Assembly (NCBI RefSeq): GCF_022458985.1
Contig: NC_061779.1
Location: 16,041,001-16,105,000, forward strand
Length of the DNA: 64,000 nucleotides
Reading direction: 5' to 3'
From: Mugil cephalus
Taxonomy: Eukaryota; Chordata; Actinopteri; Mugiliformes; Mugilidae
Numbering within the stretch: position 1 is the stretch's first letter; every line of letters begins with the position of its first letter. Below, piece by piece: positions 1 to 64,000 of the stretch. The position numbers and the translations under genes were made by a program. The notes below the pieces were generated by a model. It was not told the origin of the DNA. It searched no databases and saw nothing but the letters and a program-made list of their open reading frames with translations.

Positions 1-354
1 TCATTGTGCGTCGGCGAGAGGCTCCTTTGAGCCGCACGTTTGTCAGTGTATTCACAGCATTAGGTCGTACTGAATAAAGTATCTTGTTCATGAGCAGGCA
101 TTCAGTCTGCGCTGCAATAACAAGTCCTTGGTTTGCTAATGAGCGTCTAAAGCGAGACAGTCTGGTGCGCTGTTAAATGGCAGGGAGAGCTGTGAGGATC
201 TTATTCTAACACTTAAAGCCGGCTTGATCTTCGGTCTTTACTCCTGCCAGCTGCTCTTTGCTCTGACAGACACGAGCACATTCCTCGGAAAGAAGATTCT
301 GGTTGAGCCATTTACCTGCCAATCAAAACCAAAAGGGGTCAAGCCCCCCCACCC

Positions 355-364
355 ACCACACACA

Positions 365-435
<71 letters not shown>
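355..435. repeat. (CA)n microsatellite
   Basis: About 80 bases of nearly pure CA dinucleotide. This is the longest CA tract in the window. The His-Thr and Cys-Val open frames on its two strands are repeat translations, not genes. Confidence 0.97.
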
Positions 436-436
<1 letters not shown>

Positions 437-1021
437 GCTCACCCCCCGGGGAGAGAGCATGCCTTCACAGCCTCCGCTCGTCATGCACCGCGGGGCTTCC
501 AGATGAACCCTGCCGCATGTGTGTTGATGCAGGGTCGTTTGAGCGTGTCAGCATGTAGGCCGACGCTCGGCGAGCACACCATGTCTATAAGGGGCCGCAC
601 TTAAGTCTAAACTAATTAATGGAGCTGAACTTTTCGAGGCACCGCATAGCTTTCCGAGCAGCGGGACCCAATTCTAAATTTAAATCTTAGATGCAGCAGG
701 GTTATTTACAGCTGGGAACATTATCCAACACCTCATTTTGCTGAATCCAAATGAAAACTGCCCCCTGAGTACAGAGGCTGGGAGACTTGAGGGATGCGTG
801 TTGTCCCTTTATGTGTCTCTAAAGTGGTTCTTAAGTAAAAATACGCGGGGTGTTATCAGCAAAATATACTAATGCGAAAATGGAAAATATGCAAAATTGC
901 TGTTTTCCAACTGGTTTGTTTTACAGTACAAGACGTGAAGGAGGTTATTTATAACTTACAGCTATTTTTAATCTTTAATTTTAATAATTTTTTAAGATTT
1001 CTGTTTCACAAAATAATAAAA

Positions 1022-1046
1022 ATGTGTGTGTGTGTGTGTGTGTGTA
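1022..1046. repeat. (TG)n microsatellite
   Basis: A short pure TG run of about 12 units in AT-rich sequence. Confidence 0.9.
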
Positions 1047-1487
1047 AAACTTAACATGCAAAGTTACCAGATGAATCTGCCTTTTGGGCAAACAATAATA
1101 TCAGCTAAATAAAGACATATTAATATGTGCACAACTGTAAAATGTGTTGCCACAGACATACCCTGCCCTTTAATAACCAAAAATCGAACATGTTATTAAT
1201 TATTCATTACACTGACAGAAACCCTGGTACACTTAACCTGTTTAAAATGTGCAGTTATCGACTAACTAACGCTCCAAAGTAAATGTAGTGGGTTCAATAT
1301 TAGCAGGGACGTATAAATAACAGCCGACCGAAATAAAACACAAGTATCTCAACAGTGAACTTGAATACATAGCTTTTCTTTTACGGTATTTTAAAACTAT
1401 GTTGCCCTTTAGATTGTGCCAACGATTAAATCTTTTAATCTTTTCAATAATTATATTAGAAATGCGATTCCTTTACTTGTCCAGTTT

Positions 1488-1500
1488 ATATATATATATA

Positions 1501-1533
<33 letters not shown>
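1488..1533. repeat. Compound (TA)n/(CA)n microsatellite
   Basis: A TA-rich run passes directly into a pure CA run. No gene is associated with it. Confidence 0.9.
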
Positions 1534-1857
1534 CGTACATATGAACATGAAAGGGAGGACACATATGGAAGGATACTGTGACATTTCACAATAGCAGCCT
1601 AATCTGAGTTAATGCTCCTAAACAATGTGGCACCTGATTGTTGGCTTATCGTGGGACCTGTGGTGACTGAGGCCCATCGTCCAGCCGGTGCCCCGCTCTC
1701 TTGGGGCTTTAGTGAGGCACTACAGCTGAGAAAGGGAAGGGGAAGTGTCTGCTGAGAGGGGTGGAGTGCAGCGTAGGGGTGCTGAAATCCGTGCTCTCGC
1801 AAGACTCTCCCTCTCCCTTTCTCAGCGGGGGCCTGTTGCCACCTTCCACCCCCTCTC

Positions 1858-1896
1858 CACCCCCCCACCCCCCCACCGCCGCCGCCGCCGCCGCCC
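1858..1896. repeat. C-rich and (GCC)n tract
   Basis: Runs of C are followed by about six GCC units. The overlapping Gly/Pro-rich open frames on both strands come from this composition. Confidence 0.85.
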
Positions 1897-4800
1897 CTCC
1901 CCTGTTCCTCCCACATGACAGAGGAGCCGTTGGAGCAGCTGGGGTTAGGGATACTTGTCAGCAGGGTGATCATGTGTCCTCTGAGTCTGTCCCCTGTCTG
2001 TCCCGTAGCCATGTCGACTGACAGCCAGCATCAGCTGATTATCGCCAGTGTGGCAGTAAAAGAAACCCACTTTGGCAGTGACAGGCTTATGACCTGCAAG
2101 ACATGCTCATATTGAGTAACCAACACTTCATCCAGAGGCTCAGGCTGTGTCACCCTAGCCTTGAGAACACACTACTGGGCAGATAGTCTGACACATTAGC
2201 AATCTGTTTAAGGTTAAAGGATCAAATCGTAGCCACGGTCATAAATTGCATCTGTTGCCCGTACAAGATGTTTATGTGTTTGTACGCTGTAATTGAACTT
2301 TATTGCTACTTTGATACACAGAGCGGAGCGACGGTACCAGGCTAAATGTGATTCTAATCATATCTACAAAAACATGTCTAATAGATCATTAACTCAAAAT
2401 GTTTACTCATCATTAAAAGCGGTGCTTTGCTATGTTTGAATAAGTTATATTGCTGACCCAAGGCAAGTGTGGAAACGACAGTATATGAGAATGGCACTCA
2501 TAAAAGTTATTTTAATCCCTCCTGGCCAGTCGTGCTTGGTGTTTGTGTATTTTCAGAATCTCTGAGAGGTTAACACCCCATGTGCACAGAGGCTCAGACA
2601 GACTACTGGTGTCTGGTATCAAGCTGAATTAAAGCTATGTCAACACATTCAGTCATCCAGGCTTACATTGCAGAGGCCCCCAGTCGTCTCTTATCTACGG
2701 CACAGACATACAGTCAGCTACGCCACACACACACACACACGCACACACAAGATATTCTTCTGTTTCTCTTGTTTATTCTCTAATTATGTTTTTGTGCTGA
2801 AATTTAAATGAGCTTGGAAGTCTTTCTGTTGTCTGCCGTGAGGATGTGTTTGCCTGGTTCACAATGCGCAAAGATTAGAAATACTGAAGATATTATTTAT
2901 GGATGGAATCAAATTAAAAGTCTCATACTTGTACACAAAAGCGCGCGCCGAAATAAATTATTAAGGATGAATTTCGGGGCTTGTCTGCCGGCTGAAGTAT
3001 TATTCTGGAGTGGCAGACCTTGTCACTTTTTCCCTCCCTGACTGAGTGTGTTATTGTGCCACCAGCCTCAGGTCCTCGTGCTGCAGAATAACACTAACTG
3101 ACTCGCCGCTATGTAAAGAAAAGCCTGGTCCGGCGGGGGCGGCTGACTGCTGCCTGCCTGGCGAATGCGGCTTGAATGAGGCGACGCCGACGTTGTCCTC
3201 GGACTCCCCGCTGCTCCGTTGATTGCCCGTGTGTGTGGCTTGTTAGGCCGCTGAAAGCTTCGTGTTTAGCCCCGAAATGGTGGCTTGAAGGTGACATCTG
3301 TCGGGGGGGGAGGCGGAGGGGAGAGGAGAGCGCCGCGCCGCGCTGTGCTGCTATAAATACATGGCGGCCGTGACAGCACACAGAGGAAACAGCTGAGAAG
3401 AGGAGCTTTGCTATGCCGCATACCTCCTAGTGACCCTGTCACTTCCGCAGAGGTCTTAATTATTCTGCTCTGGCAGCTCACCTCTGCTCGCTGCCGAGGC
3501 TGTGACACACAGGGGCCTGTCAGGCGAAGGGGCCGCGCTGTTCTCCCCAGCACACTGCGCTCACAGAACATGTAAACAGCGGAGCATGCTCACAGTGGCC
3601 CCTTTACAAATCTGTCATTTAGGTTTAAAATTAGTTCACCCCTGTGTACTCCGCCGCATGTTTTTTTTTCAGGCTGATGCCATTTATCCTGCAATTATTT
3701 TGTACTCACTCCCGAGACTGCATGCTGACACGCTGGATGTGTTATCTTTTTGCCTCTGCAAATTCAATACGTCTGTAATAGCACAATTTCATATGTTCGG
3801 TTCCCTCTTCTTCTTCTTCTTCTTCTTTTCTTTTTTTATTTATACACATGAAATTACTTATGATTACAGCTATTCTATTTACTGCTACGAGCTCTTTCTG
3901 TTGCTGTGTTTTGTCTCTGGAGATGTGATTCAGTTAGATGTGCAGTTTCTAATCTTATACCCGTGATGGCAGACCATAAAACAAGCCATATTTTAGCATA
4001 GTGTCAATGACCTCTGTTACCCTATGAATGACGTTAGCGGCTTTAACGGCCGGTACTGGTATGGAGGTATATCTTTATCACCTTTGCGGGCTTAATGGCA
4101 ACTTATAAATGGGTCTAGTGTTTCCACACTCGGGTTTCAGTGTGGGCAAGGTCACTAACTGTTGCTCATGCGAAAGCTCATGCACAAATGTTGTATTGTC
4201 CAGAGTTTTAGCTTCTTTTTTTTTTTTTGTCTCTTTTAACGCACCTAACACCTGCACTGTTGGAAAGGCTTGCGTGTGACATAATGCCAAACAGCATCTT
4301 TTCCATTTTGCTTCACATTCGCTGGCAAGATAATTGCCCACTGCTCACCCCGCAATAATTCCTCATGTTGTTCCTGCAGAGCTTTAACCAGCACGCTGCC
4401 CTGACAATGACTGATGCTGTTGTGCTGCCTTTATCTGGGCTCAATTGTGTGCTTATGTGTGAGTGCGCGACACTAACTGGCACCAGTGGATAGATTACCT
4501 AATACAGTCCAAGCACGTTATTAGACCCCAGGGCGCTGGCTAAGTCACTCTGTGTTCTGTTTCTGGCCTTTTAATTATTCATCAAGGTATTGCCTGGGAT
4601 GTAACCTCAATTACTGTGGGCTGCGGGGCCAGGTCACGTGTTGTTAACACTGTGCTGTGATCAGAGCCACCACAGGGAAGGCTGCCAACGGGAAGAAGGG
4701 CTCTGTGGTTTGGCACTCCACCCACCGCCACCGATTGGCTCACATCGAGCAGGATGCTGCCTGCGCCGAGGGCGGGGAGGGGAGGGGAGGGGCATTCCAC

Positions 4801-5948
4801 GGATTCTCCCGAGCCACAATGGGGACGGGAGGATGGTGTAAATACTGTAAATCAAATCTTGATGGGTGTGATCGGTGGGGGTGTGAGCATCCGTATGGGG
4901 CCGGAGGAGGGAGCGGGAGGAGGAGGGGGGGAGGAACAGCTGACGGTTTTAATGAGACGAGAGGAGGGCGAGATGTGAGTGCTCTCTCTCTCTTGGGCCC
5001 ACCTGTAGTGGGCAGACAGGCTGTGCACCTGCAGCCCTGGAGCCCTCAGCACACCGAGTGGTGGGTGGGTGGGTGGGGGAGGTTGGGGAGGGGGGTAGAG
5101 AGGAACTGGCAACCAAGCGACACTTGACACAAGGACACGGGGATGAGAGGTTCGCCTGATTTGAGTGGCTGGACGGTGCCCAAGCCAAGCGCGGTGCCTA
5201 TCAAACCCTCCGCGCTTTTAATGTTGTCATGTTTACGTGATTGCAAATAAACCCGACGGAACATTTCATGCCTCTCACTTTGTGCCTTAATAAGGCTTCT
5301 CCATTTTCATCCGCAGCCATAAAGTCGTGGCAAGCAGCGCTGAAATTTCTGTCCCCCCGTCAGATCTGATGAGTGATCAGACATCCCATTTCTCGGCTGA
5401 TTTGTGGCTGTCCCCAGTGCCTGTGTCGCTCTGACAACCATGCCATGCATATCCAGGTAGTGATAATGAGAGCTGCTGTCATGGCGATCTATGACTAACA
5501 GCAGTTTCATGCTGTGTTAAATCAGGGCTGCTGCCTTGTTAGAGTCTACTCCCTCAGGCCACACCTACCTTCGCCATCTCACGCCGAGGATATAAAAAGA
5601 TGGCTATCATAAGGTGACAAATGTGCAGATATTTTTTGCCGACGGCGTTATCTACGTACGCCCTCACAATAGCACCAATAATCCGCCGTCCCTTGATGTT
5701 TCACTGCAGTAAGTCAACACAACACCTGTCAGTTCCGCTGCTGTATAGTATAGTATCTCTAGTAAACTCGGAAGATTGAGAATATCACTATTGCCGAGAT
5801 CATTTCACATTGTTTTTATGACGTTAATGATTTATCTGTTATTTGACTGACAAACATTAACCTGCAACAATTACGGTCGTGATAAACTGTAGTGCTGTCA
5901 GTCATTTACTGCTTCTAGCTTCTTAGAAATGTGTGTGTTTCTGAATAA

Positions 5949-6150
5949 ATCGGTTTTGCTAACACAGAACAGGCCGTTTCAAGACATAATGAACCGAATA
6001 TGCATTTTTCTGCTATTTTCTGACATTTTAGGAATAATAACGAATTAGTTTACATTTTCCAGACCACCCATGGATTAAATAAATTAGAAATATAGCTTTA
6101 ATTGGCCCATTTTCGTTACCTACGGTGCTAAATGTGCACAAACGGTCAGA
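5949..6150 (+). repeat. Dispersed repeat, left arm of an inverted pair
   Basis: This segment matches the reverse complement of 7075-7292 along nearly its whole length. Examples are an arm reading acaggccgtttcaagacata here against acaggccatttcaagacata in the other arm, and a shared block around gtttacattttccagaccac. The arms differ by scattered substitutions and small indels, so they are old copies of one element in opposite orientation. I do not recognise the family and see no coding content. Confidence 0.7.
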
Positions 6151-6872
6151 AAAACAAAATTATCATCGTAATATCCTCAAGCTCAGTTTCCATATTTTCT
6201 CTATCAACACTTAAAAACTAATTTCAGCAACTATCAAATAAGAAAGGCAACAAATCCTCCGTTAATAAACTTGGATCGCGTCAAACGTGTCAAACGACGG
6301 ATGAATGAAAAGGGCTTTTTTGTTTTGATTTGATTTTCTCGTGATGGATTTATTAATTAGTATATCTTTCAGCTCTTAATTAGAAGATCAACTGTGAAAA
6401 CAATGGATGCAGACAGCATCGCGTCAACACGTCTGAAGACAGGTTGTTTTGTCTGAACCGAAGCTCCTCTAATGTGGCCGAGCGTATTGCGTTACACCCA
6501 GAGGAGAAGAGCAGATGTCCAAGAGAAGTGCGACTAGCTCCAGGCAACTCATCCTCTGTGGTGGGTGGGGGTGTTGGGGTGGATGGGGGTGGATGGGGGC
6601 GGCGGCAAAACACAGGAAGCGGCTCCAGATGGGACATCCTGCGTCATAAATATCGCGCGAATTGACTATGACCGCACGTGCCAATTCCTGCAGCACTTGC
6701 GAGTAACCTTGACCGTGGATTTACAACTATGAGGATAAATTGTGCTGAATGATTTAGGGGCGGCGAGACTATTCAGTAAAATGCGTGGACGATGTTTGGA
6801 GTTATGCTCTGTGAGTGACATATTATTTTTCGCTTTTTGTGGCCGGCCATGCTACACAATTGCAGATTGTGT

Positions 6873-7397
6873 ATACACCGATCAGGCGTAACATTACGAC
6901 CACCTTCCTAATATTGCATCAGAGAACGGACGTGGGCCTTCTGAGGTGGTGTCTGGAAACAGGATGTTGGTAGTTGGGGGCCTTTGGATCCCATGGTTAT
7001 GTAGATCATCACACAGATACTTGATCAGTTTGGGGCCTAGCCGATTTGGAGGTCAGGTCAACAAAATAAATGTTTATTTAACTTTGCACTTAGCACCAGA
7101 GGTAACAAAATGTGCCAATTAAAGCGACATATCTAATTTATTTAATCCACGGGTGGTCTGGAAAATGTAAACTAATTAGTTTTTATTCCTGAAATGTCAG
7201 AAAGTGGTGGAAAAATGCAGCTCAGTGCATATAGATTATGTCTTGAAATGGCCTGTTCAGTTTTAGCCATAGTCCAAAACCAATTTAGGTGTCAAACAGC
7301 CCAGAGGTAAATAACATCGACCATCTTGTATAGTCACAAGATGGTTCGATGTTCTTCACCTCTCCTGTCAGTGGCGTGTCATGGCTGATCAGTGTAC
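6873..7397 (-). mobile_element. Tc1/mariner-like element, internally deleted remnant
   Basis: The left end reads tacaccgatcaggcgtaaca and the right end closes with gctgatcagtgta, inverted versions of one terminal sequence next to TA. This is the terminal sequence I remember from a common fish Tc1-like family. The segment after the left end resembles the reverse complement of the transposase 3' coding end, so the gene ran on the minus strand. At about 525 bp most of the transposase is gone. Much of the middle (7075-7292) is another dispersed repeat, so a later element sits inside this one. A second fragment lies at 43023-43266. Clearly non-functional. Confidence 0.7.
7075..7292 (-). repeat. 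Dispersed repeat, right arm of the inverted pair
   Basis: Reverse-complement partner of 5949-6150, lying inside the Tc1-like remnant. The two arms could fold into a stem of roughly 200 bp around a loop of about 920 bp if transcribed. The family is not recognised. Confidence 0.7.
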
Positions 7398-8289
7398 GTA
7401 ATAAAGTTTCATTAGAGGTTAACTGCCTTAGTCTCTACATGAAATAAAAATGCACATATTAAATTACAACACGGCGGGCTTTTTTTCATCCCCCTTATTA
7501 GTTTCTATCTGGGGGTTTAATTACGTCTTCTCTCTAAAGGTCTTGTTTAGATAATGTAGTAGCTTCTAATTAATCAGCTTGCTCTCCCACTTCTAGCTAA
7601 GGTCACAATATTGCTTGGTTCGTGTTGATCCGGCAGCTAAGCCAGCGCGCTCTGCTTTCCATTATACTTAAAACCAGAGAATGCTGAAATAAACCTGCAA
7701 AATGAATTCTGGGGGCAAGAAATGCAAACGCGGTGCGAGCCGCGTGAGCCGCGCGGATTATCTATAGCTGCCGTCCTGCTGCCTCTCTCGGATAGTGCCT
7801 TTTATTATGGAGTGTTTTATTGGCACTGGAGTAAAGCTGACATGGAAGAGGCGGCTATAAAATGAAGCCTCCCCGTTCTCGGTCGTCTGCCACCTCCTGT
7901 GAAAGCTCTGCAGTCTGTATGCGTGAATGTGCATGTGCACCGCAAGTGCATACAGGGGATTAATGTGCATTGTGAGCTTGTTTGTTTGTGCAGTTGGTTT
8001 AAGGGGCTGTGTATCTAGAATAAATACATTAGAGCGTGCTCATGTGTCCCTGTAATCTCTGTAGAGGCCGTTTTAATGTGCTGCCACATCTGTTTTGAGT
8101 TCTGGCTAATATCAGTTACTCCAACTATTTTCAGCTAATGGAAATAATAAAACGTAAAACCACACATCCGAGGAATGCTGTGCTGTACGTCATCCACGTG
8201 CATTGTTTTTATTTCATATTGCCGTTAGTGTGACTGTAAATGCAGCTCCCCTGCTGGTCAGTGGGACACACCCAGAGAGATTTTTCCAA

Positions 8290-8346
<57 letters not shown>

Positions 8347-11300
8347 CGGTGTGTGGGTGACCGCGTTCACATGCTTTGCAGTTCGGAGCAGCAGGGATCA
8401 GTGGAAGCAGAGTGATGACAGGTTGACCCATACCAAAGCCCTCTGTCATTACAGGGATCAAACTGTTCAAGGCCGTAGACTTTCACTCTTTCACTCCTCC
8501 CCATTGAGAAAAAAAAAAAAAAAAAAAATGCCGTGCCTGCCCTCCTCTCTTTCACAAGTACAGTCACACGATCAGGCAGTTCGGGGACCACATCGGTGCA
8601 GTTTCAGGCTTTTGTCACCCGCTACGGCAGATGATCCGTCTTCAGCAAATTGTGCGTGCACAAGTGTACGAGACGCACGCCATTCATGTGGAAAAAAAAA
8701 AACACAGCGAGGCTTGAAGGTTGCCCAGTGTCTGTAATTTTACCCTTGTAAATATTATGCAGATGTCTATTTCTGATGAAATTACCGTATTTCCACTCAC
8801 CGAAGTTTTGCACATAGATATTAAATCACTTCAGTTTTATGCTTCCAAGAATACTTTTCCTTGACTACATCGCTGTCTTTGGCTCGCTCTTTTTGGACAG
8901 GAAAATAAAAACAGAGGGTAACCGCAAAAGCTTAATATCATTTTACAACCCTGTCTCAGATAAATTAAGTTTATATACCGCAAATTTGTTTTGCCAAAGT
9001 GCCTAGAAGGAAACATAACTGCTATTTTTGTTTCCACTAAAGGAAGTGCTACATTTTTGTCATGTCGACATGGTCGGTCACACTGAAATGCCGGTGTTCC
9101 CAACTTATCTTAAACATAGCTTGCGGTTTAGTTAATGCTGGTTACATAATATATCTTGTTCTTTAAACTAGTGTTGACATATTTTTAGATATTTTACCAC
9201 AGACCACAGTTTTATCCCCGAAGCCTAACAAGTTCTTTGAGTTCCTAATGTTTCTGTGTAATTGCTCTGAGCAGATACCGTGGGGAAAAGAAAATGTTCT
9301 GCTGATGCATCCACTAAATATGTGTGATGGAGTTACTGCTTACATTCGATGTTAGCAGAACACATGATGCCTGTCCTTGAGGTCTACAAAGAGGGCTGAG
9401 TGCATTCCTTTCCTGCCTTGCTCAAGTCCGTGATTTTACTTCTTAATCCCCCCCTGCCCGTGCTGGCACATTGTTGCGCTGCTGCCACCTCCGTATTGAC
9501 ACCTGTGGGCGCACGATGCACGACAAGGTGCCCTGAACGCATCACGCTTGAAAAAGTAGCTCAGTAGGACAGAAAACTTGTGAATGGCATTTACTGAAGC
9601 TGAAGTTTACTTGACTGACGGGAACAGCGTCCAATAGAGGTTAAAATTAGCCCGGTTAATAATAGCCTCCAGAAACAGAGGAATCCATCAGATGTTCGGC
9701 GGTTGTTTGAACCGAACGTGCGGTGCCAGAAAATAGTGAGTTATACGTATATGTACATGCGTGTGTGTGTTTATGTTTTCCAGCAGTAAAGGGAGAGAGC
9801 AGGGTTTTCTCTCCTCTCCCCTTCTCTGATTACTGCTGTTTTGGCAGCTGACGCCCAGTAATGGAGACCTGGCTATCAGGGAAATTTGTAGCTGTCTGCC
9901 GTAGCACAGCTCTTCATTCCAATCAGCAGCTGTCAGGCCAGGCTAGGCCGTTATTAATGACGGCCACTAACTGCCTCGCAAATTCTCGGCACTATTTGAG
10001 AGCCAGCGTGAAATAAGGTTACACTCTCCCAGTGTGCTGCTGTGGGTTAATGGAGAGATCTCAAATATCAAACAACTCTAGGAACTTCTTCTGAGACGTC
10101 TCTTACTTTAAGGAGCACATGCTTTATATATACACATATGTGTATATATATTTTGCTTTCGGGAACGTGAACAATACTAAAACCAAGTTTCGTCCTTGAG
10201 AATGACTCAGCTGTCATTGTCGGGTCGGCGCGTGCATTGCTGGAGTGGTCACCCCGCTTGATTGACTTGGATAACTGCATCATAAAAACTTCTTTATATC
10301 CTTGTATGGTGGAGGTTGCACTAATAGAATTGTGTGTGAGGCCATAAATGCGACGTGACAGAAAAAGCATGTGTTTGTCAGCTGTTAAACATGGGGTACG
10401 GGCATTCGGAACGGCACACTGGGGAACAGCTGCCATATAAATCACTCACCTTTGAAATGCTGCGATGAGCTTTCCACCCTCACCATCACTCTGCGGGTAA
10501 ACACGGAGGCAATTCAGCGGGGGAGCAACTGACACCCGGGACGTGACATCGCCCCCAATCCGCCAGGCCAACCCCGACTCCGACAAACGACGTCTATATG
10601 CAGCGGATTCAGTCGCAAATTGTTGCTCCTGAACACAATATACAGTGATTGCCTGATTTTGTCTCCCCGACATAATTGCGGAGTCAGGTTACTCGTGTGT
10701 GCCGTGTGATCCTGTTCCGCGGAATACGGGGTGGGCCCAATCGGGCCGGCCGCAGATAACATCACCGCCGACCTCTCGCCAAGTTCAGCGTTGCTCAAGC
10801 TTGCTTCATGAAAGCTTCCTTTTTCGCTCACGGCGGTGCAGCACCGCCCAAAAGAACACAAAGAATTTCACCACAAGCTCAGTGGTTGCGTTGACTCACA
10901 CGGTTTCCCCTCTTATCTTTCGTCTGCCAGATTACTTATCCTCCCTTTTAGGGTGATGAGTTACACCACTGAGAGGACGGATGCTCTTGGCTATTGTGCA
11001 CATTGTAAAAAAGGGAAGATTCCTGTCCTGTGACAGGTAGCAATTAAGTCTTAAGGAGATGTAACAAGGTCCAGGATTATCCTTGTCAGGGGTCGTATCA
11101 AAGAAACATCGCGGCCCCTGTTTGTGAGTTGCTACTGAAGGATAAAGCAGATGGAGAAGAGATTGTTGGGGATTTTTTTTTTTTTTTTTTTTTTTGACCT
11201 TTGGTTCACAGGTAATCCTTATCTCAGGAATCTCGAGCTTGTGTCCTACCCTCATTCACAGTGCAATCTTTCCATCCCTCCCCGGTCTGCAAAGGAATGC

Positions 11301-14225
11301 TCACACCTGTAGCGCTTCACCCAAATGTGAAAGCCTGTTGTGGGAATTCAAGGAGGCAAACCTTCTGCTAGCGCATGCTGATCACTCCTCAGATAACAAG
11401 CTGTTGTTTTGGCAACAGCCAGACATCTGAGAAATGATAGAGCAAAAGAAGGAATGATAATAATAATAATAGTCATGTTATATGAGGTGCTGGCGCCCTG
11501 GAGTCCTGTAGCTGTTTGTGGTTCATTAAGACTTGTTCTCGCTCCGCTGTAGTGTTGAGCCACATTCCACAGTGTGTTAACTTGTTTGTTAGTGGCTGTG
11601 TTGTGCAGCGGAGGGTGGAGAAATGGATATGTGTGTGAGTCAACAGCTCTGCTGATCTGGGATTGAGGAAGGAGCTGTATAGAGATAACCGCACAACCAC
11701 CTGTCAATCCACAAACTGTTACCTCCCTGCCCCGCGGGCAGATCGCTGGGAGATTGTTGACATTTATAGGATGCTCTAGATACAATTTGTCTTGGAGGAG
11801 GAGCGAACAGTTCTTCAAGTATTGTGTGGTATTTTACCTGCTGGGTCTGGTTTATAATTTAAGTGCTGTTGTGTCAGGCTGACACTCCACCGTGCAGCCA
11901 ACTCCCTCTGGCTGGAGACTGACAGCACAAGAAGCGGCTGGTAGCATAGGTGTGATCCAGATTTGAAAGATTTTTTCCTTAAGAAATCAGTGAGAAAACA
12001 CTGGGTTTTTAGCGGCCCTCGCATTTGCACAAGACAATCACAGAGAGAAGTCAAACAGAAGGGCACCGGAGCCTGAAGGCACTTTCATCTGCTTATTAGA
12101 GGAACGCCTCGAGTCTAGTTTCACATGTCGGCTCAACTGGCAAATAGTCGTCATTAGTTGTCTATTACTTTAACCGGCTGTAAACCTCCGTGGCTGCTTG
12201 TTCTGTCCTCTTTGTTTGTAGTCACCGGCGGACCTGTAACATAATAACACTTCTAAAATGATGAAAGGAGAGAGTGGTGTGACAGGAGGTCACGGAGCCG
12301 GAGGCAGCTCTGCCGGGGTCATGTGTGACACTTCACACTTTTACACAGTGACGCAGCGAATGGACGTGGTGAACTTTTCTGTGTTTCTCTTGTCCAAATA
12401 AGACTGACAGAAAGCACGTCGCAACCTTGGGAAAATCCTAAGAGCCAATCTATGGTTACACGGAAAGTAAAAACCCGCAATGAACCGAGAGCTAATTTTA
12501 CCACCCTGTCATGCTAACCGTTGCACAGTGTTTTAAAAATAAATAAATGCCAAGGCACAGTCTAATTTCTCTTCTCCCGGTAAAACCTAAACTAACATGT
12601 ATCTGGCAGACAAACAAAGAGAACTCCCAGTAAGACAAACTGAAAACATGCCACAATAATGCCTTGGTACTGGATTTAGTGACTAGTAATTAATTTCTAG
12701 ACGTGACTCATTTGTGATTCTCTTCGTCTCGCTTGACAGTTAAACAAATTCATTTGGATTTCACACACTTCAGACGGAGAATGTGACTGTTGGTAAAACA
12801 AACGATGATTTCACTTTAACAATGAAATCATCAATAGATTAATCAGGGATGGATGTGGATGGATTGTGTCAGGATTGGGTGAAACTATAGTTTCCACCTT
12901 TTATGATAGCTACTGTGTTCTTCCATAAAATATACAAACAAATAGTGCGTCTTGCATGAGTAATGCAGCCAGGAGATATTTTCTTTGTTAAATTACTCAC
13001 AGACTTCTCTCCAGAGCAAATATAAGTGATCTGCTAAATCCATCAGCCTTTGGGAGTGTAACACCAGACTGTCAGGGGAAATGGTAAACCTCACTTTTGA
13101 ACACGTCAAACAAAACATGATGAACAGTCATAAAGTCGAACGACATAAAAAGTTGACTTTTCCCACGTCGCACTGCCACAGAGCTCTGCACGTCTGCACA
13201 AGCACAAGGCTGTAACTCTTGCACGCTCTATAAACTAATCACTTCCTGGGTTTCCTCAGTCTCGGGCCAGGCTGTTTCATCTGTGTGCAGATGACAAATC
13301 TGGGGTTGTGAAATTTACACTTACTCATGGCTTCAGCTTATGGTTAAATACTCTGCGGGCAGAGCAACACAAAAACTATTTCATGAGGGAGCAGTTACTC
13401 TGAAAGAGTCACTGTTCTTCTGTTCACTGGTATGAGTCTAGATTCAGACCTATGAAATAAGACACCTCTGTGGCTGAGACCTGGGCCTCGGTATCAGTGG
13501 GTGTCAGAACTGAACATCTGAGTATCTGGGAAGTTGTTTTATTTCAGGTCCCTAGATGAAAAGCAGCTGTTAGAGTGCGCTTTCTCAAAAAGACTGGTGC
13601 GGGTAACAGCTACTTCAATCCTCGGTGGATTTCACACATCCATGCAACTCCCATTTAAATTCATTGTTTGTGTCACTCTAGGTGAGCACCTCGCAAATTA
13701 CTCCAAGGCCTCATAAGCTCGCTTCCACTGACATTACTTGTTGAAGTGGATGAATTTCAACCCACAGACCGGTTCCTAAAAACACTGCAGCGCGTCACTT
13801 CTTCACAAACGAGTGTCACGCCGATTTTGAAAAGCGTGACACGGACAGGCCGTCTTTCTCCCCTCTCACTCACCGGAGCAAATTGTTGGTCAGCGATTCG
13901 CCCGGTGACACCACTGGATTGTTCACACTCTTCACATGATGTGAAATCGCTGGGCATCATGAGGGTCACATGAAGTTTATCAGAGGGCCTCTGTCCAGTA
14001 TGTCAGTGCATCATGTGAATAATTTAGTAACTTTTCGGAAGCAGCAGCTGCCGTAACGTATCATTACAGCACAATGAAGCTCGGAGGCGCCACTCGGATA
14101 AGAATCACGGGACAAGGACAAGATGGAAAGCTAAGAAATATACACGACGGTGCCTACAGTTTCATGTTAACCTTTATATTTTAATTGGCTTGTGAATGAA
14201 AACTGGCCAAAAGAGCCAAAAAACG
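7398..14225. other. Gene-free region, middle part
   Basis: No exon chain or RNA gene seen. It contains a long GT microsatellite (8292-8345), several A or T homopolymers (8509-8527, 11175-11195) and tracts that look like conserved regulatory DNA, for example 9780-10040. That tract is rich in E-boxes (cagctg), TAAT cores and CAATCAG motifs and has little repeat character. Conservation is an impression only. Confidence 0.55.
8292..8345. repeat. (GT)n microsatellite
   Basis: About 54 bases of pure GT dinucleotide. The Cys-Val and His-Thr open frames over it are repeat translations. Confidence 0.97.
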
Positions 14226-14795
14226 AATTCTTGCCTTAATCGGACTATAACTTAAGTGCATGTAAAGACGTTACTCAGATTAAAATCGGAGTTCTCATTA
14301 TCCGATTGAGACACCCAGATAATGTGATTGAATCGGAGTTTTCAATCAGATAATTCGTGTGCGCATGCTCCACGACCGCTGCGCTGGCGTGTGACCCCGG
14401 AACAAACACGTCCAAGAAAGCTGATCGCAGAAGAAGAAGAAGAGGAGAAACGGAGCCGTCTGAGGGATAGCGCGGATCTTACCTGCACAAGAAGTAGCGC
14501 GAACATTACGTACATGATTAAAAAATGTAGTATTATCCGTCTGGTTGTCGTTTGAAATGCTGGTCCGCCGCATGAACGAGTTTATTATATCACGTAATAG
14601 GTCAACTGGAAATCGGGCCGTATAAACGTGGTATTAACCCGCTGAAAAGACACGTATCGCCACCTAGTGTGGAACAGGCGAACAGTTATTCGGTTTTCTT
14701 GCGCTGCATGTAAACTGTGACAAGGACTGTAGCGAGAAAGTCGAATTTTGAGCATTGCTCGATTAAGCTCTGCATGTAAACGCACTGACTATTGT
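14226..14795. mobile_element. MITE-like dispersed repeat
   Basis: The word gcatgtaaa occurs near the left edge (14258), inside (14706) and near the right edge (14771). It sits among repeated cggatt/aatcgga words in both orientations around 14230-14345. Elements ending near tgcatgtaaacgcactga are, from memory, common non-autonomous DNA transposons in fish. No transposase frame is present and I could not define clean terminal inverted repeats or a target duplication, so family and edges are uncertain. A CTCF-like motif lies inside at 14656-14671. Confidence 0.45.
14656..14671 (-). promoter_or_regulatory. CTCF-like motif inside a repeat
   Basis: On the minus strand the core reads acactaggtggcgat, close to the vertebrate CTCF consensus CCASYAGRKGGCRSY. 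It lies inside the MITE-like repeat at 14226-14795. Occupancy cannot be known from sequence. Confidence 0.35.
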
Positions 14796-16616
14796 TCTTA
14801 CCATATGTTCTTACCATATTCCCAATGTCAGTGTGCATTCAGTTGTCTCTTCGAATCTTCAGTGGCCTCTGCAGTCTGATTTGGCCGATGAATAAGTGCC
14901 AGATCTTTAAAATCAGTTGTAAAATTAACAGCAATCTGGAAAGAGGATAATACGGCAGCTAATACGTCTCCCAACCCTCGTTAAAAGTGCGGCTGTGATT
15001 AACCTTATTACGGCGGAGTTTTTTTTTTTTTTTTTGCGAGGATTAAATCACATTACTGCAACCCGTGTTCCACGAGATGGGTTTCCTGAAATGCTCTCCT
15101 GTTTTAAGAGTCACAAATGCATTTATCATGGAGCGGGGAGTGTGCGCTGCTGGTAGGCTTTCGTTAGAGTTTCCATGATGGAGTGTCATGTTGAAACAGA
15201 CCTTGTAAAGAAGCACCCGCAAATGTACTTTTCCCTGATGGACTGTTTTGTGGTGCCGAGGCTGTTAAATGTGGGTAAAAAAAAAAAATGGACTGGGTGC
15301 AGCACAACAGGCTGACAGACAGATTCGGTGGAATATCTGTTATACACCGAGAGCAAACACTCAAACACACACTCAGGGAAAGGAAACCATGGAAATTAAC
15401 AATTTTGTGGCTACGCTATTAGTGGCTTTTTGGCTGGCAATGCTAAAGATGGATAGCTTATCTGACTTTAATAGCTGGCACAGCAGCATTAGTGCTGAGC
15501 CGGAGCGAGGAGAGGAACAATACGGCACATTAGAGGAGCAGCGAGCACACGCCAGAAACTGCTCCAGACTTCTAATTAGCATTCATTAACAGTAGGGGAA
15601 AGAGCGATTATGGTCTTTAAGTAGTGCATTAGCTAATGTTGCTTTTTCTCATGTCAGCAGATTTAAATAGAAGGAGTGTGCAGCCACACCAGAGCCACGG
15701 CTTTGTGCTGACTGGGAGGTTTGGGTTGATGCTCGTGATGACCTTAAAATACACTGCTGCTGTTTGTTTACACTAGTTATTACTGCTAACAAGGCCACAG
15801 GCTCAGTCAGACATGAGTGACTGTTTGCTACCATCACAGCTGCTGCAGGAGCTTAGCTGAATATGTGACAGCCACCGTTTACATGTTTTTGTGCTGCTGC
15901 TGCTGCTGCTTCTTCACAGGCACGTTTGACGAGTATCAAAGAATATAGTGATAGTCTCAGTCCTAATAATCCAGCCGCGACATTTAAATGGTCCACATTT
16001 AAGTCGACCTAAATATAAATTTTGTCAAAGGACGCTTCACCGAACTAAAAGTTATTTATTTTACACTTTATTAATCGTCTGCCATCATTTACATGGTTCT
16101 GACTTCCAGATTTGTTCCTACTTGAGGCTGTAAACACAAAATAAACATGTATTGTTTTTTTTTTAAACTGGAGGGGTAAATGCATTATTTACAGTTTGGT
16201 GTTTGTGTGAGTCTGGATTGAGCCCAAGTTCTTCTCTTTTAGTCGAGTTTTGTTTTCCCATTCTCCTCGAGGAAGTATCTAGATATTTGGCAGCTGAAAG
16301 CTCCCATATGTTCCCCAGCTGGTTGTCCATTTGCGACCTCTGTCTCTCTTTGTAGCAGTTTCTTTTTGTTTGTTTATTTGCTGCCAGCACGAGTGAAGAG
16401 CGAAGCAAAACAGTAAAGTTTTCAGATCCGAGGTGTAAATCATCTTAGTGCAGGATTGGATGATGTTCCAGATTTTTATCTATATGCTCCTTATTGCTTA
16501 CCATAATAACTCTGCAGTCGTATGCAGGTTTACACAGGGACCACAGTTCAGATTAGTTACATTTAGTTTCATATTTAATCCACGATTTTGACATAACAGA
16601 TACTCTAAAATAATAC
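14796..16616. other. Gene-free region between two repeats
   Basis: No exon chain or RNA gene seen. It holds poly-T and poly-A runs (15020-15036, 15278-15288) and a short CTG run at about 15892-15909. Open frames are short and lack recognisable protein features. Confidence 0.5.
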
Positions 16617-17215
16617 TAGTGATGTACTAGTCATGTTTGATACCACCAATCTGATACTGAGTACAGGCTCGTATTGGCGATAACGATCCAATACCGCTAC
16701 TTTGTGCAAATACACCCTAATGTGTGAATATAAAAAATGTGATCTAATATGTAAAAAAAAAAAAAAAAAAAAAGTAGTGCATTTCAGATTATTGGTTAAT
16801 AAAGAATACAGAGTAGTTTATTTATTTATTTTAAATTTATTTACTATACAGCTGGGCTAGAAAAAACATACAAAATATGTATGTATGTATATATAATATT
16901 AAAATAAAGTATTGTTTAACTATTAAGAACTACTATAAAATGAAAACTTGCATCTTAATTCTGATGCTGTGCTCTCCTGTTCTGTCCTCCTCATCAAAAT
17001 AACTCAAGTTGTGTGTAGTGGTTTATCCTGAGGTGTTTCACAAGTTTGTTGTGTTGCCTCAATTCAATACTTTAGTCGCTTTCCATTGTGTTCCTACATT
17101 ACCTTGAATGACTGAAGTATCAAAAGTATCGATATTTTGATTTGTGAATAGATTTTAGAGCTTAAAGACCTGGTATCGGAAGTATCGATAATTTCATATT
17201 GATCTGCACATCACT
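16617..17215. mobile_element. hAT-like non-autonomous element
   Basis: The left part begins tagtgatgtactag and runs into words such as tgataccaccaatctgatac. The right part carries aagtatcgataatttcatat and ends gatctgcacatcactg. The outer ends are imperfect inverted repeats (agtgatgt... / ...acatcact), and sub-terminal GTATCGATA-like words recur, a pattern I associate with fish hAT-type MITEs. No transposase frame. I could not confirm an 8-bp target duplication, so the family is provisional. Confidence 0.5.
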
Positions 17216-18141
17216 GTTAAATACTTCAGAACCTGTTGTTTTAATGGAGAACCATCAGATCAGTAATAAAAACAGTTCGTGACAGCTAAACCAGCTAAAT
17301 TGCAGCTAAAATGAAAACAGAACTATTTTAAGATGCAGATTAAATGAACGTGTGAATCATTCTTAGTCTTTGTGTTTTCTTAAGTTTCAGTTGACTGAGT
17401 CAACAGTGCCACAATAGAAAACACTGTTTTCTATGTAATACAGTTCAGTGCATCACCATTAACCTCAACAGTAAAGTATAAGCAGAATAAAGCAGAATTC
17501 ATGGTTGATTTATTAGTCATTGGATTCTGTTCAAGTTATCTGAATATTTCTTGCATAAAATATCCTCCTTTCTCTGGAAGCGGGCGAATAAGCTTACCTG
17601 ACATGCAGTCGTTCAAAAGCTTAAATATTTCTTAAATGGCTGTTTTAGTTGTCAACAGTGCACACAAACCATTCTCACATACATCTTCTTGAGTTATGCA
17701 GCACTTGTGCATAAGCCACTGGTACACTGACCTCGATGACCTGGCAACAACTTTGTTTCAGTACTATTTCATCAGTTCTCCTCGAAACTGTGTCGGCTGG
17801 AAGAGCAACATGTGCCATCTTGTTGGCCGTTCACGGGACATGCTTCTGGCTGCGGCTTGGATCAGCTTCCTCGCCTTTGGAGTGCGGCTCGCTACGAAGT
17901 GCACATCAGGTCAACCGGTGATGACAGGCCCGCTCCGAACAATGGTTTTGGCTCTTGCTAGCTTCCTAACCTCCCAGCTAATAGTAACGCTTCCAGTTGT
18001 GAATGATAAACACAGACTCTCTGCAGGCGAGATGTCTTATTTCATGTCACACAGGTGCAGAACATATGATGTGATATCGGCTGTAGGCCATGCGATGTGT
18101 TCATGTGCAAATGTCCAGCATTCATTGCATTTAGTCTAAAC
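17216..18141. other. Gene-free interval with an unexplained open frame
   Basis: A 147-codon open frame at 17696-18139 (plus) shows no recognisable domain, no flanking exon chain and no family resemblance I can name. I do not call it a gene. Nothing else of note. Confidence 0.4.
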
Positions 18142-18491
18142 CAGGTGTCTTCAACATTTTTCAGGCCAAGGACCCCCAGACTGATGGGAGAGATTAAGTA
18201 GGGACCCCCTACCTACTATATGTGTTATAATATAATATAATATAATATAATATATAATAGACCCGACCTTGTGCTATTTATAAATATACATTATTATTAT
18301 TATAATATTAAGCTTTCCCTTATCCCTTTCCTAAAATATGTTGGATTCATGTTAATGTGTGTTTAAAGAAATTAAAATTTGTGGGGGACTATTAAAAAAA
18401 TATATATAAAAAAATCAACCAAAAATTTGCGACCCCCCTACAGTACCTCGGCGGACCCCCTAGGGGTCACGGACCCCCTGTTGAAGACCTG
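18142..18491 (-). mobile_element. hAT-like MITE, copy 1
   Basis: The ends are inverted repeats: caggtgtcttcaaca at the left and tgttgaagacctg at the right. Just inside are blocks rich in ggaccccc/gggggtcc. The middle is AT-rich with an (ATAAT)n run at about 18225-18262. Two related copies lie in the opposite orientation at about 57521-57885 (rapsn intron) and 61858-61985 (TRIM intron). About 350 bp with no coding capacity. The CAGG... ends and size suit a hAT-type MITE, but no clear 8-bp duplication is visible. Confidence 0.65.
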
Positions 18492-21400
18492 ATCACAGCT
18501 TGTATACACCTCCAAAAAGTGATTGTCTCTGTTAAGTTTATTTAATTTATTTACTTATACAAGTTTCTGTTTACCGTAACATTTTTGAAAAGAAAAGATT
18601 TGAGAGACGCACTGAAGACTGGTCTTCTTCTGCTGATCCCCTGGCGACCCGGCAGACTTAATTTGTAACAACACCTGAGTGAGAGCAAAAGCTTTCTGAC
18701 AAATAAATGAGTGAGCGACAATAATTGCGGTGCGTGTGGCAGATGCAGAACCTCAGTATCTTTATGTTTTTTCCCACTGTCTCCTGTAGATTAAACTGCG
18801 CTGGCGGATAAATCCCGTACAAACAGAAGGTGCTGTTAGCTGATGGGTTTATAATTTCCTCTTACTTCATAACTGCAAATGAGGCAAAACATTATTCGGC
18901 GGCCCTCTGTAATTAAAACTTCATTCAGCCGCAAATATGCTTTATGCCACCACACGCTTTATGTGGTGAAATCGTAGCAAATGGCCTTTAGCGCTGCCTC
19001 CACTTTGAGTTTACCCATCCACGCCGCATTCATTAAACACAAACATTAATGTAGTGGTTGTGCAATCTGATAGTGACAGTATCATAATCGCGCTGTTGAT
19101 GTTGGCAGCTGTTTGACCTTGAATAAACTGAAACCCGGCCTACTCCGAGAGCGAGACGTTGAGCCGATCTGTTCGCGTAGGTCCGCCTGCAAGTCCGGGC
19201 TCGACTGAGGCGGTGAGGAATGAGAGAGGCAGGAACTCTGACGTCTAACAATAACATCCACATGAGAGACAGGTGATAAAAGAAATGTCATTCTTGTCAA
19301 ACGCGGAAGCCACTGAGGCAAAAGTAAGCAGAAGTTTGCCGGCTTCCTTTTTCTTATTATCTTTATTATTATTACTGCACCCGGTGGTCAAGGTTCACTA
19401 ACAGAGCTCACTTAATCGTGTATCCTGTCACATACACACCCGCCGCACACACATGCACACAACTCCTGTCTCTCTCCTAACACCAGCCCTGCTCTGTGTG
19501 CTCTGCTAATATTGACTCTCCTGACTAACACTGCCTCTATTGAGTCAAACACAGAACTGTTTGACTAGAATTAGAACATCATTGAGATAACAGCCGTGGA
19601 CCTGTCCGGCCTGGAGCCGTGGTGCTAAACGTAAAGCAGAGCAGGAGAACCCCGGCCCGGCAGGTTGTCAGTGCAGGAAGACGAAAGGTGCAGAGGTGGG
19701 ACTCGCAATCCGGTCCCTACACAAATGTTGTCCCACTCGGGCGCCTTTTATCGCCAATAACAGCCACTTGTGAAACGTCTTCTTGTGAAATCACACACAG
19801 CGTTCTTGTTCCGTGCGAGTTGAGGCCGTGTTTACGCGCGTGTGGTATTTCTCTCATTAAGCTCGTTGGGTCCTTGGGGCCGTAAAACTGGCTCGTCACT
19901 GGGCCTATTGTGTAGTTTGTGACGAAAACAAAGTGCCGTCAAACTCGCTGGCAGCGGGAATAAAAGCTCGCATTATGTGCCAAAGCACGTTTTTTAATCT
20001 GAATGCAGGTATTAAATTCTTATCTTCGGTTACACATTGCAGCCATAATGTTAACAGCTCTACCCGACCATAAAATACACACACGCACACAAACACACAC
20101 AGATAAGCGAACCTACTCGACTATTCACATGCAGGCCTACCCGCTCACTTTATCGCTCCCTATCTCGGTCTCTCACATTTCACAGACTTAGCCTCTGTCT
20201 GAAATCACTCCCTATTTACTAAAGACTCCACCGTGTTTACACCTCGACATTTTACCTGAGAAGTGCCTGAATTCCGTACACTCCCACATTGCATTGGGCT
20301 GCGTTTATAAATCTCTCACTTAAAAGCTTTGCAAACTTTAATAGACACGCCGTTCAGTATGGCTGCGTTAAAAGATAATTTGCTAACAGTTCAAACTCGG
20401 TCATCATCCCAGCCAGTGCGCTGCCATGATCAATAAAAAAAAGGTGTACCATGTAGCTATACAAGCTTTATGTATACACAGCTGCGCAGTTCACATCAAG
20501 ATTACCCGGTGTGACTTCTCAAACATGACGTAGGGCTAATTCACCTTCCTTTAACGATCATGTAACAGCACATTTGATTTGTTTGCTTGAACAAATGGAC
20601 AAAAATCTCTGCCCTTTAGAGATCTCTCTGTTATGGGAATAGACCAAAACTTTGCCCTGTTTTTGAGCTGCTCGCAGCCCTGGAGCTTCTACAATGACAC
20701 CGAGTGACAGGCCGTCCAGTGACAAAATCAGAATGTGACAGGCAGGTACATCAACGTCATGGTATAAATTAGCTTGTCGACGCGGCTTTCCTGTTCACAT
20801 CGAAGCCGAGTCGAGTTGATAGAATCCGGGTCGTTTGACCTGGGTTGAAAACCCTTTCAAATTGCGGTGAAATGCAATGTGAAAGGGGCTCTATTCAGGT
20901 GATTGTCAGTTGTTGATAGTATATACAGTCAATGGGATCTACGGGAAACCTACCCCGTTGCCGACACCATTGTAAGCTCCAGTAGTTGTTAACTGATGCG
21001 TTGCCATTGTTTTGTAATTACACCACTAAAATGTCTTGTCAGTTGTGCTGAGTTTTGTGCCATGTACTCCAAACAATGGCTACTGGGACTGAGTGGATCA
21101 TGTTGGATTTGGAGCTAATAAGCGTTAATACCTTTTGCTTAGATCACTGCAATGAGCAGCAGAATGAATGACGTCTGGGTAGTCGTGTGTAGGAGGGAGA
21201 ATTTTCCGTCCTAGTTAGAACTCAGACACACGTGGATGAGGAAATGCATTTTGGAACGGTCATGTGGACGATGGCGGCCTGCGTCACTGCGAACATGTAT
21301 TTAAAGTATTATTGGTGCTGTCGATATGTGCAGTGCAGCCTGTGGTGCAGATCCAACACAGAAGCGTAAATCCTACTAAAATATGATGAGAAAAACTACA

Positions 21401-24400
21401 AGAAAGATTTTAGAATCACTACTAACCCGTGATTTTTGTTACCTGGCTTTGCTAAACTTCCTTAAATCTAGTGAATAGCAGTCGTCAGGGTTCGGGTTTG
21501 CAGAGCTGGTGATGTTCCTTTGTCCCGAAATCACCTTTACCACTGTAGTACCCTTTTACTAGTATTGTGGTAACAACAGTGTTCATTTCTTACATATTTC
21601 CTCTGAGAAATGTGGAGAATCCACATCATGACGGTGCAGGTACCGATCACAACCGGACAAACATCTGTTCAAGTGGTCAATTCAGCAGTTAATCGTGTTT
21701 CTGTAAATCCCGACTGGCTGCATTTAACCGATACACGTTGTTGAGCGTAGCCATCTGGGTCAGGGGCAGGCCATGTTTGTCAACCACATGAAAGGGGAAG
21801 AGCTGAATAGCAGGCTGCTGCAGATGGCAGTGCAGCAATCTTTTCTGCTTATGTGGTTTCATTTTATCCCTGCAGGCCCTCACGGTATTTTGAATTGCCC
21901 TGGGTTATGTATTCACTCGGTCATGTAAGCTAAATGAACCATCCATAATGTAAATGAGAAAGAAAGAGAGATTGAGAGAGAGACAGGGATGCAAATGCAG
22001 TGGTGCCCCTGGTGTTAGGAGGGAAGAGAAAGAGATGTCAGCATTTTCCCACATTTCACTTTCAAATGAGCCACAGCTGACTGGAGAGTCAAACCTTCCC
22101 ACTGTATATAACGAATGGTGCAATTACTTACCAAAACACGCCACAATTTGCGAATTTCAAAAGTCAAAAGCGTCACAAATGGGGTTTATTCTGCAATTCG
22201 CACCGAATGCGCGTCACATCTTTGTCTCGGTTTGCGTGAAGTGAGGTGATTCAGCAGTGCCTGCCCCATCATTTACAGAGCTGCTGACTGGCTGGCAGGA
22301 GTTACAGTATGTGCTTGTGTTTATCGCGGTTGAACGTCCCGAACGCATAAGGCACTGTTTTCCCATTTAGGAGACAGGGAGGCATTTCCTCTAAATAGTT
22401 AATGGCTTTCTGGGGACACAGGTGGTGTTTTGAGTGCAGAATAATCACTGTAGGAATTCCTCGTCTGCTTGTTTAAATCACAACACAAGGTACGCGCATA
22501 ACAACGCCGCCGCTCTCTGCACGCCATCTCATCTCAATCAGTAATTACCCGGCATATTTGCACTTGGCGCTTGCGAGACATGATGCAAGTTATTTTGCAT
22601 CCTCGACGAGAATTTTTTTTCCTGGCATTTCGCTGCTTCCAAAACATTACAGCCAATTTGATATTAGATAAATATTTGCGCTGGCATGCATTAAAGCGTA
22701 TGTCAGACGAGCAAAGAAGCGCTGGCGCTACGGATGCATTTAGCCGCTCGAAGGGAGGAAGAAGACAAGGGAGAGGCCTTGCCTGTTCTCCATTAGAATC
22801 CACTCAGTTCTTCTACAAACAGGGAGGATGCTAGCCAAACAAGCTTATTCAAGGGGGTTCTGTGTGGACCGTGTTAGCTCAGCAAATCCAGCTCCACAAA
22901 CATGCTTCAAAGAATCCTGCTATCTCCGCAGAGCCTTTGATGTGGGTATTGATCATGCAGCGGCCTGTGAGAAAGAGGGATGCAGCGGAGGGTTTAGTAT
23001 TCTGTTCTGGCTCAGATAGAATAGATAATAGCAAAAACATGCACTCCCATCACGCCGTGCTGTGCTTCGGTTATGACAGCTGCGCAACCATTTTCCAGCT
23101 CTGAGGTAGATGTGATTAGGGGAAAAAGACAAGGGAAGAGCGAATCAGATGGTTCGCCCCGAGGACAGGTCGCAGCGCATTATGTTTACCGCGGCGGAGG
23201 AGCCGCGGCCGTATCCAAATAAAGTCAAAATATCAGTTGACACAAAAGGGCGCCGTTCCCCCAGGTGACGGCGGCAACAGTCTGAGATTTGTCCAACCAC
23301 TTCTAAGAGCGTAAACGCGTTATTATTTCGTAAGGTCACCTCGTTCTCGGGAGGGAAAACGGCTCGGCGGCTAGGTTTTTTTTTTTTTCTTTTTCTTTTT
23401 TGTCTCGGCGTTGCACTACAGTGGCAAGGAAGCAAAGCAAACAAAAACAAAGCTAACACGTCCAGAACCACACAGTCACGCTGTATGCTATAGAAAGATA
23501 AACAAAGTCTGTTCTTCTTAGCATGGTAAAACAACCACCCACAGCCCTGCTCCTGTCTCACACTGAGACCATTAGTCACAATGATTTCTCTGCCAGCTGT
23601 CCCGGTGTTTGCTTAAGCTAGCCTCACAGGCAGTTTGAGCCTCATTTGAATTCTCACTTCAGTTTATTAAGCAAGCGCTGAATCATTAGCATCCTGTAAG
23701 GCCGATGCAGATGCGTTCCTCAGGTAATGTTCGAATGCAAAGCTGAGTGGCCATTAATCACGCGGATAAACGCACCATGAAAGTGGCATGGTCTCTTAAG
23801 TTATAAGAGCCCACAGTCATGCTGTGTTTTTACTTTTTTGGAACAACTGTCCCATTCACCTTGCCAATAGCGGTTGCAGCCGGCGCTCTAATCTTATTTG
23901 TGCACACGGATGCTATAATCTCAGCCTTCATAGGCATACCTGGCCTTATGTGATAAAAGTCGCTGCTCTGTTAGAGTGAATGAATGAACTTTGCCGTATC
24001 TGGTGAATTAAATAACAGCTCCTTAATGCGTATGTGTAATTGCCTACCATCTACAAAGTGCAGTTTGCAAGGTAGGGGGATAAGAGCAGCGGTGTGGCAG
24101 ACTATTTTAAGATAAACAGCTGATGTGTGCGTTCAAAGAGGCTTTTGTGTTTGCTTTTGCGTAGGAGTTTGTGTGGAGGGTACTGACTGAGCTTTATGCA
24201 GATATGAAAATCATGCGGCGCTATTTCACCCTCCTCCAAATGCCACCTATGATTGTTCGCCGATAAGCTGGTTCCAGTGCGAGCAATTTGCATGAAAGCA
24301 TTGGCAGGACAAAGGTTTGGAAAAACTGTTCTCCCCCTTTCTGCAGCAAACAAAGACCCACAGATATCCATTTAGCGAGCTAATAAGAGGTGTTCTCGCC

Positions 24401-27400
24401 GCCCATTTTTATTCTTTGTGCTCGCGGGAACCAAAGCTAGATGATTCACGTGATTCGAGAAAGTTGAATCAATCCTCGCCACATCCAAATACCGTTTGGT
24501 CGCATTACATCACCCGGCATTGTACGTCTGTCAGTGCAAACACTTCTGGCATCTCCTCTTTTTTTTTCATTTCATCAGCAAACTGCTCGGAGGGCTGCTT
24601 AAATAATCAGCCAACTGCACGCAAAGCCCGGTTATGCCGCGGCGTTAACTAGATGAGATCAACCACTTGTAAAAAAAAAAAATGTTAAAAAAAAGTGACG
24701 TTTCTGTGAAGGACACATTGTGGTTACAATGAAAGTGAGTCAACGGAAATCAGTCATGGCACCCTGTCACCACAGAAGGGACACAGCCAGCTAAAAGTGC
24801 AGCCAAGCCACATACACTGGGCAAGGAGAATACACTCAACTGACAGCTGTAAGCACTTAGTCGGTCGCCAAGAACAAAGACGCGGAGGGGAAAAAACCAC
24901 TATTCAGCTCGGCTCGCTATAATGAGCCCGCACAACAATGGCTTCCAATATTTTCAGTAAGAAATCAGTCAGGTCTCGAGTCGTCAAAGGTCGTCTCCCT
25001 CCGTGTCGTAACCACAGCAACAAGCATGAGAACAAATGGATAATCATAATAACTTGAGCTCTTAATGACGAACTTGGACATGAGGAAATAAAATGCGCAG
25101 AGACGGACCCGACATCTGCTGTGCCCATTTATGGCAAAAAATAAAAAAATATTAAAAATCACCAACCTCACAAACTAAGAAATCAGATCAGAAAGATGCA
25201 GCCCGCGGAGCAGCCATAAGTGACACGCGGGGCTAAAAACGCGGAGCTGGAAGAGGAGGCAGCAGATGGGACGAGGTGCTCTGAACCACTAACCACGTGC
25301 ACTTAAGGGTCAGGGCAATTCTCATCCAGTGCGCTTCTAAACAGCTGAAAAAACCAAACTTCACCTCCGGGAAGTCTCCGAGAGTTCGCGACTCTCTGAC
25401 CCATCTGTTCGCCGCGGCCGCGCCGGCAGAAGAGAGAGTGCGGGAGCTTTTACCTCTTATTAACACTGAACACGGCGCCTCTTGACGCCACTGCACATGT
25501 TAGTATGCATTAAGGCAGACGAGTGCGAGGTGAGCAAGCAGTGAAGAGGAGCCTCGCGAAAAAAAGAAAAAAGAAAAAAAGAAAAAGCCAGATGAGTCCC
25601 AAGTGGCTGGGAGATGGGCTGAATGACAATTGACTGGCTGTCAGCACTCATCTGCATTCGCATATCTTCCTGGCCTGACACATTTAGCTGGCAGACAGCC
25701 ACGGCCTTGACATATGAAGACGTAGTGTTAGCTTTGGTTTGCGAAGCTCTGCTCTCATGCAGTATTTACTTGTGTTTCCCACTAATTGACTGTAATTGTC
25801 TGGGATTGTTATCCTTGCCACTAAAAGAAAGCAGAAAACCGTGTAATGGGCTCCGGTTTAAAGGACAGCTGTGGCTGTGATTGAGTCACTTGCTTCGACA
25901 TGCCCTTCAAATCTGCGCCCATTCAGTCGGCACGATGCCGCTTTGAAGGCAAATGGAAACAACCATCATACCTCAGATGCCCTCTGCAGCCAAGTATAGA
26001 TTGCTGCCGGATAGAGTTACACTTTCATCGCACCTATTTAAACTCGTACCCGGCTTTCCTGCCCGATTCGGTACAGTGTGTTCAACATGCTAAGCGGGAA
26101 AGGAGGCGCGTACCGGATTTCAATTTCAGCAGATATCTGTTTAGTCACCGTCTGTTGCCAAATGAGGTAACAAAATGACGATTGAACATGAGACGGCATT
26201 ACGTTCTCGCTCTGTGCTGAGCGATCGAACTGTTCCGTCAGGAGGAAATAAATGTCTTCCACATTTAACGTGTTTCCCAGCCTCGAGGGCCAGCCTGACT
26301 TCCCCAACCCACAAGAATTTTTTGCAGTAGTGAGTCGGTTAGAACCCGAAAAAAGGGGAAGATCCACCGGACTAGTCGGATCTATGTGCAGACAGAATGA
26401 TTAGCAGCGGTGTGGTTCTACATTAGTTTCCATCAAAATGCCTCTGACTGGTTTTTAGGACTGTCCGATTGTGAGCAGGAACCCGCCCCATAATGAAAAT
26501 CCAAACGGCGTGTTACAAAACTCACCAGGCTCCACGTTCCTTACGAGAACCAGCCATTCGCTGCACGTCTAAAATGATCTGCACCCTGACAGGTCTGTCG
26601 TTACAAGACCATTGATTATTCACTTTGTCTGAGCGGTCATGACTTCTTGGGTCTTTGGTGTAGTTTTAATCAGCTTTAATCAGCTTCAACTTGAGGAAAT
26701 GATTGCGGAGATAACCGGACAACGTTGCTTCGAATTACTGAATTATGAATGGCCCTCATCAGCATTATAGATTGGTGTGAAACTTATTTCATCCTGGCGC
26801 TGCTAAAAGGCAACTTAAGACCTATTTATCAGAGTCATTCAAGCGGAGAGTCAATAAAAGCCTGCAATTAGGCCTGCTCTTTTAAAGTGTGAGACAATCT
26901 AATTGACTGTGTATTCAAGTAGAACAGCAGAATTCCCTCCAGCAAGTTTAATAACATTGATAAGCGGCATAATGCATAATCATAAACTGGGAGCTCTGAA
27001 ATGCGGAGTGATCTATTCCTAGCGTACAGCTGCGTGAACGGCGTTGTATTTGAGATTGGCTTTATTGCAGGCCTCGGTGTGCCGTTTTCATTTACTTCCC
27101 CTCAAGTGTCTCTTTGAATCTGGTAATGTTGATCAGGCGCTCAACAGGAGTTTCGTAATAAAAATCTTTAAAAACGCTCGCACCGCTCGGCCGTGGAGGG
27201 CTTTGCAGCGAGGAGTCGGCGGATAATAATGCGGCGCAGCACATCAAACAGAGCATGGTCAAAAAGCAAAGCACTCAATATCTCATAGGAGTGAATTTAA
27301 TGGCCACTGGTTGCTCTGGGCTCTTGACCCTCTCCAAGAGGCTCCATGTTAGTCACTCTCCAGTGCTTTCCAATTGAAACCCAGCCAGACTGGTCGCAGA

Positions 27401-28273
27401 TGAGATTTCAACTTGACTACTCAAAGCCTGGATGACTGTACCACTAGCTGCTCTTTACACCTGTGATGCTCAGCCGATAAGAGATGTTGACAGTGGACAC
27501 CGTTTAGCAAGTTGGGAGAGTTTTCTGTGGCGTTTTCAAGTGTAGTGCGATTTGAAGTGCGTCACAGGTTGTCACAGGATCAGTAATTAACAATATGTTA
27601 TCTGTCAAACATAAATACCTTTACTCCAGTCTCATAATGCAGCTTTATTTCTTCCATTCATTTGTATTTTCTGAGGTAAACATTGTATTTTTCCTCCACT
27701 TTCACCCGACAGGTAAACCCTAGATATTTTAAAGAGCCTACTTTACCACGTTCTGAGTACTTTTATGCTTTGAGCAGATTTGGCTGCGAACACTGAATCC
27801 TCTTCATGTAAATGAAATTTATGAAATGAGTATATCTGTACTTTTTCCACAAATACCAAAATTAACCGTTGTTCCTTCATTTGCCACAAAACAAGGTGGG
27901 GGTCCACACACACACATAGTAGTGAAAGCCAGGATTGGAGACATATCCAGTTAGCCAAACTAATTTAATATGGATTTATATACAAGGGTCTTGTTTAACA
28001 TAATGAATATCTAACCAGGCATGATTACAGGGAAGCAATTTCAGCAAAGTAAATGAAATCAGACTGTGTTTGAGAGACTCAGAGCCCTCACAGACATCAA
28101 ATATTTTTTTCCCAAACATCATTTTGAAACCTCATATTAACCTACAAGGAATTCTGTGACAAATTGGAGTCTGAAGATGTGCTTCTGTTTGGTGATACTG
28201 TTCATGTTCTTGTGGTATAATTGTGACAGAGGATTGTGGAGGAGTGAGGATTTAAGACGCGCTACTGTCCTGT
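18492..28273. other. Gene-free region, right part, with many regulatory-looking tracts
   Basis: No exon chain, RNA gene or coding-like frame is supported over almost 10 kb. Repeats are sparse. Several tracts have the look of vertebrate conserved non-coding elements: 22280-24660 (it contains the octamer atttgcat at about 24288) and 26600-27430 (many TAAT/ATTA cores, TTTAATAACATTGATAAG-like words). GC-rich spots occur at 23150-23230 and 25380-25430, the latter holding a gcggccgc site. In human, KIF23 lies near RPLP1 and the TLE3 gene desert, so distal regulatory DNA is plausible. That is inference. Confidence 0.5.
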
Positions 28274-28288
28274 GCTGCCATCTAGTGT
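28274..28288 (-). promoter_or_regulatory. CTCF-like motif just beyond kif23
   Basis: On the minus strand the core is acactagatggcagc, matching 14 of 15 positions of the consensus CCASYAGRKGGCRSY. It lies about 70 bp beyond the candidate kif23 poly(A) signal, at the edge of the gene-free region. Occupancy is unknown. Confidence 0.45.
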
Positions 28289-28355
28289 TGAGAAGTGGCG
28301 CTGCTCACGTGCTCTGAATCCAAATATCCACAACAAACGTATGTTTCAAAGGAAT

Positions 28356-28361
28356 TTTATT
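28356..28361 (-). terminator. Candidate kif23 poly(A) signal
   Basis: AATAAA on the minus strand (tttatt on plus), about 440 bp past the kif23 stop codon. It is the most plausible signal for the predicted 3'UTR. Confidence 0.5.
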
Positions 28362-28797
28362 CCTGAGTGTGCAGCGAAGAAAGAAAATAGTAACTGATTA
28401 TTCAGATGAAGCCCATGATTCAACTTTCACAAAACAGAATCGGTATTTTGCAGACAAATCGAAACCAGGGCAGCTTCACAATGAGTCTTCATGCAGAGCA
28501 ACAAATGTGCAAATTTTTTTTTGGGTGACCGTAACTAAACATTTGACATTATCTGTTTTTGACATTACAAAAACACTTGTTTTTGAATCAACACATAAAA
28601 TATTTTTACAAAAAGGCTTTGGTAACCCACACACTATATATATACACAGTTGCATACATAATATAATATATAAAAGCATGAAAAAGGTTTAAATATTATC
28701 ACTAGAGCTAAATATAAAAACAATGTTCAGACTATTGCACAACAGCCAGGTGAGGATAGCGAGCAGGAGTGATCGGTGTTTCAGCATTGAGTCGCTT

Positions 28798-31700
28798 TCA
28801 GGGTTTTCTGCGCCTGTGACAAGAAACGGAGTTAATGATTAGTTGAAAAAAAAAAAAAAAAAATATAGATTTCCAGTTATGAAACTTGATGCGATTGAGA
28901 AAAATTGGTAGCGTACTTAGTGAACCCATGATGCTCATATCCAGGCCCCATGTTTGATCCAGCCTTCATCTCCACTGCCACAGAGCACTGGAGGAAAAAA
29001 AGAGAGAATTAAAACCCAGAAGTCTGAAACCAACATTACTATAAATTAGGATGACAATAGAAAGACGCATTAGCACGATTGAGATGAACACTTTGCCTGG
29101 AATATTAGTGACCGAGACCATTAACAGTCTTTGCTTCTTCTTTGCCGCATCTACAGGGGACGTGTTCACTAGATGAAGAAAATGGATGGCACACACATAA
29201 TAGTTTGGAATAAACTAATCAATCAATCATTAATCATCCTACCCTCGTCTCCACATCAGTCCAAGCTCCATCTGGTCGAGCTCCACTGGCTGGGGGTCCC
29301 TCTGAGGATCGCCTCTTGCGGCTTCATAGAAAAAAATATTTTGTTTTATTATTACTACATCATTTTTAACCACTAAACAAAACAATGCAACTATAATGTG
29401 GGCATTTTGCTTCATTTGAGAGAAAAAAAAAAAAAAAAAAGTAAAATGATAAAGAAATATTAATCCTATGTTACTGTCATGTCAACACAGTCTTGCACTG
29501 AGACTATGTCTGAGGACAGACATTATGGTAGAAGACCAAGCACGGCATACACCAGACCTGATCTGACCCTGCTTTACAGTAATACAATAATCACAACACA
29601 CTTTGAACATTAAAAAGAACATTAAAAAGAATTAGACTTTAAAAAGATGGTAAACTATGGTTATGTGAGTGTGGGCCATTACTTTGGGCCTGTGGCCTGC
29701 TCCTGTCTCAGTGTCTCGATGTCGGTGAACTGGACAGCTTGTCCTCCTCCTCTGGTTTTAATCACCTCACCCTGAAAACATGAACGAAACTCATGAGGTA
29801 ATAGACAACTTTAATTAGCAGTTAATCCAGTGAAATATCAGTTAAAATACAGATGCACTTTTTCTTTAAACATAAGAGACTATTGAATCAACTTCAAATA
29901 AATAACTGAACAATGGCAGATTCCTTTGCGTAACGATGAAAAACAAACTGCTCCCAATATCAAGTCCTGCAGCTCCGTCAGTGTTGAAATAAGAGCCCCT
30001 CCCACACAGAAACCCAATCATTAACGTGGTGTCGGGCTGAATAAGGAAGTGAAACCGAGTAACTCTTTCCCATTATCTGGCAGATGCTTATCTAATCAGA
30101 TGCAGACGTTTTCAGATGCGTGTCCGATGTGCAGCGTACTTCACCTTAATAAGTTTGGTCTGTATCTCGCCATCAGAGGCCACTTCCTGGTGAGTCAACA
30201 CGTATCTGTCACACTTGGAAAGCGCTTTCTCGCTGGGCTTAGACACCTGGATGGAATTGGGAATGACGGGCTGCAAAACTGTGCCCAGGTCCAGGTTGGA
30301 GGACGGTTTGTGGTCCACCCACTTCTCCCCACCAGCAGAACGGGAGCGACGGTGCAGCGGCCGGACCGGCGCCGTCGTCTGCACAGAGGAATATTATAAC
30401 AGTTTAAAAGAGGGGAAACAAAACACGACTATTAAATAATTACACAGCTTGACCAAGATATAGAAATGATAAATGGCTGGGAATATTTTTTCCAACTGTA
30501 CAAACCTAAACCTGATCACTATTTTTAACTTTTCTCAGAGGTCTAGAATAAATGTGGAGATCGGTGGAGCAGACTCCGTTCTTCCTCTACACAACTGGTG
30601 TATCTCCTCCTGGCCTGGCCAGCTGAGGGGACGGCAGGGGATTCAGTTCTTGTGGGTGTACTTGGGGAATGGTTAACCTTGTCTGCTGTCCTGAACTGCT
30701 GGAGATGGAGTTAGCCACAGACAAAGAGCTAATGATGCCGGGGACGGGGGCAGACAGGCCACGGTTTCATTTGAACCTCCTCAACACTATCGCCACTGAC
30801 TGTGACCCCGGCTCTGGACTGACATGAGGAAAATCAACACGGTACTAGGAGCAGAGTGTACGGACGGCACAATTACAGTTAGAGAAAACACCACCTGCAC
30901 AGTCTCATGTCTTCAGATACAGCAGCAATGCCATGATAACGTGTGAGGCAGAATAATCTATTACAGTGGGCTTTGTGGTTAGTCAATATGAGGAATTAAT
31001 TGACGTGCACAATAGCTATTCATTTTGACGACAACGTACAGGGACAGGTGAGGGTGAGGCTGATCTCTTTGTAGGGGGGCGTTCCTCTCTGGAAGGCCGC
31101 TGAGGACGAGGCTGGGACTGAGGCTGTGGCTGCGGCTGGTGCTGGGGCTGAGGCGGCGTCTGACGTGGTGGGGGGTCAGGGCGCCCTGAATTCTTGGTCT
31201 CCGTTACGATGGCCTTGAGCTGCTTCAGCTTTTCGTCCTTCACCCAGAGCTTGTTTTGCATCTCGAGCTGCATTGCATTAACACGTCTCTCCTGCACAAC
31301 AAGAGCATTAATGTTGAAACAATATAACACAATAATCACTGAAGAGGCTGAGGAATTACAGTTTGCCTAAACGATGAACGGATAATACAGCTATTGTAAA
31401 CTCACACATTCTTTCTCCCACTTGAACTGGGTGTCTGAGACCATGCCTTGCATGCGCTGCTCCATGCGTCTCTTTTCAGACAGCTCCCTCTGCAGCCTCT
31501 GTTCTCTGGTTTCCAGCTCCTGCTGCATCACGCGCTTGTCACCCTCATAGATTTTGGTTGTTTTCTGCAAGATGTCCATCTGAAACAGAGACACGTAGGA
31601 CATTTAACAAACTAAACATAACAAATCAGAACTGTTAAGGAGGCTTGAATGTTATCCCACCTTGTGTTCTTGCATCTTGGCTTTCTTCTCCAAACGTTCA

Positions 31701-34700
31701 ATCTCCATCTTGTTGTTCTGGATGATTCTGTCTTTCTCTGCCAGTTTGCCATTTTGTTCATGAATGAAGTCGTCTTTGGAAAAGAGGTTGTTGTCAAGCT
31801 CCTGAAGCATAGACTTCATCATGTTGGCTAAAAAAAAATAAAAAAAATGTGATGAGAGAAAATGTGGGCATAAATTAGTATTTAAGCTTTTCAAATAACC
31901 TGCACAAGTTACAGCTGAGATTTGAGCAATCACCTGCTTTGTTGTATTCTGCAACCATCATCTGTCTGATCCTCTGTCTGTTCTGCAGAGCTTCAATCAG
32001 CCGGGGCAGGGTGATGTCATCGTGGGGGTCAGTGAGCTCACAGGAGGGTATAGGTGGGAGGCTGTTCACCAGGTGGTTTAGAACAGAGGCCACGTCTACA
32101 GAAACACAATTAACACCAATAATGTTAAAAGGTGAAAGCACAAGACTGAATAAAAACTTGCTACAGCAGTTATTCAGCTAAAATAACAATAAATGAGGCG
32201 TGAGATGTCTCTCTGGTTCTCTCATGGCATTACTATAAACTTAATTATCCGGCTATGGATCACACATTTCATTTAAGTATCAATTATTTTAAGAAATCAT
32301 TTAACAATCATACATTTGTGCAAATACGCTTCTTTTTAAGTAGTTGAGGTTCTTTTCCATTGCACGTGTGTGACCTTTACCCTTGTCTATTGGGCCGCCA
32401 CGCTCCTCCAGCTTGCGAGACAGTTCATCTTGAAATGCCTGGTTTCTATGACGACGGCCTGGCGTGAAGCCACAGATTGGCCTGTCCATTGGCGAAGCCA
32501 CTTCGACCTCCTGCGTCATCTCCGCAAACCGCATCACCAGCTGTGCGAACAAGAACGCGTCTTGTGTGTCAGACAAAAGGGCAACTTACGAGTTCATGAG
32601 AGCAGCAGCATGAGGACGGGATGAACTCACCAGGGTTTCCTCGTACTCGTCGGCCTTGGGATTGACACAGACAACCATTCTGACTTTTCCCTCTCCGTCA
32701 AAGTAGTTTTTAAACAGGTGGGTAACTTTGGAGTCTCTGTAGGGGACCATCTATAAGAGAAGACCTACATGATCTACTTGGTTCGTGGGTGAAAGTCATT
32801 GTGTAGCATTAGTTTGTCAACACATACCCTGTTTGTGCCACACATCTGGTTCTCTCGCAGTATCTCGATGCACGTCCGCAGATTCAGCAAAGACTGATTA
32901 ATGTTACCTGTGAGCGGCGCAGTAAAATACCATTAACCTCACATGAACCTCAGATGTGGGTAAAGTCAAATCTTGAGGTTTGTTGACAAACCTGCTTCAC
33001 GTATACGAGTTCCTTCTGCCCCCGTCCTGCCCGTCCGCTCGCTTCCTGCCAAGTCAACCAGGCAAAGCTGACTGACGCTCACCTGGCTCTTATCCTGACA
33101 ATCAATATGAGAAAAGACAAAGATTAGTTGTCATGGTGCAATTAACTGCGCTCAACGCTGGAACCTGTAGCTTGGCTTCACTCTCAGCTGACCTGGAGAA
33201 TAGTGTCCCCGTCTGCATCCAGAGGAGCCTGGGCCAGTTTAATAATGAACACGCTGTGTGAGCGACTGGACTCTCTGTTCAGCCGGGTGTTTGCGACCTT
33301 CCTCTTCTTTTGACCTGGAACAACAGTAGCAGCAACTTTTAGAGCATATTTATTCACAGGCACGAGTTTTCACAGGAAGGCTCAACTCTTATAAACTGTT
33401 CCAGGGACAAAATGAGCCGATGCTTCCAAGTATTCTGTGACCTGCTCAGAGAGAAGATTTACTGAGGTCATTTCCTGGACAGAGCCGACCCGGAGGCCAG
33501 CAATTCCAGGTCAGCCACATCTACGTCATCAGTGCAGTGTTATTTCAATTATTCGTAAATTCCTTTTACCCCTTTATACATTTCATATTAGATTTCTCAA
33601 TTTAGAAAACAGCTCACCTTTCCAGAATACTTGAAAAGCCTCCTCAGCAGACTTGACTTCCACCTCCATGCAACCAGCCACATACATGTTGTGGTTCTGG
33701 TCTTCTCTGAGGATTTTAGACTGAGGTGGTCTACATTGGGGAAAAATACACGTCATTCACTGGAGACACGGTGTTGCATCTATCATGCAGTAGATGTATT
33801 GAATGGGGGATTGAATGGGGGCAGGTGCACATGATTGTTGCTCGATTCCAGCCACAGAAAGCAATTAGACATCTACAATCATTGAGCGGTGTGTGAAGCA
33901 ACACCCATGCTAAAACACATTCAGGTCTTTGCCATAACACAGACTACAAGCAGCAGGAGGGTAATGTTGGAATTGTTAAGACAAAGGGAAGGAACACTCA
34001 TCAACACTGGAGACCTGACGTAGCTGCCAACAGCTTTTACACAGAGCTGGGTATTAAATCTCATTATGTTCCTATGTGAATGAGTTCATGTCTGCTCAAA
34101 TTTAAGACTGTTTTATTTAAATTGCATTTTCCCCCCATTCAGTAACTGGAACTATGGTATTAGTGCTACAACTAATGATCGTCACCATCAATTGCTTAAA
34201 GTTTATGGATTAAATTATAAATTAATTATATTTGATCTAAAATATAAACAATATGTTTACATGTTTTTTGTTTACCTACAAAAAAAAAAAAAGTCTTGTA
34301 TTAATTTTATTATCATAAAACAAATTAAGCTCATTTTAATACTCATACAGGGCCAACTGTTTATATAATTACTCACTAAATATTTGCAGATACTGTTGAT
34401 TTACAGCCACTTCACTTTTAACCAGTAGCTGCTTCTTCTAGAAGCTGATTGACAGCTTGGTTTTCATCTACCAGGATAACACATTTAATCATACACCACA
34501 ACTTTAAAAATGTCTCCAGCATAGATGAGGGTCCATTTACAATGTAAACTGCTGATTTGGGTGCAGCATTGAGATTTCAGCTAAACCAGGCTGCTCCTCT
34601 GGTGTACAGGACATACATGAACTCAGTGTTCTGGCGCACAGGTGTGCCTCCACCATTCCACCTAGTAAAAAGAAAACACAGCAATTTTGTCGACTGGCTA

Positions 34701-37104
34701 CTCCATCATAAACACTGAAACCACTTTAGTTCATATTTTCTGTCTGATTACTCTAAACAAATAAAAAGACTTTGCTGATTAATCATTCATTTGCCATATT
34801 TGAACTCACTTTGGTTTGATCGTGTCTTCTTGAGTTTCCTCCAGGAGATCATAGATGTAGTTGTTGTAGATTTCTATGTAGGAGACGAAGACGCTGTAGC
34901 TGCTGTCCTCATCCACACCATCTGCGTTATAAGCCTCCTCTGGCTTAATCATGTCAGCAATTTCAGGATCAGTCTTTTGTCTGAAATCAAAGTCGAACGA
35001 CCTTTTGATTGGTTGGTTTGCATAAAAGACTGTCACAGTAATTCGATCGCAGCAGATTTTACAGCCCAGACTCAAACTGTGTGAATGGACCTTTACCTGG
35101 AGGACGCAGCCTTGGGAACAGACGAGCCGTTTTCCCGCCTTTGTCGCTCCAACAACGCATCGACTTCACTCTGAATTTCCACACCATTTTTATCATCTGG
35201 CCTAAAAACCTGGTGAGAGAGAATTCAGTTAGATAAACATACAGATTTGATCAAGAATAATTAAATCAAATGGGTACAAAACATAACTATATTGTCTTAC
35301 ATATCTTTTGGCTTGGTAGGGAGCTATGCTGTTGAAGATCATGTTGAGGGAGCGAGGAAGAAGTCCACCCTGGCCTGGGGTTCCAGTCATGGTGAAGGTC
35401 TTTCCACTTCCCGTCACCCCGTATGTAAAAAGTAGACCTGCCACAAACAGAGAAAATCAGCTGACAGTAAAATCTCACTCAAACTTTACTTTGATCCTCA
35501 GCATGTTAAAATACAGATATATTCAGTGGGAGAAAGCACAGCAGAATTACTCATTGTTAAGTAGGTAAAGATCTGTCTGTCATCAGTCCTTAAAATAATC
35601 CTGGTACATTTTTGGAGGTAATTTGTGGTCTTACCATTTTTCCCACGGATGAGGTCGTTGACAAGAGGTTTGGCCACAAGCTCGAAGAGCTCCACCTGAG
35701 ACACTGACACCGCAAAGACTTTTTTGAAGGAGTATTGCGTCTGGAAAGCAGAACAGAGTAGTTGACATCCGGTGGATTAAAGTATAATACTGGCTTTCTC
35801 ATAAATTTTTTAATAATGGATGTTTTTTTTTGATTTACGTTCAGTGTCATCCAGGCCCATGTGTTCAAATTAAAGCAGATAAACAGATCACAAAATATAG
35901 TTTACCCTCACAGCTGGCTTTACCTAGAATGTTTCAACACGAGTATCAAAGAAACATCCTACGAGCCTAAACCGCTTTTATTGCAAAGGAGCATCATCAG
36001 CATAACTCTATAGCTGTTCCTGGACACCTAAACTCCCCACAGGAAGGGCTAGATTGGCCTGCAAACACTTTGAGATTCCCTCCAGGAGGGTTGGAAGAAG
36101 TAGCCAGGGAATCAATTAAGTTCTTTAACCTGCAAGGCGTGCAGTTTTTAAGCAAACACTCCCCACGTGATAACAGTGCTACTTTAAAGAATATATTTAG
36201 GCACCAATTAATATATACACACAGTACACAAGTGAGCCCTAAAACAGCAGGACCATGTATTTAGGACTGAACTCTAGATAACTTCAATGAAGGGAAATTG
36301 TTCAGTGAAACCACGTGACTCACCCATGTGTTTCTAATAGAGACCACGCAGAAGATGATTCAAAACTGAATCTGATTCTAGTTGGTTTTGATATTTTTGC
36401 ATTAGCCTTTACTCGAATACTGCTCCTGGTTGACTACATTGCTCACCTCTTTGTATTCTCCATTCCGGTGGGATTTGAAGCCTTCTGGGGCGTGTAGCTG
36501 GACGGTGGTGCCACTGATCACCTCAATGCAGCACTCGTCGTCCTCCGCACCCAGAGGTCGCACACGGCAGTAAACCTGAGGACCAGACACCACACGGTCA
36601 AATGGTCAAATGAGCTCCAGCTGCGCACTTCAATTATTACATGCAAATGTTCGAGACTTTGAATTAGCCGATGAGTAAATTAGTAACAGATTATTGTACT
36701 ACAAAGCCATAATCAGCCAAACAAATGGCCAAGTTTCATTTATGTTGTTATCTCAATGAACCTGCTCTTTCAGGGAGACTCACCCCAACCGGGTCTGTGT
36801 GGTTGCTGGGAGGCTTTTTTGGAGGAGGCCTGCGGGGTGTTCTACCCTTTCTGAAGGAAAAAACAACAATGTTAGCCATGTATGACGGTAAGCTATGATG
36901 AAGGGTTAACAATGCCACAGTCTAGACAGCTAATTAGCCCCCGGCTAACTTTACGGCTAAGCCGGTCAACCCCCGTCGATAGCTGTGTTAACTCGGCATT
37001 TATTAACAGCAGAGCCGCTGTGTGTAATGTGCTCTGAGTGCGACACACAAAAAAACACATTAAAAAAAACCATAATTAAGAACTACTCACGCTTGTCTTA
37101 TCAT
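28798..37104 (-). CDS. kif23: Kinesin family member 23 (MKLP1), centralspindlin motor
   Basis: Plus-end kinesin-6 motor that pairs with RACGAP1 as centralspindlin, bundling midzone microtubules for cytokinesis. Coding exons in transcript order: 37104-37091, 36850-36784, 36575-36447, 35740-35635, 35437-35301, 35209-35097, 34980-34810, 34661-34617, 33730-33618, 33314-33193, 33094-32992, 32907-32828, 32750-32631, 32540-32381, 32095-31934, 31827-31661, 31579-31406, 31291-31040, 30378-30145, 29771-29683, 29321-29243, 28987-28917, 28813-28798. They total 2724 nt, or 907 aa, with consistent phases and GT-AG sites. The P-loop GVTGSGKT is near residue 112, NRESSRSH near 311 and DLAGSE near 353. A coiled coil follows the motor. 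RRSRSAG (near 755) matches the Aurora B/14-3-3 clustering site, and the protein ends KRRKP as a basic tail. Human isoforms are 960 and 856 aa. The product resembles the shorter one, lacking the CHO1-specific exon. Confidence 0.95.
30546..30818 (-). pseudogene. Possible eroded CHO1-type exon of kif23
   Basis: It lies where the human CHO1-specific, actin-binding exon sits, between the exon ending in SPSPVP (31040) and the exon beginning TTAPVRP (30378). An acceptor-like cag precedes 30818. A frame near 30745-30700 reads [10 protein letters not shown], resembling SSISVASCIS of the human exon as I remember it. From the upstream exon phase the frame meets a stop after about 29 codons, and later pieces are in different frames. 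It could instead be a poison exon, or the short match could be chance. Confidence 0.3.
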
Positions 37105-37189
37105 TGTAGCCCTGGTGCCTGGTTCGGTTTTACCGTCTCTGTTTCTCCAAGTTTGAATCTTCCCTCCGCCTCAAATCAGAGGGCGTTTT

Positions 37190-37213
37190 TTCAAAAGACC
37201 GGCAGCAGCCAAT
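37190..37213 (-). promoter_or_regulatory. kif23 promoter: CHR-like and CCAAT elements
   Basis: Upstream of the kif23 start on the minus strand lie an inverted CCAAT box (ccaat on plus at 37209-37213) and a TTTGAA cell-cycle homology region (ttcaaa on plus at 37190-37195), about 13 bp apart and 85-110 bp before the ATG. NF-Y plus CHR is the known arrangement in G2/M genes controlled by DREAM/MMB-FOXM1, and human KIF23 belongs to that class. No TATA box. The functional assignment is inference. Confidence 0.5.
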
Positions 37214-37885
37214 AGGATTTCAGATCAGTAATCACGTGGTTCCGTCATCACTCCCTGGTCTCTATGGATACAACCTAATAAACATAATAAGACGGTTATA
37301 GACAAATACGGGATTACTTTAATAGATAGAACAATCCGAGAAAGCAAACAAATAAAAATTTATTTTGTCATGTTTTTTAAAAATGACATTTTTAATTTTC
37401 ACAATGGTTGTTTTAAATAGCAAGAAGTAGTAGAGGTTTATTTTAGTCTGAATCTAAATGTTACAACATAACAGTGAAATTGGGATGTAAAAAATAAAAT
37501 AAGTTTTAACTTAACTTTTTAAGAAGCCAAACTGTGAAATCATCAATCATAAAATAAATATGTTTCCTGATTATATGCTGTACACGGATAACACAAGTCT
37601 ATGCCGTAATTATTTTTCAAAAGGATACTTTAAATTACCAATTGTATGTTAAACGTAAATGTTTAGTGATGGAAAAGGCATTACTATTATCAATATCAGT
37701 GATAACTTATCCATTAATAGGCTATACAATGAGACTGTTTTGCTAAATTCTTAATAATTAGCGCATTTAAATAGTAAATATTAGTAGGTAGTGATAATGA
37801 GTGTGGCAGAAGCAGTGGGGATAACTTTTATTGGTTTGCTGCATTTCTAAATGTACATGTCATTAGTAATGTGTCAATGCGGACG

Positions 37886-37893
37886 TGACGTCA
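37886..37893. promoter_or_regulatory. Palindromic CRE (tgacgtca)
   Basis: Perfect cAMP-response element consensus in the interval between kif23 and ddb2, about 390 bp before the ddb2 ATG. Confidence 0.4.
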
Positions 37894-37947
37894 AGTTGTA
37901 TCCTACCTTATCTGCAAAACGTGTGTCTGCCGGTGGCTGCTGTATAA

Positions 37948-37965
37948 ACAGTGCCGCCTACCGGT
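37948..37965 (-). promoter_or_regulatory. CTCF-like motif, minus orientation
   Basis: The minus strand reads ccggtaggcggcact. It shares the 13-base core ccggtagg(c/t)ggca with the plus-strand site at 38016, so the two form a divergent pair about 50 bp apart in the kif23-ddb2 interval. Confidence 0.4.
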
Positions 37966-38015
37966 TGCCAACGATAACACGTTACAAAACAAAGACACGT
38001 GTTTCTCGGTCTCGT

Positions 38016-38031
38016 CCGGTAGGTGGCAGCG
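38016..38031 (+). promoter_or_regulatory. CTCF-like motif, plus orientation
   Basis: ccggtaggtggcagc fits the consensus CCASYAGRKGGCRSY at 14 of 15 positions. It is divergent with 37948-37965. Confidence 0.5.
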
Positions 38032-38058
38032 TTGCACCCGGAAGCTGGTGAGAAAAGC

Positions 38059-38175
38059 ACCAATCAAACCGATAGAAAGGCGAAGTAGCGGAGTCACGTG
38101 TGCTACAGCCAGCGTTATGCAAACAGAAAACTTGCGGCTGTTTTCAGGCTGTACGACTGAGCAGTGACCAAACAG
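38059..38175 (+). promoter_or_regulatory. ddb2 proximal promoter and non-coding first exon
   Basis: A CCAAT box (38060-38064) and a gtcacgtg E-box (38093-38100, USF/MAX type) precede a short untranslated exon. That exon ends at the donor aacag|gtaag (38175) and splices to the acceptor ttgcag at 38261-38266, ten bases before the ATG. There is no TATA box. Confidence 0.55.
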
Positions 38176-38276
38176 GTAAGCAGCAATTATGAACCTTGCT
38201 CGTGCAGACGGATGAGGCGTTGTCGAGTGAAGTCACCCATGCTGTCGCGTGTTGTTGCTTTTGCAGGTAGAAAAAA

Positions 38277-41200
38277 ATGAGAACCAAGCCGACAAAGTCC
38301 TCTGAACCAAAGAGTAAAGTGAAGAAAAGACCTCAATCTGGTGCTACGCTCTCCAAAAAACTTGCAGCTAAGAGAGATGGAGAATCATCAAAAGCATGTG
38401 TGTATTATTGATGTGACAGTTTCGGTTTAAGTGACACTGTATGTGAAGTGTTCTGCTGACGACCGTGGGTCTGTGCGACTTGCAGGGCCTCCCGTGAAGT
38501 CTATAGGAGTCAAGAAGAGAGGTGGACATGGGAGCATCCTGCATTACATTTACAGGAGCACTCTGGGTCAGAGTCTGCACTCACAGATGAGACAGGTAAG
38601 AGAGCTGCTCCTCCTTCCTCCTCCGGGCTGCACAGGATGGGACACAGGATACTGACTAGCCTCAGACTTGGTTTGGTGGTTAAAGTAAAGAAACACATGG
38701 ACCGATGGACCCTTCCCATAGGGCATGTCCACAGATCAGACAGAACTTATTTTATATGTTCAGTGTAGCCGTATCCAAAATATATAAAGCATTTGTTTTC
38801 CATCCTCGCTTCATCCTTTAAAAGCCAGATCATGATTTTTTCCCCAAACATTATAGATGCCTGTGTAAACAATGACTATTCATGGATCATGATTTATATC
38901 AAGGATATTATTCTAGTAACAGACAGGGACACACCACCCATCTCAACAGTAGTCTCCTAAAGCTTAGTGTCTTCACTGTCATGTAATCCCAGGCTTCTTG
39001 TGACCCACAGTGTGTTAAAATGATTCCATCGAGTTCCAAGCATTTTGATATACAGATCAGAGTCTAAAAAGAAAGAAAGCAGATTGATATCTCCTCATTC
39101 TGCTCATCTTAATGTAGCATTGGTTGATGCCGTCTCCTCCCAGTGGAAAAGCTTTCTAAGACAAGATCATTAGAGCTAGATCAGTCTAGTATCAGTCATG
39201 TCATCAGTGGCCTTTGTTAGTTGAAACATGTAAAACCCCAATAACTATCCCATGATAGGATGAACACGTATAACTCCTAAAGTCTTGTGCAGATCTGTAG
39301 CTTTAAGTTGTTTTCTCTAACTGGGTTAACAACAGCAACTTTAAGTAGAGTCATATATCTTATACCACTGCGCTTCCACTCCTGTTCTCTCCTCCAGTGT
39401 CTTCAGGAGCCTTTCGTTCGCTCCCTGCAGTCATACCATTTCCACGCTGCTTCCAGTCCCTTCGACCGCAGAATCACGTGTCTGGAGTGGCATCCCACTC
39501 ACCCCACCACTCTGGCTGTGGCCTCCAAGGGAGGAGACATTTACCTGCGTGACTTTGAGATGCCCACAGAGAAAACCTTTATTCAAGGGGTAAGTTCCTG
39601 CATTGTGGTCCAGGATAACGGTAAAATGTCTTCATTAAATTATGCATTACTTTTATTTTTTTTACATATAGAAGGACACTTACTGGCGTAGTAGTCGATT
39701 ATAGAAGCGAACAGTTTAGATAAACTTGATGATGCACTGTTATCGGTTCTTAGATGGGAGCTGGAGACTCAATCACTGACATGAAGTTTAACCAGTTAAA
39801 TCCCAGTCAGCTTTTCACCGCGTCTATGGGGGGTAGGATGGCCCTCCAAGATTTCAGTGGAGCGACTCTAACAGTGTTTGCCAACACAGACACTCTGAAG
39901 TAAGACTGAGTCTCCTCTGTTCCTCTAAGCTGAAGGGTGATGGGTTTGAGTCCGGACCAGTCTAGCCTCAGTCTTCTCATTGCTGGCCCTTGCCGGTTTT
40001 TCAACTTTTGCCTCGTGTTAGCGTTGCGCCGCTAACGTCCCGCCGCCGGCCCTGCGTTTGTGTGCACAGAACGGAGCGGGAGACTTTGTCGGAGGGATGA
40101 AGTTTTGCCCCACGGACTTTTCCAAAGTCTACGTGGCTTCTGGCGAGGGCACACTGACCCTGCAGAGCTTTGAGGGAAACGCATCCACCGTGCTGTCCAG
40201 AACTCCAGACTGTGGCCACGACAACCACAACGTTTGGTGAGAAAACGGCAAAGAAACTGACGCTGGGCAGTGTTTTCACTCACCTTTAGTGTCTCTGCAG
40301 ATAGTACAGACATTCATCTACTACTGTTTACAGCAATCTTATCACACGTAGTGGGATTTTTTTACACCTACAGTGTGCGGTGCTCACTACACTGAAAACT
40401 TAAATTAAAAAAAAATGTCCTCATTACTCTGGACATTCAACAGAACATACTGTCAACATTTTTGGCCGTCATCGTGCACTAGATCTTTCTTTCTACTTAT
40501 GAACAGTTTTCCTAGGAAAACAAGTATTTCCAGTAAAACTGTTAATGAAGAAATCTGGAGATTAACAAGAGTAACAAAGGTTTACAAAGGCCTGACTGTC
40601 TGCATGGTGAGATACCACTAGAGGTCAGTGAGAAGACATCATTTGTGTTGTGTGGGTGAACTGTAAAGTATAACAATACCATGCTGTGTGCAGTGAGATG
40701 TGTAGCTGTCTCATTCATCTAATAACTGTGTATATAAATATATATATGTTCAAGATCCTATAGATTACTCTTAGTCTTTATGTGCTTCATTTCTGTTACA
40801 TCCTGTTAGTTAAAAGAAGTAAATTCACATTGTTTTTAATGTGTTCTTCACAGTTACTGGTACTGCTGTGTCGACGTGTCCGTGAGCCGACAGATGCTTG
40901 TGACGGGCGACAACATGGGGCAGCTCGTACTTCTGGGTTTGGACGGACAAAAGGTGTCTGCGGAGCGAAGAGAGCCGTTCGTTGTTTGCCTTCGGGCGAT
41001 ATTTCTCGTCAGCGTGTTTTAACGTGCTCCGTTTTGACCCTTTAGATTTTTAGCAACAAGTTGCACAAGGCCAAGGTGACCCACGCGGAGTTCAACTCCA
41101 GATGTGACTGGCTGCTGGCGACGGCCTCGGTCGACCGCACGGTGAAGCTCTGGGACCTGAGGAACATCAAGGACAAGAGCAGCTTCCTGCACGACATGCC

Positions 41201-42749
41201 TCACGAGAAACCTGTCAACTCAGGTAACGTCATGACGACTGACGCCTGTGGAGGTGACACCTGGACTTAGACACACTCTCTATTCATCTGCAGGGAAAAT
41301 TGCTTGGACCCAGTTGCACATAAAAAAAATCACTTTTGAGAACCACAAGTAACAAGAAAAGATACAATATAAGTAAAAATCTAGGAAAATAAAATAATAT
41401 AAAGTAAAAAAAGTACATATGAACAAAAGTACAAGAAACTGAGCCAGAAATAAATATACTGTATGTTATAAACACTAGAAGGATTAATGGGGTGCAGTAA
41501 TGTGCATTAACATTAATAATGTGAAGTCTGTTACAGAAAGGTGAGTTGTTGTACAGCTGGATAGAGGAAGGTGTGAATGAAGTCCTGACACACAACCATG
41601 TAGATTTAAATAAAGCATCGCAATGAACGTTGGTATAAGATGAAAGTGATTTCTTTGTCTTTATATTTAGTCTGTTCAGTTTTTCAAATGTGTTTAATGA
41701 AAATGTTCTGTGACATTTATGTGCATTATTAACTGCGTGACCTTATTAAGACATGTAGGATTATTAGTTGTCGTATGTACCAGTTTAACTTTGGTCATTC
41801 TGATGAGGCCGCTGCTGTCGTCGTCTCCTCACAGCCTACTTCAACCCTCTGGACTGCTCCAAGCTGCTCACCACAGATCAGCAGGACCAGATCCGCGTCT
41901 ACTCGTCTCCTGACTGGTCGAAGCCGCAACAAATCATCTGTCACCCGCACAGACAGTTTCAGCACCTCACACCCATCAAGGTTAGTTTTCACTGTGGAGG
42001 AGAGCGTTTATGTTCTCCAGTCCTTCAGTTCCAGGGGCATCGTTGCTCAAAGGTAAATAATAGTCATTTTCAAGTCATTCGCGGTAACAGTGTTCTTCCG
42101 TTGTTGCTCTGCAGGCCACGTGGCATCCTGTGTATGACCTGATTGTGGCTGGTCGCTACCCCGATGACCGCATTCGTTCTTGCGATCAGAGGACCATTGA
42201 CATCTATGACTCCAACACGGCGGAGCTCGTGTGTCAGCTGTACGATCCCTCTGTGTCAGGGATCAAATCTGTGAGTATCATTTCAGAAAACGCTCCAGGA
42301 AAGTAATCTGTGTGTAATCTGTAGTTATTAAGATGATTCATTCTGTTGTTACAGATCAACAAGTTCAATCCGATGGGCAACATGATCGGCTCCGGGATGG
42401 GTGAGTTCTCCAGAAGCTCACCATTGATACGAGCGGTGTTAGTTCACTCGTTTGAATCAAAAAGGTCTCACTTGACGCGTCTCGCTCACGCTCAGGTGTG
42501 ACGGTGCTGGTCTGGGACCACAGCGAGTCGTTGGTTAGCGAGCAGCACAAACTGCAGGAGGAGTCCTCGGCCTCTGTGGGCAGTTTGCGGGGGCAGCGGA
42601 GGAGCCAGCAGCGCTCCGGCCGGGACCGGAGGGCCGGACCCGCTGTGGATGCGAAGCTGAAAAAGAAGCTGGCTTCCCTGGAAGAAACTGAGACCAAAAC
42701 CAAGTACGGCTGTACTAAACAAAAACAGGCGCAGAAGAGGCGGAAGTGA
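38277..42749 (+). CDS. ddb2: DNA damage-binding protein 2 (XPE)
   Basis: WD40 subunit of UV-DDB. It binds photolesions and links them to the DDB1-CUL4 ligase for nucleotide-excision repair. Coding exons: 38277-38397, 38486-38595, 39398-39589, then either 39754-39899 or 40070-40236, then 40854-40953, 41046-41223, 41835-41980, 42115-42270, 42355-42400, 42496-42749. Protein length is 482 aa with the first alternative and 489 aa with the second. Recognisable parts are [10 protein letters not shown], the DDB1-binding WDLR motif in [13 protein letters not shown], and the lesion-probing hairpin motif FQHLTP. After the last blade comes a basic, charged tail of about 70 residues that human DDB2 (427 aa) lacks. 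The second donor (gcat|gtgtgt) is weak but is the only one that fits the phase. AATAAA follows at 42889. Confidence 0.95.
39754..39899 (+). other. ddb2: ddb2 alternative exon A (human-like version)
   Basis: 146 nt, acceptor tcttag, donor ctgaa|gtaaga, entering in phase 0 and leaving in phase 2. It encodes [15 protein letters not shown] through VFANTDTL. With the next exon it reads N-YWYCCVD, matching human DDB2 (SITGLKFNPLN ... VFASSDTIN). Confidence 0.85.
40070..40236 (+). other. ddb2: ddb2 alternative exon B (zebrafish-like version)
   Basis: 167 nt, acceptor tgcacag, donor gtttg|gtgaga, entering in phase 0 and leaving in phase 2, the same as exon A. It encodes [15 protein letters not shown] through [10 protein letters not shown]. 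With the next exon it reads C-YWYCCVD, matching PDCGHENHNVCYWYC in zebrafish Ddb2 as I recall it. It is clearly homologous to exon A (GAGD, MKF, LQ-F-G-TV). Only 170 nt of intron separate the two. Confidence 0.85.
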
Positions 42750-42888
42750 GCTGTGGAAAAGTCAGGGTCCTAGAAATCAACGTGTAAATATTTCTTTGTT
42801 GCTGTTTGTCTCTCTTCAGGGATCGTTTACAGGTTAAAAAGTGTCTTTGATATTCTTTTATAAACTTGCTGTTTTTCTACGATTTGAC

Positions 42889-42894
42889 AATAAA
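42889..42894 (+). terminator. ddb2 poly(A) signal
   Basis: AATAAA 140 bases past the ddb2 stop, followed by a T/GT-rich stretch. Confidence 0.8.
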
Positions 42895-43022
42895 AATGTT
42901 CTTTTGTACGTGCACCCTTCATTATTTGACAAACCGACCGCCGGACCAGTACAACAATACTAATACCAACACTCTGAAGTGTGTGCTCGGTACAAACAGC
43001 AATGACACACCTTAACCTGGCC

Positions 43023-43266
43023 TCCAAATTCACTAGATCCCAAACTGATCAAGTATCTGTGGGATGATTCACAGAGGCCACTCCCCTAAACCCATAGGAC
43101 CCAAAGACCCCCCACTAACAACATCCTGTTTCCAGGTGACACAGGACTCCCTCAGAAGGACCATGTCCATTCTCTGATGAGTCACAACTGTTTTGGAGGC
43201 ACGAGGGAGACCTGCACCTGCACAATATCGGGAAGGTGGTCATAATGTTATGTCTGATCAGTGTAC
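43023..43266 (+). mobile_element. Tc1/mariner-like element, 3' fragment
   Basis: It begins with a piece resembling the transposase C-terminal coding region (the stretch that in intact relatives encodes NSPDLNPIEHLWD, here cctccaaattcactagatcc...) and ends with the terminal repeat cataatgttatgtctgatca then gtgtaca. Same family as the remnant at 6873-7397, in the opposite orientation. Only the last quarter of an element survives, and its frame is broken by stops. Confidence 0.7.
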
Positions 43267-43955
43267 ATTAAATGGTCAAATAATTTATAGTGCAAAAATA
43301 TAAAAGCAGTGTTTTGCTGCTGCTTTTTGAGGAGCTCACTCATTCATAATAATTTACAGTGGGGATTACATTTAAGAGCGTTTCCTCTGTTAAATAATCA
43401 ATCAGTTGGTTTGTGAGAAGGACATTATAAAAGAAAGTGTGATACGCTCTCACCAACAGTATCAAAACTGCTGCCAGCTTTCTACTTCAAATCTGTGATT
43501 CATCAGCTGCGTAAACCGTCGGGTGGTTGAGCTGATAAAACATATTTGTGTGCTCTGGCTGCAGAAATCTGTTAGATAAATCAGTGTAAAAGTGATGTAT
43601 GAAGTAGATACAAAGTAAAGTACAAAGTGATATGAAGAGGAAAAACTACTTAGTATAATCACTATAGTTTATTTGTGACGGGAAAGTACAGAAAAACCGA
43701 TGCAAAAGCAGTGTCTGGTTTACTGGACACGTATGTATTAGAAGCTAATAGAAGGTATTAAAATAGCTATTAGTGGCAAACGCAATAAGTGAAGTATAAA
43801 ACGTATTTAACCTGAACTCATACATGCAGGTAATGGCCAGAAGATGTTATGGTTGTGGTCATGGAACGACTTTGTCCTGGAGTTTTTTTTAATTGATTAC
43901 AGAAGATGATTACGCTGAATTAGACTTATAAAAGTACTACAAATATTCTTTCCTT
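43267..43955. other. Interval between ddb2 and fam180b
   Basis: AT-rich sequence with no exon, RNA gene or recognisable repeat. Open frames are short and unconvincing. Confidence 0.5.
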
Positions 43956-43961
43956 TTTATT
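43956..43961 (-). terminator. fam180b poly(A) signal
   Basis: AATAAA on the minus strand about 90 bases past the fam180b stop codon. Confidence 0.65.
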
Positions 43962-44051
43962 CTTCCCACTCCCTCTGATCGCATACGCGAATATTTCTGA
44001 AACACATCCCATTAAGACTGCATACACCTTTATATCACACAGAGCGGCGCA

Positions 44052-44795
44052 TTAAGCATAACTCAAGAGATAACTTCCTCGCAGTTCATGCACTGTGACA
44101 TTTGCGAGCTGGAGGAGCACTTCGCCCCAGGCCTCCCGCTCCTCTTCTCCGTCCTGTTGTCTGGCCTGCTGGGCCGAGTACACCATGCTCAGGACCACGT
44201 TCTCAAATTCGCCCTGCGTCAGTGGCCCCCTCCTCCTCTGTCCCTGCAGCGCGCTCAGCATCTGCACCATGGAGCCGCGACCCCTGGGAATGTTGTCGTT
44301 GATCCGGGACAGGAACGCCCGGCCCTGCCTCATCGACGCCATCTCCCCGTCGAGCAGGACGACGTTGTTGTCCTGGTCCATCTCCAACCCGCCCAGCAGG
44401 ATCTGTGCGTGCGGGCGAGGGAAGGAAATGTCCAACACTGGGTGCAGCACGATATTTGCCTGCATGCGAGCTGAAATGAACTAAAGAGGAGCGAGTACCT
44501 CGAACATTCGGTTTGCATCAGAGACGGATGAGTCAGATGGACTCACGCCTGCAGCAACATCTAGAGAAGAAAATATTGACGTTAACTGTTGCATGATTGG
44601 AATGAGTCTCAAAATGAGCACATTTTGACTATTTTACACTGAGTACACATTGTGTCTTGCATGCAGTATCTTTTCTTAACAACGTTCAAAACTTTCAGCC
44701 ATGATTACAGATTCTCTCCGTTACTCACCCTGCAGCACTTTCCCCAAGCAAAGCCACAAGAGGAGCCGGAGGCAGATTTTAAGTCGCGAGCTCAT
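44052..44795 (-). CDS. fam180b: FAM180B-like secreted protein
   Basis: Small predicted secreted protein of the FAM180 family, whose function is not established. Coding exons in transcript order: 44795-44729, 44560-44499, 44402-44052. They total 480 nt, or 159 aa, with phases 1 and 0 and clean GT-AG sites. Exon 1 encodes a signal peptide (MSSRLKICLRLLLWLCLGKV). Exon 2 encodes a Ser/Asp-rich linker ending DANRMFE, which joins ILLGGLEMDQDNN in exon 3. The family region has LLDGEMASMRQG and TQGEFENVVLSMVY. I chose this start because it supplies the signal peptide. The intron sequence before exon 3 is open in frame but is a polypyrimidine acceptor. Paralogue identity (B rather than A) rests mainly on neighbours, since human FAM180B lies near KBTBD4 on 11p11.2. 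Confidence 0.8.
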
Positions 44796-47757
44796 TTTTC
44801 TCTTGTTTATCACAGACAATGCACTGCATCTCTCCCACCTCTTCTCTCCACCGTACACTTCAGTGAGTACGGGCAGAAGAAACGGAGACTGGATACCATG
44901 CATTTTTCCACCTTGGAAAAAAAAAGGGAACAAACGCCAGTTGGCTGTGATGGAGAGCAGATATTTGGAATACGGGCTCTTCACATCCACAGCGCGGAAA
45001 TGTTTCAGCTCTCAGGAATAACACGCTCTTTTCCTCCTTTCTTGTGCAAGGTTCCAGTATGACCATCAAAAGCGTTAGCTGAATAATTCTTCCTAATTTG
45101 TGGCTTCGCCAGCAGTTGCCACAAAAACAAAATTCGGCTTTCTTCTTTGCTTTAATAACAGACATAAAGTCAGCTATAAAAAGATGTCCTGCACTAATTC
45201 ATCTTTGCACAAGATTACAATTGATGGATGTTTTTCCTAAAGTTAAATCTTAAAGTGTGTGTGTTTTTCTTTGTCTTTAGGTGGAATTTTATCAAGCAAC
45301 CATCATTCACCTTGGCAGGTCACGTATGATGTAACAAATTAAACATGAGACCTTGAGAAAACAAAACATTGTTTTCCCCAGATAACGAGATAAATCATTT
45401 GTTATCTCCAGAAAACAGAGGAAATTAACTTGTTATCACGGGAAAACGGAGGAAATAATATGTGAATGCATGACCGCTTAGGGCTGCCGTACTTTGTCGA
45501 ATCGCAGACATCCTGGTTGTTCTCACATGTGGCAGGGTGTTGGTCGCTTCTTTGGGGAAAAATGAAAACGACTTCTTGCTGTTGTGAGATTTATTTTGAA
45601 TCGTTACTGCAGCCAGGATATAAAACTCAGAGGAGATCAAACTCATACAATCACATTTAAATTTGTGCAGTAAAAAAAAATTCCGCTTACCTTGTCCAGT
45701 ATTGTGGTCACTGGTGGTGAGATACGTGTTGGTCCACCCAGGAGAAGACGTCAATTTATATCAAAGAAAAACTTGAGGTGCAGGGTAGAGCCACATAATT
45801 CAATATGTGATCTAGGTTCTTGGAATTTACTGGTTTCTGGAGTTTCTTCAAAGTTAAAATGAATTAGTGGAAGAAATCAAAGAGAATCACTAAAGACGAT
45901 CCAGGTTTGATACAACCTGGAGTCTGGTAGTTGGAGCCATGCAGGTTCTCACTGATGTTATGCTGTTGTGCATCTGCTTTTGTACCGTTTTGTGCTTCAT
46001 TAACATATGGGGCTGGGCTTGGTCACTTGTCACTGTTACGTTTTTGCTCTGGAAAAATCCGGCCCAATCAAAGTTAGGTAAGTTTCACTCTGTATCACTC
46101 GTGGACTCTTTTTAAAAGGAACCAAAAGGCCGTACAACCGTGTAGGAGGCTCTTTGGCTCTATTCCCACTTCTCATGGTTCATCCAGCAGCCGCGCAACT
46201 TGAAACAGTGTCTCAGCGTCTAAATTCCATCCACCATCATCCATACTCCAGACACACAACCATAAAACTCTCCATCTAACCCCAGCCTTTCTGCATTTTC
46301 TATATTCTTTCTCTCAACACATGCACTGCAGCCTCACTGACTCTCTACACTTGGATGAAACAGCCATGGATTGTTTGCATTAAACATTACGCCTCAGTCT
46401 CACTGTACTGCACAATATATGCTTTTTTATTTGTTTTCCATGCCTTGTTGTGTTGTTGTTATTGTTGTTGTTGTTGCCTTTCTTTCTCACACACCTTTAC
46501 CCCAACTCTAGCCATCTCAACTAAGTGCCTAATCCTAACCCTAACCCTAATTGTAACCTTTACAATAAAAAAAAGAGTCTTAACCCTCACACAACACTGT
46601 AAAGAAGTGTCGTCACTTCTCAAAAAAGACTTCACTTTATTGGTTAAAAACTCACACGACTGCATGGCAAGTATAAGCACACACACACAAGCAAACAATT
46701 GCTAACACTGTCACTACATTACTGTCAGACATATAAAAATCTATGTCATTATGTTGTCTTATTTATAGTTTGTAACTTGGATCATAACAGGATGGATCAT
46801 CAGATCATAACAAACAACATTCACATCAGTTTAATCAAGTGTTCTCAGTGCACTACAATACAAAATAAAGAAGGGCAGCTATCCTGATTCATAACAAGAT
46901 CCCATTCATCCACGATGCATTGTCAATCTGTTTTTGAATCTGACTGTTTTGCTCCATGGTTCCTGTGGAACCTCCTTCTGGAGGCCAGCAGTGAGAACAG
47001 TCCTCGGTGGGGGTGGGAGGGGTCTGTAGTGATGTTTTGAGCCCTTGTCAGTGTCAGCGTGTTCATTAATTCTTCTGTAAGAAAAACCAAAACGACTTCT
47101 TGCTGTTTATTTTAACGATTTATTGAAAGAGATACACACGCTCACAGGCTTTGTCTGTTCAGCTAACCTCCCAGAAAAGAATGTTTTTCCAAAATTTCAC
47201 AGCATTATCTTAGTTTCAGCAACATGAATATGATTGGTTGGCTACAGGTGGGGAGGAGTCGTGGTTTAGACTTAACTCTCCCGTTGTTGGTGGACAGTCT
47301 GGTCCCCGTCCCTACCCACTCTGGTCCTCCAATCACCCGGGACAGCGCCCTAGAAAGAAAGAGGAAAGTCCTTCCCACCTGATCCTCCCTGACTCAGGCC
47401 TCACATCTCTCATCACACTCATCCTCCTTATCGCCTGCTCCCCCACGCTCCTCTTCTCTGCCCCACCCTTGCAGCTGCACGACTCCCTCCTTTGCAACCT
47501 TTACCACTTCAGAACAACTCCTCATTGTTCTCTGTTTTGTTTTTCTCAGTGACACTGTTTTGCTCCTTCCCAGTCAGCCGATTGATACTTTATCAACAAG
47601 GAAACTTAGACTGGACTGATGCTTCTCATCATCTAGGACTTCATTCTTTATTTTGATTATATAAATGTTACTGATGTTAATATACACATAAAACTACTAT
47701 GGGAATCAGGTAAAGCGGGTCTAAGAGGTATTATAATTTCATTCTCCACTTACAACT
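44796..47757. other. Repeat-rich gene-free interval
   Basis: No exon chain. A segment at about 45360-45500 (repeated gttatc...gaaaacgga units, then tgaatgcatgaccgcttagg) resembles a fish dispersed repeat. Simple repeats include TTG/GTT at 46446-46477 and a short taaccc run at 46533-46550. The segments 45890-46110 and 48190-48340 resemble each other, as do 45545-45610 and 47080-47130, so fragments of one or two dispersed families are scattered here. Confidence 0.45.
45890..46110 (+). repeat. Unclassified dispersed repeat fragment, possibly LTR-derived
   Basis: It shares words with 48190-48340 (ccaagtttgatgcaa / ccaggtttgatacaa, atgctgttgtgcatc / atgctgctgtgcgtc, ttaacatatgg / ctaacatatgg) in the same order and orientation. 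No coding sequence. A solo-LTR fragment is one possibility. It is an old, incomplete copy. Confidence 0.35.
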
Positions 47758-48135
47758 AAAGGAAAGAACAAGAAGAAGAAACTAAATGGGAACAAATAAT
47801 CACACAACTTGAAAATATTATTATAAATAAACAAACAGAAGATACACAGAGTGAACTCAGGAATTACAAATTTCAATTAATTGGCATAATAAATAAGAAA
47901 AAACTATTCCTTATACACAGACTCTGAGAAAACAAATCTGGAAAATACTTTTCAAACCTCAACAAACAAAACAAGGAAAATACATCCATCCACGTTATCA
48001 ATGACTCAGCAGGGAAACCAACACAATCACCACTGGAAAGCAACAAACTCTTTAAAGACTTTAATTCAAAACTATATTCATTAGAAATAAATCCAAACCA
48101 AGTCCCGGATCAACTCTCCTTTTTTTAATAACATA
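47758..48135 (+). mobile_element. L1-clade LINE ORF2 fragment, part 1
   Basis: One frame encodes INDSAGKPTQSPLESNKLF and then KDFNSKLYSLEINPN, typical of the stretch just before the reverse transcriptase in L1/Tx1 ORF2 proteins. Upstream pieces (KWEQIITQLENIIINKQ) look like the basic, coiled region before it. Several stops and frame changes are present. The LINE resumes at 48722 after a 590-bp insertion. Confidence 0.65.
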
Positions 48136-48721
48136 TGTTAAACAGGCTTGGGCCAGAAAGTCACAGACGAAGGTCCAAGTTTGATGCAAATAGTTTATTC
48201 TTAAAAAGAGACGAACTTGAGTCTGTTTCTAGGAGACATGCGGGTACAGACTGACTCTATGCTGCTGTGCGTCATCTTTTGTAGTTTTTTCAGTGCTCAC
48301 TAACATATGGCGCCGGAACTGCCCCTTACATATTACTTGTTACCCTGGAAATAATCATATCTTATTGTGTGTCTTTGTCTTTTTAATTATAACTGTGTGT
48401 TTTAACACCTCCTCCCCCGGTCACATGTTCAGTGATCCTCCATTACGTTGATTACCAGGCTCAAATACCTTTTTAATAAAACACTGCAGCAGGTGTTCTT
48501 GTTGGCAACAATATGTGACCATGACCCTGATTTATAGTGAGAGTAAGTGCATCTGCTTGTCTTGTCGCTTCTCGTTAATATGATTTAATGTTATAAACTG
48601 CCTCAAACTGTGCTTGAGCTTTGCTTTGATTCATTACAGTGTAACACATGTGCAATTAATGTGTGTGACTTCACCATGTCCCCACTATGTCTCTGTCTTA
48701 TTAAAAACTTATTTTTCTCAA
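48136..48721 (+). repeat. Younger repeat inserted in the L1 fragment, possibly LTR-derived
   Basis: It separates two parts of one LINE ORF and shares a block with 45890-46110. No coding sequence is recognisable. Its edges are set by where the LINE stops and resumes. The LTR origin is a guess from overall character, and it is an old, incomplete copy. Confidence 0.35.
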
Positions 48722-48910
48722 CAGTCACTATCCCACAACTTCCCTTTTCCCTCAAATTGCCATAATCGAAGAACCATGAACTAGAAAAAGAATGATTTCA
48801 TACTGTCCAACAAATCACCTGGACCTGACGGCTTCCCTGCAGAGTGAGCACTTCTGTCCCTTTCTCGCCCCACTCTTCATGAGACTCATCACTGAAATAA
48901 AATGGATTTA
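48722..48910 (+). mobile_element. L1-clade LINE ORF2 fragment, part 2 (RT start)
   Basis: A frame encodes DFILSNKSPGPDGFPAE, the first conserved block of L1 reverse transcriptase (S-x-K-S-P-G-P-D-G-F). It continues the LINE of 47758-48135 in the same orientation. The element then stops and no later RT motifs are present. Confidence 0.7.
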
Positions 48911-49159
48911 TTTATTATTACAAATATTATCACGAATAATATTATGTTGGGGCCAATGTCTGTGTCAGTGTTCCCATTAAATTAGGAAAAGTAATTAAAT
49001 ATGTTAAAAAAATATGTTAATCATATATCTAGAGACGTTAAACATTGAATGGGGTCCAATTGACACCATTGATAACTCGAGAGTTCAAAAATGTACCTTG
49101 AGTCTCTGATCGAGAAGAAAATAATAATTTTAAACCAGACTTGTAGTAACACAGCTCCG

Positions 49160-49287
49160 CCACGAGGAGGCGGTAGCGTCGGGTGGTGCCCGTGAATCTC
49201 CGTCTCCACGGCTGCACGCTGAAAAAGTTTATTTACTTCCGGTGAAGAGTTCATCTGCCTCTGAATGATAAAGTAGTAGATAAAAAG
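49160..49287 (+). promoter_or_regulatory. kbtbd4 promoter and untranslated first exon
   Basis: A GC-rich block with an ETS site (acttccgg at 49236-49243) precedes the donor taaaaag|gtaacc, exon end 49287. It pairs with the acceptor ctgctgcag at 49922-49930, two bases before the kbtbd4 ATG. There is no TATA box. The intron 49288-49930 contains nothing else I recognise. Confidence 0.5.
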
Positions 49288-49932
49288 GTAACCGCTTATG
49301 TTTATTATGCACATTTAAAGCGTTGTTGTTGATTTTTCGTATGGGATGTCGTAATGGTAGCTCTGTTTCCACATTATCGTGACTGAATTTAAACGCGCGG
49401 AGCTGCTAGCTGCTGCAGATGCTAACGCTAGCGGACCACGAACATAAACACAACATAGCCACGCAGCAAAATATAAACACGAGTGCTGCAAACGCAGATT
49501 CGCCTTTGTAGTTTATCCGTTTTCTTATTTATTTGAGTCCACATATAGATTAATGTGGCATAACAAAACGTACAAACATTCAGGCTATGTCAGAAAGCAT
49601 CTTAACGATCCTGACTTATGACTGAACCCACGGCTGTAATTGACTTAAATCGATCCCTCAGTTAATCTAATGAATAAACTGCCTCTGTGTATCATGGAGT
49701 ATACACTGATTTCGAACATTATTTAATAAATTGTCACCTATAACAAACCAATAATCGCTTGTCCACCTTTCAGAATTATTTATCTCAGCTGTCTATGTGT
49801 ATCTTACCTCTTTAAAATTATATGTCATCATCTGAAATAAGCTGTTATATTAGCTTTAGCATGGTGTGGCTAACAAACTGGCAGCTGTGTGTACTGATGT
49901 TTTTTTGTGACTTTTAATAAGCTGCTGCAGAG

Positions 49933-51949
49933 ATGGAGTCCAGTGAGGATGGTGGCCTCAGTGTCGGGGGCTCTGTGGGAGAGGAGAACTACTTCCTGGG
50001 ATACACATTCACCGACCGCTCCCACTCGAGTCGAGTGGTGAAGAGCATCATGGACCTGTGCCTGGAGGACGGCCTGTTTGCTGATGTCACCATCACCGTG
50101 GACAGCAAAGAGTTTCACCTGCACCGCCTGGTGCTTTCAGCTCAGAGCAGTTTCTTCCGCTCGATGTTCACCTCCAACCTCAAAGAGTCCCACAACCGCG
50201 CTATTGAGCTGAAGGACGTGAGCGCCACTGTCTTTCAGCTGCTGGTGGACTACATCTACCACGGTACGATCAAACTGAGGGTGGAGGAGCTGCAGGACAC
50301 CTATGAGATGGCAGACATGTACCAGCTGACTGCTCTGTTTGAAGAATGCTCCCGCTTTCTGTCACGGACAGTGGAGGTCAAGAACTGCTTACAGGTGATT
50401 TGTTGTTCCCCACAGACTGAACAGCCCCTGCTCTTTAGCTTTGATTACATAACAGCAGTATTATCTTTCCTTGTCCAGGTCATGTGGCTCGCTGACAGAC
50501 ATAGTGACCAGGAGCTGTATACTGCTGCCAAGCACTGTGCTAAGATCCATCTGGCTCAGTTGCATCAGACTGAAGAATTTCTCAATCTGCCCCTCTGTCT
50601 GCTCTTGGACATCATCAAAGGTATTACACAGTTGCTCTGTCACCCTGTACAAGACTGCTACCCAAGCATATCCATATTTTCCAGGTGTAAATTTATTCCC
50701 CTTACTTTCCTTTGTTTTCGTTCATTTGATATATTTTGTATGATTTATCAAATAAATAGATTAGTAATAATTCATAAAGGGAATTGTGTAACCTCTGTCT
50801 GTGCCCTTTTCCTTTATTGTGCAAATATTTTCAAATTACAATATTATTCATAAGTTCATCAATTTGATTCACTTGTATTTGTGTACAGACGGTGTTCCCA
50901 GTTCCCAGAATCCAACAGTGGCCATCGACTCGTGGATAAACCACAACAAAGTTGAGAGGGAGGAGTTTTCTTGTATCCTCCAGGAAAATCTTAAGGTAGC
51001 ATTCCTTCATAAAGAGCTAAGAATGTTTTGTGGTCTGATTACACGTTACTTTAAATGATTTGTGTCTTTCTGTCTTTTGCGTCTACAGGAAATTGGCGAG
51101 AATGTCCACATTTACCTGATCGGTAAAGAGGAGACGAGGACTCACTCCTTGGCCGTGTCGCTGCACTGCGACGAGGACGACGCGATCAGCGTGAGCGGCC
51201 AGAACAGCTTATGCCACCAGATCACTGCAGCCTGCAAACACGGAGGAGACCTGTATGTGGTCGGGGGCTCCATCCCGCGCCGCATGTGGAAGTGCAACAT
51301 GCACACGATGGACTGGGAGCGCTGTGCACCACTGCCCAGAGACCGCCTGCACCACACCATGGTGTCCGTGTCCTCTGAGGACGCCATCTACTCGCTGGGA
51401 GGTAAAACGCTGCAGGACACGCTCTCCAATGCTGTCATATACTACACAGTGAAGGACAACATGTGGACAGAGACCAGCCAGCTGGACACTGCCGTGTCTG
51501 GGGCGGCTGGCGTTAATCTGGGAGGCACCATCTATTTACTCGGGGGGGAAGAGAACGACATGGACTTTTTCACGAAGCCGTCCCGTCTCATTCAGTGCTT
51601 CGACACCTCGTCGCAAAAGTGCCAGATCAAACCTTACATGCTTCCGTTTGCGGGCTGCATGCACGCTGCGGTCCACATGGACGTGATTTTCATCGTGGCA
51701 GAAGGAGACTCCCTGGTGTGCTACAACCCTCTGCTGGAGAGCTTCACCCGTCTGCGCTTCCCTGAAGTGTGGAGCTGCGTTCCTTCACTGTGGAAGGTGG
51801 CCAGCTGTAATGGCTGCATATACGTGTTCAGGGACAAATGTAAGAAAGGTGATGCAAATACTTTAAAGTTTAACCCGGCCACGTCCGTCGTTTCCGTTAT
51901 CAGAGGCATAAAAATCCTCCTCACAAACTGGCAGTTTGTTTTGGCGTAA
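49933..51949 (+). CDS. kbtbd4: Kelch repeat and BTB domain-containing protein 4
   Basis: CUL3 ubiquitin-ligase substrate adaptor. In human it acts on the CoREST/HDAC1-2 complex, and kelch-loop insertions occur in medulloblastoma. Coding exons: 49933-50394, 50479-50620, 50889-50995, 51089-51949, totalling 1572 nt or 523 aa (human 518). The BTB domain covers about residues 41-150 (GLFADVTITVD, HRLVLSAQSSFFRSMF, LVDYIYHGT). BACK follows (VMWLADRHSDQELYTAAKHC), and a kelch propeller fills the last exon (DLYVVGGSIPRRMWKCN, YSLGGKTLQDTLSNAVIYY, IYLLGGEENDMDFFTKPSR). The C-terminus NWQFVLA matches the family end. The IPRRMW loop that is the human mutation hotspot is intact. The four exons and their phases (0, 1, 0) are unambiguous. 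Confidence 0.96.
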
Positions 51950-53745
51950 CCTGTCCTCCGGATGTTCACACCGTGGTCCACACACTCCGCAGACAATCAG
52001 GGAAGACTGCTGGAAAACTTAACATGACTTCACTCTTCAGACATCCTGCCCCAAATGTATTTACTCAGCTGTGTAACTCACTCCATTCAGACTTTACCAC
52101 CAACCCAGTGACAACAGTTCAGTTCAGGGGCACGTGTCACTTGCTTGTATTACAGTGTGTCTCGTTGTGGATCCCTTAACAGAAAAGTCCTACAATTCGT
52201 GGTGATGCTGTAACCAGTGATGAACTAATCTATTTACTAATTAATCGTTTATCGACACGCATGTACGGCTTTAGTGTGAACATCAAACGTCCTTCAGTGT
52301 ATTTTGTGTTTATTATTGTACTGACTGTATCACGATGTCGTAGACTGAATATCCTCACATTCTGCATCAGTGTGTGTAAACATGATAACAGAAGATGTTT
52401 TCTAACTTTTCAATTTTTCACCGTCCCTTGTCTTAAGATTGTATTTTTTGATGTACATGTTTGACTCAAACTGTTAATTATATCGCTGTAGCTGGAAACC
52501 GTCACTGTTTGGTTTTTATTTTTATGGTTTTATGGTGTTTTTATCTTCGACCGTTAACTATCACCAGGACTTTGGCGCCTTTCATTGTTGCAGTTTTGCA
52601 GTGATGCATTCAGAAGTGCTGCACGGCGTCATCGCGCGCACCGCCGGCAAACGTATCTTTGCATCAGTAATCGCAATTGTGAACGGAGAGCGGGTCAAGG
52701 TGCCCGTCTCTGTCCTTGGGTGTGAAAAGGGGAGTTGAAGGAGAGAAAGCTTCTCCGGAGAGAGGCCACAAAACGTTGATCCCATTGATGTGTTGCAGGA
52801 GGCTGTGCAGCTGAAACCCAAGCCAGTTACATGTCAGACTTTGTGAACTATTCTAAGCATCAGTTGCTGACGCCGAGATGAGGGGTGGGGGTTTCTGGGG
52901 GCACATATGCGCCTCCATAAGGACTCCCAATAGGAACTGACGGCCACTACAAGCACCCTTTGACATGCAGTTATTTAATGCTGAGAATCGAAGCTTCTTA
53001 TAGACCCCATATCATAGTTCACAGTCCCACACGCCAAGACCAGGGTAGGGTCCTCTTGTGGGTGCAGTGTTTCTAATGTTCCGGAGGTTTGTGATGTGGA
53101 ATCTTGTCGTCCATTGTTGGCCAGCGACTGAGGTTTTGTGCGAAGGTAGATCGCTAGGAGCTATAGTGACCTTGGGGCTGTTTGCTGAGGGCAGAACATA
53201 ATTCCTGAAGGGACACATGGTCTAGAGTGACAAGGCCATCTGCTGTAGCGCCAGCAGTAGGAGGAAGGTGGAGGGGGGTGGGACGCAGGGGTGCTGAGAA
53301 TTCCTTTCGCTGGGGTGTGGAGGGAGTAGATATTCTGGGATATCGCTGCTTGCGCTCCGCCGGGAAACGTGTTTCTTTGACGTTTTTCAAGCGGAAATCT
53401 GAGGGAGAATTTCTGTGGACTTGATGGTGAGGGGGGATCATTACATGGTTAAATGGGGAAGATATTTCCTCGGCCCTCCAGCTCTCCGCGACGCGTTTGG
53501 TGATAATGGTCTTGGTGTGTCGCCGTTTTACTTCGGTGGATCCAGTTTCCTTTCCGTCTCAGCACAGCCGGAGCTGATAGAGTGGGATCTGGTAGGCCTC
53601 CTGGCACCGACCTCTCAGAGGATCATCTTCACGGGATCTTCTTTGGAGTTGTACCGTGCATGGCAAGAATCTGCTTTCTTGCTGCCTCACTGATATTGCA
53701 TGGCCTAAACGACTTAATATTTTTATGAGGCGCCTTGCACCAGAC
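51950..53745. other. kbtbd4 3' region and rapsn upstream region
   Basis: Contains the kbtbd4 3'UTR (no canonical AATAAA seen) and presumably the rapsn promoter and 5'UTR. Overlapping minus-strand open frames at 53012-53441 have protein-like composition but no recognisable domain or splice structure, so I do not call a gene. Confidence 0.45.
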
Positions 53746-56700
53746 ATGGGCCAGGACCAAACCAAGCAGCAGATAGAGAAGGGCCTGAGGCTGTATCAGT
53801 CCAACCAGACGGACAAAGCCCTTCATGTGTGGACAAAAGTGCTGGAAAAGACCTCGGACCCTGGAGGGAAGTTTCGGGTTCTGGGGTGCCTGATCACAGC
53901 GCACTCAGAAATGGGAAAATACAAAGATATGCTCAAGGTAAGCCTCCAAAACAGCAGTATGTTACATACAATACCTTAATATAGATAAGGCCACCAAATA
54001 CCATATAATTAAAGTCACTGATGAAGGGAATAGTCATTAAAAGAACAAGTTTGCCGGATCATGTATCTGTTTAAAGTTGGTTTTATTAATGTACCTTAAC
54101 GAAACATCCTTGAAATCACTTGGTTTAAATGAGCCGTGTTAAAATTTGTCAAATTCTTTTGTGTGACTATGCAACCAGCAGTGTGTGTGTGTGTGTGTGT
54201 GTGACTGTCACTGAAGATCTCATCATTTTACGTGTCATCGTGTCTGCTCGGGGCTGGCACCGTTCACGCTGCGGTAGCGTTTTAACATTTCCACAGTGTC
54301 TGAGTGATTATCGATTGAAAGAGGTCAAAGGTTACCATCTTCCATTCACAGCGATCTTGACAAGCGTGGGTTAATTTGTGGCTTCCACGCGAGGCAGAGT
54401 AAATAAGTGCCCTGCAACCTAAGTATGAGTGTGGGGTGTCTTGTTGACATAATCATTCTTACTCAACAGCCCCCCTCTCTCTCACTATTAATGAGGACTT
54501 TAGGCGGTGGGGGCCGTACGTCGGACCCGTCTGAATTTCACTCTGTCCGTCAGATAATTTGCGAGTTTCCCGCATCCTCTACCCTCTCGCCCCTCTCTCT
54601 CCAGTACGCCCTTGATCAAATCGACACAGCCAGAGAAATGGAGGACCCGGACTACCTGACCGAGGGCTACCTGAACTTGGCTCGCAGCAACGAGAAGCTG
54701 TGCGACTTCCAGAAAACGGTGTCCTACTGTAAGACCTGCTTAAACATGCAGGGCACCACCGTCAGCCTGCAGCTCAACGGCCAGGTGTGCCTCAGCATGG
54801 GCAACGCCTTCCTGGGCCTCAGCGTCTTCCAGAAGGCGCTGGAGAGCTACGAGAAGGCCCTGCGCTACGCGCACAACAACGACGACAAGATGCTGGAGTG
54901 CAGAGTCTGCTGCAGTCTGGGGAACATCTATGTCCATCTTAAGGTACGCTGCTCGAATCAAATGGTTTGAAAGAGGATGACTTGTGCTAACGTGTGCTGC
55001 GGTCTCAGTTTTGCCACTAACCTTCTTCGAAAATGAGAAAAGTAGCGGTATCACGGACCTGGAGATGGAAGAAGACATTTTTAAGTCTCTGACCTACTTT
55101 GGCTCTGACAGGCTTCTCAGCTATGTAAATCAGTCACCGAGCCACATGTGTGACTTGATTGCGCAATCAGTGCTGATTTCGCCAGCCTATTTACGGAGTA
55201 TGAAAACGCCGCAGAGCATCCAGGCAGACATCATCAATGATTAGCCCGTGTAGTAGCGGGCATTGTAAAACAAGGGCAGAGTGCGCAGGCGGCTGGCTGC
55301 TCGGGGTTTGCGTAGCATCCTCGACATCGGAGATTTGTAAGCGTAATCCCTAGGCCTCTCAGGGGGGATCGATTTCAATGGGATTGTGACGAAGTGGCGT
55401 TTGAAGAATGCGCTCACGTGTCAGGTTATTCTGTGAAACGTAAAAAATATATTGCATGCGGAGAAGTCCTAGGAAGATAATTCCTAACCAAAGTGGCTGA
55501 TGCCGTCTGTGGTAAATTGCCGGACTTACTGCCCGTTGTCCATGTCGTCTACCAACAGGACTATGAGAAAGCTCTGTTCTTCCCCTGCAAAGCAGCTGAG
55601 CTCGTCAACGACTACGGCAAAGGCTGGAGCCTCAAGTATCGAGCCATGAGCCAGTACCACATGTCTGTAGCCTACAGGAAGCTGGAGCGCCTCCCGGACG
55701 CCATGGAGTGCTGCGAGGTATTGTTCTATAACCTTCCAACGCGTCATTGCCCCCCACCCCCATAAAAAACTGAACATGGAGAATGTCACAGTTTTGGTTT
55801 CCGCACCATCCCGTCGTACCCCACCCTCCCCTCGATGCCTCTGGCTGTTTTGATGTCGGCGCTGCTCATACAGTCGATGCTGCTGACAGGTGCGGGCACC
55901 AGTTGTCCTGCAGGACGGGGCCTAAGACCTCGACAAAAATATGCTCACAGAGGCACGGTTTAAAGTGTTAATGAAGAGGGTGACTTTAGTCTTCACCCCG
56001 TTCTAATTATGTACCGAGGGTGAAAAATAACTTGATGTCATTGCCTTGGAGTGTAAAAGTATAGTAACGAGACAGCGGGATGCGTTTCAGATTTATTACA
56101 TTTGTCGAACGCTTTTAGACAAACAATTTACACATCCTGTCACATTCAGAATACCAGACTACAAGAGGCGTCCCGAAGGTGAAACAACAGCGTCTCGTGT
56201 TTCCCGTCGCCTCTTCTCACTGTGGTTTAATTGAATATAAAGTGATGGAGTCAAAACTATGGAATAAAAATTAGATTTGCTGTCATTGTTTAAAGGCGTA
56301 TTAGTTGCAGCACTGGAAACATTTCTGTGGTTAAGTTAAAACAATGATACAGTTTAACCTGAGTGGACAATGTAGTCAGTTTAAAATAGATGCACCTGCT
56401 AATATGAAACCTGATTAAAATGAGGTTTTCCATAATGGATTTCTGCAGCATCCCCTCAAACATCTCGCTTTTACCTAATTAAATCTCCTTGTGCTTCTAC
56501 AGGAGTCCATGAAGATCGCTCTGCAGCACGGCGACCGGCCTCTGCAGGCTCTGTGCTTACTTAACTTTGCAGACATACACCGTTGCAGGCGTGACGTTGA
56601 TGTGAGTTGACGAGTCCTCGGGCTCTCTGAAAGCGAAAAGCTCTGACGTTCGACGTGATCGCGCGTCTATCTGTCTGTTCGTCAGCCGACTTCGTGCCTG

Positions 56701-57970
56701 ACTTTATTCTGGTCTTCTCCCGTTTAGAAAGCATTCCCTCGCTATGAGTCTGCACTGGGTATCATGACTGAGATCGGAAACCGTCTCGGACAGACACATG
56801 TCTACCTGGGGGTCGCAAAGTGCTGGCTCCAGCAGAAAGAATTTGACAAGGTCCTCACAGTTAAATGTAGAACATTTAGTCAATTACTAAACAAACATGA
56901 TGTGACGGTTTTAATGGTGAATGTGTTTCCATTCTGTGTTTTTTCCAGGCGCTTGATTCTTTGCAGCGAGCACAGACGCTGGCAGATGGAATGGGAAACA
57001 AGGTAACTAATGTTTCTTTAATGACACACGTTGTGCTTTAACTATTATGTGTAATTAATGAGTTATGTTATTGTGAACTGACTCTTGGTTGGACAAACAA
57101 GACATATAAAGACTTGCCTAAATGTTTTGTATCCTTTCTTTCCCCCTCTGTGTGTATATGAAGCTGTGTGCGCTGAAGGTCCACTGCCTGAGTGAGGGGA
57201 TCTACCGAAGCCGGGGGCAGCAGGAGGAGCTCAGAGAGCAGGTGGTGAAGTTCCTGCAGTGTGTCGAGGAGCTGGAGCTCTACTGCGGCATGTGCGGAGA
57301 GTCCATCGGGGACAGGGACCAAAAGCTGCAGGCCTTACCCTGTTCCCACATTTTCCATCTGAAGTGAGCGCTTATTCTTCGTCCAGTCAGTTATTGACAC
57401 ACATCGCGGATTGCTCGTCGATTCAGGCTGGAGAAAGCAGGATTTGTTTTAAAAATGACATCCAGCCAACAGTGTGTTTCTTTGTGTATTTCATGTTTGC
57501 AGGCTAATACGTTAGTCCATTGGTCTTCAACAGGGGGTCCGTGACCCCTAGGGGGTCCGCGGAAGTGCTACAGAGGGGTTGCAAATCTTTGGTTGATCAG
57601 ACATTTTTTATATATATTTATATATATATATTTAATTTTCCCTACAATTTTCCTCCATTTAGGTGTGTTTATATTAATGGCTGTTGGAAAGCCACCCAAC
57701 TGTTGCACATGTTTGAAATAAAAAAAGATTATATTTGAATATGTGTATTATTAGAATAGCATAACATTGAATGCAGTGATAAGTGATAATTATAACGTAT
57801 ATTTATAAATAGCACTATATAGTAGGTAGGTCGTCCCTATTCAAAGTCAGTGTGGGGGTCCTTGGCTTGAAAAACGTTGTCCATCTTCTCCTTTCAGGTG
57901 TCTGCAGACAAATGGGACAAAGGGCTGCCCTAAATGTTTCAAGTCGTCCGTGAAGCCTGGATTTGTGTGA
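53746..57970 (+). CDS. rapsn: Rapsyn, 43-kDa receptor-associated protein of the synapse
   Basis: Peripheral membrane scaffold that clusters acetylcholine receptors at the neuromuscular junction. Exons: 53746-53937, 54605-54943, 55559-55717, 56503-56601, 56728-56850, 56949-57002, 57164-57363, 57898-57970. They encode 412 aa, exactly the human length, and every junction fits. MGQDQTKQQ gives the Gly2 myristoylation signal. TPR repeats fill about residues 6-280 ([37 protein letters not shown]). A coiled-coil segment follows. The RING-H2 domain has ligands C363, C366, C382, H384, H387, C390, C399 and C402. The end KPGFV is the conserved C-terminus. Introns are short except before the last exon, where a MITE lies directly upstream of the acceptor. 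Within exon 2 third positions are strongly G/C-rich. Confidence 0.97.
54180..54203. repeat. (GT)n microsatellite in rapsn intron 1
   Basis: About 12 GT units between rapsn exons 1 and 2. Confidence 0.9.
57521..57885 (+). mobile_element. hAT-like MITE, copy 2, in the last rapsn intron
   Basis: It starts tggtcttcaacagggggtcc, the reverse complement of the right end of copy 1 (18142-18491). It continues with matching gggggtcc and ttggttgatcagacatttt blocks, a (TA)n-rich centre, and closes with gggggtccttggcttgaaaa. The final bases are degenerate, so the right edge is only good to about 10 bp. It ends about 12 bp before the acceptor of the rapsn RING-H2 exon (57898). Confidence 0.65.
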
Positions 57971-59921
57971 TTGTGAAGCTGCGTTCGTGCGTTGGATCCG
58001 CAGACACAGCGCGACGCCTCGTGGGCTCCTGACTGATCTGAGAGAAGCAGGCAGCCTCGGGATGAGCCCAAGACGTTTCAGGAGCATCAGCTCGCTGCTC
58101 TGAGCGGGGGACGCTGAACTGAACACCCCCCCCTCCCCCTTCCCACCGAGCGTCTCAGAGTGCGTCTCAAAGGACACGAGAGAGGCATCCATCATTTTAT
58201 TTAGACATCAGTCTGAAGCTGGCAGCGGAGGTATAACTGTTACATTTCAAGGGAAGCTGAAGAACCTGCATCGTTTCTGGCGGCTGGACGTTCGTCGCAG
58301 CGTTTCATTAGGATGATACGGACCGTCCAGTGAACGTTTCTAGACTTAGTGTATTGACGATTTTACGCTTTAGATTTGATTAGTGAATACGAGATGATTC
58401 AGTGATGTCTCAGCCACCTTAGTCACAGGCTTGATGTTCGACTTCTACCATTTTACACCACATCCACTTTTCATTAGTTGAGCCAATCCTGAATTTAAGT
58501 GACTTCATACGTATTTATTACTGTGTTCATGTACATACTATTCTCATGTTTATTTGTTTCGAAAGGGCTTGATTTATTTGAGGTGTTTTTGTAATACCTA
58601 AAACTAACTAAAATCTCTTAACCATTCAAAAACTAGTATGTCTTTACGAAACAGGAACATGCAGCTGTTTTTTTGTTTGTTTTGTATTGTTTATTTTTTG
58701 TCCTTATTCACAGAGACTAAGGAGCAGGATCAACACACATTGTGTTCATAGAAATTCCTTTTCTTTTCTGTTTCACTCTTAACTCTGGCGTCAAAGCAAC
58801 ATCATTGCAGAACAGATAAAAAGGAGAAGAAACGCTTTGGGAAAGGATCTTTGACCAATCACACACTCACACACCAGTATTTGTGGTTACGTTAAGATTA
58901 TTTACTTGCAAAGGCTTTGTGATTTCAAGGTGATTTTGAGCCAGAAAGCCAATATCGATTAACGTAGTCGTTGCATGTTTTATTTACGGTGCCGAGCAAT
59001 GAGATCACATCAAATGATGAAGCCATGTAGCTCTTTATTTACTCACCTTGTTGTTTATATACACAAAAGATTAAAACGTACTAAATTTCTTTTTGAGACT
59101 GTGCTTATCGTTTGCGTAACCGCTCATTACAGTAGATGATTGAAGACACTCGGTTCAGCTGTTTAGTGAAAACGGGAGAGATGTGAGGTACTGCGCGGGC
59201 AAAACCACTTCATCCGACGATATTCTCGCTTTAAGACGAACTTTGGTTTTCTCTCGGCCATACAAAATGTGAAGAGAGAGAGCGACACATTTACTTTTAC
59301 TGCACAAGCACTTATATTTCTCACTTCTGAACAGCATCTTGTTCTTGTTTGAGGTCTCTGCTTCCAGCATATCGATGAGTCGTGGTCTGTTGACCTGCAG
59401 CTCGGTCGGAGTGAAGCATTACCTACAGTAATGATGATCCCGGGTTGTGGGGTATGAAAACAGTGCCGCTCATCTTTAACAGTTTTAACTACCTCTGTTT
59501 TTGCCTCCGAGCTTTGAGGATAAATGCAGTAATACAACAACAATGAAACACATGTAGATTTGTTCTGTTTTTTTTTCTTTTTTTTTTTCTAGACATCATG
59601 TTAATATAACCGTGATTTATTTGATTTAGAGTCTGACTGAAATGCATTGTTAATATATTTATGCATTTAGTCAAACCATGTTACTGGAAATGTTTCATTG
59701 TGGAAAATAAAGAGCACTGAAAGTGAATGCGAAAGTGTTTTATTTTTTTTTCTTTTATTTTTTAAAACACCACGTGTGGGACACCTGCACATACTTGGGC
59801 ATTTAACCTGTCGTACTAGTCGGCCAGCTTTTAGAGCTGAGCTGCACCGCCTACAGTCACAATGCTTTCCGAGGGAGGACTTGTTCTGTGAAACCTCACT
59901 TTACAGGAACACTTCAGCCTG
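57971..59921. other. rapsn 3' region and interval before the TRIM gene
   Basis: Probably a long rapsn 3'UTR. The first canonical AATAAA I see after the stop is at 59706-59711, followed by a T-rich stretch. Poly-T runs (59570-59589) and minus-strand open frames at 59155-59543 are not supported as genes. The TRIM promoter must lie in the last part, with no obvious TATA box. Confidence 0.4.
59706..59711 (+). terminator. Candidate rapsn distal poly(A) signal
   Basis: AATAAA followed by a T-rich tract. If used, the rapsn 3'UTR is about 1.75 kb. Confidence 0.35.
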
Positions 59922-62900
59922 ATGGCGGCCGAGGGCCCGATCATCGAAGAGGACTTGCTTTGTCCTCAGTGCACCGGCATTTACTGCTTTCCCGTTCTTT
60001 TAAAATGCGGCCACAATATTTGCAGGGTTTGTTTGTACAAATTCTGGGAATGGAAAGGATGTCGGGAATGTCCTGTGTGTGGCTCCCTGTCTGTCCCCGA
60101 GAGGCCTCCCATCAATTTGGCACTAAAGATAGCTGCGGACAAATATCAAGTGCAGAGGAACAGCAAGAATCAAGAGGCCTGTGCTCTCCACAACGAGAAG
60201 CTGAAGGTTTTCTGCAGGAACGACGAAGAGCCCATCTGTCTCATCTGCCAAATCTCAAAGCAGCATAAAGTGCACGACTGCTGCCCGGTAGAGGAAGCGG
60301 CCCAACAGAAAAAGGTAAAGAGAGCGTGTTATCTGACATGTGTAGTTATTTACAAGAAGTTGTGATGTGAAGCATGAAGTGACGTGCCAGTTCATCCAGT
60401 TCTCAGTTAGGATTTACTTTAGTAAAATGTCTAAATAATGAAATGTTATGAAGAAACTTAGTTTACTATGACATAGAAGAGAACAAACTAGAAAACTCTT
60501 TATCAGAATGGTTTCTAATTCATTATATGTGTTATTAGCTCAGGACTTAAACTGATGAATCTTCTGATTTTCTCATTTTAGACAGAAATTACAACCATGC
60601 TGGAGACCCTGAAGAAAAAGCTCAGAGAACTGAACAAGACAAAGGAGCAATGGGAGGAAACCAAGACTTATATTCAGGTAAATATGTGTGTGCTGAATCA
60701 TACCGTGAAACTTGAATTTCATTTCTGGTAACAGCGGGGAAATCTGTAGGAAACATAAACATTCCTGCCAATTGCCTCTATAAATAACTTACCTCCTTAT
60801 TTACTTCCTCGACTTTGCAGATCCAAGCTCGTCAAACCGCAACAGCAATTAAAGAGGAGTTTGAGAAGCTGCACCAGTTCCTTCGGGAGGAGGAAGCTGC
60901 GAGACTGAGCGCGCTCAAGAACGAAGAGAAAACAAAGTTCCAGGTGATGAGTCAAAAGCTGGAAAACATCAAAGACCAGATTGAAACTCTCTCAGCCACC
61001 GTCAGCTTTGTCCAGATTTCCCTCGGAGAAAAGGATTTACCATTTTTACAGGTACATTTACAACCTGTACTCACTATTTGTAGCCCTGAATTTATCATCA
61101 GTCATCTCTTCTTTAATAGGAGTGTGGCAAAAATACAGTACATCAGTCCCAAGGGGGGGACTAATCACACGTTCCCACATGAACATTTCCTCTAATACTG
61201 ACATCTTTTTCTTTTTCCATTTTATATTACGACCTCTTGGTGTCAGACTTTGTCCATTTTGTTTCATTCTGGCCACAGCTTTATGTCAATGGTAGTCCTG
61301 ACGATAACATACACTATGTTGGTTTTACTGTGTGTTCCCCATAAAATAGCCAGCAGGATGTGGACTTTTCAGGCCATCTGACTTAACATACTTATGTATT
61401 ATTTATACAAGCTAAGGGAGGCCGCCCTCCTCCCTCACAAGGCCAGTCTGCCTTGATTGTTGAGCTCTGATGCTGCTGGAGAAACGGTGATGAAGGTAGT
61501 GGGAGGAAATGAAAATTAAAAAAACAAACAAACAAACAAAAAAAAAACATTTCACTGGAAGCAAGATTAGTGTATGCCCCCAGTGCAGGTTGAGTCATCA
61601 ACATTAAAGAAATCCTTTTTCAGAAAAGGAAAGACCATAAAGCTAATTACAAAAAACACAGAAAACAACTTATTCTGTTTTGCTAGATACTAGCATATGG
61701 GTAAAATATTATAGTACAAATATCAAATGTTTCTTGATTTCCTTGGTACAAAAAATGCTAGTATGCTGATGATTAGATGATTTTCAGCGCAAGCTTTTTC
61801 AACATGAATCCTACTGTTCACGGGGGCACTAGAGCAACAGGGTGTTCAGCACGTGGTCAGTGGAGGCACTGCAGGGGGGTCGCAAAATCTTTGGTTGATT
61901 AGACATTTTCCTACATTTTTTTTTTTTTTTTTTTAATTTACCCCAACAAATTTAAATTTCTTTCAGTCAACACTTCACTCATTTATCGACAGCTGTCTCA
62001 ACAGCACGCCGTTTCACACAGGGCGCTGCACGAGCCTTCTGAACACAGTAGGCCACGCCCCTATCAGTGCTGAGCCATTCACGAGACCGCATATTACGCG
62101 CCGACTCTGTCATGTTTCCCGCAATTGTCTGAGAGCCTAGCATTAGCAGAAGAGAAGCTAACCACCGTCACAGACAAGTTCCCTTAAGTTCCCTTTCATG
62201 TTTGTACCTAATATACTTATTGTTGTAGTTAAAGTCCCTGGAATCTATGCATATTTGATTGTGTATGTTTAAATTGCATCCTAGCTATTAGTCAAAGTCT
62301 ACATAACTATTAGTCACAGGTGAAACTGGACACTTTTCTTAATGAGATGTATTTCTTCATTTTCCTCGACTTAAGGACTACAAGCAGACCAAGAAAAGGT
62401 ATGCATGAACCATCTGTTGAAATTTACACTAAGTGCTTCCATGCTACGATGCTGTAATTCTTTCAACATGTTTCAGGCTCAAATGCAACATTCGGCAACC
62501 AGAATGTGTCAGAGACATTCTGATCAATTCTGCAAAGCATCTGGGTTTACTTAAATTTGGAATTTGGAAGAAGATGGTCAGCATTGTCCAATATGGTGCG
62601 TGAACTCATCATTGTCAGCTAGTCAGTAAGTTTGCAAGATGTATCAAATTTTCAGTCGACTGAACTTAATGTTTTCCAGTTCCCGTCACTCTGGATCCAA
62701 ACACGGCCCAGACCAACTTACAGTTCTCTCAAGACCTGACCAGTGTGCATTTCGGCAAAAAGCAGCCCCTGCCCGACAACCCCGAACGCTGCACCAGCCG
62801 CGTGAGTGTGCTCGGAGCTACTGGCTTTACGTCTGGGAGACACAGCTGGACGGTGCAGATGGGCCGAGGCAAAGACTGGTACATTGGAGTGGCCAGGGAG

Positions 62901-63230
62901 TCCATCAAAAGAAAGAGCACCATCTTCCTCAACCCCACTGAAGGTTTCTGGGTAGTTGGACTCTGCAACGGAGACTCAATGTGGGCTCAGACCTCCCCTC
63001 GGACCAAGCTCGCCATGAAGCAGAAGCCTGAAAAGATCACTGTTGAGCTGGACTATGACAAAGGAAAGGTGGTCTTCATCAATGCCGCCGACATGACGAC
63101 GATACACACGTTCAAGGACAAATTCACAGAGAAGATCTTCCCCTACTTCTCCCCCGGATTCTGTGACGACGGGAAAAACACAAGTCCACTGACCATCTGC
63201 CCGCTAACAATAAATGTAGATGTAAAATAG
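59922..63230 (+). CDS. TRIM35-like E3 ubiquitin ligase (RING, B-box, coiled coil, PRY-SPRY)
   Basis: Predicted cytoplasmic RING-type E3 ligase of the expanded fish TRIM family. The substrate is unknown, and relatives act in antiviral and inflammatory signalling. Exons: 59922-60314, 60582-60677 (96 nt), 60821-61051 (231 nt), 62376-62398 (23 nt), 62477-62595, 62680-63230. They total 1413 nt or 470 aa. The 96/231/23-nt series is the classic TRIM exon pattern. RING ligands are C14, C17, C29, H31, C34, C37, C50, C53. B-box2 ligands are C87, H90, C98, D101, C106, C109, H115, H118. The coiled coil covers about 130-255. PRY-SPRY begins near 288 (VTLDPNTAQ) with TSGRHSWTVQMGRGKDWYIG. The usual G-[FY]-W-[TAV]-[VI]-x-L-R-N-G block reads GFWVVGLCNG, so the Arg is Cys. 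All catalytic zinc ligands are intact. The exact orthologue is not assignable by eye. Confidence 0.9.
61499..61549. repeat. A-rich (AAAC)n tract in TRIM intron
   Basis: An A-rich stretch with several AAAC units inside the 1.3-kb third intron of the TRIM gene. Possibly the tail of an old insertion, but no body is recognisable. Confidence 0.5.
61858..61985 (+). mobile_element. hAT-like MITE, copy 3 (partial), in TRIM intron
   Basis: Shares ggggtcgcaaaatctttggt, then tgattagacatttt, and a caacaaatttaaatttcttt block with copies 1 and 2. The terminal repeat and right half are missing or replaced. The following 62000-62200 is not related to copy 1 and may be another element. Confidence 0.55.
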
Positions 63231-63353
63231 ACCTATGTACAGTAGACACATCTCTGTACAGATGAACAAAAGACAAAGAGTTTAATATTAGAATGGTGTG
63301 CTGTCGCTACTAGGAATTGTTGATGATTCATTGTACAGTACAACACTGTATGG

Positions 63354-63359
63354 AATAAA
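63354..63359 (+). terminator. TRIM gene poly(A) signal
   Basis: AATAAA 124 bases past the stop codon. Confidence 0.75.
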
Positions 63360-63372
63360 GGTCAGAGAAGCG

Positions 63373-63541
63373 CTATACAGCTGTATAACGTTTGTCAATC
63401 AATTTCTCTGGAATATGTGAGAAAACAGTACACCCATCCCCTTTGATTTCAATGTTCGGTGTGGCTCCGATGACTGTGACTCTCTCTGGACACTGTTGGA
63501 ACACGATGGCCTTCTGCTCTTTGTTGGCTAGGAGGCTTATC
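63373..63541 (-). CDS. Possible terminal exon of an unidentified minus-strand gene
   Basis: An open frame reads ISLLANKEQKAIVFQQCPER, then VTVIGATPNIEIKGDG and FSHIPEKLIDKRYTAV before a stop. A plausible acceptor (ccttccatttaaacag) sits at its upstream end. Codon use (gcc atc gtg, gtc aca gtc atc) looks coding and no repeat character is evident. I do not recognise the family. No poly(A) signal is obvious before the TRIM gene, and upstream exons would lie outside the window. It may equally be a chance frame of about 56 codons. Confidence 0.25.
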
Positions 63542-63599
63542 CTGTTTAAATGGAAGGACACTCTCACCCTAACCTATGGTCAATGGATTATGGAGGTTG

Positions 63600-64000
63600 T
63601 GAGTCATGTTCATCTAGAAAAAATTAGATATTGTAAGAGGGTCTACTAGAAAATTTTATGCCATTTGGTAGCCATTTATTTCCTGTGAAGAATGCATGGC
63701 AGCTACTAACATAACTATGTTGCGCAAAATGTGTGTGTGAATGTCTAGAGATATATGTGAACTTACTGCAGGTCCAGTACATGTGGGTGGGGGGGCATTG
63801 GGAGGTTGGTATGAATGGACATGAACTAGACTTGACCGTCTCATGTGTGAATTGTATATTATTTGAAAATAAAAAAGACTATGATCAGAGCAGTTTTATA
63901 CGATCAAACATTTGATTTTTTTATTTAGTGTAATCAAAGATTTGTTAAACTATAGAGCAGCTGACTTGGTGACATTAACCATCCTTCTCCTTGGTTTTTG
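63600..64000. other. Window end, no feature seen
   Basis: AT-rich sequence with short open frames and no recognisable gene, repeat or RNA. Confidence 0.5.

Follow-up and report, generated by a model that had tools for sequence, protein, structure and literature searches.

A homologous, frame-exclusive exon pair in Mugil cephalus ddb2 that would swap a segment of the DNA lesion pocket

The ddb2 gene of the mullet Mugil cephalus, whose product is the first to recognise sunlight damage in chromatin, lies on the forward strand of a 64,000-nucleotide stretch of contig NC_061779.1 (positions 16,041,001 to 16,105,000; hereafter "the window") that is part of C10 among the 24 contigs, 635 Mb in all, of the genome that we searched. 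Spliced translation places its coding region between an ATG at 38277 and a TGA at 42747-42749, and the product is DDB2 by full-length matches to the zebrafish (E = 7e-168) and human (E = 3e-124) chains. Between two constitutive exons, the gene carries two tandem alternative exons that we call A and B:

ends at 38175, + strand: ddb2 leader exon (read by eye)
38277..38397, + strand: coding exon with the start ATG (spliced translation)
38486..38595, + strand: coding exon (spliced translation)
39398..39589, + strand: constitutive exon 5' of the exon pair, ending ...FIQG in phase 0 (spliced translation)
39754..39899, + strand: alternative exon A, 146 nt, of the type found in the solved human and zebrafish DDB2
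39900..40069, + strand: intron between A and B, 170 nt, with a branch-point-like CTAAC 35 nt upstream of B and ~135 nt downstream of the A donor
40070..40236, + strand: alternative exon B, 167 nt, a diverged homologue of A with a 7-residue insertion
40205..40236, + strand: 3' part of exon B, including bases 1 and 2 of the junction codon for Cys, spanning the position of human I200/N201
40854..40953, + strand: constitutive exon 3' of the exon pair, YWYCCVDVS..., with the W equivalent to human W203 (spliced translation)
41046..41223, + strand: coding exon with the K equivalent to human K244 (spliced translation)
41835..41980, + strand: coding exon with the FQH hairpin (spliced translation)
42115..42270, + strand: coding exon (spliced translation)
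42355..42400, + strand: coding exon (spliced translation)
42496..42749, + strand: last coding exon, with the stop TGA at 42747-42749 (spliced translation)

Upstream of the start codon, between 37886 and 38122, we noted a CREB-like TGACGTCA at 37886, E-boxes (CACGTG) at 37996 and 38095, and a D-box-like TTATGCAA at 38115 that matches a relaxed pattern, the strict pattern giving 0 matches; a search for the E2F pattern 5' of the start codon likewise gave 0 matches. Fish ddb2 promoters are described in passages of PMC7891740 as carrying E2F, D-box, E-box and ATF1/CREB elements. Elsewhere in the window, a snoZ30 C/D-box snoRNA (Rfam RF00288, 71.7 bits) is found on the reverse strand at 33442-33537.

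The exon pair had been proposed in a sequence-only reading of the same DNA, and its anatomy holds on direct inspection: the coordinates and lengths of both exons, their AG/GT borders and the 170-nt spacer are all as that reading gave them, and each exon indeed begins in phase 0 and finishes in phase 2, fitting both flanking exons. As had been claimed, either exon alone brings the frame into YWYCCVDVS, with an open reading frame of 482 aa for A and 489 aa for B, and the two isoforms would differ in one propeller segment and by 7 residues in length. Including both exons or neither shifts the frame, again as proposed: with A and B joined, a stop falls inside exon B, and with both skipped, a stop falls 35 codons past FIQG. 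These premature stops precede the last coding junction by 765 nt and 521 nt, respectively, so that nonsense-mediated decay of both products would be expected. A mutually exclusive exon pair that is enforced by the reading frame and goes back to a tandem duplication is well supported by this arrangement; we are highly confident that the pair is real and coding and consider it probable that both exons are used as alternatives.

The homology of A and B, another part of the proposal, could be confirmed directly, with a BLOSUM62 local score of 79 between their peptides compared to a maximum of 48 among 2000 shuffles and 20 identities across 49 aligned columns. Against the parts of Ddb2 that do not overlap exon A, the best score of exon B is 36, which identifies B as a copy of this very blade segment and rules out that it represents another WD40 blade. 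At the DNA level, similarity lies mainly at the 5' ends of the exons (71% across 38 nt, with a spacing of 316), the whole-exon alignment score was equalled by 10 of 300 shuffles, and no convincing similarity was found between the flanking introns, where the observed scores were reached by 299, 249 and 19 of 300 shuffles. This weak similarity of the exons and the lack of clear similarity between their flanking introns suggest that the duplication is old in molecular terms. The two copies are also far too diverged for an assembly duplication to be likely.

No third or decayed copy was found within the window by tblastn with A and B, which recovered only the two exons themselves and, for A, a neighbouring blade (E = 0.002), followed by matches at E = 0.25 (query A) and 0.63 (query B). 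In a genome search with the A isoform, for which the best 16 candidates were scored, we saw neither a second ddb2 nor a retrocopy recording a spliced form, and 9 of 9 matches fell within the ddb2 locus. Exon B has one strong match in the genome, after which come exon A (E = 0.08) and a single further place (E = 0.8). Pfam gave 0 families for the B segment and 3 for A, all far below the cut-off. A match to a viral contig (L002, 1701-1841) falls between the listed reading frames of this phage-like-looking contig and was dismissed as chance.

The differences between A and B fall more densely on silent positions, at about 26 of 34 synonymous versus 47 of 113 nonsynonymous sites (Fisher p = 4e-4, by simple counting with rounded counts), and amount to 44, 42 and 64% at codon positions 1, 2 and 3. 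The synonymous distance lies beyond correction, and this saturation of silent positions backs the earlier view of the tandem duplication as old. A third-position difference of 64% equals the value simulated at d = 1.5. In simple neutral simulations with a single genome and with the whole divergence assigned to B, an open frame and AG/GT borders survived together in 0.8% of 40000 runs when d was 1.0 and in 0.2% when it was 1.5, and 18 of 45 identities were kept in 1 of 3000 runs for the smaller of these distances and in 0 of 3000 for the larger. If half of the divergence is placed on A, with B nearer d = 0.75, the identity is kept in 1.5%, and the fraction of copies both open and spliceable is bracketed by 3.5% at d = 0.6 and 0.8% at d = 1.0; the case is weaker with the divergence split in this way, and neutral retention of B is still unlikely. 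These observations argue for a long past use of B as a coding exon, as distinct from its present use.

The DDB2 sequences that we found in the PDB form two sets, the human chains and 4a08/3ei1, which we take to be zebrafish DDB2. Together with the next exon, exon A aligns to both without gaps (E = 6e-33 for zebrafish, 8e-26 for human), and exon B aligns to both with a 7-residue gap (E = 5e-19 and 2e-15, respectively). The earlier impression that A looks like human DDB2 is therefore borne out, the human chains being A-type, gapless and without the B insertion. Its counterpart, that B looks like zebrafish Ddb2, has to be given up, since 4a08/3ei1 are A-type as well and lack the PDCGH..HNVC insertion; the peptide PDCGHENHNVC is absent from every zebrafish DDB2 chain examined. 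A history in which tetrapods kept A and zebrafish kept B is contradicted by this solved zebrafish protein (in its crystal form), which is A-type like the human one and leaves reciprocal retention unsupported; by these alignments, B is an additional copy that has diverged strongly. It could be a relic, long used but no longer spliced in this species, in line with the presence of only A in the solved zebrafish and human proteins. Yet, B is free of stops and frame damage and has splice scores like those of A, and we regard this alternative as very unlikely.

Quartet likelihoods calculated for mullet exon A, B, zebrafish and human over 45 columns leave the date of the duplication unsettled. In tblastn, B matches human exon A with E = 5.7e-8 and both mullet exon A and zebrafish with E of about 1e-6, and its identities in the 45 columns number 18 with human, 18 with mullet exon A and 16 with zebrafish. 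The best quartet tree puts B with human, though only 1.1 to 1.5 log units over the recent-duplication tree that joins A and B, and the latter has an AU p of 0.37 to 0.42 under three models. B is the most diverged copy in these likelihoods, with a branch of 0.83 to 0.92 compared to 0.20 to 0.25 for A. An accelerated evolution of exon A was considered and rejected: between mullet and zebrafish, 27 of 49 residues of exon A are identical versus 221 of 312 in the rest (p = 0.03), but equally low values occur in 13 of 264 windows outside the exon (in the C-terminal part, the first at index 249), making this only a hint, and between mullet and human the respective values of 27/49 and 161/302 show no difference.

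Exon A aligns without gaps to residues 153-201 of human DDB2. A passage of PMC12606344 describes UV-DDB bound to a nucleosome with a CPD, solved by cryo-EM, in which the dimer is contacted by G154, A155, G156, I200, N201 and W203, with I200 and N201 reading two methyl groups of the CPD; in the 6-4PP and abasic complexes, the same source places I200 and N201 away from the lesion. Five of these six residues (G154, A155, G156, I200 and N201, but not W203) fall in the swapped exon, at residues 2-4 and 48-49 of the 49 in exon A, whose last codon is split across the junction. The hypergeometric probability of 9e-5 for contacts in the exon assumes scattered contacts, which they are not. With five CPD contacts in the exchanged piece, the swap would remodel the lesion pocket along one of its walls. 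This identification of the exchanged exon, by alignment, as a lesion-pocket segment goes beyond the sequence-only reading, from which it was absent, and is our main new point. Outside the exon pair, 12 of the 13 DNA-contact residues named in the PMC12606344 passage are identical in mullet Ddb2 (R112, K132, W203, K244, Q308, R332, F334, Q335, H336, Y356, R370 and I394), the sole change being Y413 to V.

The two ends of the pocket segment read MGAG...LN in exon A, IGAG...IN in human and MGPG...WD in zebrafish. Exon B starts with NGAG, keeping GAG, and carries its Cys/His-rich 7-residue insertion at the position of I200/N201. Read as C-G-H-D-N-H-N-V-C followed by YWYCC (40205-40236 and the start of 40854-40953), this insertion has a spacing for which metal binding is conceivable, though speculative.

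We find it fairly probable that A and B are an old, functional mutually exclusive pair giving two UV-DDB receptors that differ in the lesions they prefer. Once the exon encoding one propeller segment had been duplicated in tandem, a transcript would stay in frame only if it carried a single copy, and the products with both copies or neither would be removed by nonsense-mediated decay. The choice of exon would then swap the segment lining the photolesion pocket, with the G-A-G dimer contact present in both forms. At the other end of the segment, isoform A would finish with L-N, corresponding to human I200-N201, and isoform B would have a loop 7 residues longer there. The remainder of the protein, including nearly all other listed DNA contacts, would be common to both isoforms, and the two receptors would differ in lesion preference with CPD recognition most affected. 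Since I200 and N201 touch the CPD but are placed away from the 6-4PP and abasic lesions by PMC12606344, a sharp prediction follows of which lesion B would read differently.

Taken by itself, a difference in lesion binding between the isoforms seems possible rather than probable to us. The more far-reaching idea of an exchangeable lesion pocket, in which B would read other lesions via a longer, perhaps metal-stabilised (C-x-H-x2-H-x2-C) loop and the ratio of the isoforms would be set by tissue, light or UV, is tentative and rather doubtful. Against two functional receptors we count that the solved human and zebrafish proteins have A only and that B is the most diverged copy, a divergence that may fit lost lesion binding equally well. 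Isoform B could be a full-length protein that binds DDB1 with a blocked or altered pocket and serves as a dose-dependent repair inhibitor or in a DDB1-CUL4 role unrelated to damage, which we consider unlikely. The location of the B insertion exactly at the CPD-reading residues would suit such a protein, as would the finding that B is faster-changing than A, or older; G-A-G is nevertheless kept in B, all four sequences agree in 10 of 45 columns, and 12 of 13 listed contacts are intact in the shared part. Alternative splicing also occurs in the human gene, and human DDB2 splice variants are reportedly dominant negative inhibitors of repair, going by the title of work by Inoki from 2004 cited in PMC2291195, which likewise speaks for an inhibitory isoform B. 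These human variants are reportedly exon-loss truncations, whereas mullet ddb2 swaps a homologous exon and keeps the full length. In a tumour survey, the human DDB2 events are mainly exon skipping according to passages of PMC9858704.

For two receptors to be made, one exon of the pair would have to be chosen. By splice-site matrix scores, the borders of A and B are within the range of other ddb2 sites. Among the 10 acceptors of the gene, those of A and B rank 2nd and 3rd from the weakest, and among the 10 donors they rank 4th and 5th. Weak splice sites are common in regulated exons but are no proof of regulation. With acceptors of this rank and early stops in both the doubly included and the skipped form, the pair might also act mainly as a quantity switch that lowers Ddb2 through decayed transcripts, with protein B of little import. 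Coding capacity need not be conserved in a poison exon, yet B has been under coding constraint, and we think this reading quite improbable.

Returning to a choice between two functional exons, the mutually exclusive vertebrate pair of OGDH exons 4a/4b offers a comparison. Passages of PMC7969005 give a threshold of ~50 nt between branch point and donor for steric exclusion and report distances of 25-41 nt from donor to branch point in human OGDH. In ddb2, in contrast, the best consensus branch-point-like site is ~135 nt away from the A donor, with an AG exclusion zone of 48 nt, so that joining of A to B would not be physically blocked, a further point against the favoured reading. All four borders of A and B look U2-type by eye, and incompatibility between spliceosomes is hence not expected. 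With regard to the competing RNA structures of Dscam-type pairs, single-species folds revealed no significant structure around the exon pair (z = -0.22 and -1.31), and the accessibility of the A donor, computed for contexts of three sizes, was 0.64, 0.25 and 0.49 compared to a background median of 0.40. We also note an imperfect inverted repeat (77%; 39902-39923 with 39954-39975) that covers the A donor and could hide it, though its fold is no better than those of shuffles. What would remain is splice-site competition under trans-acting factors, backed by the decay of wrong products, as passages of PMC6071210 discuss for FGFR2.

Tandem exon pairs are a recognised and mostly ancient class according to passages of PMC9741552, and DDB2 has 0 occurrences in the main text of that paper. 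Among the matches listed for open-access literature joining ddb2 with exon-pair terms, we found no report of the ddb2 pair, which is weak evidence of absence. Exons 5a/5b of CORO6 (coronin-1D) are likewise tandem homologous exons in a vertebrate WD40 propeller and swap almost one repeat (passages of PMC3203266). CORO6 is a different gene, however, with the pair in tetrapods and a 5b-like exon in fish, and the function of 5a/5b was unanalysed at the time (same passages). It is the nearest WD40 case that we found. Exons IIIb/IIIc of FGFR2 swap a ligand-reading segment under established tissue regulation, though in a receptor Ig domain and not in a DNA-damage sensor. They are alternative exons with decay of wrong combinations (PMC6071210), as would hold for the ddb2 pair. 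Fish ddb2 would join this known class of tandem exon pairs, and its special part would be the site that is swapped. If true, an exchange confined to the pocket would be a natural experiment with one gene, one scaffold and two pockets.
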